Part shown: piece after piece, positions 1 to 64,000 of the stretch
Layout: each line of letters opens with the position of its first letter
Numbering within the stretch: the first letter of the stretch is position 1
From: Alicyclobacillaceae bacterium
Lineage (GTDB): Bacteria > Bacillota > Bacilli > Kyrpidiales > Kyrpidiaceae
Assembly: GCA_029961045.1 (NCBI GenBank)
Contig: JASBVN010000022.1
Coordinates: 1 to 64,000 of the forward strand
Reading direction: 5' to 3'
DNA: 64,000 nucleotides
Translations under genes and position numbers: made by a program
Notes under the pieces: model-generated
Database searches by the model: none
Told to the model about the DNA's origin: nothing
What the model saw: only the letters and a program-made list of their open reading frames with translations

Positions 1-13
1 ACGAGACGCCCTC

Positions 14-283
14 CTACCCCCTCCTGTTTTTCCACTCCATCTGCAGGCGTTGCCCCAGCAGGATGGCCAAAACGGCTGCGAGCCCGAACAAACCGGGTGG
101 GGTGTCGCCCTGCCAGGCATAGTAGGCCAGGACCAGACAACAGCCACCGACAATCAGCAAGGCAAAGGTACTGGCCGTCCGGTCGGGGTGCTTCGACCGC
201 CGGGCGATGCGCGCAATCAGCCAGGCTGCCAGCAGCCCATAAAACAGAAACACGGCCTGAATCAAAAGAAATGCCAACAGCAT
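14..283 (-). CDS. Small integral membrane protein, unknown function
   Basis: I do not recognise a family. The 89-residue product has two or three hydrophobic stretches (about residues 1-25, 40-57 and 62-77) with a basic segment between the first two (RIARRSKH) and a basic C-terminus, so it is probably a small multi-pass membrane protein. The ATG at 283 is preferred because a GAGGTG Shine-Dalgarno lies about seven bases upstream; a GTG at 292 is the alternative. It is transcribed away from the FxLYD gene at 492. Nothing nearby indicates its job. Confidence 0.6.
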   Translation of the reverse strand: MLLAFLLIQAVFLFYGLLAAWLIARIARRSKHPDRTASTFALLIVGGCCLVLAYYAWQGDTPPGLFGLAAVLAILLGQRLQMEWKNRRG

Positions 284-491
284 CGGCGACACCTCTTCCT
301 GGAAGTGATGCGGGCAGTCCCCCGCCTCGTGGCGTTATGAACCTTGCATTTTACTGGAATATGGTACCACGTGAATCGAGGTAACGGCAATCATATCGAA
401 CGCACATTTGCTGTCAGCCAATGTGTCACCATGTCTGGAGTATAAAAGAAAACAAAACCACGGGGGCTGACCCCGGGAAGGAGAAGCCAGC

Positions 492-1010
492 ATGGTGGCA
501 TTGCTTGGAATCCTCGGTGTAGCCGGTCTTTGCGCGTCGGCGGTACTGGCTCTGGTGGCCCTGTTCAAGGGCACGCCGTGGAAAACGGTCGGGTGGACGG
601 CGGGCATTTCCGCGGTGCTGATCGGGACGGCGGTGGTCCTATCGGGCAGCGGGACGTCGCAACCTGCGGGAAGCCCGGGAAGCGGAGGAGCGCCGGCAAC
701 CGGCGGCCAGCAACCGGCGGAACCGCCGAAAACGGCAGAACCTCCGAAAAAGGACCTGGAGGTGACGGAAACGCACACGGAATCGGACGGCTTTGTGCAG
801 TATGTGGCGGGGACCGTGAAGAACAATACCCGCCGGACCTACGGCTACGTCCAGGTGGAAATCAATCTATACGACGAATCCGGGGCACAGGTGGGAAGCA
901 CCTTGGCCAACACGAACAACTTAGAACCGGGCGGCACCTGGAAGTTTCGCGCCCCGGTCTTCGAAAACGGGGTAAAATCGTATAAGATCAAAAATGTCAC
1001 GGGATTCTAA
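492..1010 (+). CDS. Membrane-anchored FxLYD domain protein
   Basis: The 172-residue protein begins with two hydrophobic segments (about residues 1-25 and 32-52), followed by a Gly/Pro/Glu-rich linker (about 53-90) and a C-terminal beta-sandwich domain (about 90-170). That domain contains the NLYDESGAQVG stretch and an LEPGGTWKF turn typical of FxLYD domains. Such domains are generally extracytoplasmic and of unclear function, so I infer a membrane-tethered exported domain. The start is supported by GAAGGAG at 477-483. It stands alone, with no obvious operon partner. Confidence 0.75.
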   Translation: MVALLGILGVAGLCASAVLALVALFKGTPWKTVGWTAGISAVLIGTAVVLSGSGTSQPAGSPGSGGAPATGGQQPAEPPKTAEPPKKDLEVTETHTESDGFVQYVAGTVKNNTRRTYGYVQVEINLYDESGAQVGSTLANTNNLEPGGTWKFRAPVFENGVKSYKIKNVTGF

Positions 1011-1068
1011 TTCTGATAGGAATGACGGCGCGGCGGCCGGCACGTGGGGAGGCGTCCGGGCGCGCCGC

Positions 1069-1106
1069 ACTAGAGCGGAGGTGCCGGACTAGAGCGGAGG
1101 TGCCGG
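1069..1106. repeat. Perfect 19-bp tandem duplication
   Basis: ACTAGAGCGGAGGTGCCGG occurs twice back to back (1069-1087 and 1088-1106) in the gap between the convergent FxLYD and MFS genes. It looks like a simple replication-slippage duplication. I see no protein or hairpin associated with it. Confidence 0.8.
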
Positions 1107-1149
1107 CCGGGACCGGGTTGCCGCACCGGGACTCTGATGGCGGCCCGGT

Positions 1150-2370
1150 CTAGGTCTTCACCGGGGCCGGGGGGCGGGGATCCCCGGCCTTGCCGTGTTC
1201 ATGGGCCAGCCCGGCCGTCAGCGCGAGCCCGGCCGCGAAGAGCCCCCCGATGAGTGCGACCACTCCCGGCCAGCCGAACCGGGACCAGAGCAGTCCGCCC
1301 GTCGCCCCGGCCAGGCTGGAGCCGGCATAATAAAAAAGAAGATACAGGGAAGCCGCCTCGGATTTTTCGCCGTCGGCCCTCTTGCCCACCCAAGCGCTGG
1401 CCACCGCATGGCTGCCGAAAAAGCCGAAGGTGAACAAAGCGGTGCCGGAGATTTTGATCGCCAGCGGTGCGGCCAGCGTGAGCAAGACGCCGGCCAGGCT
1501 CGCGATGATCCCCGCTTGCAGCACCCGGAGCCGCCCGAAGCGGTCGGCCAGCCGCCCCATCCACGCGGAACTGAACGTCCCCGCCAGATAGACGAGGAAA
1601 ATCAATCCGGCCTCGGTCTGGCTCAGGCCGTATGCCGGTCCGGTGAGCAGGTAGCCCATGTAGTTGTACAGGGTCACGAACCCGCCCATCAGCACGAACC
1701 CGAGCCCGTACAGGCAGAGCAACCCGGGGTCCCGGAGTTTGCGGGCGAAGGACGGCACCGGATGGTGAACCGCTTCCGGTTGCGGGGTGAAGTGGCGGGA
1801 AGGGGGCAGAGCCCGCCAGAACCACAGGCTGCACAACAGGCTGATGATCCCCAACGCCCCCAGCGCCGCACGCCACGATCCCAAATCCGACAGGGCGCCC
1901 ACCAGGATGCGCCCCATCATGCCGCCGAGGCTGGTGCCGCTCACGTACATGCCCATGGCCAGGCCCAAAGTGGCGGGGTGGAACTCCTCGTTCACGTAAG
2001 CCATGGCGATGGCCGGAAGGCCCGCCAGAGAAATCCCGAGCAGGGCCCGCAAAACCAGCAAAACCCCGTATGAAGGGGCGAAGGCCGTGAGCAAGGCCAG
2101 CAGCGACGAGACGAGGAGCGACGCCGCCATGATCGGCTTGCGGCCCCGGCCCTCCGACCAGGCGGAGGTCCACAACATGGCGACCGCCAGAGTGGCGGTG
2201 GTGAGGGAGACCGAGAGGCTCGCCATCGCCGGACTGACTTGATACTCCGCCGAGAGCACCGGCAGAAGCGGCTGGGTGGAGTACAAAATCGCGAAGGTCA
2301 CAAAGCCGCCCGCAAACAGGGCGGCCATCGCCTGTCGAAACCCTTTCTGTCCCCGTTCCAAATAACGCAT
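1150..2370 (-). CDS. MFS transporter, YnfM-like
   Basis: A 12-helix major facilitator permease of about 406 residues. The N-terminal half contains a periodic hydrophobic pattern and a cytoplasmic loop resembling the MFS motif (AWSEGRGRKPIMAASLLVSS), and a second copy lies mid-protein (GRLADRFGRLRVL). The layout resembles the YnfM/arabinose-efflux-like group; the substrate cannot be read from sequence. The ATG at 2370 is chosen because GGAGG sits nine bases upstream; in-frame starts at 2376 and 2418 (TTG) are less well placed. It is divergent from a LysR-type regulator, which probably controls it. Confidence 0.85.
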   Translation of the reverse strand: MRYLERGQKGFRQAMAALFAGGFVTFAILYSTQPLLPVLSAEYQVSPAMASLSVSLTTATLAVAMLWTSAWSEGRGRKPIMAASLLVSSLLALLTAFAPSYGVLLVLRALLGISLAGLPAIAMAYVNEEFHPATLGLAMGMYVSGTSLGGMMGRILVGALSDLGSWRAALGALGIISLLCSLWFWRALPPSRHFTPQPEAVHHPVPSFARKLRDPGLLCLYGLGFVLMGGFVTLYNYMGYLLTGPAYGLSQTEAGLIFLVYLAGTFSSAWMGRLADRFGRLRVLQAGIIASLAGVLLTLAAPLAIKISGTALFTFGFFGSHAVASAWVGKRADGEKSEAASLYLLFYYAGSSLAGATGGLLWSRFGWPGVVALIGGLFAAGLALTAGLAHEHGKAGDPRPPAPVKT

Positions 2371-2411
2371 CCCCATGCGCCTCCACTGTTCCGACAACTT
2401 CCATCCTAACC

Positions 2412-2457
2412 TTGACAAATCATAATGTCTAATTTATTTTTTGCATAAAATTGATGC
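2412..2457 (+). promoter_or_regulatory. LysR gene promoter and possible LysR operator
   Basis: A perfect -35 TTGACA (2412-2417) is followed by a 17-bp spacer and a weak -10 TATTTT (2435-2440). Just downstream is an interrupted dyad GCAT-N7-ATGC (2443-2457), the size usual for LysR-type binding sites. The MFS gene is divergent, so one site could serve both genes. Promoter is seen; operator role is inferred. Confidence 0.4.
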
Positions 2458-2556
2458 GTATAGTGCATTGATTCGCCCGCGGGGAGCCCGGTCTGCCTCC
2501 GGTAGGGAAGGCCGCCCGCCGGAGAGCGTTCTGGGCGGAGCAAGGGGGGAGAAGCG

Positions 2557-3489
2557 GTGGAATGGCAACAACTCGAATATTTTCGCACGGTGGCGCGCTT
2601 GGAACATTTCACCCGCGCGGCGGAGCAGCTCGCCGTGTCCCAACCGGCCCTGAGCCGGTCCATCGCGCGCCTGGAAGAGGAACTGGGGGTTCCGCTGTTT
2701 GAACGGGAAGGGCGGTCGGTCCGGCTGACCCGCTATGGGCGGCTGTTTTTGCAGCGGGTCGAGCGGGCGATGCGCGAGATCGCCGAGGCGCGGCGCGAGA
2801 TCGAAGAGCTCCAGGATCCCGACCGGGGAGAGGTCCGGCTGGGGTTTTTGCATACACTCGGCGTTCATTTGGTTCCCGAGCTGATCGGAGAATTTCACCG
2901 CATCTATCCCAACGTGACCTTTTATTTGGCCCAACACGCCGCCGGCCGGATTTTCCGGCAGTTGGAGGCCGGGGAGATCGACCTGTGCCTTCTTTCGCCG
3001 CCGGTCCGCCGCCCGGGGATCGGGTGGGTGGATCTGAAAACGGAAGAGTTGTATGTGATCGTGCGGCCGGATCACCCGCTGGCCGGGCGCGGCCGGGTGG
3101 ACTTGCGGGAGTTGGCGCGTGAGCCCTTCATTTCCCTCAAGCGCGGGTACGGGATGCGGACGATCACCGAAGAGCTGTGCGCCCGGGCCGGCTTTTCGCC
3201 CCACATCGCCTTCGAGGGGGAGGAGGTGGCGACGGTGGCGGGGCTGGTGGCCGCCGGTTTGGGCGTGGCCCTGGTGCCGGATTTTCCGGGGCTGGACGCC
3301 GTGCGGGTGCACAAGCTCCCGGTTGCGGAACCGCCCTGCCGCCGGGTGATCGGCATGGCCTGGGTGGAAGGTCGGTTTCTGTCCCCCGCCGCCGCCCGGT
3401 TCCGGGAGTTCGTGATCGGGCGCGGGAGGGGCGCCGGGTGCAACTCGGACAACAAAAACATCCTTGACTACTATTTCAAATCGGATTAG
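2557..3489 (+). CDS. LysR family transcriptional regulator
   Basis: A 310-residue LysR-type regulator. The N-terminal winged helix-turn-helix is textbook (YFRTVARLEHFTRAAEQLAV then QPALSRSIARLEEELGVPLF), followed by a linker helix and a periplasmic-binding-protein-like effector domain from about residue 90. The GTG start at 2557 has an AAGGGGGGAG site upstream. It lies between a divergent MFS gene and a co-directional YeiH-family gene, and LysR-YeiH pairs are common in bacteria. It probably regulates one or both neighbours in response to a small ligand that cannot be predicted here. Confidence 0.92.
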   Translation: MEWQQLEYFRTVARLEHFTRAAEQLAVSQPALSRSIARLEEELGVPLFEREGRSVRLTRYGRLFLQRVERAMREIAEARREIEELQDPDRGEVRLGFLHTLGVHLVPELIGEFHRIYPNVTFYLAQHAAGRIFRQLEAGEIDLCLLSPPVRRPGIGWVDLKTEELYVIVRPDHPLAGRGRVDLRELAREPFISLKRGYGMRTITEELCARAGFSPHIAFEGEEVATVAGLVAAGLGVALVPDFPGLDAVRVHKLPVAEPPCRRVIGMAWVEGRFLSPAAARFREFVIGRGRGAGCNSDNKNILDYYFKSD

Positions 3490-3577
3490 AATGCTTATCA
3501 ATCGGGCATAGACGGGTGCCCATGCCCAGAAATATCCATGTTGGGGAAGGATCTAGGAAGAGAGAGGAGGAGATCAC

Positions 3578-4876
3578 ATGGCGGATCGCCCCCCGGAAAA
3601 GAAGAGGATCGGCGAAGACGGGTGGTCGGTGATCATCGGGCTGTTGATTGTGGCGGCGGCCTTTGTCGCCTACTGGGCCGGAGCGCCTCTGGACTTTTTC
3701 AAAAAGGCTCTGCCTGTCGAATGGCCGACCAAGAGCTTGGCGGCCCACTTTGCCCAGCAGGCCGGTTCTTATCTTCTTTTATACGTGGTGCTGTTGATCT
3801 TGACGGGCCTGGCGGCGTGGAATCTGCGGGAACGCCCGGGGCGTTACGCGCTGTCTTTCACGGTCCTGTTCTTGATTTCCGGGTTGATCCTCGTGTTGGG
3901 AAGCCAGCACACGCTGAAGTACTACGGTTTGGAATATCCGTTTTGGGCCCTGGTCATCGGATTGGTGATCGGCAACATCGCGACTCCCCCAGAATGGTTT
4001 CAAGCGGCGGCGGGCCGGAGCGAGCTGTACATCAAAACGTCCATCGTGCTCCTCGGCGCCAATCTGCCGTTCACCATCATCGCCCGGGCCGGCGTGTGGG
4101 GGTTTCTCGAAGCGGTCCTCATTGTCGCGGCGGGTTTTGTCACGGCCTTTGCCGCCGGAAAGAGGCTGGGGTTTGATCCCCGGTTTTCCGCGGTGATCGG
4201 TGCGGGGGGTTCGGTGTGCGGCGTGTCGGCGGCCATCGCCGTGGGCAACAGCGTGAACAGTCCGCCCAAACAAGTGGGTTATGTGGTCTCCCTGGTGGTC
4301 CTGTACGGCTTGGCGTTGATTTTTGTCCTTCCGGTCCTCGCAAAATTGTTGCACCTGCCGGATTCGGTGGCCGGAGCGTGGATCGGCGGATCGGAGCTGG
4401 CCGACGCGGCCGGGTTGGCAGCCGCCTCCATGGTGTCGGAGACGGCGGTGAAATCCTTTACCCTCGTGAAACTCAGCCGGGATGTGTTGATCGGCATTCT
4501 TTGCTTCATTTTCGGCACCCTGGCCGTGGCCCGCTGGGAGGCCGGAGAAGGCGGCCGGGTGAGCGCCTGGGTGATCTGGGAGAGGTTCCCGAAATTTGTG
4601 CTGGCCTTTCTCGTCGTGTCGGGGTTTGCTACCTTCGGCCAGGCGCAGTACGGCCAGTCGTTCGCCGATCATGTGACGGCCAATTTGAATGCCTTGCGGA
4701 CCTGGCTGTTTACGCTGACTTTCTTCTGCATCGGGCTCAACACCCGGTTCCGGGACATCCGGTTGATGGGCGGAAAACCCATCGCCGCCTTCACCGCCGT
4801 CGTCCTCGTCAACTTCGTTTTGGGGTTTGTTCTGGCGAATCTGTTCTTCGGAGGTTTTCTGGGGCGCAATTTATGA
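3578..4876 (+). CDS. YeiH family putative sulfate exporter
   Basis: A 432-residue polytopic membrane protein of the YeiH/UPF0324 family. About ten hydrophobic segments alternate with short loops; conserved family stretches include IKTSIVLLGANLPF, GAGGSVCGVSAAIA and the C-terminal FCIGLNTRFRDI. Family members are annotated as putative sulfate or sulfonate-related exporters, but the transported substrate is not firmly known. The ATG follows GAGAGGAGG. The LysR gene ends 88 bases upstream on the same strand, a frequent arrangement for this family and a likely regulatory link. Confidence 0.88.
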   Translation: MADRPPEKKRIGEDGWSVIIGLLIVAAAFVAYWAGAPLDFFKKALPVEWPTKSLAAHFAQQAGSYLLLYVVLLILTGLAAWNLRERPGRYALSFTVLFLISGLILVLGSQHTLKYYGLEYPFWALVIGLVIGNIATPPEWFQAAAGRSELYIKTSIVLLGANLPFTIIARAGVWGFLEAVLIVAAGFVTAFAAGKRLGFDPRFSAVIGAGGSVCGVSAAIAVGNSVNSPPKQVGYVVSLVVLYGLALIFVLPVLAKLLHLPDSVAGAWIGGSELADAAGLAAASMVSETAVKSFTLVKLSRDVLIGILCFIFGTLAVARWEAGEGGRVSAWVIWERFPKFVLAFLVVSGFATFGQAQYGQSFADHVTANLNALRTWLFTLTFFCIGLNTRFRDIRLMGGKPIAAFTAVVLVNFVLGFVLANLFFGGFLGRNL

Positions 4877-4896
4877 GAGACAAAATCCTGGGCACC

Positions 4897-4926
4897 CGGG
4901 GCCGCCCTTTAAGGGGCGGGCCCGGC
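4897..4926. terminator. GC-rich hairpin between convergent genes
   Basis: CCGCCC (4902-4907) pairs with GGGCGG (4914-4919), extendable outward with bulges, between the convergent YeiH and EamA genes. It lacks a clear T tract, so its role as a bidirectional terminator is tentative. Confidence 0.3.
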
Positions 4927-5871
4927 GCCCGTCCGGCCCCGTTGCGGCGCGTGCTTTGCGGATGCCTCCTCCCGGTTGACGAGGTAAATGCTGCCTGCGA
5001 TCAACACCAGACCCGCCAGCAGGCGGAGGGTGAACGGCTCGTGTAAAAAGGCGGTGCCGGCGGCCACGGCAATGAGCGGCACGAGGAACGTGTAGGCGGC
5101 CACCCGGCTCACCTCACCGGCCTGAACGAGGCGGAACCAGAGAATCCACGAGGTGGATACCCCGAAGAGGATCCCGAAGACCAGGCTGCCTAAGAAAGGC
5201 CAAGTCCAGCGAATGTCGGACCACCGCTCCACCGCGCTGCCGAACGCCGTCAAGAACACCCCGCCCGCCAGACACTGAATCGCAGTCAGCCACACCAAAT
5301 CCACCCGCCCCTGGACCCGTTTGATGTAGACCGTTCCCACCGCCCAGCTGGCGGCCGCGCCCAAAGCCAACAGCATCCCGACAGGCGAGGCCGATTCCGG
5401 CAGGCGACCGAGACTGACGGCAGCCACCCCCAGAAATCCGAGGACCAGACCCGCGATTTTCCGGGGAGTCAAGGGTTCTCCCAGCCAAAGCCAGGCCAGC
5501 CATCCCACCAATACCGGCTCCAAGTACACGATGACCGAAAAGAGGCCCGAGGGCAAATAGGTCAGTCCGACGGTCTGAAGCCCAAAAAAAAGAACAATGT
5601 TAAACAAGGTGGACGTCAAATAGACCGGCCACAACTCCCGCAGGCGAACCCCGCCTTTCCGGGGAATGGCCGCGGCCAGGAGGAACAGTCCTCCAAGAAA
5701 GGTCCGCAATCCGGCGAAAAGAACCGGCGGGGCGTAGTCCAGGCCGATTTTGTTCACCGGCCAGGAAAGACCCCAGATCCAGACGAGGGCCGCCACGGTG
5801 AACAGGGTTGCACCTCTTATTTTCCAATCCCCCCTTCTCTCTCCGCCGCACTTTCCGGCGGCTTGGCTCAA
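4909..5871 (-). CDS. EamA/DMT superfamily permease
   Basis: A drug/metabolite-transporter permease of about 320 residues with ten predicted helices arranged as two five-helix EamA repeats. Recognisable points are LVWIWGLSWPVNKIGLDYAP at the start of repeat one, a glycine-rich SVIVYLEPVLVGWLAWL helix, and WFRLVQAGEVSRVAAYTFLV in repeat two. Substrate is unknown; relatives export amino acids or metabolites. The only upstream in-frame initiator seen is a TTG at 5871 with a weak AGGAAAG site, so the start is uncertain. The C-terminal tail (EASAKHAPQRGRTG) is basic and probably cytoplasmic. Confidence 0.85.
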   Translation of the reverse strand: MSQAAGKCGGERRGDWKIRGATLFTVAALVWIWGLSWPVNKIGLDYAPPVLFAGLRTFLGGLFLLAAAIPRKGGVRLRELWPVYLTSTLFNIVLFFGLQTVGLTYLPSGLFSVIVYLEPVLVGWLAWLWLGEPLTPRKIAGLVLGFLGVAAVSLGRLPESASPVGMLLALGAAASWAVGTVYIKRVQGRVDLVWLTAIQCLAGGVFLTAFGSAVERWSDIRWTWPFLGSLVFGILFGVSTSWILWFRLVQAGEVSRVAAYTFLVPLIAVAAGTAFLHEPFTLRLLAGLVLIAGSIYLVNREEASAKHAPQRGRTGAGPAP

Positions 5872-5946
5872 GGCTTTCCTAGAGAATTATACTTGATTTC
5901 TTCAAGTGGTTTTTGCCTCTAGATTTTGCCGCCGGCCAAACACCCC

Positions 5947-5973
5947 TTAATTCCAAAGCCCACTGTCCGATTA
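5947..5973 (+). promoter_or_regulatory. Candidate SigD flagellar promoter
   Basis: TTAA (5947-5950), 15 bases, then TCCGATTA (5966-5973). This matches the Bacillus SigD pattern TAAA-N15-GCCGATAA at 3 of 4 and 6 of 8 positions. It lies 63 bases upstream of flaG, where a late-flagellar promoter is expected. Confidence 0.4.
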
Positions 5974-6036
5974 AAAGTAATAAGTATCGGAGATCAGAAG
6001 TTTTTGGGCGGTCGAACCGCCAGGGAGGGAGGAGTC

Positions 6037-6429
6037 GTGGACGGCTGGCTGGTACCGCGTGTGGACGGGACCGATCCCGGCGGGCGCGCGGCGATGGAGG
6101 CGGCGGGGAGTTCCGGGGCGGTGGCGGCGGCCCGGGCGGAGACACCCGTACCGGTTTTGCCGGCGAAGACGGGAACCGAGGCGCAAAACGACCCGAACAA
6201 GCCCTCTCCGGAACAGATCGAGCGCGCGGTGGTGCGCATGAACATCGCCGCTCAGATGGCGATGACCCATCTCAAATTTGAACTGCACGACGATCCGCGC
6301 CGCATCGTGGTCAAGATTATCCGGGACGATACGGGGGAAGTCATCCGGCAAATCCCCCCGGAAGATTTGGTGAAAATGGACGAACAGATGCGGTCCGTCC
6401 TGGGGATGTTCTTCGATCAAAAAATCTAG
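6037..6429 (+). CDS. flaG: FlaG family flagellar protein
   Basis: A 130-residue FlaG-type protein. The N-terminal half is a low-complexity Gly/Ala/Pro region; the conserved FlaG domain is at the C-terminus (about residues 55-130), with LKFELHDDPRRIVVKIIRDD and TGEVIRQIPPEDLVKM. FlaG is linked to filament length control in other bacteria, though its mechanism is unclear. I chose the GTG at 6037 because GGGAGG lies eight bases upstream; longer in-frame extensions have no ribosome site. It heads the flaG-fliD-fliS-fliT operon, as in Bacillus subtilis. Confidence 0.88.
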   Translation: MDGWLVPRVDGTDPGGRAAMEAAGSSGAVAAARAETPVPVLPAKTGTEAQNDPNKPSPEQIERAVVRMNIAAQMAMTHLKFELHDDPRRIVVKIIRDDTGEVIRQIPPEDLVKMDEQMRSVLGMFFDQKI

Positions 6430-6444
6430 AGGGGAGGGGTTGTC

Positions 6445-8289
6445 ATGCTGCTCTGGGGTGCGACGGGGCCGGCGGGAACGTCGGCCCCCGGCGGCTTGGG
6501 GGCCGTGGACTACGGCCACATCGCCGGCCTGGCGTCGGGGATCGACACCGACAGCATCGTCAACGCGCTCATGCGGGCGGAAAGCATTCCGCTGAACCGC
6601 CTGTTGCAGCAGAAACAAATTTGGCAGTGGAAACAAGAGGATTACCGCCAGGTCAACAGCTCCCTACTGGACCTGCGGAACTCCTTGCTGTCGATGAAGC
6701 TGCAGTCGACGTTTCTCGCCAAGACGGCGGTGTCGAGCAACTCCTCCGCCGTTTCCGCCACGGCGGTTCCGACGGCCGCGGCGGGGACGTACTCGGTCAC
6801 GGTCAACCAGCTGGCCACCGCGGCGACGGCGGTCAGTTCCGCCTCCATTGTAAAGGCGGGGCAAACTTTCGATCCCGCTCAGCCGCTGCTTTCCCAGTCG
6901 GCGAATCTCGCCAATCCGTTGACCTACGATAACTTGAGCACCTCCGAGACGGTGACGGTGTCCGCGGACGGGTCGGGCAATTTATATGCTCAACTGACCA
7001 ACGGCATCGTCAATCCGGATACTTTTTCCTTGAACGTCAACGGAACCGTTTATTCGAAAGCCAACGGGAACTTGGTGGTGAACGGGGCCCCCGGGGCGGG
7101 GCAGGTCGCCCTGGACACGACGACCGGAAAAATAACCTTCGGGAGCGGAGTCGTAAGCGCCGGGGATACGGTCAACGCCACCTACGACTGGGGATTTCAA
7201 TTCAGCATCAACGGATTCACAGCCAACCAGGGCGGGTCCTCGGCGGTGATCGACCCGGCGAAAATGTCTCTGAACGACATCATCGCCCAGGTAAACGGGA
7301 GTTCGGCATCCGGAGTGACGATGTTCTACGACGCCGCCTCGGGCAAGGTGTCCGTCACCACCAAGGCGACGGGGTCCGCCGCGACTCTGACTCTGAGCGG
7401 GTCGTTTCTCACCTCCACGCTTGGACTGCCGGCATCCGCCCAGGGTCAGGACGCCAGTTTTACGGTCAACGGGCTGACGACCACCAGCTCCACCAACGCC
7501 TATACGATCAACGGGGTGACGTTCCGGTTCCAATCGACCGGGTCGGCGACGGTCACCGTATCGAGCGATGTGGATTCCGTCGTCAACGCCGTCAAGGCGT
7601 TTGTGGACAAATACAATGCGACGATGAAGCTGATGGCGGACCTGTATTCCGAGAAGCGGAACTACGACTACCCGCCGTTGACGGACGAGCAAAAGGCCCA
7701 GATGACCCAAGATCAGATCGATAAATGGGAAAAAATGGCCAAGAGCGGGATGCTGGCGAACGATTCCCTGCTCGGCGGGGTCATCGATTCCCTTCGCTCG
7801 GTCGCCGGCTCCGTGATGTCCGGGCAGTCGCCTTCCGTGATCGACGGGAAACAGGTGACGCTGAACAGCTTGGCCTCCATCGGGATCACGACGGGGGACT
7901 GGTGGGAGCGCGGACAGTTGCATGTGGACGAGAACAAGTTGCGCGCCGCCTTGCAGGCGGATCCGGAGGCGGTGATGCGGCTGTTCACGAATCCGACCTC
8001 CAGTTTGACCGATACCACGGACCCCAACGCCGGAATTGCCGCCAAGCTGTACAACGCCGTGAATCTCGCCATCGACCGGATCAGCCGGCAGGCGGGCAGC
8101 GCGTCGGCGCTGGTGGACAACAGCTGGATCGGCCAACAGATTCGGGAGATCGACGAGCGGGCGGACGGTATGCGGAGACAGCTCGATGAGAAAAGACAGT
8201 ATTATTACCTGCAATTCACGCGGATGGAACAGGCCCTGTCCCAATTGAGCAGCCAAGCGGCTTATTTTGCTTCCATGCTGGGACGTTGA
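6445..8289 (+). CDS. fliD: Flagellar hook-associated protein 2, filament cap
   Basis: FliD, 614 residues, forms the pentameric cap at the tip of the growing flagellar filament and is exported by the flagellar type III apparatus. The N-terminal FliD_N domain is clear (GLASGIDTDSIVNALMRAE, then RLLQQKQIWQWKQEDYRQVN), followed by Ser/Thr/Gly-rich beta domains. The C-terminal coiled coil ends in LQFTRMEQALSQLSSQAAY, the region that docks on the filament. It has no signal peptide, as expected. The start ATG follows GGGGAGGGG. It is the second gene of the operon and precedes fliS. Confidence 0.97.
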   Translation: MLLWGATGPAGTSAPGGLGAVDYGHIAGLASGIDTDSIVNALMRAESIPLNRLLQQKQIWQWKQEDYRQVNSSLLDLRNSLLSMKLQSTFLAKTAVSSNSSAVSATAVPTAAAGTYSVTVNQLATAATAVSSASIVKAGQTFDPAQPLLSQSANLANPLTYDNLSTSETVTVSADGSGNLYAQLTNGIVNPDTFSLNVNGTVYSKANGNLVVNGAPGAGQVALDTTTGKITFGSGVVSAGDTVNATYDWGFQFSINGFTANQGGSSAVIDPAKMSLNDIIAQVNGSSASGVTMFYDAASGKVSVTTKATGSAATLTLSGSFLTSTLGLPASAQGQDASFTVNGLTTTSSTNAYTINGVTFRFQSTGSATVTVSSDVDSVVNAVKAFVDKYNATMKLMADLYSEKRNYDYPPLTDEQKAQMTQDQIDKWEKMAKSGMLANDSLLGGVIDSLRSVAGSVMSGQSPSVIDGKQVTLNSLASIGITTGDWWERGQLHVDENKLRAALQADPEAVMRLFTNPTSSLTDTTDPNAGIAAKLYNAVNLAIDRISRQAGSASALVDNSWIGQQIREIDERADGMRRQLDEKRQYYYLQFTRMEQALSQLSSQAAYFASMLGR

Positions 8290-8302
8290 CGGGAGGGAAG
8301 CG

Positions 8303-8695
8303 ATGCCCATGACGGATGCGCGCCAGGCGTATGCGGCGTACCGGGCGGCGTCGGTGCAGACGGCGCCCCCGGACCGCCTTCTCTTGATGCTGTACGACGG
8401 ATTGGTCCAATTTCTGGAGGGAGCCCGGGAAGCGCTGTCTGCCCGGCGGTGGGAAGATGCTCACCGGCAACTGGTGCGGAGCCAGGACATTCTGCGGGAA
8501 CTGATGGTCACCCTCAATATGGAGTATGAGATTTCGCGATCCCTCATGGCCTTATACGATTATTACTACCGCCGCCTCGTCGAGGCCAACGTCAAAAAGG
8601 AAACCGGGCCGGTGGAGGAAGTGCTGGCTCACGTGCGTGAACTGCGGGAAGCGTGGGCTCAAGCAGCTTTGGCCAGCCGGCATTCAAACGGGTAA
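8303..8695 (+). CDS. fliS: Flagellar export chaperone FliS
   Basis: FliS, 130 residues, binds the C-terminus of flagellin in the cytoplasm and prevents premature polymerisation. Family hallmarks are the N-terminal AYAAYRAASVQTAPPDRLLL segment and LMLYDGLVQFLEGAREAL, followed by an all-helical bundle. I place the start at the ATG at 8303, with GGGAGGGAAG just upstream; an earlier in-frame start overlapping fliD has no ribosome site. It lies 13 bases after fliD and 18 before the fliT-like gene. Confidence 0.95.
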   Translation: MPMTDARQAYAAYRAASVQTAPPDRLLLMLYDGLVQFLEGAREALSARRWEDAHRQLVRSQDILRELMVTLNMEYEISRSLMALYDYYYRRLVEANVKKETGPVEEVLAHVRELREAWAQAALASRHSNG

Positions 8696-8713
8696 AACGA
8701 GAGAGGTTATGCG

Positions 8714-9160
8714 ATGCAAACGCGAAGCGACACCAACGACAATGATAGAATTCATGAAATTTTGCGCACCCAAGAAGAGCTTCTGACGGAGATGCTCTCC
8801 TTGGGGGAACAGATTCTCTTGGGCCGGGAGCGGGGCCTGACGATCGACCAGATTTTGGCCGTGATGGACGCCAGGCGAAGTGCGTTTGTCCGGTTAAAAA
8901 AGGTGGAATTGCCGCAGAGCCTCCGGCTGGCGGATCTCGCAGACAGTGCCGATCCGGCCGTCCGGGAGGCGGCGGGCCGGGTACGGGCCCAATTTGAAGC
9001 GGTCATGGAACAGGATCAGCGGTTGCGGTTGCAACTGCAGAACCTGCTCGGTGAAGTGGGCGACGAGTTGCTCAAAATTCAACAATCTCTCCGGGCGGAA
9101 CGCGTGTACCGCCTCGAGAACCGAGCGGCGGACGGCGTGTTTTTCGACCGCCGGAGTTAA
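8714..9160 (+). CDS. fliT: FliT-like flagellar chaperone
   Basis: A 148-residue, mostly helical protein encoded directly after fliS, at the place of fliT in Bacillus. Heptad-like helices run through residues 15-45 (ILRTQEELLTEMLSLGEQIL) and 90-130. FliT and FlgN proteins are poorly conserved coiled-coil chaperones for FliD or hook-associated proteins, so the assignment leans on synteny as much as on sequence. The ATG follows GAGAGG. It is the last gene of the operon; a hairpin with a T-rich tail comes directly after it. Confidence 0.7.
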   Translation: MQTRSDTNDNDRIHEILRTQEELLTEMLSLGEQILLGRERGLTIDQILAVMDARRSAFVRLKKVELPQSLRLADLADSADPAVREAAGRVRAQFEAVMEQDQRLRLQLQNLLGEVGDELLKIQQSLRAERVYRLENRAADGVFFDRRS

Positions 9161-9161
9161 G

Positions 9162-9201
9162 GCCGGGCGGATTCCCGAAGGGCCTTCTCCGGCGTTTCTT
9201 T
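9162..9201 (+). terminator. Probable terminator of the flaG-fliT operon
   Basis: Outer stem GCCGG/CCGGC (9162-9166 with 9189-9193) and inner stem GAAG/CTTC, followed by GTTTCTTTTTG. It begins two bases after the fliT stop codon. Confidence 0.5.
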
Positions 9202-9210
9202 TTGTCCAGA

Positions 9211-9396
9211 TTATCCCCAACGGCCTGTGGATAAATTGGGGATGGTTTGGCGAGTTGTTCACACCCCCTTGTGGATAATGTGGATAACGAGCTTGGAAGT
9301 CCTATTAATCGGGAGTTGGGGTGTGGATAAGCTTGTGGGGAAATCGGTGGCTCACGCGGCCGGGAGCCCGCCGGTCGCTGTGGATTCTGTGGATAA
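9211..9396. promoter_or_regulatory. DnaA-box cluster
   Basis: Five perfect TGTGGATAA sites (reverse complement of the consensus DnaA box TTATCCACA) occur in one orientation at 9226-9234, 9270-9278, 9279-9287, 9322-9330 and 9388-9396. A 7-of-9 copy at 9379-9387 abuts the last box, and a one-mismatch box TTATCCCCA lies opposite at 9211-9219. Boxes 2 and 3 abut directly. No AT-rich unwinding tract or dnaA/dnaN gene is nearby, so a titration or DnaA-responsive regulatory site is more likely than an origin. The 380-bp gap between fliT and the cold-shock gene holds nothing else I can name. Confidence 0.8.
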
Positions 9397-9541
9397 CCCG
9401 GGCTGCGGGTAGAATCCGGGCGGGCGGGTATAGGGCGATTCCGGCCGGTGTAAACTACCCGGTAGCGCCACCATCGTCCGGGAGCCGACCGGATCCATCG
9501 GCGGGTGGCCGAAGTTATCACCGGGAGGAATGAAGGAATCG

Positions 9542-9745
9542 ATGCAAGGACGTGTCAAGTGGTTCAATTCGGACAAGGGTTACGGATTTATTTCACGGGA
9601 CGATGGGGAGGACGTGTTCGTACACTATTCGGCCATCCAGACCCCCGGCTTCCGGACGTTGACCGAAGGTCAACTGGTGGAATTCGACATCGTCCAAGGG
9701 GCTCGGGGACCTCAAGCGGCAAACGTCGTGCCGGTCGGTCCGTAG
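9542..9745 (+). CDS. Cold-shock domain protein
   Basis: A 67-residue cold-shock protein: one five-stranded OB fold that binds single-stranded RNA or DNA and melts RNA structure. Both nucleic-acid-binding motifs are present: RNP1 as KGYGFIS (with preceding VKWFNSD) and RNP2 as VFVHYSAI. The ATG at 9542 is preferred to one at 9530 because AAGGA lies four bases upstream and the product then starts MQGRVKWFN, as in other Csp proteins. It has its own strong terminator, so it is monocistronic. The DnaA-box cluster lies directly upstream. Confidence 0.93.
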
Positions 9746-9761
9746 CCCTTTCCGGCGCTGG

Positions 9762-9811
9762 GCCCGGCGGTCCGGACGCAGGTCCGGTCTCCGCCGGGCT
9801 TGTTTTTGTTT
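9762..9811 (+). terminator. Strong rho-independent terminator of the csp gene
   Basis: GCCCGGCGG (9762-9770) pairs with CCGCCGGGC (9791-9799). An inner stem CCGGAC/GTCCGG (9772-9777 with 9782-9787) sits inside. The tail is TTGTTTTTGTTT. Confidence 0.85.
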
Positions 9812-9924
9812 CTGTGACAGGGCGGTGGAAAATCCGGCAAATTCTCTTGACCGGGGTTGAATCGGCAGGATTTTATGCGATCTTATGGAATATTGAATAC
9901 ACCACGGAAGGGAGGAAGGCCCCC

Positions 9925-10491
9925 ATGAGAATTCATGTTCGCGGAGACAACCTCGCCGTGACCGACGCGTTGAAAGATTACGCCGTTCGCAAGGTGGGGC
10001 GCTTGGAAAAGTATTTCGAGGCGCCCGCCGATCAGGACGTCTACGTGACCCTGTCGGTGCTGCGGGGTCAACACAAGGTCGAAGTGACGATGACTCTCGG
10101 CGGGATCGTATTCCGTGCCGAGGAGAAATCGGGGGATATGTACAGCTCCCTGGATTTGGTTGTGGATAAGTTGGTCTCCCAGATCGAGCGGCACAAGACG
10201 AAGATCAACCGGCGTTTCCGCCAGGAGGGCATCCGGACGCTCTTGAAAGAATCGGTTTCCGAATCGGCCTCCGATCTCCGGGGGGACGCGCCGCCGGAAA
10301 AGGAGGAAACCGGGGAAGTGGTTCGGGTGAAGCGGTTTCCGGTCAAACCCATGCAAGTGGAAGAGGCCATTTTGCAGATGGACCTGTTGGGACACGATTT
10401 CTTCGTCTTCGCCAATGCCGAGACGGACCAGGTCAACGTGGTGTACCGCCGGAAAGACGGCCATTACGGCCTGATTGAGCCGGAGTTCTGA
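9925..10491 (+). CDS. hpf: Ribosome hibernation promoting factor, long form
   Basis: A 188-residue long-form HPF, which dimerises 70S ribosomes into inactive 100S particles in stationary phase. The N-terminal S30AE domain (about residues 1-100: RIHVRGDNLAVTDALKDYAV) binds the decoding channel. A charged linker leads to the C-terminal dimerisation domain (about 130-188: KRFPVKPMQVEEAILQMDLL, then VNVVYRRKDGHYGLIEPEF). The ATG at 9925 follows GGAAGGGAGG. Its position before secA and prfB matches Bacillus yvyD. A terminator follows, so it is probably transcribed alone. Confidence 0.96.
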   Translation: MRIHVRGDNLAVTDALKDYAVRKVGRLEKYFEAPADQDVYVTLSVLRGQHKVEVTMTLGGIVFRAEEKSGDMYSSLDLVVDKLVSQIERHKTKINRRFRQEGIRTLLKESVSESASDLRGDAPPEKEETGEVVRVKRFPVKPMQVEEAILQMDLLGHDFFVFANAETDQVNVVYRRKDGHYGLIEPEF

Positions 10492-10534
10492 CCGGGAAGG
10501 GTGCCGGAAAGCGGCGCTCCGGGCGTGTTTGCGG

Positions 10535-10562
10535 ACGGGGGAGGCCAGCCTCCCCCGTTTTG
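10535..10562 (+). terminator. Rho-independent terminator of hpf
   Basis: Perfect 10-bp stem ACGGGGGAGG/CCTCCCCCGT (10535-10544 with 10549-10558), loop CCAG, then a short T run. Confidence 0.85.
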
Positions 10563-10729
10563 ATGCGCGCCGGCGCGCGGGAACCGGCCGGTGGACTGGC
10601 TTTCTCTTACAAAACGTGATACAATGACTGTCTGAAACGACCGCCGGCCGGTGCGGCTGCCTGCGGGCCGGCGGGATATCGCCTTGGCCGGAGGCGGGCA
10701 GAGGCGGAGAGGAGAAAGGAGTGGTCCTG

Positions 10730-13240
10730 TTGCTGGGACTCCTCAAAAAAATTGTCGGCGGTTCCAACGAACGGGAACTGAAGCGGTTATATCCCATCGT
10801 CGACCGGATCAACGCCCTTGAACCCGAGGTTCAAGGGCTTTCGGATGACCAACTGCGGGCAAAGACGTCGGAGTTCAAAGAGCGGTACGCCAACGGGGAA
10901 CACCTGGACGACCTGCTGCCCGAAGCCTTCGCCGTGGTGCGCGAAGCGGCCCGGCGGGTTTTGGGCATGCGGCATTTTGACGTCCAGTTGCTCGGCGGGA
11001 TCGTCCTCCACCAGGGGCGGGTGGCCGAAATGAAAACCGGGGAAGGGAAAACCCTGGTGGCCACGTTGCCCTCCTATCTCAACGCCCTGACGGGCCAGGG
11101 CGTGCACGTCGTGACGGTGAACGATTATTTGGCCCGCCGCGACTCCGAATGGATGGGCCAGATCCACCGGTTCCTCGGCCTCACGGTGGGGCTCAACATT
11201 CCGGGGATGAGCCACAGCGAAAAGCAAGCCGCATACCGGGCGGACATCACCTACGGGACGAACAACGAATTCGGCTTCGACTATCTGCGGGACAACATGG
11301 TCATGTACAAGGAACAGATGGTGCAGCGCCCGCTGTACTACGCCATCGTCGACGAGGTGGACAGCATTCTCATCGACGAGGCGAGAACGCCCTTGATCAT
11401 CTCCGGACCGGCGGAAAAATCCACCGACCTGTACGTCCGGGCGAATCTGTTCGTCGCGAATCTGACTCCGGGCGAGGATTATGTCGTCGACGAGAAGGCC
11501 AAATCGGTGACCCTGACGGAACAAGGGGTCCAAAAGGCGGAGCGGTTTTTCAACCTCCAGAACTTGTACGACCACGCCAACGTGACCATTCACCACCACA
11601 TCACCCAAGCCCTCAAGGCCCACGGCCTGTTTAAGCGGGACCGGGATTACGTGGTGCAAAACGGCGAGGTCATCATCGTCGACGAATTCACCGGCCGCCT
11701 CATGTACGGCCGGCGGTATTCGGAGGGCCTGCACCAGGCCATCGAGGCCAAAGAAGGAGTGCGGATTCAGAACGAGAGCAAGACGCTCGCGACGATTACC
11801 CTGCAGAACTACTTCCGCATGTACAAAAAGCTGGCCGGCATGACCGGCACCGCCAAAACGGAAGAAGAGGAGCTCCGGAGCATCTACGGGATGGACGTGG
11901 TGGTCATTCCCACGAACAAGCCCATGATCCGGGTCGATCTCCCCGACGTGGTCTACAAGACCGAGCGGGCCAAGTTTCGGGCGGTGGTGGAAGAGATCGC
12001 CCGCCGGCACGCCACCGGCCAGCCGGTTCTCGTGGGGACGACCTCCATCGAGAAATCGGAGATGCTGTCGGAGATGCTCAAGAAGCGCGGCATCAAGCAC
12101 CAGGTGCTCAACGCCAAACACCACGAGCGGGAGGCGGAGATCGTCGCCAAGGCGGGTCAGAAGGGCGCGGTGACCATCGCCACCAACATGGCCGGCCGCG
12201 GGACGGACATCATCCTCGGGGAAGGTGTCGCCGAACTCGGCGGTCTGCATATTATTGGGACGGAGCGCCACGAGAGCCGGCGGATCGACAACCAGCTCCG
12301 CGGGCGCGCCGGCCGCCAGGGAGACCCGGGATCCTCCCAATTTTTCCTTTCCCTCGAGGACGATCTGATGCGCCTGTTCGGCTCCGAGAGCACCATGGCG
12401 ATCATGGATCGCTTGGGCCTGGAGGAAGATCAGCCCATCGAAAGCCGGCTGGTCACCCGGGCCATCGAGAGCGCCCAGAAAAAAGTGGAAGGGAACAATT
12501 TCGACCTCCGCAAGCACGTCCTGAAGTACGACGACGTCATGAACCAGCAGCGGGAAATCATGTACAAGCAGCGCCGGGAGATTCTCGAACGGGAGAACCT
12601 CCGGGACGTGGTCGTCGGCATGATCGAGGATCTGATCGATTGGATGCTGGATACCTACGCGCCGGAGGATCAAATTCCGGAGGAATGGGATTTGACGGGG
12701 CTTTACGAATACGCCGAGCACACCTTCCTCCTGCCGGGTGCCTTGTCGGTGGAACAACTCCAGGGCAAGAGCCGCGAGGAAATCCGGGAGATCCTGTTGG
12801 AAGCCGTCAACCGGCAGTATGACCAGCGCGAACAGCAGCTCGGCCCGATGATGCGGGAATTCGAACGGGTGGTGTTGCTCCGGGCCGTCGACAGCAAGTG
12901 GATGGACCACATCGATGCGATGGACCATCTCCGGCAGGGGATCCACCTGCGCGCATACGGCCAGCGCGACCCCCTCGTCGAGTATAAGTTCGAGGGCTTC
13001 CAGATGTTCGAAGAAATGATCCACAGCATCCGCGAAGAGGTGGCGACGTATATTTTCAAGGCGTACGTGGCGGTGGAACAGGCGGTGCCGGTTCAGAGCC
13101 AGGTGGTGGTCCAGGGAGAAGCGGTTTCCCCGAAGGACGACGGGGTGAAAAAGCCCGTGGTCAACCGGGAGCAGGTCGGACGGAACGACCTGTGTCCCTG
13201 CGGAAGCGGAAAGAAATACAAAAAATGTCACGGCTCATGA
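10730..13240 (+). CDS. secA: Preprotein translocase ATPase SecA
   Basis: SecA, about 836 residues, is the ATPase motor that drives unfolded preproteins through SecYEG. The DEAD-like motor is complete: Walker A in [14 protein letters not shown], Walker B region [19 protein letters not shown], and motif VI in [20 protein letters not shown]. The C-terminus ends in the SEC-C zinc motif [13 protein letters not shown], which contacts SecB or ribosomes. I favour the TTG at 10730 because AAGGAG lies eight bases upstream and the product starts MLGLLKKIV; a GTG at 10721 overlaps that ribosome site. A TACAAT -10-like element lies at 10620-10625. Confidence 0.98.
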
Positions 13241-13252
13241 GGTGGTTTTTCA

Positions 13253-14402
13253 ATGGCCCAGACGTTCGGCGAACTCCGTCAGGCGCTCCAGGAAGCGGGG
13301 AAGCGCCTCGACGAAATCGGGAGGTCTCTTTGACCTCCCCGGAAAAAAAGCGCAAATCGCGGCTTTGGAGGAGCAGATGGCGGCTCCCGGTTTCTGGGAC
13401 GACCAGGAGGGCGCCCAGAAGGTGATCACCGAGGCGAATCGCCTCAAGGATTTGGTGGAACGGGTCGAAACCCTCCGGGCCCGCCTCGACGATTTGGAAG
13501 TGCTGTGGGAATTGGGGCACGAGGAGGGCGACGAGAGCGTCCTCCGGGAAATCGAAGACGGCCTCGAGAAAGTGCAGCGCCAGATGGCCGATTTTGAGCT
13601 GGAATTGATGCTCAGCGGTCCTTACGACAAAAATAACGCGATTGTCGAGCTGCATCCCGGGGCGGGGGGGACCGAGTCCCAAGACTGGGCGGCGATGTTG
13701 CTGCGCATGTACACCCGCTGGGCGGAGTCCCGGGGTTACAAGGTCGAAGTCCTCGACTACCTCCCGGGCGAGGAAGCCGGGGTGAAAAGCGTCACGTTGC
13801 TCATCAAGGGGCACAATGCCTACGGCTATTTGAAGGCGGAACGGGGGGTGCACCGGCTCGTCCGCATTTCCCCCTTCGACGCGTCGGGGCGGCGCCACAC
13901 CAGTTTCGCCTCCGTCGACGTCCTGCCCGAATTGGACGACGACGTCGAGGTGGAAATCCGGCCGGAGGACCTCAAGATCGACACCTACCGGTCCAGCGGC
14001 GCCGGAGGGCAACACGTCAACACCACCGACTCGGCGGTGCGGATCACCCACATTCCCACCGGCATCGTGGTCACCTGCCAGTCCGAGCGGTCCCAGATCA
14101 AAAACCGGGCCACGGCGATGAAGATTCTCGCCGCCCGGCTCTATGAACGGCGCCGCCGGGAACAAGAACAGCAAATTGCGGCCCTGCGCGGGGAACAAAA
14201 GGAAATCGCGTGGGGAAGCCAGATCCGTTCTTACGTGTTCCACCCTTATTCCCTCGTCAAGGATCACCGGACGGGGGTCGAGGTCGGCAATGTCCAGGCG
14301 GTGATGGACGGCGAGATCGACGAATTCATCGACGCCTGGCTGAGAAAACAGGTGGCAGACCGGCTGGAGGGCGGGGAGGAGTCCGCGGCGGCGTCCCGGT
14401 AA
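13253..14402 (+). CDS. prfB: Peptide chain release factor 2, programmed +1 frameshift
   Basis: RF2 recognises UGA and UAA stops and triggers peptide release. It is encoded in two frames. The first 26 codons start at ATG 13253 and end at an in-frame TGA (13331-13333) in the context GGGAGG-tct-CTT-TGA-C. A +1 slip at CTT continues in the downstream frame from GAC at 13332, giving about 382 residues. The codon-recognition SPF motif is at about 206-208 and the catalytic GGQ at about 251-253 ([20 protein letters not shown]). It lies 12 bases after secA, as in Bacillus. Confidence 0.97.
13323..13334 (+). promoter_or_regulatory. prfB autoregulatory frameshift site
   Basis: The Shine-Dalgarno-like GGGAGG (13319-13324) sits three bases before CTT TGA C (13328-13334). 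This is the classic RF2 recoding signal: low RF2 slows termination at UGA and favours the +1 slip. Confidence 0.93.
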
Positions 14403-14407
14403 GGCGC

Positions 14408-14455
14408 GGCGGGCTCCGGAGGCCCGGGCGGCCGGACTCCCGCCTTCCCGTTTTT
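14408..14455 (+). terminator. Probable terminator of secA-prfB
   Basis: GGCGGG (14408-14413) pairs with CCCGCC (14439-14444), with an inner TCCGG/CCGGA stem after a small internal loop, followed by TTCCCGTTTTT. Confidence 0.55.
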
Positions 14456-14476
14456 CGGAGTTCCTTTCTTCATTTG

Positions 14477-14505
14477 TTGATTTCTGTTCCCGTATCCGTT
14501 ATTAT
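14477..14505 (+). promoter_or_regulatory. Sigma-A promoter of the tRNA gene
   Basis: -35 TTGATT (14477-14482), 17-bp spacer, -10 TATTAT (14500-14505). The predicted start point is about 12 bases before the mature tRNA 5' end. Confidence 0.7.
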
Positions 14506-14524
14506 AGACATGAGTTACCTTCGC

Positions 14525-14601
14525 GGGCCCATAGCTCAGTTGGTCAGAGCCGCCGGCTCATAACCGGATGGTCCCAGGTTCGAGTCCTGGTGGGCCCACC
14601 A
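14525..14601 (+). tRNA. tRNA with CAT anticodon (elongator Met or lysidine Ile2)
   Basis: A 77-base cloverleaf with acceptor stem GGGCCCA/TGGGCCC, a standard D-arm, anticodon loop CTCATAA (anticodon 14559-14561), T-arm GGTTCGAGTCC and an encoded CCA end. The anticodon stem lacks the three G-C pairs of initiator tRNA, so it is either elongator tRNA-Met or tRNA-Ile2 whose C34 is modified to lysidine. The first anticodon-stem pair (14552 with 14568) looks mismatched. It is a single tRNA, not part of a cluster. Confidence 0.93.
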
Positions 14602-14610
14602 AATCGAAGG

Positions 14611-14632
14611 CGGCGTTCAACGCCGTTTTTTT
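14611..14632 (+). terminator. Terminator of the tRNA gene
   Basis: Stem CGGCG/CGCCG (14611-14615 with 14621-14625) with loop TTCAA, followed by seven T residues, ten bases after the tRNA 3' end. Confidence 0.8.
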
Positions 14633-14686
14633 CGGCCCCCGTTTTCACAGTCGTGAAATTGGAGCGGAACCGGGGCGGAGGAGATC

Positions 14687-15121
14687 TTACGACGACCCGT
14701 TCCCGGCGTCGAAATCCCTCCTCCACATGCGCTCCAGCCATTTCTCCATTTGCTCCGGCGGGACGTGCGCCTCCTGAAGCCGTTTGGCCAAGTGCAGGTA
14801 AGGAGCCGCGTCCTCCCGGGCGACAAAACTCCGGATCTCTTCCGGCAAGTGCTCCAAGGTGGCGCGTTCCGGACGTTCCGGCGACAGGGCGGCCAGCCGG
14901 CGCACCGTTTCCGCGTCCGGGTCGTCCAGAAAGGTCCAGAGGGGGACTTCGAGGGCTTCGGCGAGGCGGACCGCCACCATGAAGGACGGTTTGGTTCGAG
15001 TTCCCCGCTCCAGAGAGGAGATATGGCTGATGGACAGTCCCGAACGGGCCGCCAACTGTTCGAGGGTCCAGCCCCGGTTCGTCCGAAGTTGCTTCAATTT
15101 TGCACCAAACGTGTAGTTCAT
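14687..15121 (-). CDS. XRE family transcriptional regulator
   Basis: A 144-residue DNA-binding protein. The N-terminal XRE-type helix-turn-helix covers about residues 5-60 (LKQLRTNRGWTLEQLAARSG, then SISHISSLERGTRTKPSF). The remaining C-terminal part is charged and helical, without a domain I recognise, and may mediate dimerisation. The ATG at 15121 is preferred because AAGG lies about nine bases upstream; an ATG at 15130 overlaps that site. It is divergent from a second, shorter XRE gene at 15278, so the shared upstream region may be cross-regulated. Targets are unknown. Confidence 0.85.
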   Translation of the reverse strand: MNYTFGAKLKQLRTNRGWTLEQLAARSGLSISHISSLERGTRTKPSFMVAVRLAEALEVPLWTFLDDPDAETVRRLAALSPERPERATLEHLPEEIRSFVAREDAAPYLHLAKRLQEAHVPPEQMEKWLERMWRRDFDAGNGSS

Positions 15122-15277
15122 CGGGATCATCCTTGATGGCTAGGCGTTTTGATCCCAGTATACCGGTTCTCTACACTTGTGTAAACCGAGGCCGGCTCTC
15201 CCGGGCTGGCTTTTTTACCCGATTCGATTCTCCAGTCGTGAAAATTTCGGGCGGATCGCAATGGGGGAGGGATTCCC

Positions 15278-15493
15278 GTGACCGGGAAACGGGTGATCGG
15301 AGAACGCCTCAAAGAGTTGAGGCTGGAGCGCGGCTTGACAGTGAAGGAACTGGCGGAGCGGGCCGGGGTCTCCCAAAGTTATGTCTACGCCGTCGAGGCG
15401 GGGACTCGCGGCAGTCAAGTGGACAAGCTCGTGCGCATCGCCAAGGCGTTGGGGGTGGATCTGTCGACTCTCATCGGGGAAGGAGGGAATTGA
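15278..15493 (+). CDS. Small XRE family regulator, HTH domain only
   Basis: A 71-residue protein consisting almost wholly of one XRE helix-turn-helix: ERLKELRLERGLTVKELAER, then VSQSYVYAVEAGTRGSQVDK, ending with LGVDLSTLIGEG. It has no effector or multimerisation domain. The GTG at 15278 follows GGGGGAGGG. It resembles minimal SinR-like or prophage-type repressors, but no prophage genes are nearby. It is divergent from the XRE gene at 14687 and lies upstream of an enoyl-CoA hydratase gene with a 65-base gap. Confidence 0.85.
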   Translation: MTGKRVIGERLKELRLERGLTVKELAERAGVSQSYVYAVEAGTRGSQVDKLVRIAKALGVDLSTLIGEGGN

Positions 15494-15558
15494 ACGACCG
15501 GTCGATTGTGCCTCCGGCCGGGAGGGGCTATACTGGAGGTGACCGATGAAAGGGAGAG

Positions 15559-16347
15559 GTGAACGCCGTGGGTGATGTCGTGTTGTACGAGGTGAGGGAA
15601 GGGGTCGGGACCGTTACGATCAACCGGCCCGAAGTGCTCAATGCTTTGACGGACGAAGTGTTGAGCGGAATGACCTCGGCGCTGGCGGAAGCGGAGCGGG
15701 ACGAACGGGTCCGCTGCGTGGTGATCACCGGAGCAGGCAACGGCTTTTCGGCCGGCCTGGATTTGCGGCAGGCCAGTCCGAGCGCCATGCAGAACATCGA
15801 CCTGCATGTGCGGCGGGATTTCAACCCGTTGATTATGAAAATCCACCATATGCCCAAACCCGTTCTGGCAGCGGTGGGCGGCGTCGCGGCGGGAGCCGGG
15901 TTGGGGCTGGCTCTGGCTGCGGATCTCCGGATCGCCTCCAGCGACGCGCGTTTTGTGATGGCATTCATCCGGATCGGACTGGTGCCGGATTCGGGAACCA
16001 GCTATTTCTTGCCCCGGCTGGTCGGGTTGGGCCGGGCCATGGAGCTGGCGCTGACGGGCGAGATCCTGGAGGCCGGGGAAGCCCATCGCATCGGGTTGGT
16101 CAATCGCGTGGTGCCGCCGGAGCGGCTGAAGGAGGAAACCGAGGCCCTGGCGCGGCGGCTGGCTCAGGGGCCGACGTATGCCATGGGATTGACCAAACAG
16201 ATGATGTACGAAGGAGCCGGCGGCAGCCTGTCCGACGCCCTGGACCGCGAAGCGGCTTTCCAGGCCCGGGCGGCCTTAAGCGGGGATTTTGCCGAAGGAG
16301 TGCGCGCGTTCCTGGAAAAGCGCAAACCGGAATTTCGCGGACGGTAA
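15559..16347 (+). CDS. Enoyl-CoA hydratase/isomerase family protein
   Basis: A 262-residue crotonase-fold enzyme that acts on acyl-CoA thioesters. The oxyanion-hole segments are visible: GNGFSAGLDLRQA and the glycine-rich AVGGVAAGAGLGLALAADLR. The second acid/base region reads IGLVPDSGTSYFLPRLVG, where many hydratases have Glu; an Asp there, as in PaaG-type isomerases, suggests ring- or double-bond isomerisation. The exact substrate cannot be fixed. The GTG at 15559 follows AAAGGGAGAGG. It appears monocistronic, with a terminator hairpin just after the stop codon. Confidence 0.87.
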   Translation: MNAVGDVVLYEVREGVGTVTINRPEVLNALTDEVLSGMTSALAEAERDERVRCVVITGAGNGFSAGLDLRQASPSAMQNIDLHVRRDFNPLIMKIHHMPKPVLAAVGGVAAGAGLGLALAADLRIASSDARFVMAFIRIGLVPDSGTSYFLPRLVGLGRAMELALTGEILEAGEAHRIGLVNRVVPPERLKEETEALARRLAQGPTYAMGLTKQMMYEGAGGSLSDALDREAAFQARAALSGDFAEGVRAFLEKRKPEFRGR

Positions 16348-16357
16348 TCCTGAATTT

Positions 16358-16386
16358 CTCCGGAGCAAGCGCCCGGAGGGGTTTTC
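16358..16386 (+). terminator. Terminator of the enoyl-CoA hydratase gene
   Basis: Stem CTCCGG/CCGGAG (16358-16363 with 16373-16378), then GGGTTTTCG. Confidence 0.6.
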
Positions 16387-16501
16387 GTGCGCTGGTGCTT
16401 TCCCCCGGTGATCCGGTACAATCATAGAGAAGAATGGTCACATATCGCTCGGAAACCGTGGTCCGCGGGGCCGCGGGCCGCTGCGGGTGGGGGGTCTTGG
16501 C

Positions 16502-16792
16502 ATGCCACTGGATAAGCTGCGGGACCGGACGGTGGATCAACTGTTCGAGGCGATCCTCCAATTGCGGACGGTGGAAGAGTGCTACCGTTTTTTTGACGAT
16601 TTGTGCACGGTGAACGAGGTCCAAGCGCTGGCCCAACGGCTGGAAGTGGCCCGCATGTTGCGCCAGGGATCCACTTACAGTCAAATCGAAGCCCGGACGG
16701 GCGCGAGTACCGCCACCATCAGCCGGGTGAAGCGGTGCTTGAACTACGGAACGGACGGATACGATCTCGTGTTGAGCCGGCTCAACCGGTAA
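16502..16792 (+). CDS. yerC: YerC/YecD family TrpR-related protein
   Basis: A 96-residue all-helical protein of the YerC/YecD family, related to the Trp repressor fold. Signature stretches are RTVEECYRFFDDLCTVNEVQ, LAQRLEVARMLRQGSTYSQI and the putative recognition helix TGASTATISRVKRCLNYG. It is expected to bind DNA, but no target is established here. The ATG at 16502 gives the normal family length. yerC lies near pcrA and ligA in Bacillus subtilis as well, so this is conserved synteny. A TACAAT -10-like element lies at 16417-16422. Confidence 0.9.
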   Translation: MPLDKLRDRTVDQLFEAILQLRTVEECYRFFDDLCTVNEVQALAQRLEVARMLRQGSTYSQIEARTGASTATISRVKRCLNYGTDGYDLVLSRLNR

Positions 16793-16900
16793 CGGCCGGA
16801 CGCGGGCGGACGGCCGGTGTGCCTGCGGAGGCGGTCGAATCGCCCAGGTATGAGCGCCCCTTTCAGGCCGCAGAATAGGCTTGAAAGGAGGCGAAACCCC

Positions 16901-17263
16901 ATGGCATATGCCATTTTTTGGACCATCGTCGTCATTGCGGCGGCCGTTGCTCTGGCGTACCTCTTTTCTCAGCCGGCAGAGGATGAGGGGCGCCGGACGG
17001 CTGCCCGGTTGAAAAACAGGGAATCGATCGATACGGAGTTCGGGGAGAGTCCGGGGGCCGGCGAAGCGGGCGGGCGGTCCGGAGAACGGACCCGCGCCGC
17101 GGACCGGACGGAGTCTTGGAACGAAGGGACGCCCTCCGGCGGCGTCGCGGGTTCCGGGGCCGCGCAAGCGCCCCGGCCGGAGGGACAGAGCGGGCGTCCC
17201 AATGAGGCGGAGGCGGCGGCCAGGGCGGCCCCGGGAGAGCGAAACACCCGTCCCGGCGAATAG
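16901..17263 (+). CDS. Single-pass membrane protein with disordered tail
   Basis: A 120-residue protein of unknown function. The first 24 residues form one hydrophobic helix (YAIFWTIVVIAAAVALAYLF). The rest is polar, rich in Gly, Ala, Glu and Arg, and almost certainly disordered (for example RSGERTRAADRTESW). The start is firmly set by GAAAGGAGG upstream of ATG 16901. No family is recognised; coding potential rests on the excellent ribosome site and the clear membrane helix. It sits between yerC and pcrA. Confidence 0.6.
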   Translation: MAYAIFWTIVVIAAAVALAYLFSQPAEDEGRRTAARLKNRESIDTEFGESPGAGEAGGRSGERTRAADRTESWNEGTPSGGVAGSGAAQAPRPEGQSGRPNEAEAAARAAPGERNTRPGE

Positions 17264-17417
17264 CCGCGGGGCGGGTTCGGCACTTGCGGACGGAAGTCCT
17301 CCGGGCGGCCCGGTCCGGAGGGCGGTCCGTTCGCGGTACGCACCTCGGTTTGCACGGGAGACGGCCGGAGGCGGTAGACCGGCCGTCGTCTTGTTATGCC
17401 GCCCTCTTGTGCCGTCT

Positions 17418-17426
17418 TGTTATAAT
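17418..17426 (+). promoter_or_regulatory. Extended -10 promoter upstream of pcrA
   Basis: TGTTATAAT: a consensus TATAAT (17421-17426) preceded by the extended TG element. No good -35 lies at the right spacing, which is typical for extended -10 promoters. Confidence 0.6.
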
Positions 17427-17480
17427 AGAGGCGGGCCGGAGAGTCCGGACTTCGCGAAGGGCGAAAGGCGGGTTACGTAG

Positions 17481-21768
<4,288 letters not shown>

Positions 21769-21790
21769 GGGCGCAAAGAAAAGAATCATC

Positions 21791-21799
21791 TGGTATAAT
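21791..21799 (+). promoter_or_regulatory. Extended -10 promoter of the TagO-like gene
   Basis: TGGTATAAT: consensus TATAAT (21794-21799) with the extended TG element, 38 bases before the start codon. It suggests independent transcription from ligA. Confidence 0.6.
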
Positions 21800-21836
21800 A
21801 GACGCGACTTGTCGCAGGCAATAGGAGGCCGGAGGA

Positions 21837-22805
21837 ATGGCTTACCTTCTGGCATTTGCCGCCGCCTTTGCCATCGTGCACGCCATGGTGCCGGGGATCC
21901 GGCGCCTGGCTTTGCGGTGGCGGTTCGTAGACGTACCCACCCAGCGCAAAATTCACAAGGAGCCCGTGCCGCTCATGGGCGGAGTGGCCCTGTACCTCGG
22001 TTTTCTCTCGGCGGCCTTCCTCACCGCATTTTGGTCGCCCCAGTTCAATATGACCCCCGACTTTTGGGGCATCGCGTTGGGCGGGTTGGTGATCGCCGGA
22101 ACCGGACTGCTCGACGATTGGTATAAGACCCGCGGGAAAGAGTTCTCGCCCTGGCCGAAACTGATCATGCAGTTTGTCGCGGCGGGAATTCTCGTCGCGT
22201 TCGGCGTGCAGATCAAATGGGTGACGCTTCCGTTCACCGAGCAGGGAATGTATTTATTGCCCGACTGGCTGTCGGTCCCGGCCACTCTCTTGTGGGTGGT
22301 GGCCATCACGAACATGATCAACTTTTTGGACGGAGTGGACGGGCTGGCGGCGGGGATCTCCGCCATCTCGTCGACGACTCTCTTTTTTGTGGCCCTGTTG
22401 AAAGGGCAGGAGGCGACCGCCCTGTACGCCGCGGTGATGATCGGCGTGACGCTGGCCTTTTTGAGGCACAATTTTCACCCGGCGAAGATTTTTATGGGCG
22501 ACGCCGGGGCGATGTTTCTCGGGTTTGCGCTGGCCGCCATTTCGGTGGACGGCGCCTTTAAGAGCGCGACCCTGGTGTCGGTGCTCGTTCCCGTTTTGGC
22601 TTTGGGAGTGCCGATTTTTGACACCGTGTACGTCATCTTGCGGCGATTGAAGGAAAATCGCCCGATTTACGCGGCGGACAAGGGGCACACCTTCCACCTG
22701 TTGATGAGGTCGGGCATGAACCAGATCCAGACGGTGGCCTTCCTCTATCTGCTCGGCATTTGTTTCTCCCTGGCCTCCATCGTCGTCTTGCTGGCGGCCC
22801 GGTGA
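21837..22805 (+). CDS. tagO: TagO/WecA-type undecaprenyl-phosphate GlcNAc-1-phosphate transferase
   Basis: A 322-residue polytopic enzyme of the MraY/WecA/TagO family. It transfers a sugar-1-phosphate to undecaprenyl phosphate, the first membrane step of wall teichoic acid or other surface glycan synthesis. Family motifs are all visible: RKIHKEPVPLMGGVALYLGF, DDWYKTRGKEFSPWPKLIMQ, the catalytic Asp region NMINFLDGVDGLAAGISAIS, and the cytoplasmic NFHPAKIFMGDAGAMFLG. The terminal RLKENRPIYAADKGHTFHLL is the WecA/TagO-type loop with its His motif, unlike MraY. It has its own promoter. Confidence 0.88.
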   Translation: MAYLLAFAAAFAIVHAMVPGIRRLALRWRFVDVPTQRKIHKEPVPLMGGVALYLGFLSAAFLTAFWSPQFNMTPDFWGIALGGLVIAGTGLLDDWYKTRGKEFSPWPKLIMQFVAAGILVAFGVQIKWVTLPFTEQGMYLLPDWLSVPATLLWVVAITNMINFLDGVDGLAAGISAISSTTLFFVALLKGQEATALYAAVMIGVTLAFLRHNFHPAKIFMGDAGAMFLGFALAAISVDGAFKSATLVSVLVPVLALGVPIFDTVYVILRRLKENRPIYAADKGHTFHLLMRSGMNQIQTVAFLYLLGICFSLASIVVLLAAR

Positions 22806-22860
22806 CCGGCCGCGGTGACCGGCCGGCCGGAAGGGGACAGACCGGCGGAAAGGGGACAGA
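22801..22860. repeat. Two short direct repeats before gatC
   Basis: GGTGACCGGCC occurs at 22801-22811 and 22814-22824, and AAGGGGACAGA at 22831-22841 and 22850-22860. They lie in the gap between the TagO-like gene and gatC. No function is apparent. Confidence 0.5.
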
Positions 22861-22897
22861 TCGGGACGGACCCGGCGACGAGGGCGAATGCCCTGGT

Positions 22898-22927
22898 TTG
22901 CCGGGTTTTTTGGCGCTGTGATATAAT
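22898..22927 (+). promoter_or_regulatory. Sigma-A promoter of gatCAB
   Basis: -35 TTGCCG (22898-22903), 18-bp spacer, perfect -10 TATAAT (22922-22927). The predicted transcript starts near 22934, which argues against translation from the ATG there. Confidence 0.75.
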
Positions 22928-22969
22928 TGCAAAATGAGTGTGTACGAGTATCGGGCGGAGGTGGCGGTT

Positions 22970-23260
22970 TTGAAAATCTCGTTGGAGCAGGTGGAGCACG
23001 TGGCGCGGCTCGCCCGCCTGTCCCTCTCCGAGGATGAAGCGCGGCGCTATACCGAGCAATTGGAGGCGATTCTGGAGTTTGCGGACCAGCTCCAGGAGCT
23101 GGATGTCTCCGGAGTGCCGCCGACGAGCCACGTTCTCCCGATCTACAACGTCTTGCGGGAGGACGAGGAGCAGCCCGGCCTCACCCGGGAAGAGGCCCTG
23201 GCGGGGGCTCCGGACAGCGAGGACGGCCAGTTCCGGGTGCCGGCGATTCTGGAGGGATGA
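22970..23260 (+). CDS. gatC: Glutamyl-tRNA(Gln) amidotransferase subunit C
   Basis: GatC, 96 residues, stabilises the GatCAB complex that amidates Glu-tRNA(Gln), and usually Asp-tRNA(Asn), in bacteria without glutaminyl-tRNA synthetase. The family pattern is clear: [20 protein letters not shown] near the N-terminus and [20 protein letters not shown] near the C-terminus. I chose the TTG at 22970, with GGAGG eight bases upstream. An ATG at 22934 would lie at the transcription start without a ribosome site. It is followed six bases later by gatA. Confidence 0.95.
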
Positions 23261-23266
23261 TCGGCG

Positions 23267-24715
23267 ATGGCGATGTGGCGCTGGAGCGTACGGGAGATGG
23301 CGGATCGGGTGCGGGCCGGCGAGGTCAAGCCGTCGGAATTGACTGAGGCGGTTTTGGCGCGGATCCGCGAGACGGAAGGGAAAATCCGGGCCTTTTTACA
23401 TATGGATGAGGAGGCGGCGATGAGCCGGGCCCGGGGGCTGGACGGGCGGGCCGGCGAAGCCCGGGGACTGCTGTTCGGCGTGCCCGGGGCGGTGAAAGAC
23501 AATCTTTGCACCGCCGGGGTGCGCACCACCTGCGCCAGCCGCATCTTGGCCAATTACGTGCCGCCCTACACGGCGACGGCGGTTTGCAAGCTGGAGGAGC
23601 ACGGGGCGGTCCTGGTGGGCAAAACCAACATGGACGAGTTCGCCATGGGTTCCTCGACGGAGAACTCGGCGTTCCAGAAGACGGCGAACCCCTGGGATTT
23701 GAACCGCGTGCCGGGAGGGTCCAGCGGCGGTTCCGCTGCGGCGGTGGCGGCGGGACAGGTGCCCTTCGCCCTCGGATCGGACACCGGCGGTTCGATCCGG
23801 CAGCCCGCCGCCTTCTGCGGAGTGGTGGGGCTCAAACCGACCTACGGACGGGTTTCCCGGTACGGCCTGGTGGCCTTTGCCTCTTCCTTGGACCAAATCG
23901 GCCCGATCACCCGGACGGTGGAGGACGCGGCCCTGGTGCTCCAGGCGATTGCCGGGCGCGATCCCCGGGATTCGACGTCGGCGCCGGTGGAGGTGCCCGA
24001 TTGGACGGCGAGCCTCACCGGCGAGGTGAAGGGGATGCGCTTGGCGGTGCCCCGGGAGTACATCGGCGAGGGCACCGATCCGGCGGTGGCGGAGGCGGTG
24101 AAGCGGGCGGTGGAGACCCTGGCGGGATTGGGCGCCGTGGTGGAAGAGGTCTCTCTGCCCCACACGAAATACGCGGTGGCCGTCTATTATTTGATCGCCC
24201 CGGCCGAGGCCTCGTCGAACCTCGCCCGGTACGACGGCGTGCGGTACGGCGTGCGGGTGGAGGGCGACAACCTGATCGACATGTACGGCCGCACCCGCAG
24301 CCAGGGATTCGGCCCCGAAGTCAAGCGGCGGATCATGCTGGGGACCTATGCCCTGAGTTCCGGGTATTACGACGCGTATTATCTGCGGGCCCAGAAGGTG
24401 CGGACGTTGATCCGGCGGGATTTTGAGGCGGTGTTTGAGCGGTTCGACGCCGTCGTGGCGCCGACGGCCCCGACGACGGCGTTCCGGTTCGGGGAAAAGA
24501 TCGAAGATCCGCTGACGATGTATTTGAACGACGTGTTGACGATTCCGGTCAACCTGGCCGGTCTGCCGGCGATCAGCGTCCCCTGCGGGCTGGCCGGGGG
24601 ATTGCCGGTGGGGTTGCAGGTCATCGGGAAGCCCTTCGATGAGGCGACGGTGCTCCGGGTTGCCCACGCCTACGAACAGGCGGCGGCCCTGAAATTGGAA
24701 CCGGCAGGTCTGTGA
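23267..24715 (+). CDS. gatA: Glutamyl-tRNA(Gln) amidotransferase subunit A
   Basis: GatA, 482 residues, is the amidase subunit that releases ammonia from glutamine for GatB. It has the amidase-signature Ser-cisSer-Lys triad: Lys in [19 protein letters not shown], the glycine/serine-rich [20 protein letters not shown] and the nucleophilic Ser in [20 protein letters not shown]. Length and motif order match the family throughout. ATG 23267 follows GGAGGGATG. It sits between gatC and gatB in a single operon driven from the promoter at 22898. Confidence 0.97.
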
Positions 24716-24734
24716 GAAGGGGGGAGCGGGAACA

Positions 24735-26162
24735 ATGGAGTTTGAAACGGTGATCGGGCTCGAGGTGCACGTGGAGTTGGCCACCAAGACGAAAATTTTC
24801 TGCGGCTGCTCGACGGAGTTCGGCGCTCCCCCGAATACCCACGTGTGCCCGGTGTGTCTCGGCCATCCGGGGGTCTTGCCGGTGCTCAACCGCCGGGCGC
24901 TGGAGTTGGCCATGAAGGCGGCCCTCGCCCTGAACTGCCGAATTGCCCGGGAGAGCAAGTTCGACCGCAAAAACTATTTCTATCCCGATTTGCCGAAGGC
25001 TTATCAAATCTCCCAATACGACATGCCGATCGGGGAGGACGGGTACATCGAGATCGAGGTGGACGGGCGGACGAAACGGATCGGCATCACCCGGGTGCAC
25101 CTGGAAGAGGATGCCGGCAAGCTGATGCACAGTGCGGACGGCCTCCATTCTCTGGTGGATTTTAACCGGGTGGGCGTGCCCTTGATCGAGATCGTCTCGG
25201 AGCCGGACATGCGGTCTCCGGAAGAGGCCCGGGCCTACTTGGAAAAGTTGAAGGCGATCATGCAATACTGCGAGATCTCCGACGTGCGCATGGAGGAGGG
25301 GTCCCTCCGCTGCGACGCCAACATTTCCCTTCGCCCGGCGGGATCGACCTCCTTCGGGACCAAGACGGAGATCAAGAATCTGAACTCTTTCCGCAATGTG
25401 CAGCGGGGGCTGGAATACGAACAGGAGCGCCAGCGGCAGATCCTGCTGTCCGGGGGAGAGGTGGTTCAGGAGACCCGGCGGTGGGACGAGGCGACGGGAC
25501 AGACCGTGTCGATGCGCAGTAAAGAAGAAGCCCACGACTACCGATATTTTCCCGAGCCGGACTTGGTGGCGCTGTCGATCGACGACGCCTGGGTGGAGCG
25601 GATCCGGCAGACCATTCCGGAGCTGCCCGACGCCCGGAAACGGCGGTTCATCGAACAGTACGGGCTGCCGGCCTATGACGCGGGCGTGCTCACGGCCTCC
25701 AAGGGCGTGGCGGACTTTTTCGACGAGGCCGTGCGGTATGTAGACGATCCGAAAGCGGTCAGCAACTGGATGATGGGCGAGCTCCTCGGCCACATGAACC
25801 AGAGTGGCCTGGAGATCGGCCGGGTCAAGGTCACGCCCAGGGGACTCGCCAAGCTGATCGGGTTGATCCGGGAAGGAACCATTTCGACGAAAATCGCCAA
25901 GACGGTTTTTGCGGAGATGTTCGAAACCGGGAAGGACCCGGAGTCCATCATCGAAGAAAAGGGCCTGGTCCAGATCAGCGACGAAGGGGCGCTGGCGGCC
26001 ATCGTCGACAAGGTGATCGAGGCCAATCCGAAGTCGGTGGCGGACTACAAGGGCGGCAAAGAGAAAGCGCTGGGGGCCTTGGTGGGCCAAGTCATGAAAG
26101 AGACAAAGGGCAAAGCGAACCCCCAACTGGTGAACAAGCTGCTCAAGGAACGGCTCGGTTGA
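24735..26162 (+). CDS. gatB: Aspartyl/glutamyl-tRNA amidotransferase subunit B
   Basis: GatB, 475 residues, phosphorylates the tRNA-bound glutamate and completes amidation with ammonia channelled from GatA. It starts with the family signature [20 protein letters not shown] and has the kinase-cradle stretch [20 protein letters not shown], followed by [16 protein letters not shown]. The zinc-associated cysteines lie in [11 protein letters not shown] and CPVCLGHPG. The C-terminal helical YqeY-like tail that recognises tRNA is present ([18 protein letters not shown]). It ends the gatCAB operon. Confidence 0.97.
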
Positions 26163-26186
26163 TCCCGGCGCCGGCAGCGGGGGGAG

Positions 26187-26975
26187 ATGGGTGAGGTGGG
26201 GACCGTGGCGGCGGAACAGAGATTTTTTGCGGCAATTGCACCCTATTACGACGCCTGGATGGGATGGCGGGAGCGGCTGGCGGAGGAAATTCCCTTTCTG
26301 GAGGACCGGTTGCGGGGATACCCGGGGGCCTCGGTTCTGGATGCGTCTTGCGGCACCGGCCACCGGGTGCGGGCCCTCGCGGATCGGGGATATGACGCCG
26401 TCGGAGCGGATGGGGAAGCGGTACTGGTCGAGCAGGCCAAAGAGCTTCACGCCGGCGTCACGGTGCACCATTTGCCCCTTGCGGAACTGACGCGGATCGT
26501 GAAGCCGGGATCGGTGCACTTGGTGGTTTGCGGCGGAAACGGCGCCGTGATCGGGCGCAGTCAAGCGGAATTGGAACAGGGATTGAGCCGCATGTTCGAC
26601 GCCCTGGCGCCGGGAGGACAACTGGTGCTGGAGATGGACAACCTGGCCAAGGTGGTGCGGCGCAAGCTCCGGTTTTTGCCCCTGCGGCAGGGGACGGCGC
26701 CGGACGGGGTGGAGGAGTTGCTGCTGCTCGGCCAATACGAGTGGTCGGGGACGGGGATTTCGTACTATCTGACGGTCTTGAAGCGCCGGCCGGAGGAGCC
26801 GTGGGAGATGACCGTCCACACGGCCGAAGTGCTGTCCCTCGAACACAGCGACCTGGTTCCGATGTTGCGGGAGATCGGCTTCGGCGACATCCGGCTGTAC
26901 GGCGACTATGCCGGAGGCGAGTTTATGCCGTTGGAAAGCGACCGGCTGATCGTCACCGCGCGCCGGCCGGAGTAG
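26187..26975 (+). CDS. Class I SAM-dependent methyltransferase
   Basis: A 262-residue Rossmann-fold methyltransferase. SAM-binding motif I is ASVLDASCGTGHRVRALADR (about residues 48-67), followed by an acidic residue at the end of strand two (VGADGEAVLV). A Tyr-rich N-terminus (FFAAIAPYYDAWMGWRERLA) matches ubiquinone/menaquinone-type or small-molecule methyltransferases. The substrate is unknown. It begins 24 bases after gatB and precedes the two RlmD-type genes, so it may be co-transcribed with either. Confidence 0.8.
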   Translation: MGEVGTVAAEQRFFAAIAPYYDAWMGWRERLAEEIPFLEDRLRGYPGASVLDASCGTGHRVRALADRGYDAVGADGEAVLVEQAKELHAGVTVHHLPLAELTRIVKPGSVHLVVCGGNGAVIGRSQAELEQGLSRMFDALAPGGQLVLEMDNLAKVVRRKLRFLPLRQGTAPDGVEELLLLGQYEWSGTGISYYLTVLKRRPEEPWEMTVHTAEVLSLEHSDLVPMLREIGFGDIRLYGDYAGGEFMPLESDRLIVTARRPE

Positions 26976-27023
26976 GATGACGCGGTCAGAACGGGCGGAC
27001 GGCAAGGAAAGGGCGAAAGTGCG

Positions 27024-28520
27024 GTGGGGGCGAAGGGGGAGCGGGCTCCGGTGCGGGCCGGAGACGTCTTGGAAGTCGAATTGAGCGGGATCGCCCACGA
27101 CGGACGGGGGGTGGGCCGGGTGCCGGGCGGGTCCGGGGAACGGGACGGTTCGGGCTCCGGGTTCACCCTTTTTGTTCGCGGCGGGTTGCCGGGGGAACGG
27201 GTGCGGGCGCGGGTGACTCGGGTGGCGAAGGGGTACGCGTCGGCGGATTTGGCGGAAATCGTGCGCCCCTCTCCGGACCGGACCGAGCCACGCTGTCCGG
27301 TGTACGGCTCCTGCGGCGGGTGCCAGCTCCAGCACGCCGGCTACCGGTGGCAGTTGGAGGCCAAAGCAAGGCGGGTGGCGGAGGCTCTGGAACGGATCGG
27401 AAAATTTCCGGTGGTGCGGGCGGAGTCGGGGGCGGCTCCGCCGGAGGGAGAAGCCGGCCAAAGGGCGGTGAGGGTCCTCCCACCGGTGGGAGCTGCGGAT
27501 CCGTGGCGCTACCGGAACAAAATTTACGCGGCGGTGGAAGAGCGGGACGGGGGTCTGGCAATCGGGTTTTACGCGCCGGAGAGCCGGAATTTGGTTCCGG
27601 CGGAGGACTGCTGGATCGCCGATGAACGGCTCGTCCGGCTGCTCCGGGCCGGGCGGGAGGCGGCGCGGAGGTGCGGTTGGACGGCGGACCCCGCAGGCAC
27701 CCGCGCCGCGGCCCGGGGGACGGGTGGAACGGGCGGCGGATTGCTCCGCCATCTGGCGGCCCGGCTGGCGCCCGGCACCGGTCAAACGATGCTCATCGCC
27801 GTGGTCGCAACGGACCGGCCGCCCGGGCAAAGGGATTTTGCGGCCGCCGTCCGGGAACAGGTCCCCGATGTGACGAGCATTGTGCTCAATGTCCGCCCGG
27901 GGCCGCCGGGTGGCCCGGTGTTCGGCCGGCGGTCCCGGACGCTTTTCGGGCCGGAGCGCCTGGTCGACCGCCTCGGCGGCATGGTGTTCGAGATCTCGCC
28001 TACGTCTTTTTATCAGGTGAACGCCGTCCAGGCGGAGGAGTTGTACCGCCTGGCGGTCGAGGCCGCCGGGCTGACGGGCCGGGAGTTCGTCGTAGACGCT
28101 TACTGCGGGGTGGGGACCATTTCCCTCTTTCTCGCGCGAAGGGCCGCCCGGGTGGTGGGAATTGAAGCCGTCCCGGAGGCGGTGGAGGACGCCCGGCGGA
28201 ACGCCCGGTTGAACGGGATTCGCAACGCCGAATTTCGGGCCGGGGCTGTGGAGGACGTCCTGCCGGTTCTGGCGGCGGAGCGGCGGCCGGATGTGGTGGT
28301 GTTGGATCCGCCCCGGCGGGGCTGTGACCGGTCGGTGTTGCGGGCCGTGTCGGAGGCGCGCGTCCCGCGGGTGGTCTATGTCTCCTGCGACCCGGCGACT
28401 CTCGCCCGGGATTTGCGGATGCTGGCCGGCTGCGGATACCGGGTGCGGGAGGTGCGGCCGGTGGACCTCTTCCCGCAGACCGGGCACGTGGAAAGCGTGG
28501 CTTTGTTGACCCGGGAATGA
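27024..28520 (+). CDS. 23S rRNA (uracil-5-)-methyltransferase, RlmD family, first copy
   Basis: A 498-residue TrmA/RlmD-type m5U methyltransferase. Domains: N-terminal TRAM/OB domain (VLEVELSGIAHDGRGVGRVP), a four-Cys iron-sulfur motif (CPVYGSCGGCQLQH, plus the later Cys in AEDCW), and the Rossmann domain with motif I VVDAYCGVGTISLFLARRAA. The nucleophile region reads VVYVSCDPATLARDLRM, with Asp where the second copy has Asn. Its central part is longer and more Arg/Gly-rich than the second copy. It lies directly before that paralogue with a 22-base gap. Confidence 0.9.
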   Translation: MGAKGERAPVRAGDVLEVELSGIAHDGRGVGRVPGGSGERDGSGSGFTLFVRGGLPGERVRARVTRVAKGYASADLAEIVRPSPDRTEPRCPVYGSCGGCQLQHAGYRWQLEAKARRVAEALERIGKFPVVRAESGAAPPEGEAGQRAVRVLPPVGAADPWRYRNKIYAAVEERDGGLAIGFYAPESRNLVPAEDCWIADERLVRLLRAGREAARRCGWTADPAGTRAAARGTGGTGGGLLRHLAARLAPGTGQTMLIAVVATDRPPGQRDFAAAVREQVPDVTSIVLNVRPGPPGGPVFGRRSRTLFGPERLVDRLGGMVFEISPTSFYQVNAVQAEELYRLAVEAAGLTGREFVVDAYCGVGTISLFLARRAARVVGIEAVPEAVEDARRNARLNGIRNAEFRAGAVEDVLPVLAAERRPDVVVLDPPRRGCDRSVLRAVSEARVPRVVYVSCDPATLARDLRMLAGCGYRVREVRPVDLFPQTGHVESVALLTRE

Positions 28521-28542
28521 TGTTGGCGAGGATGTGACGCAC

Positions 28543-29922
28543 ATGGCGGAGAAGCAGATCCGGCTGAAAGTCGGCGAGGAGGTGGAGGTTTCCGTCGAGC
28601 GCATCGGGATCAACGGCGAAGGGATCGGGTATCACCGCAAGCAGGTGATCTTCATTCCCGGTGCCCTGCCGGGCGAACGGGTGGCCGTCCGGGTGGCGGA
28701 GGTGGAGCGAAACTACGCCAGGGGGACCCTGCTGAACATCCTCCACCCCTCGCCGCACCGGCGGACTCCGCCCTGCCCGGTGTACGGCCGGTGCGGGGGA
28801 TGCCAGTTGCAGCATTTGGCCTACGAGGAGCAGCTCCGGGCGAAAAAAGAATTGGTGATCGAGTCGTTCCGGCGGTACACGCGCCTCTCCGATCCGCCGG
28901 TTCGGGAGGTGCTGGGGATGGAAGAACCCTGGGCCTACCGGAATAAGGCGCAGTTTCAGGTGGGAGAGGTCCGGGGCCGGGTCGCCGTCGGGCTGTACGA
29001 GCCGGAATCCCACCGGCTTGTGGATTTGACCGGCTGTCCCGTCCAGCACCCCCGGGTCAACGCCGCCCTCAAAGCGGTGAGGGATGCCCTTGAAGAACTC
29101 GGAATTGCCCCCTATGACGAGCGGCGGCGGACCGGCACCGTGCGCACCGTGGTGGTGCGGGCCGGAACGGCCACCGGAGAACTCCACATCACCCTGGTCA
29201 CCCGGACCCCGGACCTGCCGAACCGGGAGGCCCTGATGGCCGCTCTCCGCCGGAGGATTCCCGGACTGACCGGTGTCAGCCAGAACGTCAACTCCGCCCG
29301 CTCTCCGCTGATCTTCGGTCCGGAAACGAGGGTGCTCTGGGGGGAAGCCAAGCTCCGGGAACGGCTCGGCGAGCGGGATTTTTGGCTCTCCCCCCGGGCG
29401 TTCTTTCAACTCAATCCCGTGCAGACGGTGAAGTTGTACGGGGTGGTCCGGGAGGCGGCGGGACTCACCGGAAGGGAGCGGGTCGTCGACGCCTACTGCG
29501 GAGTGGGGACCATCGCCCTCTGGCTGGCACCTGAGGCCCGGGAGGTGCGGGGGATGGAAGCGGTGCCCGAGGCCGTCGAGGACGCCCGGGAAAACGCCCG
29601 CCGGGCGGGGTTTCGCCATGTGCGGTTTGAAGCGGGTCGGGCGGAGGACCTGTTGCCCCGCTGGGTGCGGGAGGGGTTTGTGCCGGATGTCATCGTCGCC
29701 GACCCGCCCCGCACCGGTCTCGATCCCCGCTTGATCGACACCGTGGCCCGGGTGCGGCCCCGGCGATTGGTCTACGTCTCCTGTAACCCCTCGACCCTGG
29801 CCAAAAATTGCGAGGTTCTGATGAGCCGGGGTTTTTCGGTGCGCTGGATCCAGCCGGTGGACATGTTTCCGCAGACGAGCCATGTGGAGTGCTGCACCCT
29901 ACTCGTGAGAAAAGAAAATTAA
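28543..29922 (+). CDS. rlmD: 23S rRNA (uracil-5-)-methyltransferase RlmD, second copy
   Basis: A 459-residue RlmD/RumA-family enzyme that makes 5-methyluridine in 23S rRNA. It has an N-terminal TRAM domain (VSVERIGINGEGIGYHRKQV), the iron-sulfur Cys motif CPVYGRCGGCQLQH, SAM motif VVDAYCGVGTIALWLAPEAR, motif DPPRTGLD and the catalytic Cys in VYVSCNPSTLAKNCEVL. Start ATG 28543 has GCGAGGA ten bases upstream. This copy is the closer match to the standard Bacillus RlmD (YefA-type). It is the last gene before the AT-rich segment. Confidence 0.92.
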   Translation: MAEKQIRLKVGEEVEVSVERIGINGEGIGYHRKQVIFIPGALPGERVAVRVAEVERNYARGTLLNILHPSPHRRTPPCPVYGRCGGCQLQHLAYEEQLRAKKELVIESFRRYTRLSDPPVREVLGMEEPWAYRNKAQFQVGEVRGRVAVGLYEPESHRLVDLTGCPVQHPRVNAALKAVRDALEELGIAPYDERRRTGTVRTVVVRAGTATGELHITLVTRTPDLPNREALMAALRRRIPGLTGVSQNVNSARSPLIFGPETRVLWGEAKLRERLGERDFWLSPRAFFQLNPVQTVKLYGVVREAAGLTGRERVVDAYCGVGTIALWLAPEAREVRGMEAVPEAVEDARENARRAGFRHVRFEAGRAEDLLPRWVREGFVPDVIVADPPRTGLDPRLIDTVARVRPRRLVYVSCNPSTLAKNCEVLMSRGFSVRWIQPVDMFPQTSHVECCTLLVRKEN

Positions 29923-29968
29923 AAATGCGTCTGTGCACAAAAAAGCCTCTCGAGGGTGTGGAGGGGCT

Positions 29969-30008
29969 ATTGTTTGTGTCTGAAACTAATTGTTTGTGTC
30001 CGAAACTA
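29969..30008. repeat. Tandem 20-bp repeat, one mismatch
   Basis: ATTGTTTGTGTCTGAAACTA (29969-29988) is followed immediately by a copy (29989-30008) differing at one base. Multiple repeats of about 20 bp are typical of IS21-family element ends, so this could be a relic; no transposase supports that. Confidence 0.75.
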
Positions 30009-30173
30009 TAGGTAGCCTCAGATCGTCTGACGCGGTGAATCGGCGGGCACCAAAGTCCTCGCAAACCATGGTATCGTCGATTTTCCGTACGATTTTGCCC
30101 AACCAACACAGTAGGCAGCGAAGTCGGGGTACTACCGGAGTTTAAGGAGACGAGGGAAAAATCTTCGTTTAAG

Positions 30174-30220
30174 GGGAAGAGCAATCGGCATCAAGCCGTG
30201 CCTTGCTCTTCCCTTTTTGT
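30174..30220. terminator. Orphan rho-independent terminator
   Basis: Perfect 11-bp stem GGGAAGAGCAA/TTGCTCTTCCC (30174-30184 with 30203-30213), inner CGGC/GCCG stem, then TTTTTGTTT. No gene precedes it on the plus strand within 250 bases, so it may end a lost gene or a small RNA. Confidence 0.8.
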
Positions 30221-30384
30221 TTCTACTTGTTTTTACATCAAATAGTGGGTGAAAACCAACTAAAAAGGGTGTAAGCAATCGTCAGGTACAGATAAAGTTC
30301 TTCTTTGCCAGATTTATGTAATATAAAATAACATATAGACGAGAAATAGGCATATTAAAGACAACAAAAAGACAAAATATGGTC

Positions 30385-30413
30385 TTAAAAACCCAAAAAT
30401 AGCGTGCTACAAT
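30385..30413 (+). promoter_or_regulatory. Probable nitrilase promoter
   Basis: -35 TTAAAA (30385-30390), 17-bp spacer and extended -10 TGCTACAAT (30405-30413). It implies an A/T-rich leader of about 170 bases before the nitrilase start codon. Confidence 0.5.
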
Positions 30414-30585
30414 ACGTATTGTCAATAAAAATTTCTTGGAGGTGTAATAAAACGTGTTAAATCATATAGAATAAAACAGTTTTGGAATAAAAACTTACAA
30501 ATCATGTGAGTTGATAATCTGAGCAGTGAAGGCATGATACACACAATGTTTGAATCAGAATTGTTTTCAGAAGGAGGAAATCATC

Positions 30586-31776
30586 ATGGCTAAAATTCGG
30601 AATGGAAAGTTAAACAAATCAGTCTTCGGGGGCCATCAGACAGTACGTGTAGCAGCAGTACAGGCTCCTCAAATTGTCTTCAACAAAGAAAAGTCTATTG
30701 AGATAGCGTGTCAGAGAATCAAAGAGGCAGGAGCAAACGGCGCGAAATTAGTGGCGTTCTCAGAAACCTATATCCCCGTCTTCCCCGCATATTATAAAGC
30801 TGGTTACGCGAGCCAAATTGATGAATGGTATGAGTGGAACGTCGCGCTTCAAAATAACTCTATTGCCATACCGAGTGATGATACTGAAATTATTGGAAGA
30901 GCATGCAAGGATGCAGGAGTCTATTGTGTAATGGGAGTTAACGAGTTAGATGACACGGATGGAGCGCGCACGTTATATAATTGTCAAATCCTATTTGGTC
31001 CCGACGGTTCCATACTTGGACGGCATCGTAAATTAATGCCGACCTTTAACGAGCGTCTTTACCACGGTCTGGGGGACGGTAGCGATATCAATGTGTATCA
31101 AACTGATATTGGGCGAATCGGCATGCTCATCTGCTGGGAGCATCATACCATCTTGGTTAGAGCAGCCCAAATGTTGATGGGCGAAGAGTTTCACATTGCT
31201 AATTGGCCTGGGACTTGGACGTTCGGACGAAAGAACAACGATGGTGAAAGAAAAGGTCGAGTGTTTACAGCGACGACAGAACTTGGTGATCCGTGTGATT
31301 TGCAGTTTGCAATCAGAGAATATGCTTTTGAGTCGGGAAGCTTTGTCATCAGCGTAGCCGGGTTGTTAAGAGAACAAGATTTTGAACCTGAATATAAGCA
31401 TTTTATCGATAGTCCAGAGATGGATTTTAGTTGGGCTGTAGGTGGAGCCGCTATCGTCAATCCATTTGGTGAATATATTGCCGGACCCGTTTACAACGAG
31501 GATACCATTGTCTACGCTGACTGCCATGCAAATGAGATTAAGGCAGCGAAAATGGTGTTTGACGGATTGGGCCATTATTCAAGACCTGATGTGGTTCGAC
31601 TTTTGTTGCATGATGAGGAAAGAAGGAATCTACTCCGTAGCTCACTAGATCAACTTTCCTACCAAGATTTGAGAAATATATCCGAAACCACGGAAGTTCC
31701 GATTAAAAAATTAGAAAAAGTTGTTGAAAAAATTGAATCGGTGTTGACAACATCGGATCACCAGACGGCAAGATGA
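30586..31776 (+). CDS. Nitrilase / carbon-nitrogen hydrolase family enzyme
   Basis: A 396-residue nitrilase-superfamily enzyme. The catalytic Glu-Lys-Cys triad is intact: E60 in LVAFSETYIPVFP, K149 in GRHRKLMPTF and C183 in MLICWEHHTI. CWEHH and ERLYHGLGDGSD resemble true nitrilases that convert nitriles to acids plus ammonia, rather than ureidases or amidases. The substrate is not determinable. ATG 30586 follows AAGGAGG. Base composition and codon use are far more A/T-rich than the flanking genes, pointing to horizontal acquisition. It is monocistronic, ended by a strong hairpin. Confidence 0.92.
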   Translation: MAKIRNGKLNKSVFGGHQTVRVAAVQAPQIVFNKEKSIEIACQRIKEAGANGAKLVAFSETYIPVFPAYYKAGYASQIDEWYEWNVALQNNSIAIPSDDTEIIGRACKDAGVYCVMGVNELDDTDGARTLYNCQILFGPDGSILGRHRKLMPTFNERLYHGLGDGSDINVYQTDIGRIGMLICWEHHTILVRAAQMLMGEEFHIANWPGTWTFGRKNNDGERKGRVFTATTELGDPCDLQFAIREYAFESGSFVISVAGLLREQDFEPEYKHFIDSPEMDFSWAVGGAAIVNPFGEYIAGPVYNEDTIVYADCHANEIKAAKMVFDGLGHYSRPDVVRLLLHDEERRNLLRSSLDQLSYQDLRNISETTEVPIKKLEKVVEKIESVLTTSDHQTAR

Positions 31777-31818
31777 GAACGTGCTGCCCGTTAGTGAAGC
31801 AAATACGATTAAAATGAT

Positions 31819-31850
31819 AAGAGGAGGCTCCTTCCGGAGTCTCCTCTTAT
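31819..31850. terminator. Bidirectional terminator between nitrilase and doxX
   Basis: A 13-bp stem (31819-31831 with 31836-31848, one G-T pair) with loop TTCC, flanked by A/T-rich bases on both sides, between convergent genes. Confidence 0.75.
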
Positions 31851-31884
31851 TCGTCAAAAGCGGTGGCGGCCGGCAGGTCGGGGC

Positions 31885-32277
31885 TCATTGAAGCGCATAG
31901 GCGCCCGGTCCCATCAGCGCTACTGCAATGACGGTTACAATTAAGACCAGGTTGTACTCAAAGCCGTTGGGGGCCCAGTATCCGCTTTTCCAGTGGACTT
32001 TGGCGATGGCCACGAGCATGACCACCACGATCAGAGCCGCCGCAAGGGGTGTCAGAAATCCGGCGGCGAACAGCAATCCGCCGATCAGTTCGGCCAGCCC
32101 GGCCAGAACCGCCATGGCCACGCCGTTGCGCAATCCGATGGATTCCATCCACCCTCCGGTTCCCTTCGGGCCGTATCCCCCGAACCAGCCGAACAACTTT
32201 TGGGCCCCGTGGCCTATAAAGTTCAGCCCGATCACCAAGCGGATCAGCAACAGGCCGAGATCGATCACTTTCCACAC
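31885..32277 (-). CDS. DoxX family membrane protein
   Basis: A 130-residue four-helix DoxX-family protein. Characteristic parts are LLIRLVIGLNFIGHGAQKLF in helix one, the GGYGPKGTGGWME loop, GLAELIGGLLFAAGFLTPLA in helix two and VHWKSGYWAPNGFEYNLVLI. DoxX relatives include CatD of Bacillus, which works with a catechol dioxygenase in quinone/thiol stress. It is divergent from an HxlR-type regulator with a conserved N-terminal Cys, so redox- or quinone-controlled expression is a reasonable inference. No dioxygenase gene is nearby. Confidence 0.9.
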   Translation of the reverse strand: MWKVIDLGLLLIRLVIGLNFIGHGAQKLFGWFGGYGPKGTGGWMESIGLRNGVAMAVLAGLAELIGGLLFAAGFLTPLAAALIVVVMLVAIAKVHWKSGYWAPNGFEYNLVLIVTVIAVALMGPGAYALQ

Positions 32278-32324
32278 TCCCTTTCTTTTATTTATTTAAT
32301 TACAAAACATAAGTAACACCTATG

Positions 32325-32370
32325 AGTGAAGGATACACTCCTTCACTTACTTTTGTCAAGTATCTATGAT
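32325..32370 (+). promoter_or_regulatory. Palindromic operator overlapping the hxlR-type promoter
   Basis: AGTGAAGGA-TACAC-TCCTTCACT (32325-32347) is a perfect 9-bp inverted repeat. Its right arm contains a -35-like TTCACT (32342-32347), 17 bp before a -10 TATGAT (32365-32370). The position suits autorepression and control of divergent doxX. Confidence 0.65.
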
Positions 32371-32397
32371 AAAATAAACACAGGAGAGGTGAAAACC

Positions 32398-32739
32398 ATG
32401 CAGAACCACACGATGTGCCCGAGATTTGAGGCGGCGTTCGCCCTTTTGGGCAAGCGCTGGACGGGATTGATCATCCGGGCTCTTATGAGTGGTCCCAAAC
32501 GGTTTTCGGAGATTGCCGGAATGATCCCCAACATGAGTGACCGCATGTTGGCTGAACGCTTTAAAGAACTCGAGGAAACGGGGATCGTGAGCCGCAACGT
32601 GCATCCGGAGACTCCCGTGCGGATCGAATACGAACTGACCGCGAAAGGGCGAGCCCTGGGTCCCGTCATGGATGCGGTTCAGGAATGGGCGGATACGTGG
32701 CTGAAAAACGTCAACCCGCCGCACTCCGCCGGACACTGA
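32398..32739 (+). CDS. HxlR/DUF24 family transcriptional regulator
   Basis: A 113-residue winged-helix repressor of the HxlR (DUF24) family. The fold is evident in FALLGKRWTGLIIRALMSGP, the recognition region RFSEIAGMIPNMSDRMLAER and wing IEYELTAKG. A Cys at position 7, just before the first helix (MCPRF), matches the redox-sensing Cys of YodB, CatR and HypR, which respond to quinones and diamide. ATG 32398 follows AGGAGAGGTG. It is divergent from a DoxX gene with a perfect palindrome between them; a strong terminator follows. Confidence 0.92.
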   Translation: MQNHTMCPRFEAAFALLGKRWTGLIIRALMSGPKRFSEIAGMIPNMSDRMLAERFKELEETGIVSRNVHPETPVRIEYELTAKGRALGPVMDAVQEWADTWLKNVNPPHSAGH

Positions 32740-32755
32740 TCGGAACAGACCGGTA

Positions 32756-32794
32756 GGGGGAAGGAGGAAGCGCGCGTCCTCTTTCCCCCGTTTT
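32756..32794 (+). terminator. Rho-independent terminator of the HxlR gene
   Basis: A 13-bp stem (32756-32768 with 32777-32789, one G-T pair) with an AGCGCGCG loop, then GTTTTC. Confidence 0.85.
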
Positions 32795-33127
32795 CATGCG
32801 GCTCCTCTTCTTCTTGCCCCGCCTTTTATCCACGTGTTCTTTCCCACCCCGAGTCTCTTATTAAATAATCTAAAAAAACAATAAATTACGTGCAAGGTGA
32901 TGTTTCGACAAAAAAATTTAAAAAACGAAATAATAGACAGATATAAATAAGAGAAATTTATAGATATATGAATTTAAATAAATAAAACAAATTAATATAA
33001 CGCCTCACGAAGGATTGTGACGGAAAATCACCAATATCCAACGTTGAGAAAATCTTTTTCAGGTTTATCTTTTTTACCAACACGATGTTTTTTTGCAAAA
33101 ACAAAATCCTCAAAAGGAGGTGATGGC
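32795..33127. other. AT-rich leader region before the pilus ATPase
   Basis: About 330 bases without a supportable gene. From about 32860 to 33110 it is almost wholly A/T, unlike either neighbour. An open frame continuous with the ATPase runs back to 33017, but the only good ribosome site is AAAGGAGG at 33113-33120. I see no repeats or RNA motif in it. Confidence 0.5.
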
Positions 33128-34549
33128 GTGCGGCGATTGCCTTTGGATGTGGCCAAGCGGCTGCGGGTGGTTCCACTTTCAGTGGAAGGCGACCGGTTGA
33201 TGCTCGCCATGGCGGATACCCGGAACGTGCTGGTGCGCGAAGAGGTGGAATTCGTGACGGGGTACCGGGTGATCCCCGTTCCGACCGCTCCCGAGATCCT
33301 GGATGAATGGCTCGAACGCTGGGAAAAGACGGGCGACCCGAACGCCGGGGCGGCCGCCGGGTTGGAACCGGAGGGCGAGGATCCGCCGCGTTCGGCCGTC
33401 GCGGCAGTGGAATCGATTTTGCAGCACAGCATCGAATACGGTGCCAGCGACGTCCACATCGAACCGGGAGAGGACGGCGGGCGGATTCGCTACCGCGTGG
33501 ACGGATTGCTTCAATCCGGCCCGTCCCTGACTCCGGATCTGTACAACTCGGTGCTGGCGCGGATCAAAGTCCTGGCCCAATTGGATCTGACCAAGCGCCG
33601 GGTTCCCCAGGACGGGCGGTTCCAGTTCTCCTTGGATGAAGGCAGGGCGGTGGACATTCGCGTATCCGTAGTTCCGACTATTCACGGAGAAAAGATGGTT
33701 CTGCGGATTCTGGATACTCAGGCCAAACCGGTTTCCCTGGAGGAAATGCACTGGCATCCCAAGCTTCTTTCGGCCTTCGAAAAAATGATCTGCCAGCCGC
33801 ACGGCCTGGTGCTGGTGACCGGTCCGACGGGCAGCGGGAAAACGACGACCCTCTATGCGGTGTTGCAGCGGATTCAGGACATCAGCCGGAACATCGTGAC
33901 CATTGAGGACCCCGTTGAATACATCTTGCCCGGCATCAACCAAATTCAGGTGAATCCGCCGGTGGGCTTGACGTTCGCCCGGGGACTGCGGGCCGTTCTC
34001 CGCCAAGACCCGGACGTCATCCTCGTCGGCGAGATTCGCGACGCCGAAACGGCGCAGATCGCCGTTCACGCCGCTCTGACCGGGCACTTGGTCCTCTCCA
34101 CCCTGCACACCAATTCCGCCTGCGTGGCGCCGGCCCGGTTAATGGACATGGGGGTGGAACCTTTTTTGTTGGCCGATGCGCTGGTAGGCGTCGTCGCCCA
34201 GCGGCTCGTGCGCCGCTGTTGCCCGGCATGCCGGGGAAAGGGCGGGGAGAACTGTGATGTGTGCCGGGGAACGGGGTTCCGCGGACGCCTTCCCCTGCAC
34301 GAGGTGATGCCCGTCACCCGGGAGGTGCGCCGCGCGCTGGTCCAAAGGGCGCCGGAGGAAGAATTGGAAAATCTGGTCCGCCGGGCGGGATGGCCCAGTC
34401 TGAAGGACGACGGGGAGTGGAAAATCCGGTCGGGGCTGACGGTTCGGGAAGAGGTGTGGAAGGCCACCCAACTGGATGAGGTGATCTCCGACGACCGGGA
34501 GACGGCCGGTCTTTCATTCCCGCACGGCGGCCTCGTCACGGAGGGGTGA
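33128..34549 (+). CDS. Type IV pilus / type II secretion assembly ATPase (PilB/GspE)
   Basis: A 473-residue hexameric assembly ATPase that powers pilin polymerisation. It has Walker A GPTGSGKTTTLYAVLQ, the Asp box TIEDPVEYILPGINQIQVNP, Walker B LRQDPDVILVGEIRD, the His box TGHLVLSTLHTN and a four-Cys zinc motif (CCPACRGKGGENCDVCRGTG). The N1 domain is shortened compared with usual GspE/PilB proteins of about 550-570 residues. GTG 33128 is set by AAAGGAGG seven bases upstream. It heads a nine-gene operon ending in pilO. Confidence 0.92.
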   Translation: MRRLPLDVAKRLRVVPLSVEGDRLMLAMADTRNVLVREEVEFVTGYRVIPVPTAPEILDEWLERWEKTGDPNAGAAAGLEPEGEDPPRSAVAAVESILQHSIEYGASDVHIEPGEDGGRIRYRVDGLLQSGPSLTPDLYNSVLARIKVLAQLDLTKRRVPQDGRFQFSLDEGRAVDIRVSVVPTIHGEKMVLRILDTQAKPVSLEEMHWHPKLLSAFEKMICQPHGLVLVTGPTGSGKTTTLYAVLQRIQDISRNIVTIEDPVEYILPGINQIQVNPPVGLTFARGLRAVLRQDPDVILVGEIRDAETAQIAVHAALTGHLVLSTLHTNSACVAPARLMDMGVEPFLLADALVGVVAQRLVRRCCPACRGKGGENCDVCRGTGFRGRLPLHEVMPVTREVRRALVQRAPEEELENLVRRAGWPSLKDDGEWKIRSGLTVREEVWKATQLDEVISDDRETAGLSFPHGGLVTEG

Positions 34550-34556
34550 ATCGAAC

Positions 34557-35771
34557 ATGCGCGCGTTTGTCTACCGGGCCCGGGATGCGCAGGGCCGGGC
34601 CCTGTCGGGCCGGCGGGTCGGTTCCACCGCCCAGGAAGTCATTTTGGCGCTGCAAACCGAAGGGTACGTGGTCACCGACATCCGCGAGCGCCCGCGGCTG
34701 TGGTCCGGTTTCCGGAGGAGGCGGAAACGGAGCGAAGCGGATGAATTGGCGCGGTTTTGCCGGCAACTGTCCGCCCTGATCGGTTCGTACGTCCCCTTGC
34801 CCCGGGCTTTGCAGGTGCTGGAGCGGCAAACGTCCGATCGCTGGTGGCGCCGGCGGATCGAACAGGTGCGGACCGCCGTGGAAACCGGGATTCCGCTGTC
34901 CGAGGCTTTGCGCCGGGAGGGAGGGGCATTTCCGGAACTGGTGGTGGCGATGGTCGTCGCCGGGGAACGGGCCGGGCTGTTCGAAGAAACCCTGGCTTTG
35001 TGCGCGGATCATTACGAAATGGAGGCGGCCGTAAGCCGCAAGATTCGTTCCGCCCTTTTCTATCCGCTGATGGTGGCGGCGATGTGCATCCTCGTGGTCA
35101 TGGTGATGACCTCCTTTGTGTTGCCCGTTTTCCAACAGGTCCTGACGTCCTTCAACGCGGAGATTCCGCTGTCCAGCCGGTTGGTGTTCGGACTGGGTTC
35201 CGCGCTGCAGAAAGGATGGCCGGCGGCGATTGCGGCCGTTGCGGTCGCCGCTCTGGCGGTGCGGAGGGCCCGTCAGACCCCCGCCGGGCGCCTCCGGCTG
35301 TATCGATGGATCATGCGGGTGCCCGTTGTGGGCGAAGTGGTAAGGCAGGGAGCGTCCGCCCGGTTCTGCCGCGTATTGGGGCATTTGCTCGGGACGGACA
35401 TGACCATCACGGAGGCCCTCGACGTGGCGGCCCGGACCGCGAGGAATCCGGTGTTGGAGGAGGGGGTCGCCCGGGCGCGGAGGCACATCGAACAGGGGAC
35501 CGACATCGCGACCCCGCTGGAGGAGATGGGGTTTCTCGGCCCGGTGATCCTCCAAATGATCCGGGTCGGCGAAGAGACGGGCACCCTTCCGGAAATGCTG
35601 CACCGGGCTGCTTCGTATACCGAGAGAGAGATCGAGGACATGACGGAGCGGCTGACCACCCTGTTGGAGCCCGTCCTGATTTTGGCGGTATCCGGTTTTG
35701 TGGCATTCATCGTGTTCAGTACCCTTTTGCCGATTTTCAGTACGTTCCGCCTGATCCGGACGGGTGTCTGA
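34557..35771 (+). CDS. pilC: Type II secretion / pilus platform protein, PilC/GspF family
   Basis: A 404-residue inner-membrane platform protein. Two T2SSF domains are visible: the first with LARFCRQLSALIGSYVPLPR and GIPLSEALRREGGAFPELVV, the second with SARFCRVLGHLLGTDMTITE and QMIRVGEETGTLPEMLHRAA. Three transmembrane helices lie near residues 165-190, 215-235 and 375-398. It anchors the ATPase hexamer and feeds prepilins into the growing fibre. It starts seven bases after the ATPase gene and is followed by the first prepilin. Confidence 0.93.
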   Translation: MRAFVYRARDAQGRALSGRRVGSTAQEVILALQTEGYVVTDIRERPRLWSGFRRRRKRSEADELARFCRQLSALIGSYVPLPRALQVLERQTSDRWWRRRIEQVRTAVETGIPLSEALRREGGAFPELVVAMVVAGERAGLFEETLALCADHYEMEAAVSRKIRSALFYPLMVAAMCILVVMVMTSFVLPVFQQVLTSFNAEIPLSSRLVFGLGSALQKGWPAAIAAVAVAALAVRRARQTPAGRLRLYRWIMRVPVVGEVVRQGASARFCRVLGHLLGTDMTITEALDVAARTARNPVLEEGVARARRHIEQGTDIATPLEEMGFLGPVILQMIRVGEETGTLPEMLHRAASYTEREIEDMTERLTTLLEPVLILAVSGFVAFIVFSTLLPIFSTFRLIRTGV

Positions 35772-35804
35772 CCCAGCCCATGCGATGAGGAGGAGAAAGG
35801 TGAG

Positions 35805-36152
35805 ATGGCAAAAGAACGGGTTTCGCGACAAGGCGGTTTTACGCTGATGGAAATGGTGATCGTCATCGGCATCATCGCCGTTCTGGCGGGCATTCTGTTG
35901 CCGCAATTGACGGGGTTTCTCCGGGATTCGAGAACCCAGGCCAACGAAGCCAATATTCAGTTGTTGCAGGCGGCCTGCAACGCTTACTACAACGCAAACC
36001 GGGAATACCCGGTCACCGCCGGCGGACAGGTGGATCAAGACAAATTGATCGCCGCGGGGTATATCAGCAAAAAGGTCGTAAACCCGTGTTCCAACGCTCC
36101 CGATTACACCATCGATCCCTCGACCGGCGTCGTCTCAGGCGGATGTCCGTGA
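35805..36152 (+). CDS. Major-type prepilin with type III signal
   Basis: A 115-residue prepilin. The class III leader is MAKERVSRQGG, cleaved before FTLMEMVIVIGIIAVLAGIL, with the essential Glu at mature position 5. The body ends in two Cys residues (NPCSNAPD and GGCP) that probably form the C-terminal disulfide loop of type IV pilins. The small size and GspG/ComGC-like outline make it the likely main fibre subunit. It needs a prepilin peptidase, which is not encoded in the window. Confidence 0.9.
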   Translation: MAKERVSRQGGFTLMEMVIVIGIIAVLAGILLPQLTGFLRDSRTQANEANIQLLQAACNAYYNANREYPVTAGGQVDQDKLIAAGYISKKVVNPCSNAPDYTIDPSTGVVSGGCP

Positions 36153-36177
36153 TCGGCCGGGAGGGGAGGGGCGCAAA

Positions 36178-36642
36178 ATGGCACGCGAAGAGCGTCCGCC
36201 GGCTCGCCCGCCGGCCGAGGGAGGGTTTACGCTCATCGAAGTCGTCGTCGCCGTCGCCGTTCTGAGTGTGGCGGCTCTCGCCGTCATCGGCGCGATATCG
36301 ACCCTCTTCCCGATCCTTCGCCAGGCCCAGATGCAAACGGAAGCTCTCCGGCTGGCGGAGCAAAAGATGGAAGAATATCAAGAGTTGCCCTTTTTTCAAC
36401 TCCTGGAAATTGCGGCACGGGAAGGGCACGTATCGGGAGTATCCGGAAAATTTTATTGGACGGTGGGGATCACGCCGGCCACCCTCGGGGAAGACATTTC
36501 CGCCGGGCCGGGCGATCCGGCCCTGGCGGGGCCCACCCCGGCGGAGAATGCGGATTTGGCGATTCTCCAGGTCAAGGTGGAGGACGCGGACCACAGTCCG
36601 TGGAGTCCGATTCTCCTGCGTTCCGAGGTGGTCCCGCGGTGA
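36178..36642 (+). CDS. Minor prepilin, PilV/GspI-like
   Basis: A 154-residue prepilin-like protein. The leader MAREERPPARPPAEGG precedes FTLIEVVVAVAVLSVAALAV with Glu at +5. The body contains LRLAEQKMEEYQELPFFQLL, a helix seen in PilV- and GspI-type minor pilins, then a beta-rich end. It probably forms part of the tip complex. The ribosome site GGGAGGGGAGG lies upstream. Its stop codon overlaps the GTG of the next prepilin gene by GTGA. Confidence 0.85.
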   Translation: MAREERPPARPPAEGGFTLIEVVVAVAVLSVAALAVIGAISTLFPILRQAQMQTEALRLAEQKMEEYQELPFFQLLEIAAREGHVSGVSGKFYWTVGITPATLGEDISAGPGDPALAGPTPAENADLAILQVKVEDADHSPWSPILLRSEVVPR

Positions 36643-37133
36643 CGGGGCGCCGGAGAGAAGAAGGGGTCACCCTGATCGAGATGACCGTCACCCTCGCCTG
36701 TTTCTTTTTGGTCCTCGGGGTAGCGGTGCAACTCTACGTGGCCGGCATGCGCGCCTGGCAACAGGGGGCGGGACAAGCTCTGGACCAAGCCGGAAGCCGG
36801 TGGGTTTTGAGCGAATTGGCTTCGTTGATCCGCGCGGGGCGGGAGTTGGATTTGACGCGTCTCGAAGAGAACGACGCGGTGTTGTGGATGCAGACCCAAG
36901 ACGGGCGGTGGATGCGGATGGAACGGGACCCGGTCCGCCGGGCGGTCCGCATCGAGGTGGGACAGGGGGATCCCGACCATTTTGCCCCCGCGGAGCGGAG
37001 GTGGCTGGGAAGCCGCGTCGGCGACTTGCGATTCGAACCCCGCGGCTCCGGGGTGGCCGTTCAATTGAGGATGGAGGGATCTGAACCGTCAGAACCGGCG
37101 GAGGTGGTGACGGCGCCCCGGGTCAACCGGTGA
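36639..37133 (+). CDS. Minor prepilin, PilW/GspJ-like
   Basis: A 164-residue prepilin. A short leader (MTGRRREEG) precedes VTLIEMTVTLACFFLVLGVA, with Val at +1 and Glu at +5. The body (LDQAGSRWVLSELASLIRAG) resembles PilW/GspJ minor pilins. I infer the GTG start from the GTGA overlap with the upstream prepilin stop codon; longer in-frame upstream extensions would run into the preceding gene. Translation is probably coupled along the operon. Confidence 0.83.
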   Translation: MTGRRREEGVTLIEMTVTLACFFLVLGVAVQLYVAGMRAWQQGAGQALDQAGSRWVLSELASLIRAGRELDLTRLEENDAVLWMQTQDGRWMRMERDPVRRAVRIEVGQGDPDHFAPAERRWLGSRVGDLRFEPRGSGVAVQLRMEGSEPSEPAEVVTAPRVNR

Positions 37134-37159
37134 AGGAGTCCGTTGCGAGGTGGGACGGC

Positions 37160-38368
37160 ATGGAAGACAAACGAGCCGGCAGACCCCGGGAACGGGGTTC
37201 GGCGTTGATGATGACCCTGGTGACGACGGCGTCGCTGGCGGTGGTCCTCATGAGTTTGGCAGGACTGATTTTGACGAACGTTTCGGCCAGCGGAAGGGAG
37301 GTCTGGGTGTCCCAAGCCCGGTATGCGGCCGAAGCCGGGGTGTACCGCGCCATGGCCCAACTCAAGCGGGACGGGTCGTTTACCGGCGAAGTGGTGAATC
37401 TCCCCGGCGGATGGACGGCGAAAACGGAAGTGATGAAAACCGGTTTGCGCACGTGGCGCGTCGTCAGCCGCGCCGCGGTGGAACGCTGGCAGGTGGAATT
37501 GGACGCCGATGTCCGGCTCAACCTTCCGCCGGCGTTTGACTATGCCGTATACGGGGATCGCTCGGTGGAGATTCTCAGCGCCGGAGTGTTCCCGATCCGC
37601 ATCTCGGGGAACGATGCCGTGTTTTCGAACCATTCGATCGACATCGTCCAATGGTTGGGGGAACCGGCCATCCCCGGGCGCATCGGATACGCGCCCGGAG
37701 CCCGCGTGGACATCGAAGGCATGTCCCCCGGCGATGTGCGGTTGGTGGAAACCGATCCGGTACCCATGCCCCGGTTCCGGTGGGATGAAGCGAAGGAACT
37801 CGCCCTCCGGACGGGGCAGTACATCGATCCTCCGGAGATTTTTGGGAGAAAACTTGTCGAATTTCTTCCGTACGTCTCCTTTGAGAAGGGGCCGGTGGTG
37901 TACGTGGACGGGGATGTGGCCTCCCTGGTACCGAACATCCGCGGATCCGGGGTTTTGGTGGTCAACGGAGACGCGCACATCGTGCTCGATTCACTGGACA
38001 ACCTGATCTACAACGGGAACTGGATGATCGTTGCGAAGGGGGAAATCCATTTTCTCCTCTCCACCGGACTCCTCGACCTCATTGGGAGTCTCCTCGGCCA
38101 CCCGCCGGTCTTTCAAGGGATTTTCTTCTCCGAAAAGGAGATTGAATCGACGGTGTACCCGATCCACGTCGAGGGGGCGTTAGCGGCCCCGAAGGTCCGG
38201 TTGACCTTGGGCGGAACGCGCATCGTCTACAATCGAGATCTTTTGGAAAATATCCCGGTCACCGAATTGTTCGAAGGTGGACAGATGCAGGTGGTCCGCT
38301 GGGCGGAACGGGTCAATCCGGTTCCGGTATCGGAGGGGACGGCAGCGGGAGGGGAGGAGAGATCGTGA
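37160..38368 (+). CDS. PilX-like pilus assembly protein
   Basis: A protein of about 402 residues with one N-terminal hydrophobic helix (SALMMTLVTTASLAVVLMSL) preceded by a basic leader, and a long extracytoplasmic domain. The helix and the following QARYAAEAGVYRAMAQLKRD match the PilX N-terminal region found beside minor pilins. The C-terminal 300 residues contain a beta-solenoid-like stretch (FEKGPVVYVDGDVASLVPNI) and show no further family I know. The ATG at 37160 has GAGGTGGG upstream; a GTG at 37130 overlapping the prior stop is possible. Confidence 0.75.
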   Translation: MEDKRAGRPRERGSALMMTLVTTASLAVVLMSLAGLILTNVSASGREVWVSQARYAAEAGVYRAMAQLKRDGSFTGEVVNLPGGWTAKTEVMKTGLRTWRVVSRAAVERWQVELDADVRLNLPPAFDYAVYGDRSVEILSAGVFPIRISGNDAVFSNHSIDIVQWLGEPAIPGRIGYAPGARVDIEGMSPGDVRLVETDPVPMPRFRWDEAKELALRTGQYIDPPEIFGRKLVEFLPYVSFEKGPVVYVDGDVASLVPNIRGSGVLVVNGDAHIVLDSLDNLIYNGNWMIVAKGEIHFLLSTGLLDLIGSLLGHPPVFQGIFFSEKEIESTVYPIHVEGALAAPKVRLTLGGTRIVYNRDLLENIPVTELFEGGQMQVVRWAERVNPVPVSEGTAAGGEERS

Positions 38369-39288
38369 TCCTGGGAAAGCGGCTTCGGGTGGGAATCCAT
38401 TTGGACCGAGACCGGATGTTTGCCGTACTGATGCGGTTTCGCGGGAGATTTAAGGAAGTGGTGCAACACGCCGAGCTGCCCGCCGCCGACGGCTACCTCG
38501 AAGGGGACGGGCGGCCGGCGGAGGAGGCGGCGGCCCGCCTGGCCGAAGTCATGGAACAGTTCGGCGCCAAGGGAACTCCGGTGGATGTGGTGGCCCACGT
38601 ACCGTCGCTCCTCATCCGGACGTTCGATTTGCCCGCGATGTCGGAGCGCGAACTGGGCAAAGCGCTCGTGTACGAAGTTCCACGCCGCGTCGTCCTTCCG
38701 GCCGAAGAATTTCTCTCGGACTGTGTGCCCGTGCAGAAGGACGGCGGCTGGACGGTCATCGCCGTGTCCGTGCACAAGGCGGTGGTCGAGCGCATCCGGA
38801 AGTTTACGCTCATGGCGGGGATCCGGCGGTGCCGCCTGGACATCGAACCTTTTGCCGCGTGGCGGGTGGTGCCGGGCGGCGACCGGCTGTCGGAAACGTA
38901 TCTCATGGCGGCGGTGACGGAATCCCAAGCCATGATCTGCGTATGGGAAGGGCGCGTGTTGCACCGGGCCCGGTACGTGCGGGTGGAGGATTGGGATGTG
39001 GGGAGGTCGGAACTGTTGGAGCAGATGAGGTTGACCTGGCAATACGGCGGGTCGTTCTCCGGCGGTCCTGAAGGGGCTCCGGCGTCGTCCATCGTCGTGT
39101 TGGGGGGCAGGCGGGCCGCGGAAGTGGCGCATTTTTTGGAAGAAGCCGCCGGTGTCCGGGCGATCGTCGTGGATCCGACGGCCCAGGTGGTGTGCCGGAC
39201 TTCCGACAGTTTTCATCGCGTCAAGGAAGCGGGGCTGTTCGCAATGGGGGCGGCGCTGTCAAGGGGGGGTTTTCGTGTGGCGACCTGA
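38365..39288 (+). CDS. pilM: PilM-like type IV pilus assembly protein
   Basis: A 307-residue cytoplasmic, actin-fold protein of the PilM type. PilM binds the N-terminal tail of PilN and links the alignment complex to the assembly machine. Supporting segments are VDVVAHVPSLLIRTFDLPAM, LGKALVYEVPRRVVLPAEEF, IAVSVHKAVVERIRKF and GIRRCRLDIEPFAAWRVV, which parallel PilM subdomains. Nucleotide-binding motifs are degenerate. The GTG start overlaps the preceding stop as GTGA. Its place directly before pilN and pilO is diagnostic. Confidence 0.85.
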   Translation: MILGKRLRVGIHLDRDRMFAVLMRFRGRFKEVVQHAELPAADGYLEGDGRPAEEAAARLAEVMEQFGAKGTPVDVVAHVPSLLIRTFDLPAMSERELGKALVYEVPRRVVLPAEEFLSDCVPVQKDGGWTVIAVSVHKAVVERIRKFTLMAGIRRCRLDIEPFAAWRVVPGGDRLSETYLMAAVTESQAMICVWEGRVLHRARYVRVEDWDVGRSELLEQMRLTWQYGGSFSGGPEGAPASSIVVLGGRRAAEVAHFLEEAAGVRAIVVDPTAQVVCRTSDSFHRVKEAGLFAMGAALSRGGFRVAT

Positions 39289-39904
39289 GCGAACGCCGGT
39301 CGGCGTCGATCTGTTTCATCCGCGGTACCCGGCCCCCGGGACCTCCCCGGGAGCGGAAGCGATCCGCATTCGGGGATTGCCGGTCGGGGCGGCGGGGGCT
39401 TGGTGGGCGGTGTCGGCCCTCGCGGCGGTCCTGGTGGCGGCGGGAGTCTACCAGGCGTGGAAACTGTACGACATTCAGCGGCGCGTCGAACGCATTTCCG
39501 ACCAACAGCGGCTGGCGGCGGCCCAACTGTCCGAGCAGGGTTTAGGCCTCGTCCCGGGGGTCCAAAAGGAACAGGTTTCTCCGTCGGATTGGAAAGACCT
39601 CGTCGATGACACGGAACTGCGCAACCGGGCTTTAAACCGGCTGTCCGCCGGCGCCAATGTGGAGGCGGTCCGGGCGGTGAGGGCGGCGGCCCCCGACGGG
39701 GGGCAAGTGTTGTCGGTGAAACGGTCGCCGGGAGGCCGGATCGAGGTGTTGGGGCGTGTCGCCGCCCCCGGGGACGCGGACCGGTGGGCCCGGAATTTGG
39801 CAAAAACGCTCGGGCTGCCCGAAGTGCGCCTGTCCGCGGTGGAGGTCCGGAAGGACGGCGTTGCGGTCGCCCTGTCCTTTGACGAAAAGGGGGGAGGACG
39901 GTGA
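39275..39904 (+). CDS. pilN: PilN-like type IV pilus assembly protein
   Basis: A 209-residue bitopic protein. A cytoplasmic tail with VGVDLFHPRYP, similar to the PilN segment that docks into PilM, is followed by a transmembrane helix (AWWAVSALAAVLVAAGVYQA), a coiled coil and a small ferredoxin-like domain (VLSVKRSPGGRIEVLGRVAA). GTG 39275 follows AAGGGGGGG and overlaps pilM by 14 bases. With PilM and PilO it forms the inner-membrane alignment complex. Confidence 0.85.
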   Translation: MWRPERTPVGVDLFHPRYPAPGTSPGAEAIRIRGLPVGAAGAWWAVSALAAVLVAAGVYQAWKLYDIQRRVERISDQQRLAAAQLSEQGLGLVPGVQKEQVSPSDWKDLVDDTELRNRALNRLSAGANVEAVRAVRAAAPDGGQVLSVKRSPGGRIEVLGRVAAPGDADRWARNLAKTLGLPEVRLSAVEVRKDGVAVALSFDEKGGGR

Positions 39905-40509
39905 CGGTCGGTGCGGGAAAATGGCTGGCTCCGATTGCGGTCGCCGGTATCCTCGTCGCCCTCTACGTATTCGGGTGGCAACATCCGTGGAAAGACAAAT
40001 ACGCGGCGGCCCAGGCCCGCCTACAGGTGATGGAAGGGGCCAGCCGGTCGCCGGAACGGCTGGCCGCCTCCAGAGCCGCGGTATTGGCGAAAATTCCGGC
40101 CTGGGAGGACGGCGTTCGATTGCACGAAAGCCTGCTCGATGCGGCGGGGAAAGCCGGGGTTGCGATCACCCGGATTCAGATGGGCGGCAGCTATGGTCTG
40201 CAAGGCGGGGATCCGGCGGTGTTCCGCATGCCGGTCAGTGTCGAGTGGACCGGGACCTGGGATGCGGGAGTGCAATTCGTGGCCGGGCTCTCGGAATTGC
40301 CGCGGGCGGTGACCAATGTTCAGTTTCAGATTTCCACTTCGTCCTTGACCGGCCAGGGCGGGCAGGGGCCTCTAGGGCCTGCCTCTGCGCCGGAGGGAAC
40401 CGCCTATGCGGGCAAGGTGGAATTCGACGCCCTCTGGTACCGGAAGGGGGCGAGTGTACCGGTGACGAATCCCGGCCGTTCGGCGGACGCCGCCAAGTCT
40501 GCTCCGTAA
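39901..40509 (+). CDS. pilO: PilO-like type IV pilus assembly protein
   Basis: A 202-residue bitopic protein. One N-terminal helix (WLAPIAVAGILVALYVFGWQ) is followed by a coiled coil and an extracytoplasmic domain (AGVAITRIQMGGSYGLQGGD). The size, topology and place after pilN identify it as PilO, the heterodimer partner of PilN. The GTG start overlaps the pilN stop as GTGA. It is the last gene of the operon; no PilP, PilQ or PilT follows, as expected for a Gram-positive without an outer membrane. Confidence 0.82.
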   Translation: MTVGAGKWLAPIAVAGILVALYVFGWQHPWKDKYAAAQARLQVMEGASRSPERLAASRAAVLAKIPAWEDGVRLHESLLDAAGKAGVAITRIQMGGSYGLQGGDPAVFRMPVSVEWTGTWDAGVQFVAGLSELPRAVTNVQFQISTSSLTGQGGQGPLGPASAPEGTAYAGKVEFDALWYRKGASVPVTNPGRSADAAKSAP

Positions 40510-40588
40510 CCCCTCAAAACGCCGGCTGATTTCGATTATATATAGAAGAGAGAAGAAAAGACGGCGGCCTGCGGGAGGGGGAGATTGG

Positions 40589-42271
40589 TTGAACGGTAGG
40601 AGGCTGGCGGTGGGGGGGCTTTGCGCGGCCCTCGTTCTGGCGTGGTGGGCGGGCACGGCTCCGGCGGGCGGAGAAGCGGCCCTCCGTTCCGCCCGGGCGT
40701 CCCCGTCCGGAGCGCCGGCGGGTCTCCCGGCCGCTTCGGTGTGGGAACCGTACGACCGGCCGGCTCAATACGCCGTGGTCAAGGAGGCGGATGTCCCGAT
40801 TCCCATGCGGGACGGGACGGTGTTGAAAGCCGACGTATACCGGCCGAAGGCTCCCGGCCGGTTTCCGGTGCTGTTGACCCAAACTCCCTACCGCAAGGAT
40901 GTGGTGGGGGGACACCTCTATTTTGTGGAGCGGGGATACGTGCACGTAGTGGTCGACGTCCGGGGTACGGGAAAATCCCAAGGAACGTGGGAAGCGTTCG
41001 GAGAGGCGGAGCAGCGGGACGGGTACGAATTGGTGGAATGGGCCGCACGGCAACCGTGGAGCGACGGAAACGTCGGCGGGTGGGGCGTGTCGTACGCGGC
41101 CGCCAACCAATTGCTGACGGCGGCCCAACAACCCCCGCACTTGAGGGCGATTTTCCCCATTGCTCCCGTGGCGGACGGGTACCGGGACATCGCTATGACG
41201 GGCGGGGCGGCCGATCTTTCTTTTATCCCGCTGTGGTTGGGACTTGTGCTGGGGGATTCATCCGGCGGGCCGGCGCCCATGCCGGTTGTCGCCTGGACCC
41301 GGGTGCTCCTCGGGGAGGATGTGGCCTACGACGGGCCATTCTGGCGGCTGCGGTCTCCCATCGAGGTCGCCGACCGGATTCGAGTGCCGGTGTTTATTGT
41401 CGGCGGTTTGCACGATCTTTTTCAACGGGGGGAGCCCCTGCTTTACGAGCGCCTGAAGACCCGGGTGCCGGCCAAGCTGTTGATGGGCAACTGGGCCCAC
41501 TTGAATCTGGGTGCGGGATTGCCGGCGGACGGGGTGCCTCCGCTGGACCGGATTGCCCTGCGGTGGTTTGACCAGTACGTCAAAGGGATGGACGCCGGTG
41601 CAGACCGGATGCCCTCCGTGACTCAATACGTGTTGGGGCGGGGCCGGTTTGAGGTGCAGCCGGACTGGCCTCATCCGGATCTGGCGGTGCGGCGGTTCTA
41701 TCTGCGTTCCGGCCGTGGACTCGACGTTCGACCGCCCGCAAAACCGGAGCCGGGCGACCGGGTGTTCCTCGCGGGGTTCAGCGGGACGGCGGGGGCGGAG
41801 GCGGCGTATACCACGCCGGCGCTCGACCGCGACCTGTTTGTGTCCGGACCGATCGCGGCGCATCTTTGGGTATCGACGACCGGCCGGGACGCGGTTTTGC
41901 GGGTGAGGGTGGAGGACGTATCTCCGGACGGGCGGGTGGAAGAGCTCACCGCGGGGCGGTTGGTGTTGTCGCTCCGGGCGGTGGATCCCGCGAAGAGCCG
42001 GATCGTGCACGGGGAAATGATCCAACCCTGGCATCCGTTTACGAAGGAGTCGCGACTGCCGGTGGAATCCGGGGTGCCGGTGCCGGTCGACGTGGAAATT
42101 TTTCCGACGAACGGAGTGATCCGCGCGGGCCATGCCCTGCGGATCTCCATTTCGGCCTCTCCGGTACCTCGATTGGCGCTGCCGGACGCGGTGGCGTCCT
42201 TGGGCGCGACGGTGGACATCCTCCACGATCCGATCCACCCGTCCTTTGTCCGCCTTCCGGTTCTGCCTTGA
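40589..42271 (+). CDS. Secreted CocE/NonD family hydrolase
   Basis: A 560-residue exported alpha/beta hydrolase of the X-Pro dipeptidyl-peptidase S15/CocE group. A signal peptide covers about residues 1-27 (LAVGGLCAALVLAWWAGTAP). The catalytic triad is visible: S168 in GGWGVSYAAANQ, D276 in FIVGGLHDLF and H304 in MGNWAHLNL. A C-terminal jelly-roll domain follows (DRDLFVSGPIAAHLWVSTTG). Members cleave acyl esters or peptide bonds; the natural substrate here is unknown. The TTG start follows GGGAGGGGGAG. It appears monocistronic. Confidence 0.87.
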   Translation: MNGRRLAVGGLCAALVLAWWAGTAPAGGEAALRSARASPSGAPAGLPAASVWEPYDRPAQYAVVKEADVPIPMRDGTVLKADVYRPKAPGRFPVLLTQTPYRKDVVGGHLYFVERGYVHVVVDVRGTGKSQGTWEAFGEAEQRDGYELVEWAARQPWSDGNVGGWGVSYAAANQLLTAAQQPPHLRAIFPIAPVADGYRDIAMTGGAADLSFIPLWLGLVLGDSSGGPAPMPVVAWTRVLLGEDVAYDGPFWRLRSPIEVADRIRVPVFIVGGLHDLFQRGEPLLYERLKTRVPAKLLMGNWAHLNLGAGLPADGVPPLDRIALRWFDQYVKGMDAGADRMPSVTQYVLGRGRFEVQPDWPHPDLAVRRFYLRSGRGLDVRPPAKPEPGDRVFLAGFSGTAGAEAAYTTPALDRDLFVSGPIAAHLWVSTTGRDAVLRVRVEDVSPDGRVEELTAGRLVLSLRAVDPAKSRIVHGEMIQPWHPFTKESRLPVESGVPVPVDVEIFPTNGVIRAGHALRISISASPVPRLALPDAVASLGATVDILHDPIHPSFVRLPVLP

Positions 42272-42325
42272 TCCGGGAGGCGAAGTCGGCGGATCCGCCG
42301 CCGGGGGGACGCTGACCCGGTGAAG

Positions 42326-42366
42326 GAAGGCCGTGGGGCGGCCGGCCTTCGCCGGGCTTTTTTTGC
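42326..42366 (+). terminator. Terminator after the CocE-type hydrolase
   Basis: Stem GAAGGCCG/CGGCCTTC (42326-42333 with 42343-42350), then GCCGGGCTTTTTTTGC. Confidence 0.7.
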
Positions 42367-42373
42367 TTTGTGA

Positions 42374-43315
42374 TCATGCGCGGTCCGGGCCCCCGCTGTC
42401 CGCCATCTTTTTGGAGCCGGCGGTGTTGCCGGGCAGCAGGAAGGAGGCCGCCACCGACAGCCCGAGGATCGCGGCCACAATGGCCAGAGACACCAGCGGA
42501 TCGATGTGTACCACGTCGATGAGGAGCATTTTCGTCCCGATAAAAAGCAAGGTGGCCGTCAGCCCGTAGCGCAAAAACCGGATGAGCGGCAGCACCGCGC
42601 TGAACAGAAAATACAAGGACCGCAGGCCGATGATGGCGAATACGTTGGCGGTGTAGACAATGAACGGGTCTTGGGTGATGCCGAAAATCGCCGGGATCGA
42701 GTCGAGCGCGAACATCAGGTCCGCCGTTTCAATGAGCACCAGCGCCGCCAGCAGGGGGGTGGCCCACAGCCGTCCCTCGCGCCGGACGAAAAAGCGCGGT
42801 CCCTCGTAGGTCTCCGTCATGGGGAAAAGCTTCCTCAGCATCCGCAAGACGGGGTTCTTCTCCGGTTGGACTCCCCCTTCGTCGTGGCGCAGAAACCGCA
42901 GTCCGGTGACGATCAGGACGAGGCCGAACAGGTAGAGCAACCAGTGAAAGCGCTCGAGGAGGCCGGCGCCGGCCAGGATCATCACGCCCCGCATGGCGAT
43001 CGCCCCGAGCACGCCCCACAGCAAGATTCTCTGCCGGTAAGCTTCCGGCACGGCGAGGAACGAGAAGACGGCGATGAACACGAAAATGTTGTCCAAGCTG
43101 AGGGCATATTCCACCAAGTAGCCCGCGAAATACTCCGCTGCGGCGTCCCCGCCTTGGCGAAGGGCGAGCCACCCCCCGAAGAGCACGGCCAAGGCCACGT
43201 ATGCGGACGTCCGGATGAGCGCCTCCCGCGTTCCGGGAGCGGGGCGCCGCCTGCCCAACCCCAGGTCGAACAGGATGATGAGCACGAGAAGAGCATTCAA
43301 CCACAACCACGCCAC
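42374..43315 (-). CDS. TerC/Alx family membrane protein, probable Mn2+ exporter
   Basis: A 313-residue polytopic protein of the TerC family (Alx/MeeF-type). Nine or so helices are visible; the conserved acidic residues sit in YALSLDNIFVFIAVFSFLAV and LIETADLMFALDSIPAIFGI. TerC proteins export manganese, partly to metallate exoenzymes. I place the start at the GTG at 43315, with GGGAGGG seven bases upstream; the frame stays open for a further 174 bases but that stretch is a structured riboswitch. The riboswitch makes manganese export the best functional guess. Confidence 0.88.
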   Translation of the reverse strand: MAWLWLNALLVLIILFDLGLGRRRPAPGTREALIRTSAYVALAVLFGGWLALRQGGDAAAEYFAGYLVEYALSLDNIFVFIAVFSFLAVPEAYRQRILLWGVLGAIAMRGVMILAGAGLLERFHWLLYLFGLVLIVTGLRFLRHDEGGVQPEKNPVLRMLRKLFPMTETYEGPRFFVRREGRLWATPLLAALVLIETADLMFALDSIPAIFGITQDPFIVYTANVFAIIGLRSLYFLFSAVLPLIRFLRYGLTATLLFIGTKMLLIDVVHIDPLVSLAIVAAILGLSVAASFLLPGNTAGSKKMADSGGPDRA

Positions 43316-43342
43316 CGTGGATCCCTCCCCGAATAAAGAAAT

Positions 43343-43480
43343 GACCTTCGGGGCTTTGTGCCCCGAAGGTCTCACTTGCTCGTCCGAGCCCGGAGGACCG
43401 GGCGGCGATCGCGCGCCGGAATGACGGCCCTTCCGACCGCGGCCGGTTTTTGCCGCGGCAGCTACTCCCCTTCTGGAACC
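43343..43480 (-). promoter_or_regulatory. yybP-ykoY manganese riboswitch
   Basis: On the minus strand the 5' leader of the TerC gene carries AGAAGGGGAGTAGCTGCCG (GGGGAGTAGC at 43461-43470), then GTCATTCCGG (43416-43425) and GCAAGTGAGACCTTCGGGGC. All are signatures of the yybP-ykoY Mn2+ riboswitch. The 12-bp hairpin GACCTTCGGGGC/GCCCCGAAGGTC (43343-43371) directly downstream, followed by ATTTCTTT, is the likely expression platform. The start codon lies 28 bases further on. Metal specificity is inferred from the family. Confidence 0.88.
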
Positions 43481-43628
43481 TTTTTTCACCGTCTATCTTA
43501 ACGCAGGATGGGCGGGAAAACAAGCCGGTCTGCGGATTTGTCCGCCGGGTGGTACTATAGGAGGTGGAAGGGATTGTCCCGGGAGGGTTCGGTACCGCCG
43601 GTTGGAACGGTCCGGATCAAATACGGGG

Positions 43629-43664
43629 AAGCGCCGGCCGCGCACCGGAGTGCGGCCGGCGCTT
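43629..43664 (-). terminator. Hairpin after the cytochrome c gene
   Basis: A perfect 13-bp stem AAGCGCCGGCCGC/GCGGCCGGCGCTT (43629-43641 with 43652-43664), loop of 10. It lies 31 bases beyond the cytochrome stop codon. The T tract is poor, so strength is uncertain. Confidence 0.55.
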
Positions 43665-43694
43665 CCGGCCGGCGGACGAAAATCAAAGTCATTC

Positions 43695-44108
43695 TCATTT
43701 CTTGGCGGCGAGCCATTTGGCGAGGGCTTCGATTTCTTCGCCCTTGAGGGTGCTCTTGAAAGCCGGCATCATGCCGCCGCCGGTTTCGATCTTCTGTTTG
43801 ATTTGATCCTCGGACAGTTTGGAGCCCACCTTGTCCAGGGCGGGTCCCATGCCGCCTTCCAGGTTCATTCCGTGGCACGCCTGGCAATTCTGTTGGTAAA
43901 GCGCCGTGGCGTTTCCTTTGTTTTCACCGCCGGAACCCTGGGTGGATTGGCTCGAGGTGGACGAACCCGAGCTTGTAGAGGAGCTGCTTTGACCCGAAGA
44001 CGGGCTGGATGTGTTCGAAGCCCCTGTAGAGGGTTGGGAGGAGTTGGCTCCGCAGCCCGCCAGGACCAGCAGGGCTCCCGCGGCCAATATGGCCAGGGTT
44101 TTTTTCAC
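43695..44108 (-). CDS. Lipoprotein c-type cytochrome
   Basis: A 137-residue membrane-anchored cytochrome c. The leader KKTLAILAAGALLVLAGC has a lipobox (LAGC), so the mature protein is lipid-anchored outside the membrane. A Ser/Thr/Gly-rich linker leads to one haem domain with NCQACHGMNLEGGMGPAL and a distal Met in GGGMMPAF. It resembles CccB (cytochrome c551) of Bacillus, which passes electrons to terminal oxidases. GTG 44108 has GAGGAGGGA eight bases upstream. It appears monocistronic. Confidence 0.92.
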   Translation of the reverse strand: MKKTLAILAAGALLVLAGCGANSSQPSTGASNTSSPSSGQSSSSTSSGSSTSSQSTQGSGGENKGNATALYQQNCQACHGMNLEGGMGPALDKVGSKLSEDQIKQKIETGGGMMPAFKSTLKGEEIEALAKWLAAKK

Positions 44109-44214
44109 AGTTCGGTCCCTCCTCATTTGCAGTCTAGACAGAAGTCTAGCGGAGGGCGCGGGGCGCAGGAATGGCTGGTTTGGACTATATTTGTGAACGA
44201 AAGGAGAAAAGATC

Positions 44215-45609
44215 ATGAACGCGGATTTGACCGGACCGGTGCTGGCGTATGTCGAGCGGGAAAAGGACAGATTTCTGGAGGAATTGAAGGATTTTCTGCG
44301 GATTCCGAGCATCAGCGCTCTCCCGGCGCACAAGGGGGACGTAGAGCGGGCCGCCCGGTGGGTCGCCGGAGCGCTGGAGCGGGCGGGAATCCGGGGGGTT
44401 CGCCTGCTGGAGACGGCCGGCAACCCCGTGGTGTACGGAGAATGGGTGGGCAAGCCCGGTGCGCCGGTCGCACTCGTCTACGGCCACTACGACGTGCAGC
44501 CGGTGGATCCGCTGCACCTGTGGGAAACGCCGCCCTTTGAGCCGGCGATCCGGGACGGCAAGTTATACGCCAGGGGGGCCAGCGACGACAAGGGCCAGAT
44601 GTTTCTGCACATCAAGGCGGCGGAGGCGTGGCTCAAGGCGGTCGGGGAGCTCCCGGTGAACGTGAAGTTTTTCTTCGAAGGAGAAGAGGAAGTGGGAAGC
44701 GGGGCTTTGCCGGCGTGTCTTGAATCCAACCGGGACCTGTTGGCCGCCGACGTTCTGGTGGTCTCCGACACCGAGATGCTCGCGCCGGGGCGCCCCGCGA
44801 TTTGCTACGCCTTGCGCGGCATAGCGGCCTTGCAGATCGATGTGTACGGAGCGAAAAGCGATTTGCATTCGGGAATATACGGCGGCGGGGTGCCCAATCC
44901 GATCCACGCACTGGTGGAGATTCTGGCTTCGATGCGCGGGCCGGACGGCCGGATTCTGGTGGAGGGGTTCTACGACCGGGTCCGGCCCCTCGGTGCGGAG
45001 GAGCGGGTGGCCCTACGGGATGTGGGGGTCGACGAGGAAGCGGTGCGGCGGGAACTCGGAGTGGAGGAATTGGCCGGGGAGGCGGGGTATACCTATTATG
45101 AACGGACGACGGCGCGCCCGACCCTCGAGGTCAACGGGATTTACGGGGGATTTCAGGGAGAGGGCACGAAGACGGTGATTCCCGCCGAAGCCCACGCGAA
45201 AATCACGTGCCGTTTGGTGAGCGACCAGGAGCCGGAGGAAATCATGGATTTGATCGAGGCCCACGTGGCGAAACATACCCCGCGGGGGGTGAGAGTGGAA
45301 GTCCGGCGGTTTGACGGGGCCCGTCCCTTTGTCGCTTCCCTCGATCATCCGGCGATCCGGGCGGCGGTTTCCGCCTACGAGAAGGTGTACGGAGTCAAGC
45401 CGGCGTTTACCCGGATGGGCGGATCGATTCCGATCGTCGAGAGTTTTCACCGGATTCTCGGGTTGCCCGCGGTGCTCATGGGGTTCGGTCTGCCGGGCGA
45501 ACACTACCACGCGCCCAATGAACATTTTCATTTGGAGAATTTCGAGAAGGGAATCAGGACGGTCTGTCTCTACTGGTATGAATTGGCGAACAGCGGCCTG
45601 AAGGGGTGA
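44215..45609 (+). CDS. M20 family dipeptidase/deacylase
   Basis: A 464-residue M20-family metallopeptidase (ArgE/DapE/carnosinase-like). The two-zinc site is recognisable: VYGHYDVQPVDP, ARGASDDKGQMFLH, and the catalytic Glu pair in FFFEGEEEVGSG. Further ligands lie in LVVSDTEML and near the C-terminus in GLPGEHYHAPNEHF. The central lid domain mediates dimerisation (IYGGFQGEGTKTVIP). It is probably a cytosolic dipeptidase; exact substrate is unknown. The start follows GAAAGGAG. It is followed, with slight spacing, by a phosphoesterase. Confidence 0.92.
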   Translation: MNADLTGPVLAYVEREKDRFLEELKDFLRIPSISALPAHKGDVERAARWVAGALERAGIRGVRLLETAGNPVVYGEWVGKPGAPVALVYGHYDVQPVDPLHLWETPPFEPAIRDGKLYARGASDDKGQMFLHIKAAEAWLKAVGELPVNVKFFFEGEEEVGSGALPACLESNRDLLAADVLVVSDTEMLAPGRPAICYALRGIAALQIDVYGAKSDLHSGIYGGGVPNPIHALVEILASMRGPDGRILVEGFYDRVRPLGAEERVALRDVGVDEEAVRRELGVEELAGEAGYTYYERTTARPTLEVNGIYGGFQGEGTKTVIPAEAHAKITCRLVSDQEPEEIMDLIEAHVAKHTPRGVRVEVRRFDGARPFVASLDHPAIRAAVSAYEKVYGVKPAFTRMGGSIPIVESFHRILGLPAVLMGFGLPGEHYHAPNEHFHLENFEKGIRTVCLYWYELANSGLKG

Positions 45610-45614
45610 GGAGG

Positions 45615-46349
45615 ATGCGCATCGCATTTTTGTCCGACATTCACGGGAACGCGGCGGCTCTGGAAGCGGTGGTGGCCGACCTGCGGGAGAAGGGAGTCGA
45701 CCGGATTGCGGTGTTGGGGGATTTGGCGTACCGGGGGCCGGAGCCGGAGCGGGCGGTGGACCTCGTGCGGGAGCTGGCGGCGGACGGAGCCGAAGTGATC
45801 CAGGGCAATGCGGACCTGTGGGTCGTGCGCGGCGTCGAGGCCGGGGAGGTGCCGGACCGGTTTCTCGAGGGAATGAAAGCGGAGCGGGAGTGGACGGCGG
45901 AGCGCCTGTCCCCGGAGCAGATTAAATATCTGGAAGTCCTTCCGGCCGAGATGGAATGGGAGGCGGAGGGGGTGCGGATCCACGCCTTTCATGCCACCCC
46001 CACCAATCTGTTTACGGCGGTGCTTCCGGAGGCTTCCCCCGAGGTGTTGCGGGAGCGGATCATGGTGAAGCCCGCGGCGGATTTGTACGTGTACGCCCAC
46101 ATTCACCTGCCCTATGTGCGGTACGTGAACGGAAAATGCGTGGTGAACACCGGCAGTGTGGGGCTGCCCTTCGACGGGATGCCCCGGGCGTCCTACGCGT
46201 TGGTGGAGGCGGAGGCGGGGCGGTACCGGGTGACCTTGGAGCGGGTGCCGTACGACGTCGAGCGGGCGGCGAAACGGTACCGGGAGGCGGGGTATCCCAA
46301 TCCGGAAATGATCCGGGTGGTGCGGGAAGCGGTCAGTCCCTTCACGTGA
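45615..46349 (+). CDS. Metallophosphoesterase, YfcE/calcineurin-like
   Basis: A protein of about 244 residues with the two-metal calcineurin fold. Motifs in order: FLSDIHGNAAALEAV, AVLGDLAYRGPEPE, VIQGNADLWVV, then the His motifs HAFHATP and YVYAHIHLPYV. It is most like YfcE and related phosphodiesterases of small nucleotides; the substrate is unknown. The ATG at 45615 is preferred; a GTG at 45606 overlapping the upstream stop codon is possible. It is probably co-transcribed with the M20 peptidase. Confidence 0.9.
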   Translation: MRIAFLSDIHGNAAALEAVVADLREKGVDRIAVLGDLAYRGPEPERAVDLVRELAADGAEVIQGNADLWVVRGVEAGEVPDRFLEGMKAEREWTAERLSPEQIKYLEVLPAEMEWEAEGVRIHAFHATPTNLFTAVLPEASPEVLRERIMVKPAADLYVYAHIHLPYVRYVNGKCVVNTGSVGLPFDGMPRASYALVEAEAGRYRVTLERVPYDVERAAKRYREAGYPNPEMIRVVREAVSPFT

Positions 46350-46395
46350 GAGGGCAAAATCCGGAAGTATCGGGCTTGGGTGGCGGTGAAAGGCG

Positions 46396-46424
46396 GCCGG
46401 CCGGCGAGGAACGCGCCGGCCGGC
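46396..46424. terminator. GC-rich hairpin between convergent genes
   Basis: GCCGGCCGGCG/CGCCGGCCGGC (46396-46406 with 46414-46424), a perfect 11-bp stem between the phosphoesterase and spo0M. It lacks a T tract, so termination is tentative. Confidence 0.4.
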
Positions 46425-46444
46425 GGGGCCGGTGTAGGGTTCCC

Positions 46445-47200
46445 TCACACCAGGTTGCGAAAATGACGTTCGATAAAGCTTCGAATCGTTTCGGCCGCTT
46501 TTTCTTTCGACGCCAGCTCACTTGCCGTAAAGCGGAAGCCGCCCTTTTTTTCGTCTAAATCCAGCTCATCGGCGATCATCCCGAACAGCCCCTTGTTTTT
46601 CTTGTCGATCTCAAAAAAACCTTCCACGCCGGACCGGGTTTTGCGCGGATCGAACTGGAAAACCAGTTCGTCGAGCTGTCCGGACAACCATGAGGTGGGA
46701 GAAAAGTCGATCATTTGATGCCGCCCGTTGTACGCTTCCCGTTTGGGCACAAAGCCGAGCAGCGCAAACCCTTCGAGAAAGTTTTGCAGGAGCCCCGACG
46801 GCAACACCGTCACCGGGTCGCGGTCCTTCGCGTCGAACGCGGCGTCGATCTCCAAATTGGTGGCAAAATAGTACCGGGTGGTGACGGACGACACCGGAAT
46901 GCCCGCCGGAACCGCGAACTCGAACGGATAGGTTTTCGTTTCCCTGGGTTGGATGACAAAGGCGTCGCCGATTGCCTGCCGCGCCACAACTTCCTTGACG
47001 TGGCGGACGGCGTCGCCCGCTTTGTACTGCGACGTGACGACGAGGTTGACCTGGATCCCTTCGATGGACTGCTCCGTTTCGCCGCCCGCGACGGCGAGTT
47101 GTCCCCGCACGGTTTCGCCCATTCGCACCGCGCCGGTTTCGAGGATCAAATCGATTGAAGCCCCACCGATGCCGAGTTTCGACAAGAATTTTCTAAACAT
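46445..47200 (-). CDS. spo0M: Sporulation-control protein Spo0M
   Basis: A 251-residue Spo0M protein of the arrestin-like fold. It starts MFRKFLSKLGIGGASIDLIL and continues with the beta-sandwich pattern of the family, including TYPFEFAVPAGIPVSS and LGFVPKREAYNGRHQ. In Bacillus subtilis it affects sporulation, cell shape and cytoskeleton interaction, with an unclear mechanism. ATG 47200 has GAGGTGA upstream. Its presence supports a spore-forming host. It stands alone, divergent from the CRISPR operon. Confidence 0.94.
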   Translation of the reverse strand: MFRKFLSKLGIGGASIDLILETGAVRMGETVRGQLAVAGGETEQSIEGIQVNLVVTSQYKAGDAVRHVKEVVARQAIGDAFVIQPRETKTYPFEFAVPAGIPVSSVTTRYYFATNLEIDAAFDAKDRDPVTVLPSGLLQNFLEGFALLGFVPKREAYNGRHQMIDFSPTSWLSGQLDELVFQFDPRKTRSGVEGFFEIDKKNKGLFGMIADELDLDEKKGGFRFTASELASKEKAAETIRSFIERHFRNLV

Positions 47201-47430
47201 CCCATCACCTCTCGCTCCCAGCATACCGGGAGGTGGCGAAACAATCAATACTGAAATTTTCCGGGAGGGTGGAACAAATTTTTGTATCCGCTCGGAAAAA
47301 GACGAAAAATATCGAATGGATGAGAAGGAAAATTGATCCTTTTGGTCGAAAGAGATACACAGATGTCAAAGGAGGGGACGGTTAGACAGACCTATATTTT
47401 TACAAAAGATATGCGGCGGAGGTGGAGGGC

Positions 47431-49680
47431 TTGGAATTGTTTGCGACTCCTTGGTTGGCCTGGCTTCAAAACCCCTTTGAACGGCCGGTGTCTCTCCGGT
47501 GCAAGCCGGAAGATTTAGTTTGGCAAGATCCGGTGACGGGAACCTGGTTTTGCGTGGAGGGTCGGGATTACGAGGAATATCTGCAGGCCGCAAAAGCGTG
47601 GTTGCGCTCCAGGGAGGTAGGGCCGCAACGTTGGGACCGCCGCTTGCCCTTCGGCGAACATCCGGGAGGCCGCGTGGCCGGAGATTCCCGGGCCGCCGTC
47701 GGAACCGCTCTGCCTTACCCCCGGCCGTTGACGGCAGAAGAAGCTGTAAAGCTTGCGGCCGGCCGGGGGAAGCGGACAGACTCCTCACCGGAAAGCCCGT
47801 TGTTGAGAACTCGCCTGAGCGATTTCCTGTATCTGAGGGCCGCACTGTTTTTCGCCCTGTTCTATCGGGAAGTCCGGGCACGGTGGAGGGATGTCCGGCA
47901 CCGCCTGTTCCGGGATCTTCGCCCGGTGCTCGACCCCTTTGACGCGGAAGCGCTGGGGGCAGTGGAGGAGTTGCTGGTTTCCGGTCGAGTCCCTCCGTAC
48001 TTGGAAGGACGTCGCTTTCTGTTCGTCAAAGGAGGAGCGGTGCGGATCAAACGCTATTATTTGGAAACTGCCGGTATTCAAGAGATTCGCGGCGGTTCTC
48101 GACTGTTGGACGAATTGAATGGGGAGCGGCTTTTCCGCTGGTTGGAGACTCTGGGTCCGGAACGGGGATGGACTCCCGAGAGTGTCGTATACAGCGGCGG
48201 CGGCCGTACCCTTTTGGTGCTTCCCCTTGAGGCGAGAGGCCCGGAAGGGGAACCGCCGGAATTGGCGATGGAAACCCTTTATGCACGGGTGACGATCAAC
48301 GCCGAATGTGCCTTTGTGTCGGAAGAAGTTCCTGTTGAGGCCTGGACGGCCGGGCAATTTTCATACTGGATGTCCCGGTTGGAAACGCACATCGTGGAAC
48401 GTCAGATGTGCCGGCCGCCCGTATTCTACTCCGAGCCGGATGACACCCCGGACTTGAGCCGCACGCTGAACTACTGCAACCCCGAACCATATCCGGCTCA
48501 AGACGTCCCGGTGCAAAACCGGTTTTGCGGTCTTTGCCGGTTTCGCCCCGCTTTCCGGTTGATCCGGCGGGCCGAAGGGGATGTTCCGGTGTGCCGGCCC
48601 TGCTATCACCGGGCGGTCGCCGGAGCGTCGAAGGTCAAAATCGACCGGCAAGCGGAACAGATTCTGGACGAGGTCCGGCCTTTTCTCGGCACAAAAGTTC
48701 ATTCGGTCCGCCCGGTGGTTCCCAACTCCCTGGTCGATCTGGGAGAACAGGTGGCTCTGGTGTACGGGGACGGAAATAACCTTGGGCAGTACGTCAAACA
48801 AATGGATACGCCCGCCAAGCTCCGGTATTTTTCCGACTTGATCGACAGCGTCACTCGGGCGGCGGCTTGTCTGACCTTGGTGGAATTGCTCCCCGACTTG
48901 AGGTTCGAAATGATAGCGATGGCCGGAGACGACCTCTTTTTTGTTGCTCCCGCTGAAGCGGCTTTAGAAGGAGTGCCGCGGATCGTGGAGCGATTCGAAA
49001 GGGCCCTCACCCGGTACAAGCCGGCGGAAAGCATGGTGGCTGCCGAAGAAACCATGACCTTGTCGGTGGGAGTGGCGCTGGGTGCGAACGATCAAGCCTT
49101 TTTAAGGCTGTTTACGACGGCCGAAGAATTGCTTAAATCGGCGAAATCCGCAAAGAAAAAAGAGGCGTTGCCCGGGGGAACGATCGATTATTTGTACCTG
49201 CAAAGCGACGTTCCTTACGCGGGAAGGCTGGAAGATTACCGGTCGTTGCAGCGTTCCCATACAGAATTGTCTTCGAAGGGCGAGATTCGGAAGCATTTCT
49301 ACGCCCGGCCGTATACCGCAGGGGGATTTTTCCAACTATTGGAATTGATTCGAAGCTTGGACCGGTTGACTGGGGCGGGATTGGTCCATCACATGTGTCT
49401 CGCCGCGGAGGCGATGACGGCCTTAGAAAGCGATCTTTACGCGAAATATCTTCTCTTCCGGGATTCGGTTCAACAGAGCCGAACGGAGGTGATCCAGCTG
49501 CTCAATCGGGTTAGTTCAATTGACGGCAAGGAGCGTTCCGAAGGCGTGTTATGGTGGCGAAAAGGGGAGGAGTATTACTCCCTTTGGCACGATGTGCTCG
49601 AGTTGTGGGGAATTTTGGGTGTGAGGAAGAAGCTGGAGGAGCGGGCTGTCGCGTTCCAAGGGCGAGGGGATGTGCCGTGA
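47431..49680 (+). CDS. cas10: Type III CRISPR Cas10, HD-less, AGDD palm
   Basis: The large subunit of a type III effector, about 749 residues. No N-terminal HD nuclease motif is visible. Landmarks: IQEIRGGSRLLDELN (about 215-230), a zinc ribbon starting CGLC at about 365 and CRPC at about 388, first palm motif VYGDGNNLGQYV (about 445), and the second palm motif MAGDDLFF (about 496-503), where GGDD is replaced by AGDD. The catalytic Asp pair is kept, so cyclic oligoadenylate synthesis is plausible. I favour TTG 47431 with GGAGG eight bases upstream; GTG 47422 is the alternative. It heads a nine-gene operon. Confidence 0.93.
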   Translation: MELFATPWLAWLQNPFERPVSLRCKPEDLVWQDPVTGTWFCVEGRDYEEYLQAAKAWLRSREVGPQRWDRRLPFGEHPGGRVAGDSRAAVGTALPYPRPLTAEEAVKLAAGRGKRTDSSPESPLLRTRLSDFLYLRAALFFALFYREVRARWRDVRHRLFRDLRPVLDPFDAEALGAVEELLVSGRVPPYLEGRRFLFVKGGAVRIKRYYLETAGIQEIRGGSRLLDELNGERLFRWLETLGPERGWTPESVVYSGGGRTLLVLPLEARGPEGEPPELAMETLYARVTINAECAFVSEEVPVEAWTAGQFSYWMSRLETHIVERQMCRPPVFYSEPDDTPDLSRTLNYCNPEPYPAQDVPVQNRFCGLCRFRPAFRLIRRAEGDVPVCRPCYHRAVAGASKVKIDRQAEQILDEVRPFLGTKVHSVRPVVPNSLVDLGEQVALVYGDGNNLGQYVKQMDTPAKLRYFSDLIDSVTRAAACLTLVELLPDLRFEMIAMAGDDLFFVAPAEAALEGVPRIVERFERALTRYKPAESMVAAEETMTLSVGVALGANDQAFLRLFTTAEELLKSAKSAKKKEALPGGTIDYLYLQSDVPYAGRLEDYRSLQRSHTELSSKGEIRKHFYARPYTAGGFFQLLELIRSLDRLTGAGLVHHMCLAAEAMTALESDLYAKYLLFRDSVQQSRTEVIQLLNRVSSIDGKERSEGVLWWRKGEEYYSLWHDVLELWGILGVRKKLEERAVAFQGRGDVP

Positions 49681-50384
49681 ACAGCAGAGGACCGAAGTCC
49701 TTGGTTGAATGGCGTTGGATTCTCCGGCCGGAGACCGCCTGGTCCGTGCGCGGCCCCGGGCAGGGGAGGGAGTCCGGTGGCCGTCCGCTGGTGGATTGGC
49801 GCGGTCGGCCCTATGTACCCGGTTCCACGATGAAAGGAAAAATTCGGGACAGTTTCCGGCGGCTGTTCAGCGCCCCGGAATGGGGGGAGGAGGAAGAAAA
49901 GGCTGCCGGATCGACCTCGTTTTCCTTGCAAAAATGGCGCGCGATGGAGCTGTACTGTTTTGGGGTTCCCGGGACCCGTCCCGGACGCTTGTACGTGGAC
50001 GACAGCTATCTGTCGGAAGAGAACGCAGGGGCCGGGCAGTGGTATGGACAGCGCCATCGGGTGGCGGTCAACCGGCGCCTAGGTGTGGTGAAGGACGCCT
50101 TCTTGGCGTCCGAAACGGTGGTGGAGGCGGGATGGTCCTTTGAAGGGGGTATGAGCCTGTACACCGGTAACGAGGAATTGGTCGCCGCCCTGACGTTGGC
50201 CGTGTTGGATGTGGATCAAATCGGCGGCGGGCGTACGGTGGGGCGCGGTCGGGTGTCGTGGGGCCTGGCCGAAGGGGAAGGAACCAGCAGGCTCACTGTC
50301 ACGGTCGACGGGATTCCATGGGGGCCGGCCGCTTCCATTCCGACTTTGAGGGAATGGGCCTTAAATGCGTTTTTCCGCGACTGA
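49677..50384 (+). CDS. Cas7-like RAMP protein, first copy
   Basis: A 235-residue RAMP-superfamily protein. Family marks are RPYVPGSTMKGKIRDSFRRL, then YCFGVPGTRPGRLYVDDSYL (equivalent to the Cas7 LFG region) and the glycine-rich GGGRTVGRGRVSWG near the end. It starts at a GTG that overlaps the cas10 stop codon as GTGA, so the two are translationally coupled. Its size and gene position suggest a backbone subunit close to Cas10, perhaps in the Csm4/Cmr3-proximal place. It lacks the clear catalytic Asp segment of Csm3. Confidence 0.8.
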   Translation: MNSRGPKSLVEWRWILRPETAWSVRGPGQGRESGGRPLVDWRGRPYVPGSTMKGKIRDSFRRLFSAPEWGEEEEKAAGSTSFSLQKWRAMELYCFGVPGTRPGRLYVDDSYLSEENAGAGQWYGQRHRVAVNRRLGVVKDAFLASETVVEAGWSFEGGMSLYTGNEELVAALTLAVLDVDQIGGGRTVGRGRVSWGLAEGEGTSRLTVTVDGIPWGPAASIPTLREWALNAFFRD

Positions 50385-50408
50385 GGTCCCCGCAAAGGAG
50401 AGATAGCC

Positions 50409-51689
50409 TTGTACCGCTGGTGGAGGATTTCTCTGAGACCCTTGTCCCCGTTCTTGGTGGCGGGCCGGCGAATTACGCCGAACTATTATGAGACGCTCGA
50501 TTACATACCCGGCCGGATTCTCAAAGGGGCGGTGGCCCGGGCCATCCTCGAATCCTACGGCGGCACTCCCGAAGACGGATCGGCTGCGGCTACTTGGGTC
50601 GGTCCGGAATTGGATGAATCTCTGTGCCGTCCCGAATGGCGGAACTGGGTCCGGTCGTTTTCCGAGATTCTCTTTTCCGACGCGACGCCCTTTGGAGCCG
50701 GACGTCCCCCGAGTACCTTGCTGGTGTGTAAGAACGATCCGTCCCATCCCCCGGTGGACGACCTTCCCGATCGCTTTCGGTGGCGTGTGGGGGGAGAGCG
50801 ACCGGATGATGGACGGGTTCCGGAAAACCGGGACCGGAGTTGTCCGGTTTGCCGGGGACGCTTGGAGCGCTGGAAAGAAGGATGGAGATTTCCCGACGGT
50901 CATGAGCGGGCCGGACATAGTGCCCACGTTCAGAAACGGGTATTCACCCGGGTGGAATTGGACGATTGGCGACAAACTCATCGGGACGGACACCTGTTTA
51001 GCCTGGCGGCTGGTATACCGGAGGCGGCGGTGGAAGGGAAGGCGGAACCGCTGATCTTTCAAGGATGGATCCGGGCTCCCGAGGATGCGGATCTCCAGCT
51101 TCCGAAGGGGATGCGATTGCGGGTGGGCGCCTACGTCGGTGTCGGTTTGGGGCTGATGGAGGTGGAGGTGCGTCCGGAGGGATCCGGGGAGAGAAGGGGG
51201 TGGACGGATCGCGGGGATTGGGTGGATGCGACCGGCGACCGGTCATCGATTCCTGTGGTGCTGCAAGGAGATTGTCTATACGCGGCAGGCTGTGGCACGG
51301 AGCGGATCACCAGTGTGGCGGAGGACCGGGCCGCTTATGCCGCTTGGTGGAAGCAGAGGCCGTCGGCGATACCGGCCCCCGATTCCCTGACGGTCCTGTT
51401 TGCGGCCGTCCAGTACGAATCGCGATACCCCTTCGTGGCCGGACAACCGGGGGTCAGGTCGATGCGGCCGCTGTGGTATTGGCTGGGCGGCAGCCTGTTT
51501 GTCTTTGCCGTGTCGGATCCCTCCGAAGCTCCGGTCTTGGTCCAGTGGGTGGAGGCCCTGTGCCGGGATGGGGTCCGGTCGGATGTGGAGGTGCCGGGCG
51601 CGCGATTTTGGGATCGAGGGGAATTCGAAGAAACATCCGGGGGAACGGAAAGGGCGTGGACGCCGGTCCGGATCTGGTCGTCACGATGA
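50409..51689 (+). CDS. csx10: Csx10-like RAMP protein
   Basis: A 426-residue RAMP protein. The N-terminus has the Csx10 hallmark TLDYIPGRILKGAVARAILE after RISLRPLSPFLVAGRR. Cysteines near residue 102 (CKNDPSH) and a later CPVC look like a zinc site. A glycine-rich element VGAYVGVGLGLMEVEV follows, and a second domain fills the C-terminal half. Csx10 is the Cas5-type subunit that defines subtype III-D, where it likely caps the crRNA 5' end. It starts 24 bases after the first Cas7-like gene. Confidence 0.8.
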   Translation: MYRWWRISLRPLSPFLVAGRRITPNYYETLDYIPGRILKGAVARAILESYGGTPEDGSAAATWVGPELDESLCRPEWRNWVRSFSEILFSDATPFGAGRPPSTLLVCKNDPSHPPVDDLPDRFRWRVGGERPDDGRVPENRDRSCPVCRGRLERWKEGWRFPDGHERAGHSAHVQKRVFTRVELDDWRQTHRDGHLFSLAAGIPEAAVEGKAEPLIFQGWIRAPEDADLQLPKGMRLRVGAYVGVGLGLMEVEVRPEGSGERRGWTDRGDWVDATGDRSSIPVVLQGDCLYAAGCGTERITSVAEDRAAYAAWWKQRPSAIPAPDSLTVLFAAVQYESRYPFVAGQPGVRSMRPLWYWLGGSLFVFAVSDPSEAPVLVQWVEALCRDGVRSDVEVPGARFWDRGEFEETSGGTERAWTPVRIWSSR

Positions 51690-51702
51690 GGGGGGAAGCC
51701 GT

Positions 51703-52209
51703 ATGAACGGAAATGTAACTGCGGAGCTGCAGCGGCAGGTGGATTGGTTGGTCCAGAAGGCGGAAGAGTTTGGGACCTATGTTATGGAAGCGCTGCAATT
51801 GAATCCGGGCAGCCGGGATGGGAGCGAAGGCGGGAAGTCCGGTCGCAACGCGGAGCGGGCAAACGATTTCGGAAAATCTCAGATCGAAAACCTGCTTGCG
51901 GCCATGAATCACATCACGTCCCTTGCGGAATTGGAATTGTTTGTTCGGTATCAAATGGGGCGTGACGACAAGCGGCAGGGGTGGGCCAAGGTTGGAGATC
52001 GGTTCCTCTCGATTCTTCAGGAAATCCAGCATCGCGGTGGGGAGGACTTATCCGAACAGGATAGGCGGCAATTGCATCGTTTGATGGTCAACCGGTTCCT
52101 GCTCTACTGGAAATGGCAGCACACGTATTTGAGCAACCGGAAACCGGCAGGATCTGCAACTCCGGCATGGCGTTCTTCCGGGAGGCCCCAGGGGAGGTAT
52201 GGCCGGTGA
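51703..52209 (+). CDS. Csm2/Cas11-like small subunit
   Basis: A 168-residue, mainly helical protein. The segment GKSQIENLLAAMNHITSLAE resembles the Csm2/Cas11 SQIR-type helix, followed by ELFVRYQMGRDDKRQGWAKV and a basic C-terminal tail. Cas11 subunits line the belly of the type III complex and contact the target RNA. The ATG at 51703 follows GGGGGAAG. It overlaps the following RAMP gene by four bases (GTGA). The assignment rests on pattern and position, as small subunits diverge fast. Confidence 0.72.
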   Translation: MNGNVTAELQRQVDWLVQKAEEFGTYVMEALQLNPGSRDGSEGGKSGRNAERANDFGKSQIENLLAAMNHITSLAELELFVRYQMGRDDKRQGWAKVGDRFLSILQEIQHRGGEDLSEQDRRQLHRLMVNRFLLYWKWQHTYLSNRKPAGSATPAWRSSGRPQGRYGR

Positions 52210-53078
52210 GCCTCATGCACGATCGAATCTATAACGTGTGGGTAGTCCGGGGAAGTTTGGAACTCCAGACCCCTCTGCATGTGGGAGCGGGACAGCGCGG
52301 TCTGATGAGCCTGGATGCTCCCGTATTGAAATGGCCGGATGGGCGCCCGGTGGTGCCGGGTTCCTCGTTGAAAGGCGTCTTACGTTCATTTTTGGAAACC
52401 GTGGGCCAAAACGAAGGGTTGCGCAACTGGTTGTCACCCGGACGTCCGCCGGTCTGCATTGTGACGGAAGAACCTTGTGGCAAACAATTTCGGAACAAGA
52501 AAGCCAGGGACGAAGTGGTGGAGCGAGCGGTCCGGTCCGGAACGAACGGGACGCCGGAGGAGGCTCGGGTAAAAGGAGAGCGGGAATTAGCCCGAGAGAT
52601 CTACGAAACCCTCTGTCCGGTGTGCCGCCTATTTGGCAACCAACTATTTGCCGGAAAAGTTTCGGTGTCTGATCTGGTGCCCGAAGAGAAGCCCGAAGCC
52701 GGATGGTTCGATGTACGGGACGGGGTGGGCATCGATCGGGATACCCGAACGGCTCGCAGAGGAGTGAAATATGATTTTGAAATTGTGAATCCCGGCGTGG
52801 TGTTTCCTCTGACGGTGCGCGCCAAAAATCTGGAAGATGATGAAAAGGCCTGGTTGTTGTTTGCCTTGGAAGCCCTGCGGCGCGGGGAACTGCTGTTGGG
52901 CGGGAAAAAATCCCGGGGACTCGGAGCGGTGCGGGGCGTAGGGACATGGCGTATCTCGCGTTTGGAACCGAAAGGCCCGGAGGACTTCCTCCTCCGGTAT
53001 CTGGGCCGGGCCGAAGACGAGGACTATGAACGGGTACTCGATGAAATCATGGGGAACTACACGGGGGCGGGGAGGTGA
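52206..53078 (+). CDS. Csm3/Cas7-like RAMP, likely target-RNA slicer
   Basis: A 290-residue RAMP of Csm3 type. SLDAPVLKWPDGRPVVPGSS with following LKGVLRSFLE matches the loop that carries the catalytic Asp of Csm3 backbone subunits. The family Cys-LFG motif is LCPVCRLFGNQLFAGKVSVS, and the C-terminal glycine-rich GGKKSRGLGAVRG is present. If the Asp is functional, it cuts the bound target RNA at six-base intervals. The GTG at 52206 has GGGGAGG upstream. An ATG at 52215 is possible. Confidence 0.82.
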   Translation: MSLMHDRIYNVWVVRGSLELQTPLHVGAGQRGLMSLDAPVLKWPDGRPVVPGSSLKGVLRSFLETVGQNEGLRNWLSPGRPPVCIVTEEPCGKQFRNKKARDEVVERAVRSGTNGTPEEARVKGERELAREIYETLCPVCRLFGNQLFAGKVSVSDLVPEEKPEAGWFDVRDGVGIDRDTRTARRGVKYDFEIVNPGVVFPLTVRAKNLEDDEKAWLLFALEALRRGELLLGGKKSRGLGAVRGVGTWRISRLEPKGPEDFLLRYLGRAEDEDYERVLDEIMGNYTGAGR

Positions 53079-53083
53079 CGGGC

Positions 53084-53956
53084 ATGTTTCGAGCTTTGCA
53101 GATTGAGGCCGTGATCCATTATGCCCTCGTGCCCGAAACCCCGATTTCGCTGCGGCGGGGCGGCACAAATCCGGTGGATCCGGGGATGCCGGACGGTCAG
53201 GTCGTTAAACACTGGAAGGAAGGGCGATGGGTGCCGGTGATTCCCGGGTCATCGCTCAAGGGCGCGTTTCGCAGCCGCGCCGAACAGATGCTCAAAGGAA
53301 TGGGCCTCGACGTGGACGACGTTTTTGACAAAAACAGCGGGAGCCACAAGGCGAAGAGCGACGGAAACAAAAGGGGAGAAGACCTCTATTTCAAGCAATG
53401 TGCGGCCAGCCGGCTGTTTGGTTCCTTAGCCCTTGGGAGCCGGATTTTCTTTGAGGATGCCGTGCCCCGGGATCCGTCGGCCGTACGCCTGGGATTGAGG
53501 GAAGGGGTGGGCATTAGCCGGCTTACCGGAGGACCGGCGCCGGGGGTTCTCTACACGTACGAGGTCGTGGAAGCCGGAGAGTTTGTGGGGCGGATCGTGG
53601 TACAGAATTTTGAATTGTGGCATCTGAAGTTGCTGGCGGCCCTGTTGGAGGATCTCCATACCGGCCATCTGCGCCTGGGCGCGGCGACGTCCCGCGGACT
53701 TGGGAGAGTCCGGTTGGTGCCGGAATGGGTGAGTTTGGCGTGTCTCGATTATCGCAACGGCCCCAATCCGGGCACCCGTCCTTTGGAAGATGTATTCGGC
53801 ACTCTCTCGGCACGGGAATTGGACTGGAAGGCGGATTTGTTCCGGGCGAGGGCGGAGGTGCCGGGTCTGGAGGCGGTTTTGGATTTCTGCCGGGGGTTGC
53901 CCGGACCGTCCCCGCAGACGATCCGGCGCATCCCGGTGAATACGGAGAGGCGGTGA
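53084..53956 (+). CDS. Cas7-like RAMP protein
   Basis: A 290-residue RAMP. It has VPVIPGSSLKGAFRSRAEQM, the LFG region CAASRLFGSLALGSRIFFED, a Csm3-like GVGISRLTGGPAPGVLY segment and the terminal glycine-rich GAATSRGLGRVRLV. The Cys-containing pair seen in the neighbouring copies is reduced to one Cys. ATG 53084 has GGGGAGG eight bases upstream; a GTG at 53075 overlapping the previous stop sits inside that ribosome site. It is another backbone subunit, possibly in the Csm5 position. Confidence 0.8.
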   Translation: MFRALQIEAVIHYALVPETPISLRRGGTNPVDPGMPDGQVVKHWKEGRWVPVIPGSSLKGAFRSRAEQMLKGMGLDVDDVFDKNSGSHKAKSDGNKRGEDLYFKQCAASRLFGSLALGSRIFFEDAVPRDPSAVRLGLREGVGISRLTGGPAPGVLYTYEVVEAGEFVGRIVVQNFELWHLKLLAALLEDLHTGHLRLGAATSRGLGRVRLVPEWVSLACLDYRNGPNPGTRPLEDVFGTLSARELDWKADLFRARAEVPGLEAVLDFCRGLPGPSPQTIRRIPVNTERR

Positions 53957-54957
53957 GGATCGTGGCTCCCTTTGGCTTTTATCCTGTGGAGGGTGTTCCG
54001 GAACGCCAGCCTCCCAGACCTCGAAATGTCCTGAATCCAAATCTGCTCCACGGGAGGTTGAAGGTGTCTCTGACCACACTGACTCCTTTGGTCGTGGGAA
54101 CCGGAGCCTATGAACTCCGGGAAGACGACTTCGTCCGGGGCATCTGCCGGGAAGGCGGAGTTCCCGTCGTGCCGGGATCGACTGTCAAAGGGGTCATCCG
54201 CAGTTATGTAGAACTGCTGTCGAAGTCTTGCGTTTTGCAGATCGAAAAAGGACAGCCGGCCCCTTCATGCAAAACGAACTTTCGTGCGGGCTCTCCGGAT
54301 GCCGCTGTGTGCCCGTCCTGCCAAATTTTTGGGGTCGTCGGACAGAAAGGCGCCCTCCGGAGCCTGGTTTCTGTAGGAACGTTTCGTCCTCACCGGACAC
54401 CGGTGCCGGAAGAGGTGATCCGGTTGCCCCAGTTTTACCGCCCGAGAAAAATTCGCCGGGAAGGCGAAAAGGTTTTTCGCAAGGTGTACCGCCACGGCAA
54501 CCCGAAATACATTTTGAATGCGGTTTCCACCTGGAAAAACCGGAGGCCCGACCGGTACGCCGCCGTGTCGGACGGCGTGACTTTTATAGGTTTGATAGAT
54601 TTTGTAAATCTCGAACCGGAGGAGTTGGGGTTGCTGGCGCTGGGAATGGGGGCGGTTCCCTCCCGGAAGTTTCAAATCAAGATGGGGTACGGCAAGCCGG
54701 CTTTTTTGGGCAGCGTCCAAATGGAGATTTTGGACATTCAGCCCCTGAGCAACCTTGTTTGGAACGGCAAAGAGTGGACGAGGGAACACCTCTGGGAGTG
54801 GGCGGAGGCTTATGTTCGGCGGGATCCCTGGATCGGGCGGAGAGCGGAAGAGGTGTGCCGGCAACAGCAGTTTGATGAGGCCTTTCGGCAGACACCGCGG
54901 GAACATTCCTATCTCGGATGGGATCTTGTGGGAGGGGTGTATGGATGGGAACCCTGA
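53953..54957 (+). CDS. Cas7-like RAMP protein, last copy
   Basis: A 334-residue RAMP. It contains VPVVPGSTVKGVIRSYVELL, a Cys-rich CPSCQIFGVVGQKGALRSLV motif and a lysine-rich loop (RPRKIRREGEKVFRKVYRHG) that is probably RNA-contacting. The C-terminal GKPAFLGSVQMEILDIQP replaces the usual glycine-rich loop. The GTG start overlaps the preceding stop codon as GTGA; another GTG at 53962 is possible. The N-terminal 35 residues are Pro-rich. It overlaps the next gene by 13 bases. Confidence 0.8.
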   Translation: MRIVAPFGFYPVEGVPERQPPRPRNVLNPNLLHGRLKVSLTTLTPLVVGTGAYELREDDFVRGICREGGVPVVPGSTVKGVIRSYVELLSKSCVLQIEKGQPAPSCKTNFRAGSPDAAVCPSCQIFGVVGQKGALRSLVSVGTFRPHRTPVPEEVIRLPQFYRPRKIRREGEKVFRKVYRHGNPKYILNAVSTWKNRRPDRYAAVSDGVTFIGLIDFVNLEPEELGLLALGMGAVPSRKFQIKMGYGKPAFLGSVQMEILDIQPLSNLVWNGKEWTREHLWEWAEAYVRRDPWIGRRAEEVCRQQQFDEAFRQTPREHSYLGWDLVGGVYGWEP

Positions 54958-55466
54958 CGGATTCCCAGCGAGAGGCGATTCACCGGTTGTTGGTTCGTCT
55001 CTTTCGCGATCGACCGGCGACCGATCGAGAAAAGGGTGTGTCCGGCCGGGTGGAGCCGGGCCGCACGACGGCCGAGTCCGGCGGAAATCCAGGCAAAAAT
55101 CAGGCGGTGTCGGCCTCTCCGTCGATGATCCAACGGGCGCTGGAGCTATGGAAAATAGTGGAAGAGGACATGGCTTCCCGGTTGTCTTCTCAAGACGCGG
55201 AGAGGGGAATGAATTACGTGGTCCGGGCAACTCTTGCCGGCCCGCAGAGAGTGCCTCCTCTGCGGGATCATCCCGAGGGACAGCGGCTTCAACGGCGGGT
55301 TGAACATATTCGTGGGATTCTTTTTCGGATCGGCAAGAAGGAGCAGTGGGAAGCCGTGTCCCGGTTGGTGGAGCGGCGGTGGAGGCCTCAAGAAATCACG
55401 TATGCGGAAGCGGTTTATTTTTTATCCTGGCTGCGCCGTTTGATACCGAAGGACAGGGGGGAGTAG
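54945..55466 (+). CDS. Unrecognised protein of the CRISPR operon
   Basis: I do not recognise this 173-residue protein. The N-terminal helix TDSQREAIHRLLVRLFRDRP is followed by a Gly/Ser-rich linker (about residues 25-60) and a helical C-terminal domain (ALELWKIVEEDMASRLSS, then EAVSRLVERRWRPQEITYAE). ATG 54945 has GGGAGGGG seven bases upstream. Its tight overlap with the RAMP gene and its place before the CARF gene argue for a role in the complex or in signalling. It may correspond to the unnamed small genes seen in III-D loci. Confidence 0.65.
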   Translation: MGTLTDSQREAIHRLLVRLFRDRPATDREKGVSGRVEPGRTTAESGGNPGKNQAVSASPSMIQRALELWKIVEEDMASRLSSQDAERGMNYVVRATLAGPQRVPPLRDHPEGQRLQRRVEHIRGILFRIGKKEQWEAVSRLVERRWRPQEITYAEAVYFLSWLRRLIPKDRGE

Positions 55467-55523
55467 GTCTCATTCTCGTTCGGGCGCGCAGCACAGAGCC
55501 CATGATGCGTGACGGGGGTGCCG

Positions 55524-56636
55524 ATGGTGCAGGTGATCGTTTCTACGGTGGGGACTTCGCTTCTGCGGAACATGAAAGTTCCGCACGACGCGATCGCTCA
55601 GGTACCCGTAGGGGAAGAAACCGGTGAACAGATGCGTGCAATGGAGAAGGTTCGAACAGAACTCTTAGCTCGAATGGCGGAAAACGGGAACGACATGACG
55701 TCGTGGAGTGCCGAAATTCACAGCCTCTCGCGGATTGGAGTGTCCGAGGGAGACCGGTTGATCTTTTTGACAACGGAAACTTTGGATGGTTATCTGTGCG
55801 GAGACGTGTTGCATGAGTTTCTGAAGAAACGATGGGGTGTGGACGGCAGCGTACATATGGTGAAGGGGCTTCAAGTGCAAAACGGGAAACGCTTTGCAGA
55901 TGAAGGAATCGATAATTTGGCGGATCTGGTCTTGAGAATTTTGGAACGCTACCCGCCGGAGGCGTACAAGGTCATTTTGAATCCGACCGGAGGGTTCAAA
56001 GCGGTGGTGCCGTATATGACCCTGATCGGGCTGGCGTTTGGTCTTCCCATGAAATACATCTATGAACAGTCTACCGAGTTGATTACCTTGCCGGCGGCTC
56101 CGGTTTCTTTAAATGTAGAGCACCTCGGCGGATTGGGTAGTCTGGTTTACGATTTGGCCAATACGTATTTGGCGGAGAAGGATGTCGCGGAGCATCTCGG
56201 CATTTCCGTGTACGAGCTTCGAAATAAATATAAGGATGTTCTGGTTTGGCAAGAGGAGGGGATGGTCAGTTTATCCGGACTCGCTCGAGTCCTGTACAGG
56301 CGCCTGGTGCGGGAACGCGGCGATGACATCCGGGTATCGCGGACCGTAAAAAAGTTATTCAGGAAAAATCAGTCCTGGGAAAGTGTGTTTCAATCTTATT
56401 TTGAGAAAATGCGCGATCCTGCGTATCGAACGAAGCATCTCCACAATCAGGTTCAAAACGAACATGTGGACTTGGATTGTTTGAAGCCGGGCAATGTTTC
56501 CGAACGGATTTTTTATTATGTGGAGGACCATACGGTATATATTTGCTATGTGGACCGGCACGACGAATATGAACGTCTGCTGAAAACCGGGAACTTGAAA
56601 TTGACAAAAGCGTCGTATCAAAACGATTTCGATTAA
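55524..56636 (+). CDS. CARF-HTH-RelE ribonuclease, Cami1-like
   Basis: A 370-residue three-part protein. The N-terminal CARF domain (about residues 1-185) has IVSTVGTSLL and the diagnostic NPTGGFKAVVPYMTLIG at about 153. A helix-turn-helix follows (DVAEHLGISVYELRNKYKDV, about 220-240). The C-terminal part (about 285-365) resembles RelE: ERIFYYVEDHTVYICYVDRH followed by DEYERLL. CARF-RelE fusions (Cami1) are cyclic-oligoadenylate-activated, ribosome-dependent mRNA interferases. Here it would be the ancillary effector of the Cas10 operon. The RelE assignment is by pattern and should be confirmed structurally. Confidence 0.8.
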   Translation: MVQVIVSTVGTSLLRNMKVPHDAIAQVPVGEETGEQMRAMEKVRTELLARMAENGNDMTSWSAEIHSLSRIGVSEGDRLIFLTTETLDGYLCGDVLHEFLKKRWGVDGSVHMVKGLQVQNGKRFADEGIDNLADLVLRILERYPPEAYKVILNPTGGFKAVVPYMTLIGLAFGLPMKYIYEQSTELITLPAAPVSLNVEHLGGLGSLVYDLANTYLAEKDVAEHLGISVYELRNKYKDVLVWQEEGMVSLSGLARVLYRRLVRERGDDIRVSRTVKKLFRKNQSWESVFQSYFEKMRDPAYRTKHLHNQVQNEHVDLDCLKPGNVSERIFYYVEDHTVYICYVDRHDEYERLLKTGNLKLTKASYQNDFD

Positions 56637-56720
56637 ACCATCCGGAGCATACGGAGCGATTTCGCCTTTCCGCCGCGACTGACATGGGGTGCTACCGATA
56701 AGGAGAGACTTGCGAACGGC

Positions 56721-56750
56721 CGGCGCGGCCTTCCTTACTGGGCCGCGCCG
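56721..56750 (-). terminator. Hairpin overlapping the transglutaminase-like gene end
   Basis: CGGCGCGGCC/GGCCGCGCCG (56721-56730 with 56741-56750), a perfect 10-bp stem that spans the stop codon at 56735-56737. T tract absent. Confidence 0.4.
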
Positions 56751-58117
56751 AAGGTTTCCGGAATGTGGGATTCTTTGAAAGCCAGGGTTTCGGTCAGGTA
56801 TTCGTTGGAGAGGGCGGTGTTGTTCCGGCTTCCGAACTGATTCCACGTCGGGTCGATGGCGATCCACGCCGAGCCGTCCCAAACTCTCACCCATTCGTGA
56901 GGGCCGGAGGTGGGACCGGCGGCTTCGCCGGATACCGTTTCGGCGGGGACGCCCACCGACCGCAGCAGGGCCGCCGTGACCTCGGCGAACTGTTGGCAGA
57001 CCCCGCTTCCGCTCCGCCAGGCCTCTTCGGCGTTTTTCCAAACCGGGCGCCCGGCGTAAAAACTGTCCCAATCGTACCGGAGTTTGCCGGACACGAAATT
57101 GGCCACGGCGGCGATGCCGCTGCGGACCGAGGGGGCGTTGTCCAGAAGGACGGACGCCGTCGCCGCAAACTCCGGATTTTTCCGGTAATCCACCCACGCG
57201 GAAGCGAGGCGCGCGAGGTCCACGGGGGACAGCGCGGGGGCGTTGGAGCGGATCGGGTATGCCACGTCTGTTTTCCACCAGCCGTTTTGGGTTTTCAACT
57301 GGCGGAAAAAGTCGGGGACGGCATACACCATTAGATCGCCCTGGTAGGGAACCCGCAGGGAAGAACCGAATACGCCCTTGGAATTGACCGGCAGGGTGTA
57401 ATTCCAGGATTTCGATCCATCGCGGGAAGAGATGACGACGGTGACGGACTCGACTCCGCCGGACGCCCGGCCGATGACCGGCAGCCAACCGCCGGAGGGC
57501 TGGTAGGGCCAAACGGTGAGGTTGGCGCCCCGCCGCGGAATCGCCGGCGGCAGATCGGCGTTCAAAGGCCGGATGCCCGCCTGATCGGGGGTGGGTGCCG
57601 GCCGGCTGTTCTTCGCTTTTAAGTCCTCGAACCCGATGATGAGGACGAGCGGAACGCTGTACGTACCCCGGGAACGCGCCTGCACCGTGTAAATGCCCGG
57701 TTTGGACGCGGTGAAAGTGGCCCAAGCCGCCTTTCGTTGTTCTATGGTCCACTGGATATACCGGGGGCCCGGCCGGACGGCGGCGTCGGGGCTGTTGACA
57801 AACCAAGCGATGTCCGGCCCGACGTCCCGGGTCGTGGAATAAGCCCACAGATAGAGGGTTTGCCCGGGTTTGGCCGACAGGATGGGCGGCCCCTGGTCGC
57901 TGAGGCGGGCATCGGTGCTTGCGACGAGATACAGGTCGTTTCCGGCCCGGAGCCAGAAGGCGGTGTCGTCCGCGGCGGACGGGGCGGACGGGGCGGCGGA
58001 GGCGGTCGAAACGGGAGAGGCGGCAAATGCCGGCGAAAGGGAGATCGCGGAGCCGGCTCCCACCGTCAACGCGAGCAACGCCGCGGCCATTTGAGTCAAA
58101 AACCGGAATCGTTTCAT
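56735..58117 (-). CDS. Exported transglutaminase-like protein
   Basis: A 460-residue secreted protein. A signal peptide of about 31 residues (RFLTQMAAALLALTVGAGSA then a cleavage-like AFAA) is followed by an Ala/Ser/Pro linker, two beta-rich domains (about 55-250) and a C-terminal transglutaminase-like domain. That domain has the Cys in GSGVCQQFAEVTAALLRSVG, the His in GPHEWVRVW and the Asp in IAIDPTWNQFG, a Cys-His-Asp triad. Relatives act as cysteine peptidases or in wall-related crosslinking. ATG 58117 has GGAGG upstream. It appears monocistronic. Confidence 0.88.
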   Translation of the reverse strand: MKRFRFLTQMAAALLALTVGAGSAISLSPAFAASPVSTASAAPSAPSAADDTAFWLRAGNDLYLVASTDARLSDQGPPILSAKPGQTLYLWAYSTTRDVGPDIAWFVNSPDAAVRPGPRYIQWTIEQRKAAWATFTASKPGIYTVQARSRGTYSVPLVLIIGFEDLKAKNSRPAPTPDQAGIRPLNADLPPAIPRRGANLTVWPYQPSGGWLPVIGRASGGVESVTVVISSRDGSKSWNYTLPVNSKGVFGSSLRVPYQGDLMVYAVPDFFRQLKTQNGWWKTDVAYPIRSNAPALSPVDLARLASAWVDYRKNPEFAATASVLLDNAPSVRSGIAAVANFVSGKLRYDWDSFYAGRPVWKNAEEAWRSGSGVCQQFAEVTAALLRSVGVPAETVSGEAAGPTSGPHEWVRVWDGSAWIAIDPTWNQFGSRNNTALSNEYLTETLAFKESHIPETFGAAQ

Positions 58118-58273
58118 GGGATATTCCTCCTTCGACGCGGACCGCGGGCTTCTCCGGCTTTCCGCCGGCCCTGCGCCGACCATGTCGAACGCGTTCACAT
58201 GAAAATTTCGTCTGCAAGGGGAAAAATTCCTGCGGAAGGGCGGCATAAAGAGGAATGGGCGACCGCACGGAAA

Positions 58274-58298
58274 GCCCCGGGGCGGGAAGCCCCGGGGC
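58274..58298 (-). terminator. Probable terminator of the mtn operon
   Basis: GCCCCGGGG/CCCCGGGGC (58274-58282 with 58290-58298), loop of seven, followed on the minus strand by CTTTCC. It lies 24 bases after the mtnD stop codon. Confidence 0.55.
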
Positions 58299-58322
58299 AC
58301 CGTCCATCGCCGGTCCTGCCGG

Positions 58323-58862
58323 TTACGCCTGCGTTTGAAACTCGGGGTCGTCGTAGGGGTGGGCCACCCAGCCGGACGGATCGATGAACAGCCGGACGGC
58401 GACCACTTGCCTGTCGTCCATGAGGGTGAAAAAGTGGGGGGTGTTCTCCGGCACCGAAATCACGTCGCCGGCTTCCAGTTCGGCATCGAAGTAACCGTCC
58501 TTCCCCTTGATCACAAAAATCCCGTGGCCCTGGACGATGGCCCGCACCTCGTCCTCGGAGTGGGTGTGCACCGCCTGGAATTTACGCAAGAGTTCCTCGA
58601 GGTTCGGGGTCGCTTCGGACAGGGTCACGATGTCCCACTTGACATAGCCCCGGCGGCGGGCCAAGGACTCGATCTCCTCCCGGAACACATCGAGGATTTC
58701 TTGCTGCTCCGCCTCGGAGAGGACGAATTTTCCCGCCAAATGGGCCGGCAACTTTTCTACCGGCCATTTTTCGTACAGCACGCCCTGGGCGTCGAGAAAC
58801 GCCCGCACCTGCTGTTCGCCTTCCAACCGCTCTCCCGTCTTGCGAATCCGAATGGACGCCAT
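58323..58862 (-). CDS. mtnD: Acireductone dioxygenase
   Basis: A 179-residue metal-dependent cupin that oxidises acireductone to 2-oxo-4-methylthiobutanoate and formate (Fe form), the step before MtnE transamination. The metal-binding pattern is VHTHSEDEVRAIVQGHGIFV with the last His in VPENTPHFFTLMDD. Length and order match bacterial acireductone dioxygenases. ATG 58862 lies 14 bases after mtnB, with GAGGAGG upstream. It is the last gene of the mtnE-W-X-B-D operon. Confidence 0.95.
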   Translation of the reverse strand: MASIRIRKTGERLEGEQQVRAFLDAQGVLYEKWPVEKLPAHLAGKFVLSEAEQQEILDVFREEIESLARRRGYVKWDIVTLSEATPNLEELLRKFQAVHTHSEDEVRAIVQGHGIFVIKGKDGYFDAELEAGDVISVPENTPHFFTLMDDRQVVAVRLFIDPSGWVAHPYDDPEFQTQA

Positions 58863-58876
58863 GTTCGCTCCTCCTC

Positions 58877-59581
58877 TCAAAAACGGTCTTTCCCTTTGCC
58901 CGCATCGCTCCGGGCCGCCGCGTCCGGCAACCGCTCGAGCCGGCTCCACACTTCCCGGTAAAAGGTATACTCGAACAGGAACTCAAAAGCCTCCAAATGC
59001 CGTTTGGCCTCGTCCGGCGTCCGGCCCCAGGCGTAGATTCCGTGCTCCCGCACCAGCACCCCCGGAACCCGGGGATCGGAAGCCGCCCCGGCCACCGCCC
59101 CGGCCAGCCGGTCGAGATCGGCGTGGTTCTCGACGACCGGCACGCGGATCCGGGCGCCTTCTTCCCAGATGTCGAGCCCCTTGAGGAGTTCCAGATCGGC
59201 CAGCTCCACCCCCCCGGCGGCAAACCCGATGCGCGACGCCAGGTTGTTGAACACCGTGTGCACGTGGAGGATGCACCCGGCATTGGTGCGGGCGTAGAGC
59301 CGGGCGTGCACCTTGGTTTCCGCCGATGGCCTGAGCCCCGGTTGGCCCGGCAGGGCGCGGCCTTCCCCGTCCACGAAGACGACGTCCTCCGGAGTGAGCG
59401 CCTGCTTGTCCCGGCCGCTGGCCGTGATGCCGAAGTGCAGGGGATCGCGCGCCACCAGGATGGACAGGTTGCCGCTGGTGGCCGGAAGCCACCCCCGCCG
59501 GCCGAACAGCTCGCAGAGGCGCGCGAGGTCCCGCCCCACGGCGGCCCGCACCTCCGGACGGACCTCCGGAATCCCGCTCAT
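58877..59581 (-). CDS. mtnB: Methylthioribulose-1-phosphate dehydratase
   Basis: A 234-residue class II aldolase-fold enzyme that dehydrates 5-methylthioribulose 1-phosphate. The fold markers are WLPATSGNLSILVARDPLHF, ITASGRDKQALTPEDVV and metal-binding CILHVHTVFNN with a later VREHGIYAWG. A zinc site of His residues is thus formed by HVH and EHG. It starts at an ATG overlapping the mtnX stop as ATGA, so the genes are coupled. It follows mtnX and precedes mtnD. Confidence 0.95.
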   Translation of the reverse strand: MSGIPEVRPEVRAAVGRDLARLCELFGRRGWLPATSGNLSILVARDPLHFGITASGRDKQALTPEDVVFVDGEGRALPGQPGLRPSAETKVHARLYARTNAGCILHVHTVFNNLASRIGFAAGGVELADLELLKGLDIWEEGARIRVPVVENHADLDRLAGAVAGAASDPRVPGVLVREHGIYAWGRTPDEAKRHLEAFEFLFEYTFYREVWSRLERLPDAAARSDAGKGKDRF

Positions 59582-60276
59582 GGTCCGCCCCCCTTCGCCC
59601 GTTCCGCAGACCGGCCTGCGCGCACCGCGTCCCATGCGGCCAGCACCGCGTCGCGCACCTCGTAAAACGTCTCGAAAGACGCCGCCGGCCGGCCGAGTTC
59701 CAGGCACCGCCGCAGAAGTCCGTCCCGGGCGACGACCAGATCCGCCCGCTCCGCCGCCAGAAAATCGGTCACCCCGTCGCCCACCAGCACCGTCCAGGCG
59801 CCGCCGAACCCTTCCATAATAGTGGGTTTGCACAGCCCGCAATCTCCCTTGCACCCGGGGCCGCAGGGGTGCGGCCACTCGATGCGGATCCGCTCTTCGT
59901 CGAAGGCCGCCCGGTTGCAGTAAATTTTCCCGTCCAGGCGGAAGGGGGAAAGAATGGGGAGCACGAACAAATCGATCCCGCCGCTGACCACGTAAAACTC
60001 CAGCCCCGCCCGCCAGGCCGCGGCGAGAAACTCCGGGAAACCGGGCCGGATGCGGGCGGTCTTCAGCGCGAAATCGACGATCTCCTCCCGCCGGGACGAA
60101 GGCAACAGGGCGAACATGCGCCCGACCCCTTCCCGCACCGACATCCGCCGTTCCACCACCGCCTTCCCCAGCGCCTCCCATTCCGGGGGTGCGAACCGCT
60201 CCATGATCGACACGATCATGTCCCGCTCGGTGATCGTCCCGTCAAAATCGCAGACCACCACGCCGCGCGGCGTCAT
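59578..60276 (-). CDS. mtnX: 2-hydroxy-3-keto-5-methylthiopentenyl-1-phosphate phosphatase
   Basis: A 232-residue HAD-family phosphatase that gives acireductone from the MtnW product. HAD motifs: I VVCDFDGTITERDMIVS (nucleophile in DFDGT), II FYVVSGGIDLF and the metal-binding VLVGDGVTDFLAAERAD. Two CxxC-like Cys pairs (CGPGCKGDCGLCKP) suggest bound metal or a structural role seen in Bacillus MtnX. The ATG overlaps the mtnW stop as ATGA. Confidence 0.95.
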   Translation of the reverse strand: MTPRGVVVCDFDGTITERDMIVSIMERFAPPEWEALGKAVVERRMSVREGVGRMFALLPSSRREEIVDFALKTARIRPGFPEFLAAAWRAGLEFYVVSGGIDLFVLPILSPFRLDGKIYCNRAAFDEERIRIEWPHPCGPGCKGDCGLCKPTIMEGFGGAWTVLVGDGVTDFLAAERADLVVARDGLLRRCLELGRPAASFETFYEVRDAVLAAWDAVRAGRSAERAKGGGP

Positions 60277-61481
60277 TCCATCACACCCCATTTTTCCACC
60301 GCCAGGCGCAACTCCTCGGGCAGGCCGCCTTCCCGCAGGGACCGCCCCTGCATGGCCCACTCCACCGCCTGGCGCATGGCGCGGCCGCCGGCGGCGATTC
60401 CTCCGGGGTGGCCGTGGATCCCGCCCCCGGCGTTCAGGATCTGATCCCGCCCGAAATCCTTCCACAGCCGCGGCACGATTCCCGGGTGCACACCCGCCGC
60501 CGGACCCGGCCACGCCCGCCGCAGGGAGGACTCAGACCGGAGGGCGTCCGCGACCGCCAGGGCGTCCTCCCGGTCCATGACCACACTGCCGTACGGCGAC
60601 GGGAAGAGGACCGCGTCGGCTCCCGCCAGGCGCATCAGCTTGCCGAGGGCCACCGCCGGTGCCACCCCCGTCGCCGGCGAGGCGAACAGGGCTCCGGAGA
60701 AGGCCGGATGGGCGATGAGCGGCACGGTGATCCGCGGGTCGGCGGCCAGCCGCTCCAGCACTCCGTAGCCGTAAGGCAGGACGTTGAGCAGAAAGGCCGT
60801 CGCCCCGGCGCGAATTCCCGCCGCCGCCTTGTCGGCCAGCTCGTCCACGGGCCCGCTGAGGTTGGCCGCATACAGGACCCGCTGCCCGGTTTTGGCCAGC
60901 CGGTCTTCGATCACCTCCCGGCAGCGGGCGATTCGCTCCTCCCAAGGCGCCTCGTCGTCGGCGAAGAAAATCTCGTCGTCCTTGACCAAATCCACGCCGC
61001 CCGCCGCCTGTTCGGCGAAAGCCGCGGCGAACTCCGCCGTCGACAATCCCATACAGGATTTGAAAATGCTCATCACCAGCGGCCGGTCGCCCACGCCGAG
61101 CAGCTCCCGTATCCCGTCGATCCCGAACTTGGGGCCGGGGAAGGCCGCCTCGACGTCCGGCGTCCACGTCAGGTCCGCCAGCCGGATCACCCCGTCGAGG
61201 GACAGCTTGCCGAAGACCGTCGTGAGGATTTCGGGGATCGAAGGCCGGAAGTTCATCGAGGGATAGCCGATCCGGATCGTGGCCGTCCGCACGCCCCGCC
61301 CGTCGGGGGGACCGGCCTCGACGCCGACCACCCGGCCCAGCCGTTCCCGCATCCGCTCCTGTTTCACGGCGGGCAGATCGGTCCACGTCCCGACCGTGAG
61401 GCCGACGGCGATGCTCTCCGCCCGCTTGTGCAGATCGGCGTCCCGCGTTTCCAACCGGTATGTGGCGATGACCTCACCCAC
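60273..61481 (-). CDS. mtnW: RuBisCO-like 2,3-diketomethylthiopentyl-1-phosphate enolase
   Basis: A RuBisCO-like protein of about 402 residues that enolises 2,3-diketo-5-methylthiopentyl 1-phosphate in methionine salvage; it does not fix CO2. Markers are EVIATYRLETRDADLHKRAE at the N-terminus, the carbamylated-Lys motif GVDLVKDDEIFF and the loop GIHGHPGGIAAGGRAM. I prefer the GTG at 61481, eight bases after GAGGAGG, because the product then begins like Bacillus MtnW; GTG 61490 overlaps that ribosome site. It lies one base after mtnE and overlaps mtnX. Confidence 0.96.
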   Translation of the reverse strand: MGEVIATYRLETRDADLHKRAESIAVGLTVGTWTDLPAVKQERMRERLGRVVGVEAGPPDGRGVRTATIRIGYPSMNFRPSIPEILTTVFGKLSLDGVIRLADLTWTPDVEAAFPGPKFGIDGIRELLGVGDRPLVMSIFKSCMGLSTAEFAAAFAEQAAGGVDLVKDDEIFFADDEAPWEERIARCREVIEDRLAKTGQRVLYAANLSGPVDELADKAAAGIRAGATAFLLNVLPYGYGVLERLAADPRITVPLIAHPAFSGALFASPATGVAPAVALGKLMRLAGADAVLFPSPYGSVVMDREDALAVADALRSESSLRRAWPGPAAGVHPGIVPRLWKDFGRDQILNAGGGIHGHPGGIAAGGRAMRQAVEWAMQGRSLREGGLPEELRLAVEKWGVME

Positions 61482-61482
61482 G

Positions 61483-62724
61483 CTATTCACCTCCTCGGGA
61501 AATGCGATCTTTGGCTCCCGCCCGGGATACGCCTTCCGCTACGCGGTCCTCCCCGGCCCGGTACGCCCGGGCCAGCCGCCGGGCCGCTTCCCGCAACCGG
61601 TCTTCCGGGGCGAGCAGCCCGACCCGGATGTACCCCTCGCCGTGCCGTCCAAACCCCGCTCCGGGCGCGACCACCACGTGTTCCGTCTGGAGGAGCCGCG
61701 CGGCGAACCCTTCGCTGGTCTGGCCGGGCGGCACCGGCAGCCAGCAGAAAAAGGAACCGGCCGGGCGCCGGTGGGGATACCCCCATTTCTCCAATTCGCC
61801 GCAGAAGGCGTCGCGCCGCCGCTCGTACGTCGCCCGGATCTCTTCCACCGGCTCGAGAGGCCCCGTCAGGGCGGCGATCCCCGCCCGCTGGACCGCCGCG
61901 AACACGCTGCAATAGTAGTGGTCGTGAATCAGTTCCAGCAGGGCGATCGCGTCGGGATGGCCCACGGCGAAGGCCAGCCGCCATCCCGCCATATTGAAGG
62001 TCTTGGAGAACGTGTACACCTCGATGCCCACGTCCTTGGCGCCGGGCACCTGAAGAAAGCTGGGCGGCCGGTATCCGTCGAAGCCGATGGCCCCGTAGGC
62101 GAAATCGTGCAGGACGAGGATGCCGTGGCGCCCGGCAAACCGCACGACTTTTTCAAAAAACTCCAGGGTCGCGCCCGCGCCGGTGGGGTTGCTGGGATAA
62201 TTCAAGAACATGAGTTTCGCCCGCCGGGCCGCCTCCGGCGGCACCCTGGACAGGTCGGGCAGAAAATCGTTTTCCTCCAGAAGCGGCAGGGTGACCATCT
62301 GCGCCCCGGCCAGGGCGATTCCCGACCAGTAATCGGGGTACCCGGGGTCCGGCACGAGGCAGACATCTCCGGGGTTGAGCAGGCCGGGGCTGATCTCCAC
62401 CAGCCCGGTCTTGCCGCCGGGCAGGATCGCCACTTCCCGGGCGGGGTCCACCTCCACGCCGTAGTGCTCCGCATACCACCGGGCGGCCGCCTCCTTGAGC
62501 TCGGGCAGTCCCCGGAAAGGGGGATACCGGTGGGTCTCGGGGTCCCTCGCCGCCTCGCACAGGGCGTCCACCACGTGGCGGGGAGTGGGCAGGTCGGGGT
62601 TGCCCTGCCCCAGATTGATGACGTCGTAGCCCTTCTCGATATACCGCGCCGCCTCCGCGGTGAGGCGGGCGAAAAATTGTTTGGGCAACCGCTGGATGCG
62701 GTCCGCCGGGCGAATGGCCGCCAC
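61483..62724 (-). CDS. mtnE: Methionine-salvage aminotransferase MtnE
   Basis: A 413-residue class I PLP aminotransferase that makes methionine from 2-oxo-4-methylthiobutanoate, the last salvage step. Close MtnE (YkrV-type) features are RLPKQFFARLTAEAARY, DVINLGQGNPDLPTPRHVV, FLNYPSNPTGAGAT, VLHDFAYGAIGFDGYRPPSF and the PLP Lys in YTFSKTFNMAGWRL. GTG 62724 has AAAGGAG eight bases upstream; GTG 62733 overlaps that site. It heads the operon and is divergent from the sbcD-like gene. Confidence 0.93.
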   Translation of the reverse strand: MAAIRPADRIQRLPKQFFARLTAEAARYIEKGYDVINLGQGNPDLPTPRHVVDALCEAARDPETHRYPPFRGLPELKEAAARWYAEHYGVEVDPAREVAILPGGKTGLVEISPGLLNPGDVCLVPDPGYPDYWSGIALAGAQMVTLPLLEENDFLPDLSRVPPEAARRAKLMFLNYPSNPTGAGATLEFFEKVVRFAGRHGILVLHDFAYGAIGFDGYRPPSFLQVPGAKDVGIEVYTFSKTFNMAGWRLAFAVGHPDAIALLELIHDHYYCSVFAAVQRAGIAALTGPLEPVEEIRATYERRRDAFCGELEKWGYPHRRPAGSFFCWLPVPPGQTSEGFAARLLQTEHVVVAPGAGFGRHGEGYIRVGLLAPEDRLREAARRLARAYRAGEDRVAEGVSRAGAKDRISRGGE

Positions 62725-62764
62725 ATCCCGCACTCCTTTCCGATCGAAAAACTTTCTTTTCTAC

Positions 62765-62793
62765 ATCTTAGGGCTTGCGGTCTGTTCCCGCAA
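62765..62793 (-). promoter_or_regulatory. Possible mtn operon promoter
   Basis: Minus-strand -35 TTGCGG (62788-62793), 17-bp spacer, -10 TAAGAT (62765-62770). An inverted repeat CTTGCGG/CCGCAAG (62774-62780 with 62788-62794) overlaps it and could be an operator. No SAM riboswitch motif is seen. Confidence 0.4.
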
Positions 62794-62860
62794 GTCTACA
62801 ACTTATATACTGTAAGCATCGTATCCGGAATGTCCGCGGGAGTCAAAGGGGGAAGAGCCC

Positions 62861-64000
62861 GTGGCGGCGCTCTCGTTTCTTCATGTGGCCGATCTCCATT
62901 TGGGATTTCAGCAATACAATTTGGAAGAACGGTTCGAGGATTTCGGCAGGGCCTTCTTCCAGGCGGTGGACGAGGCGGTGGCGCGGAAGGTTGACTACCT
63001 CTTGATCGCCGGGGATTTGTTCAACAAGCGGACGATCAATTCCCGAACCCTCGACCAGGCGGTGGCCGGGTTGGACAGGCTCCGCCGGGCGGGGATCGAG
63101 ACCGTGGCCATTGAGGGAAACCACGACAAGGCGCCCTACGGGGACCGGGATTCGTGGATGTGGTTCCTCAATCGCCAGGGGTATTTGAATTTGCTGACCC
63201 CCTTTTATGAAGAGGGCCGGATGGTGCTCAAGCCGTGGGACGAGGACCGGCGGGAGGGCACGGTGTTGGTGCGCCGGGGTGTGCGGTTTGTAGGTCTGGG
63301 GTATTTGGGGGCGATGGTGGACCAGCGGGTGCGGGAGCTGGCCGGTCTTCTGCCTCCCTCCGACGCCTTCACGGTGCTCCTGCTCCACGGGGCGGTGGAC
63401 CGGATGATGCACTTCGGGGGTGTGCGGCGGGAGAGCCTGGAGGCCCTGCGGGGATTGGTGGACTATGTGGCCCTCGGGCACATCCACGGCCGGTACGAGA
63501 TCGGCGGATGGATCTTCAACCCCGGGGCGCCGGAGTGCTGGGATCTGAGCGAACACCGGGCGGAAAAAGGGTTCTACCTGGTGCGGGTGGAGGAGGGATC
63601 GAAGGTGCCGGCGGCGGTGCACATTGCCAGCCGGCGGCGGCCGGTGGTGGAGGTGGCGGTGGATGCGTCCGGCGCGGCGGATCCCGATCAGGCCGTGGAG
63701 CGGGCGCTCGAGGCGGTCCGCGGCGCGATGGCGAACCGGGCTCCGGCGACCGGCGGGGGCGGCGGGACCGGCGCGGAACAGCTCAATCTGTTCGCCTGGG
63801 TCGAGGAAGTCTCGGCCGCCGCGGCGCCGGGCGAAACCGTTGGCGCCGGAGAGGCGCACCCGGCGGAGGGGGACCGTTGCGGGCGCCCGCTGGTGCGGGT
63901 GAATTTGGGAGGGACGGTGCCGTTTAACCCCGTGCAGATGGACGTCCGGCGTCTGGAGGAGCGGATCGTCGGAGAGTGCGGCGCCCTGTTCGCCGAGATC
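62861..64000 (+). CDS. sbcD: SbcD/Mre11-type metallophosphoesterase nuclease, 3' end cut off
   Basis: The first 380 residues of a DNA-repair nuclease; the gene continues past the window end. All phosphoesterase motifs are present: FLHVADLHLGFQQ, LLIAGDLFNKR, AIEGNHDKAPYGD, VLLLHGAVD and ALGHIHGRYEI. It matches the D subunit of SbcCD/Mre11-Rad50-type complexes that process DNA ends and hairpins. A flexible Gly-rich segment follows the catalytic domain at about residue 300. GTG 62861 has AAAGGGGGAAG upstream. An SbcC-type ATPase would be expected just downstream. Confidence 0.9.
   Translation, partial: MAALSFLHVADLHLGFQQYNLEERFEDFGRAFFQAVDEAVARKVDYLLIAGDLFNKRTINSRTLDQAVAGLDRLRRAGIETVAIEGNHDKAPYGDRDSWMWFLNRQGYLNLLTPFYEEGRMVLKPWDEDRREGTVLVRRGVRFVGLGYLGAMVDQRVRELAGLLPPSDAFTVLLLHGAVDRMMHFGGVRRESLEALRGLVDYVALGHIHGRYEIGGWIFNPGAPECWDLSEHRAEKGFYLVRVEEGSKVPAAVHIASRRRPVVEVAVDASGAADPDQAVERALEAVRGAMANRAPATGGGGGTGAEQLNLFAWVEEVSAAAAPGETVGAGEAHPAEGDRCGRPLVRVNLGGTVPFNPVQMDVRRLEERIVGECGALFAEI

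Follow-up and report, generated by a model that had tools for sequence, protein, structure and literature searches.

In Bacillus subtilis, DnaA binds eight regions in vivo as well as in vitro. Among them is gcp(tsaD)/ydiF, which contains 10 sites and has a Kd of 0.15 µM for ATP-DnaA (PMC4447404). Deletion of six clusters in this species results in early initiation (PMC5295017; PMC13220808). In Escherichia coli, initiation is restrained by datA, a non-coding DnaA-box locus located away from oriC at 94.7 min (PMC5295017). The locus described here is likewise non-coding and away from oriC, but it has no genes in common with datA and its boxes are more tightly spaced. Like the B. subtilis clusters, it is intergenic, contains many DnaA boxes and is oriC-proximal, although it lies outside the eight regions bound in vivo. 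By analogy with these clusters, we consider it probable that the locus represents a B. subtilis-type DnaA-box cluster with high affinity, an early-duplicated DnaA sink that restrains re-initiation from a conserved fliDST/hpf-secA locus on the left chromosome arm.

The window, which is the whole analyzed stretch of 64,000 nucleotides, carries the gene order fliD, fliS, fliT-like, csp, hpf, secA and prfB, and the cluster sits in the 381-bp gap between the fliT-like gene and csp. Neighboring genes are separated by 229 bp at most, and the initial annotation had fairly called this the only long gap of the region. The fliT-like gene (9160 being its last position and 8714 its first; plus strand) is the last gene of the flagellar operon and forms the left flank that is kept in Kyrpidia. 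It was named by position and has no NCBIfam match. The cold-shock protein gene csp (9542–9745, plus strand) follows directly here, and hpf, for the ribosome hibernation-promoting factor (9925–10491, plus strand), marks the conserved locus on its right-hand side. Further downstream, prfB appears to carry the well-known programmed +1 frameshift (13253–13333, plus strand): a short ATG frame starting at 13253 stops at a TGA (13331–13333, GGAGGTCTCTTTGAC), and the main frame continues there.

Five perfect DnaA boxes (TGTGGATAA) are located within 171 bp on the plus strand (9226–9396), and all are directed toward hpf. Box 1 (9226–9234) is followed by the abutting boxes 2 (9270–9278) and 3 (9279–9287), which form the core of the conserved array, and then by boxes 4 (9322–9330) and 5 (9388–9396). 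The start-to-start steps are thus 44, 9, 43 and 66 bp. Three weaker boxes bring the array to 186 bp: a box with one mismatch in the opposite orientation, found in the box scan (TGGGGATAA; 9211–9219, minus strand), a degenerate box that matches at 7 of 9 positions and abuts box 5 (TGTGGATTC; 9379–9387, plus strand), and a weak box with one mismatch to TTATNCACA (TTGTTCACA; 9255–9263, minus strand). The last of these is our addition; all others had been named in the initial annotation and were recovered where it had placed them. No terminator was found inside the cluster.

To judge the box density, shuffled sequences were used. In 1,500 dinucleotide shuffles of the window, the mean was 0.13 perfect boxes and two on the same strand never occurred within 171 bp, where the real sequence has five; the gap alone, shuffled 20,000 times, contained one perfect box at most. 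A genome-wide count, which had been proposed along with the cluster, yielded 14 perfect boxes: seven around dnaA, six in the window and one elsewhere, although further clusters may be absent from this count, because the draft Kyrpidiaceae assembly (2.19 Mb, 55 contigs) is about 80% complete. The sixth perfect box of the window, which had not been listed before, is located within the hpf coding sequence (10161–10169, plus strand). Kyrpidia genomes do not keep it and use other codons for the same residues; it is therefore probably a coincidence of coding, and we rejected it as a part of the array.

The seven boxes near dnaA lie within 1.7 kb (C2:7596–9325). The host DnaA is an ordinary one (TIGR00362 match). 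In one relative (G050:C1:2701045–2702196), dnaA reads through a single in-frame TAG, which represents a sequencing error or a real break. The oriC region (rpmH-dnaA-dnaN) shares with the cluster the box sequence and the dense clustering, and a box density comparable to that of oriC could suggest a secondary or relic replication origin. We consider such an origin very improbable. No AT-rich segment is present in the cluster gap, since 60-bp windows in and around it have 45–68% G+C, and an origin was rejected for lack of an AT-rich unwinding element. Moreover, neither dnaA nor dnaN is adjacent; both are on another contig, C2, where the true oriC surrounds dnaA. The orientation differs as well: nearly all boxes of the cluster point one way, whereas both orientations occur among the perfect boxes around dnaA.

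The closest relatives of the genome belong to Kyrpidia, a genus of the same family. The array occupies the same place, directly after fliT, in three Kyrpidia genomes (loci L113–L115), of which two are single-contig. The geometry is nearly the same, with box steps of 43-9-42 bp in Kyrpidia G002 versus 44-9-43 bp in the window. The draft state of the assembly, with its many contigs, could be taken to favor a chance arrangement or a misassembly. Such an artefact has a negligible probability, because the shuffles never came near the real count, and it is refuted by the conservation. The arrays of the window and of Kyrpidia keep the abutting pair and lack a third box at a 12-bp step, so they do not match the triple-box pattern described below. 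In the complete Kyrpidia relatives, the locus is 14–14.5% of the chromosome away from dnaA, on the left arm.

The initial annotation had also suggested that the cluster may couple the DnaA level to csp. According to this idea, DnaA bound to the array would repress or activate the adjacent downstream gene, here csp, as at sda and ywlC of B. subtilis. DnaA clusters of this species do regulate adjacent genes (PMC4447404). The distance would suit an operator, since box 5 ends 145 bp ahead of the csp start codon. In Kyrpidia, however, other genes spanning 2 to 5 kb lie between the cluster and both csp and hpf. There, conservation of the csp leader is confined to approximately its last 100 bp, which start 3′ of the boxes and contain none. 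The gap between the fliT-like gene and csp also gave no sigma-70-type promoter match. An Rfam search detected no RNA family in the gap ahead of the csp leader; the sole match was to the cspA thermoregulator (9494–9796, plus strand), which overlaps csp and is below threshold (47 bits versus 78 required). A regulatory RNA in the gap was rejected, as this match begins 3′ of the boxes.

We then turned to the class as a whole. The hpf neighborhoods of 59 relatives were fetched, and an array was defined as three or more near-consensus boxes that share a strand and fall within 140 bp. Arrays were present at 20 of the 59 loci, in 13 families, and all 20 were upstream of hpf and in hpf orientation. A 9-bp step occurred in 18 of these arrays, and in 17 of the 18 it was followed by a 12-bp step. 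Besides these 20, two more Kyrpidia have the abutting pair only. The spaced triple-box core of such arrays (TGTGGATAATGTGNAYAANNNTGTGNANAA) was searched in 301 genomes of the class Bacilli, with the reversed pattern as control. The core had 92 matches in 85 genomes, while the control had none. More than half of the matches (54, from 53 genomes) were located 0.1–7.3 kb upstream of hpf, each of the 54 in hpf orientation. Thus, conservation in relatives, whose absence had been named as a refutation of the cluster, speaks for it both in Kyrpidia and across the class. No array is present at about 60% of the 59 hpf loci, among them all Paenibacillaceae in that set; the hpf site is therefore dispensable or replaceable and not universal. 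Inverted arrays precede csp-hpf in Pelotomaculum and in two other draft genomes; one further draft genome has an inverted array upstream of an amino-acid transporter gene.

The arrays of the class also bear on the control of an adjacent gene. In four distant genomes the array is 100–260 bp ahead of hpf, a distance compatible with an operator. But the gene right after the array varies: it can be csp, hpf, the gene for a glutamine-type substrate-binding protein, that of its permease, or pxpB. In three genomes (loci L127, L132 and L168) the array even splits one amino-acid transporter operon, with the substrate-binding-protein gene on one side and the permease gene on the other. Given this lack of conservation downstream, control of csp was rejected as a conserved role, and we regard a DnaA-responsive operator in general as unlikely. 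The recurrence of place and orientation in at least 13 families despite the turnover of neighbors implies selection for both the array and its position. Since the array, its place and its orientation persist and the target gene does not, the pattern fits a role of the DNA site better than the control of one gene.

Fifteen core loci that are not near hpf were fetched and inspected. Of these, tsaD and/or ydiF accounted for eleven, oriC for two and other places for two. The identity of TsaD was confirmed by TIGR03723. The core at gcp(tsaD)/ydiF, found in many genomes of the class with its abutting pair and third box, is common to the wider array family and serves as an external control, suggesting that the motif marks DnaA clusters. 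Five genomes (G022, G024, G025, G033 and G058) have abutting pairs at both hpf and tsaD. The two remaining arrays (L183, G020:C3:53000–62500; L180, G256:C1:831000–841000) show that additional clusters exist in some lineages. In contrast to the carriers of gcp/ydiF arrays, the family of the window has the hpf cluster and lacks the tsaD cluster: within 700 bp of tsaD there are no boxes in G000–G002 and one in G003.

The two sites also differ in chromosomal position, the cluster being at fliDST-hpf on the arm opposite to B. subtilis gcp/ydiF. With some chromosome lengths rounded to 0.1 Mb, 16 of the 17 genomes with a computable position carried the hpf array on the left arm, at 4–15% of the chromosome from dnaA and thus outside oriC. 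For tsaD/ydiF, 12 of 14 entries mapped to the right arm; B. subtilis is one of the entries, and two have no abutting pair. The left-arm position and the distance may just reflect hpf-secA synteny.

Together, the oriC-type box, the conservation and the core at the DnaA-bound tsaD/gcp-ydiF region support the initial reading of the site as a DnaA-box cluster with the potential to titrate DnaA. DnaA binding is predicted from the identity of the boxes and from the motif common to a known target, and an effect on initiation is proposed by likeness to the B. subtilis clusters. DnaA would bind the co-oriented boxes as a cooperative complex with the abutting pair as its core. Because of its distance from dnaA, the locus would be duplicated early after initiation. 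Every new copy of the array would then remove DnaA from the free pool and so help to prevent early re-initiation at oriC. We favor a DnaA sink because removal of the six clusters in B. subtilis gives early initiation, and conservation of its position in many Firmicute families suggests that the site helps to limit the DnaA available for initiation.

Instead of a passive sink, the cluster could be a switch for the DnaA nucleotide state, similar to E. coli datA, which acts by ATP hydrolysis, or DARS, which acts by ADP release. The single orientation and the fixed geometry, with steps of 9, 12, 31 or 43 bp, suggest a structured complex. Furthermore, the position of datA corresponds to a distance from oriC comparable to that of the cluster. 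We nevertheless give a switch little probability. According to a 2026 review, datA, DARS1, DARS2, IHF and Hda are all missing from B. subtilis, and no regulator that balances DnaA-ADP and DnaA-ATP is known in this species (PMC13220808). It is together with IHF that datA stimulates the hydrolysis of DnaA-ATP. No IHF is known in B. subtilis (PMC13220808).

A DnaA sink at this locus would concern a poorly understood matter, the limits on initiation outside oriC in Firmicutes. So far, the B. subtilis clusters have been viewed as sinks with partial redundancy, and according to a review, clusters with significant roles were not identified there (PMC5295017). The hpf or fliT region is not in the published top-20 list for B. 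subtilis, and a literature search that missed the primary B. subtilis cluster paper returned no mention of the fliT-hpf locus as a DnaA site. More tentatively, many Bacilli might possess paired DnaA-control arrays of fixed geometry, one on each arm and about equally far from oriC (fliT-hpf on the left arm, tsaD-ydiF on the right arm), which would act as a fork-timed counter; we see this as possible and still rather doubtful. Both arrays would be duplicated soon after initiation and would jointly reset free or active DnaA, and a lineage may lose either array while retaining its partner. The fliT-hpf array provides a defined locus at which DnaA titration can be tested in species that may have it as their main cluster.

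Follow-up and report, generated by a model that had tools for sequence, protein, structure and literature searches.

Known CARF-RelE Effectors and Type III-D Complexes

The closest described relative of the effector considered here is the CARF-RelE protein Cami1 (PDB 8phb and 8phj; Mogila et al., 2023, Science, as cited in PMC11980606), which has been described as cA4-activated (PMC11229360) and for which ring-nuclease activity has been reported (PMC12409355). A Cami1 relative encoded on an Allochromatium tepidum plasmid adjoins a III-B (Cmr) operon, whereas the operon described below is assigned to subtype III-D. The effector complex of subtype III-D1 (reviewed in PMC12669027; PDB 8bmw contains its small subunit) is encoded by separate cas10, csx10 and cas11 genes and several cas7 genes, and has an HD-less Cas10; an HD domain is found in only 3% of III-D Cas10 proteins (PMC11229360).

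The analyzed stretch of 64,000 nucleotides from an Alicyclobacillaceae bacterium (hereafter, the window) belongs to a contig of 66,104 bases and contains nine co-directional genes on the + strand, from position 47422 or 47431 to 56636, which very likely encode a subtype III-D CRISPR effector with a Cami1-type CARF-RelE RNase as its ancillary effector. The gene order is cas10, p2 (Cas7-like), csx10, cas11, p5, p6, p7, p8 and p9 (CARF-RelE), with Spo0M on one side of the operon and transglutaminase-like genes on the other. The earlier note described a one-strand operon of nine genes, and both this layout and the names given to the genes hold. The GTGA overlaps that it reported are present at four of the eight junctions (cas10/p2, cas11/p5, p5/p6, and p6/p7), but p7 and p8 overlap by 13 nt, and short gaps separate p2 from csx10, csx10 from cas11, and p8 from p9. 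Profile searches placed eight genes, all except p8, directly in families, with matches far beyond chance (2e-42 for Cas10; 4e-15 to 1e-28 for the RAMP genes, with one at 1e-11; 4e-55 for CARF_RelE), and p8 was placed via its relatives.

Subunits of the III-D Effector Complex

The cas10 gene (47422..49680 from a GTG start, or from a TTG at 47431) encodes a 752-aa protein with palm domains and a zinc ribbon (PADLOC Cas10, 2.2e-42; Pfam Cas10-Cmr2_palm2, 1.6e-12), for which a phmmer search of the PDB returned no match. No HD family was detected in it by Pfam, and the motif alignment revealed no N-terminal HD nuclease motif, the only HD dipeptide being located near the C-terminus. The cyclase motif is AGDD in this protein and in its closest relative, from a complete genome of the same family (G041), and GGDD in most other relatives; AGDD is one of the cyclase variants occurring in loci with known effectors (PMC11229360).

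The csx10 gene (50409..51689, 426 aa) encodes a divergent Csx10-type Cas5, which matches PADLOC Cas5_IIId at 4.4e-13 and the NCBIfam Csx10 model TIGR02674 at 1.7e-12, the latter with 47 bits, below the curated NCBI cut-off of 177. Its scores against the III-D models (4e-13 and 2e-12) are clearly better than those against Cmr3 (7e-4) and a generic RAMP model (0.05). The product of cas11 (51703..52209, 168 aa) is a III-D type small subunit (PADLOC Csm2, 5e-10; III-D small-subunit models from 3.9e-9), and its family profile weakly matches the III-D small subunit in 8bmw (E 0.007).

The four Cas7-like RAMP proteins comprise p2 of the Csm3/Cas7 III-D type (49677..50384, 235 aa; Pfam RAMPs, 4.2e-15; PADLOC Csm3, 2.4e-17), two members of the Csx7 family, p5 (52206..53078, 290 aa) and p6 (53075..53956, 293 aa), that match TIGR02581 above its cut-off (5.1e-42 and 7.4e-35, respectively), and p7 (53953..54957, 334 aa), a TIGR03986-like terminal Cas7 (TIGR03986, 3.2e-27, below cut-off; PADLOC Csm3, 2e-29). 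In the loop alignments, the catalytic-loop aspartate is kept in p5 and p6, p2 is devoid of it, and p7 has no such residue conserved across relatives. The p5 copies of two related loci (L010 and L012) carry VGN or IGN at the catalytic-loop position and no aspartate, which is present in the window copy.

The combination of csx10, a palm/cyclase Cas10 without HD, a Cas11 of III-D type and multiple Csm3/Csx7-like Cas7 subunits encoded individually agrees with the earlier assignment to subtype III-D on the basis of Csx10 and HD-less Cas10. Subtype III-B was rejected given that Csx10 is far better matched than Cmr3 and that Cmr1 is absent, and the III-E/III-I fusions were rejected since every subunit is a separate gene. 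In comparison with the III-D1 complex, the operon shares the separate subunit genes and the HD-less Cas10, but additionally carries the small gene p8 downstream of its final cas7 gene and has no recognised csx19; none of its genes matched csx19 in profile searches, and csx19 is often present in III-D, although not defining. Since p5 and p6 retain the loop aspartate, and Cas10 has AGDD and no HD, the complex is expected to cleave target RNA and to signal, but not to cut DNA by means of Cas10.

The p8 gene (54945..55466) encodes a small protein of 173 aa with predicted helical structure. The earlier note treated it as an unknown gene of the operon; it is indeed present there, but it belongs to the core operon and is conserved in relatives. 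Counterparts were found at the same place in nine loci (L007, L009, L010, L012, L051, L055, and L142-L144); none of the examined close relatives of this operon with the Bacillota-type gene order lacked one. The two clostridial counterparts match the PADLOC III-D small-subunit model PDLC01486 (4.7e-46 and 7.2e-37) and the L012 copy does so weakly, whereas the window and G041 copies have no match to the PADLOC III-D small-subunit models. Direct profile comparison of p8 with Cas11 gave nothing, a direct comparison showed it to be unlike Synechocystis Csx19, and searches against PDB profiles and PHROGs, as well as a fold search with its all-helical, low-confidence AF2 model, yielded nothing convincing, so that the PADLOC scan of the relatives' copies is the sole family lead. 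On these sequence data, p8 is a conserved operon member in this III-D branch, and synteny and transitive similarity suggest that it is probably a second small-subunit-type protein.

Cami1-Like CARF-RelE Effector

The last gene, p9, encodes a 372-aa CARF7-RelE protein (55518..56636; PADLOC CARF_RelE, 3.6e-55), for which a GTG start at 55518 or an ATG start at 55524 is more likely than one at 55509. The assignment of p9 as a Cami1-like CARF-RelE is corroborated by both sequence and predicted fold. A sequence search of the PDB matched residues 51-359 to Cami1 (8phb, 1.4e-29), and the four best Foldseek matches of the AlphaFold2 model (pLDDT 83) are Cami1 chains (8phj/8phb, 3e-23 to 5e-22), followed by CARF ring nucleases. 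The predicted C-terminal part has a RelE fold, which RelE toxins match more weakly than Cami1 does. The N-terminal CARF domain is recognized by PF09651 (5.4e-28) and CARF7 models, and by Foldseek similarity to Sis0811 and SSO1393.

In an alignment of 12 sequences (numbering from 55524), His307, Lys321 and Arg328 of the RelE domain and Ser12 and Lys159 of the CARF domain are invariant, the latter pair corresponding to S12/K169 of the ring nuclease Sis0811, and the histidine of the HDEY motif aligns with the position at which 8phj, the entry of Cami1 bound to the ribosome, differs in having Ala. Thus, p9 and Cami1 share domain order, fold, RelE-domain motif residues and the CARF ring-nuclease Ser/Lys, at about 26% identity in the structural alignment. 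The identity to Cami1 and other CARF-RelE proteins is about 26-33%, and p9 forms a long branch in the tree; such divergence would be expected if this CARF-RelE responded to another ligand or acted on another target. However, the near full-length Cami1 match and the conserved CARF and RelE motif residues make this very unlikely.

Proposed Mechanism

The gene content and order, predicted domain fold and conserved motif residues allow a mechanism to be proposed by homology. By inference from the respective families, a complex of Cas10, Csx10, Cas7 and Cas11 subunits loaded with crRNA would pair with RNA from an invader, cleavage of the target RNA would be carried out by its Cas7 subunits p5 and p6, and the activated Cas10, with its palm cyclase and no HD nuclease, would produce a cyclic oligoadenylate, probably cA4. 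As in Cami1, binding of cA4 to the CARF dimer of p9 would switch on the RelE domain, which, with the protein bound to the ribosomal stalk, would cut mRNA in the ribosomal A site and bring translation to a halt. Since the ring-nuclease Ser and Lys are kept, the CARF domain of p9 probably also degrades cA4, making the effector self-limiting. The earlier note proposed abortive translation arrest rather than DNA cutting. The HD-less Cas10 fits the part on DNA cutting, but p5 and p6 retain the aspartate that serves to cleave target RNA. An abortive outcome is only one possibility, since conservation of the ring-nuclease residues points to a response that limits itself.

Related Operons and Probable Effector Exchange

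Among 400 genomes of the class, five including that of the window have a Csx10 match. The complete G041 genome encodes the eight core genes (locus L007) in an unchanged order and with 48-68% identity; however, its effector is Csx1, a CARF-HEPN protein encoded, like Cas6, on the opposite strand beside p8. The G041 locus also differs from the window in being flanked by a CRISPR array on either side and in having cas6 and a neighbouring type I-A operon. In G041, L007:1473-14352 and L008 form a compact CRISPR island, with further arrays of a second repeat type nearby. A counterpart of the transglutaminase-like gene (56735-58300 in the window) also lies within about 6 kb of the G041 III-D operon in the other relative orientation, in a rearranged neighbourhood.

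Other loci show further effector variants. The G149 and G182 genomes have another, longer CARF-type protein after p8 (Csx1-like by eye) and Cas6 upstream of cas10, and in G029 (L009:16426-19667) the III-D operon is accompanied by another CARF-RelE and a CARF-HEPN Csx1-Csx20 (ring nuclease) fusion, both divergent from cas10. The identical nine-gene order ending in p7-p8-CARF-RelE was found in two genomes of the same phylum (G644 and G667; L142/L143), but their CARF-RelE proteins best fit another PADLOC subfamily (PDLC01934). Clostridium acetireducens (L051) and Caloramator australicus (L055) likewise combine a III-D operon with CARF-RelE, which in contrast to the window is encoded upstream of cas10, with an array adjoining in the latter species; in addition, four cyanobacterial loci have CARF-RelE inside a III-D operon. 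The C. acetireducens locus encodes a weakly Cas6-like protein (L051:11156-12163, 1e-10) between CARF-RelE and cas10, besides a clear Cas6 at 476-1384.

The pairing of III-D with CARF-RelE is therefore recurrent, not new, and the present case is an ordinary but well-preserved one. In phylogenetic trees, the window Cas10 groups with that of G041 with full support, whereas its CARF-RelE forms a long branch, separate from those of other III-D-linked loci; since the neighbouring effector in G041 is Csx1, the effector has probably been exchanged around a stable III-D complex. The presence of CARF-RelE where the nearest relative has Csx1, with the III-D complex unchanged, supports the plug-in view of type III effectors.

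CRISPR Arrays, cas6 and Adaptation Genes

As previously noted, the window contains no CRISPR array, cas1, cas2 or cas6. In the whole assembly, which is 79.6% complete, neither cas1 nor cas2 was found, and cas6 was likewise not found by three tests, one of which was positive in three relatives. A genome-wide search for array repeats with the 22-nt core of a relative's repeat and the generic core GTTTCMATYCC, which covers repeats of these two types and would miss others, gave 21 isolated matches and no cluster. Among four genomes of the family, cas2 is present in both complete ones (G041 and G021) and in neither incomplete assembly (G000 and G057), which suggests that incomplete assemblies of this kind may miss CRISPR loci. 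The separation of the operon from arrays is a fact locally, and its description as lacking an array is secure only at that scale. The earlier conclusion that crRNAs must come from elsewhere is too strong, given the incompleteness of the assembly and the flanking arrays and cas6 in a complete close relative.

A rearrangement could have removed flanking arrays and cas6, leaving a decoupled or decaying operon that is now inactive or borrows crRNAs. The arrangement in G041, where cas6 is located about 1.5-3 kb from the operon, the position of the window operon directly between Spo0M and transglutaminase-like genes in a rearranged gene order, and the lack of cas1, cas2, cas6 and relative-type repeats in the assembly are consistent with such a history. 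However, all nine reading frames are intact with their motifs conserved, and hence there is no sign of decay, while the incomplete recovery of the genome, with the same cas2 pattern in its family, weakens the argument from absence. We consider a remnant of this kind possible but rather unlikely. It is less probable still that arrays and cas6 were truly lost and that selection maintains the III-D complex and the RNase it directs to ribosomes as an orphan signalling complex supplied with guides from another source. The system would be entirely ordinary if the species had cas6 together with arrays whose repeats resemble GTTTCAATCCCC(A/T)ACC(A/T)CGGGTCT.
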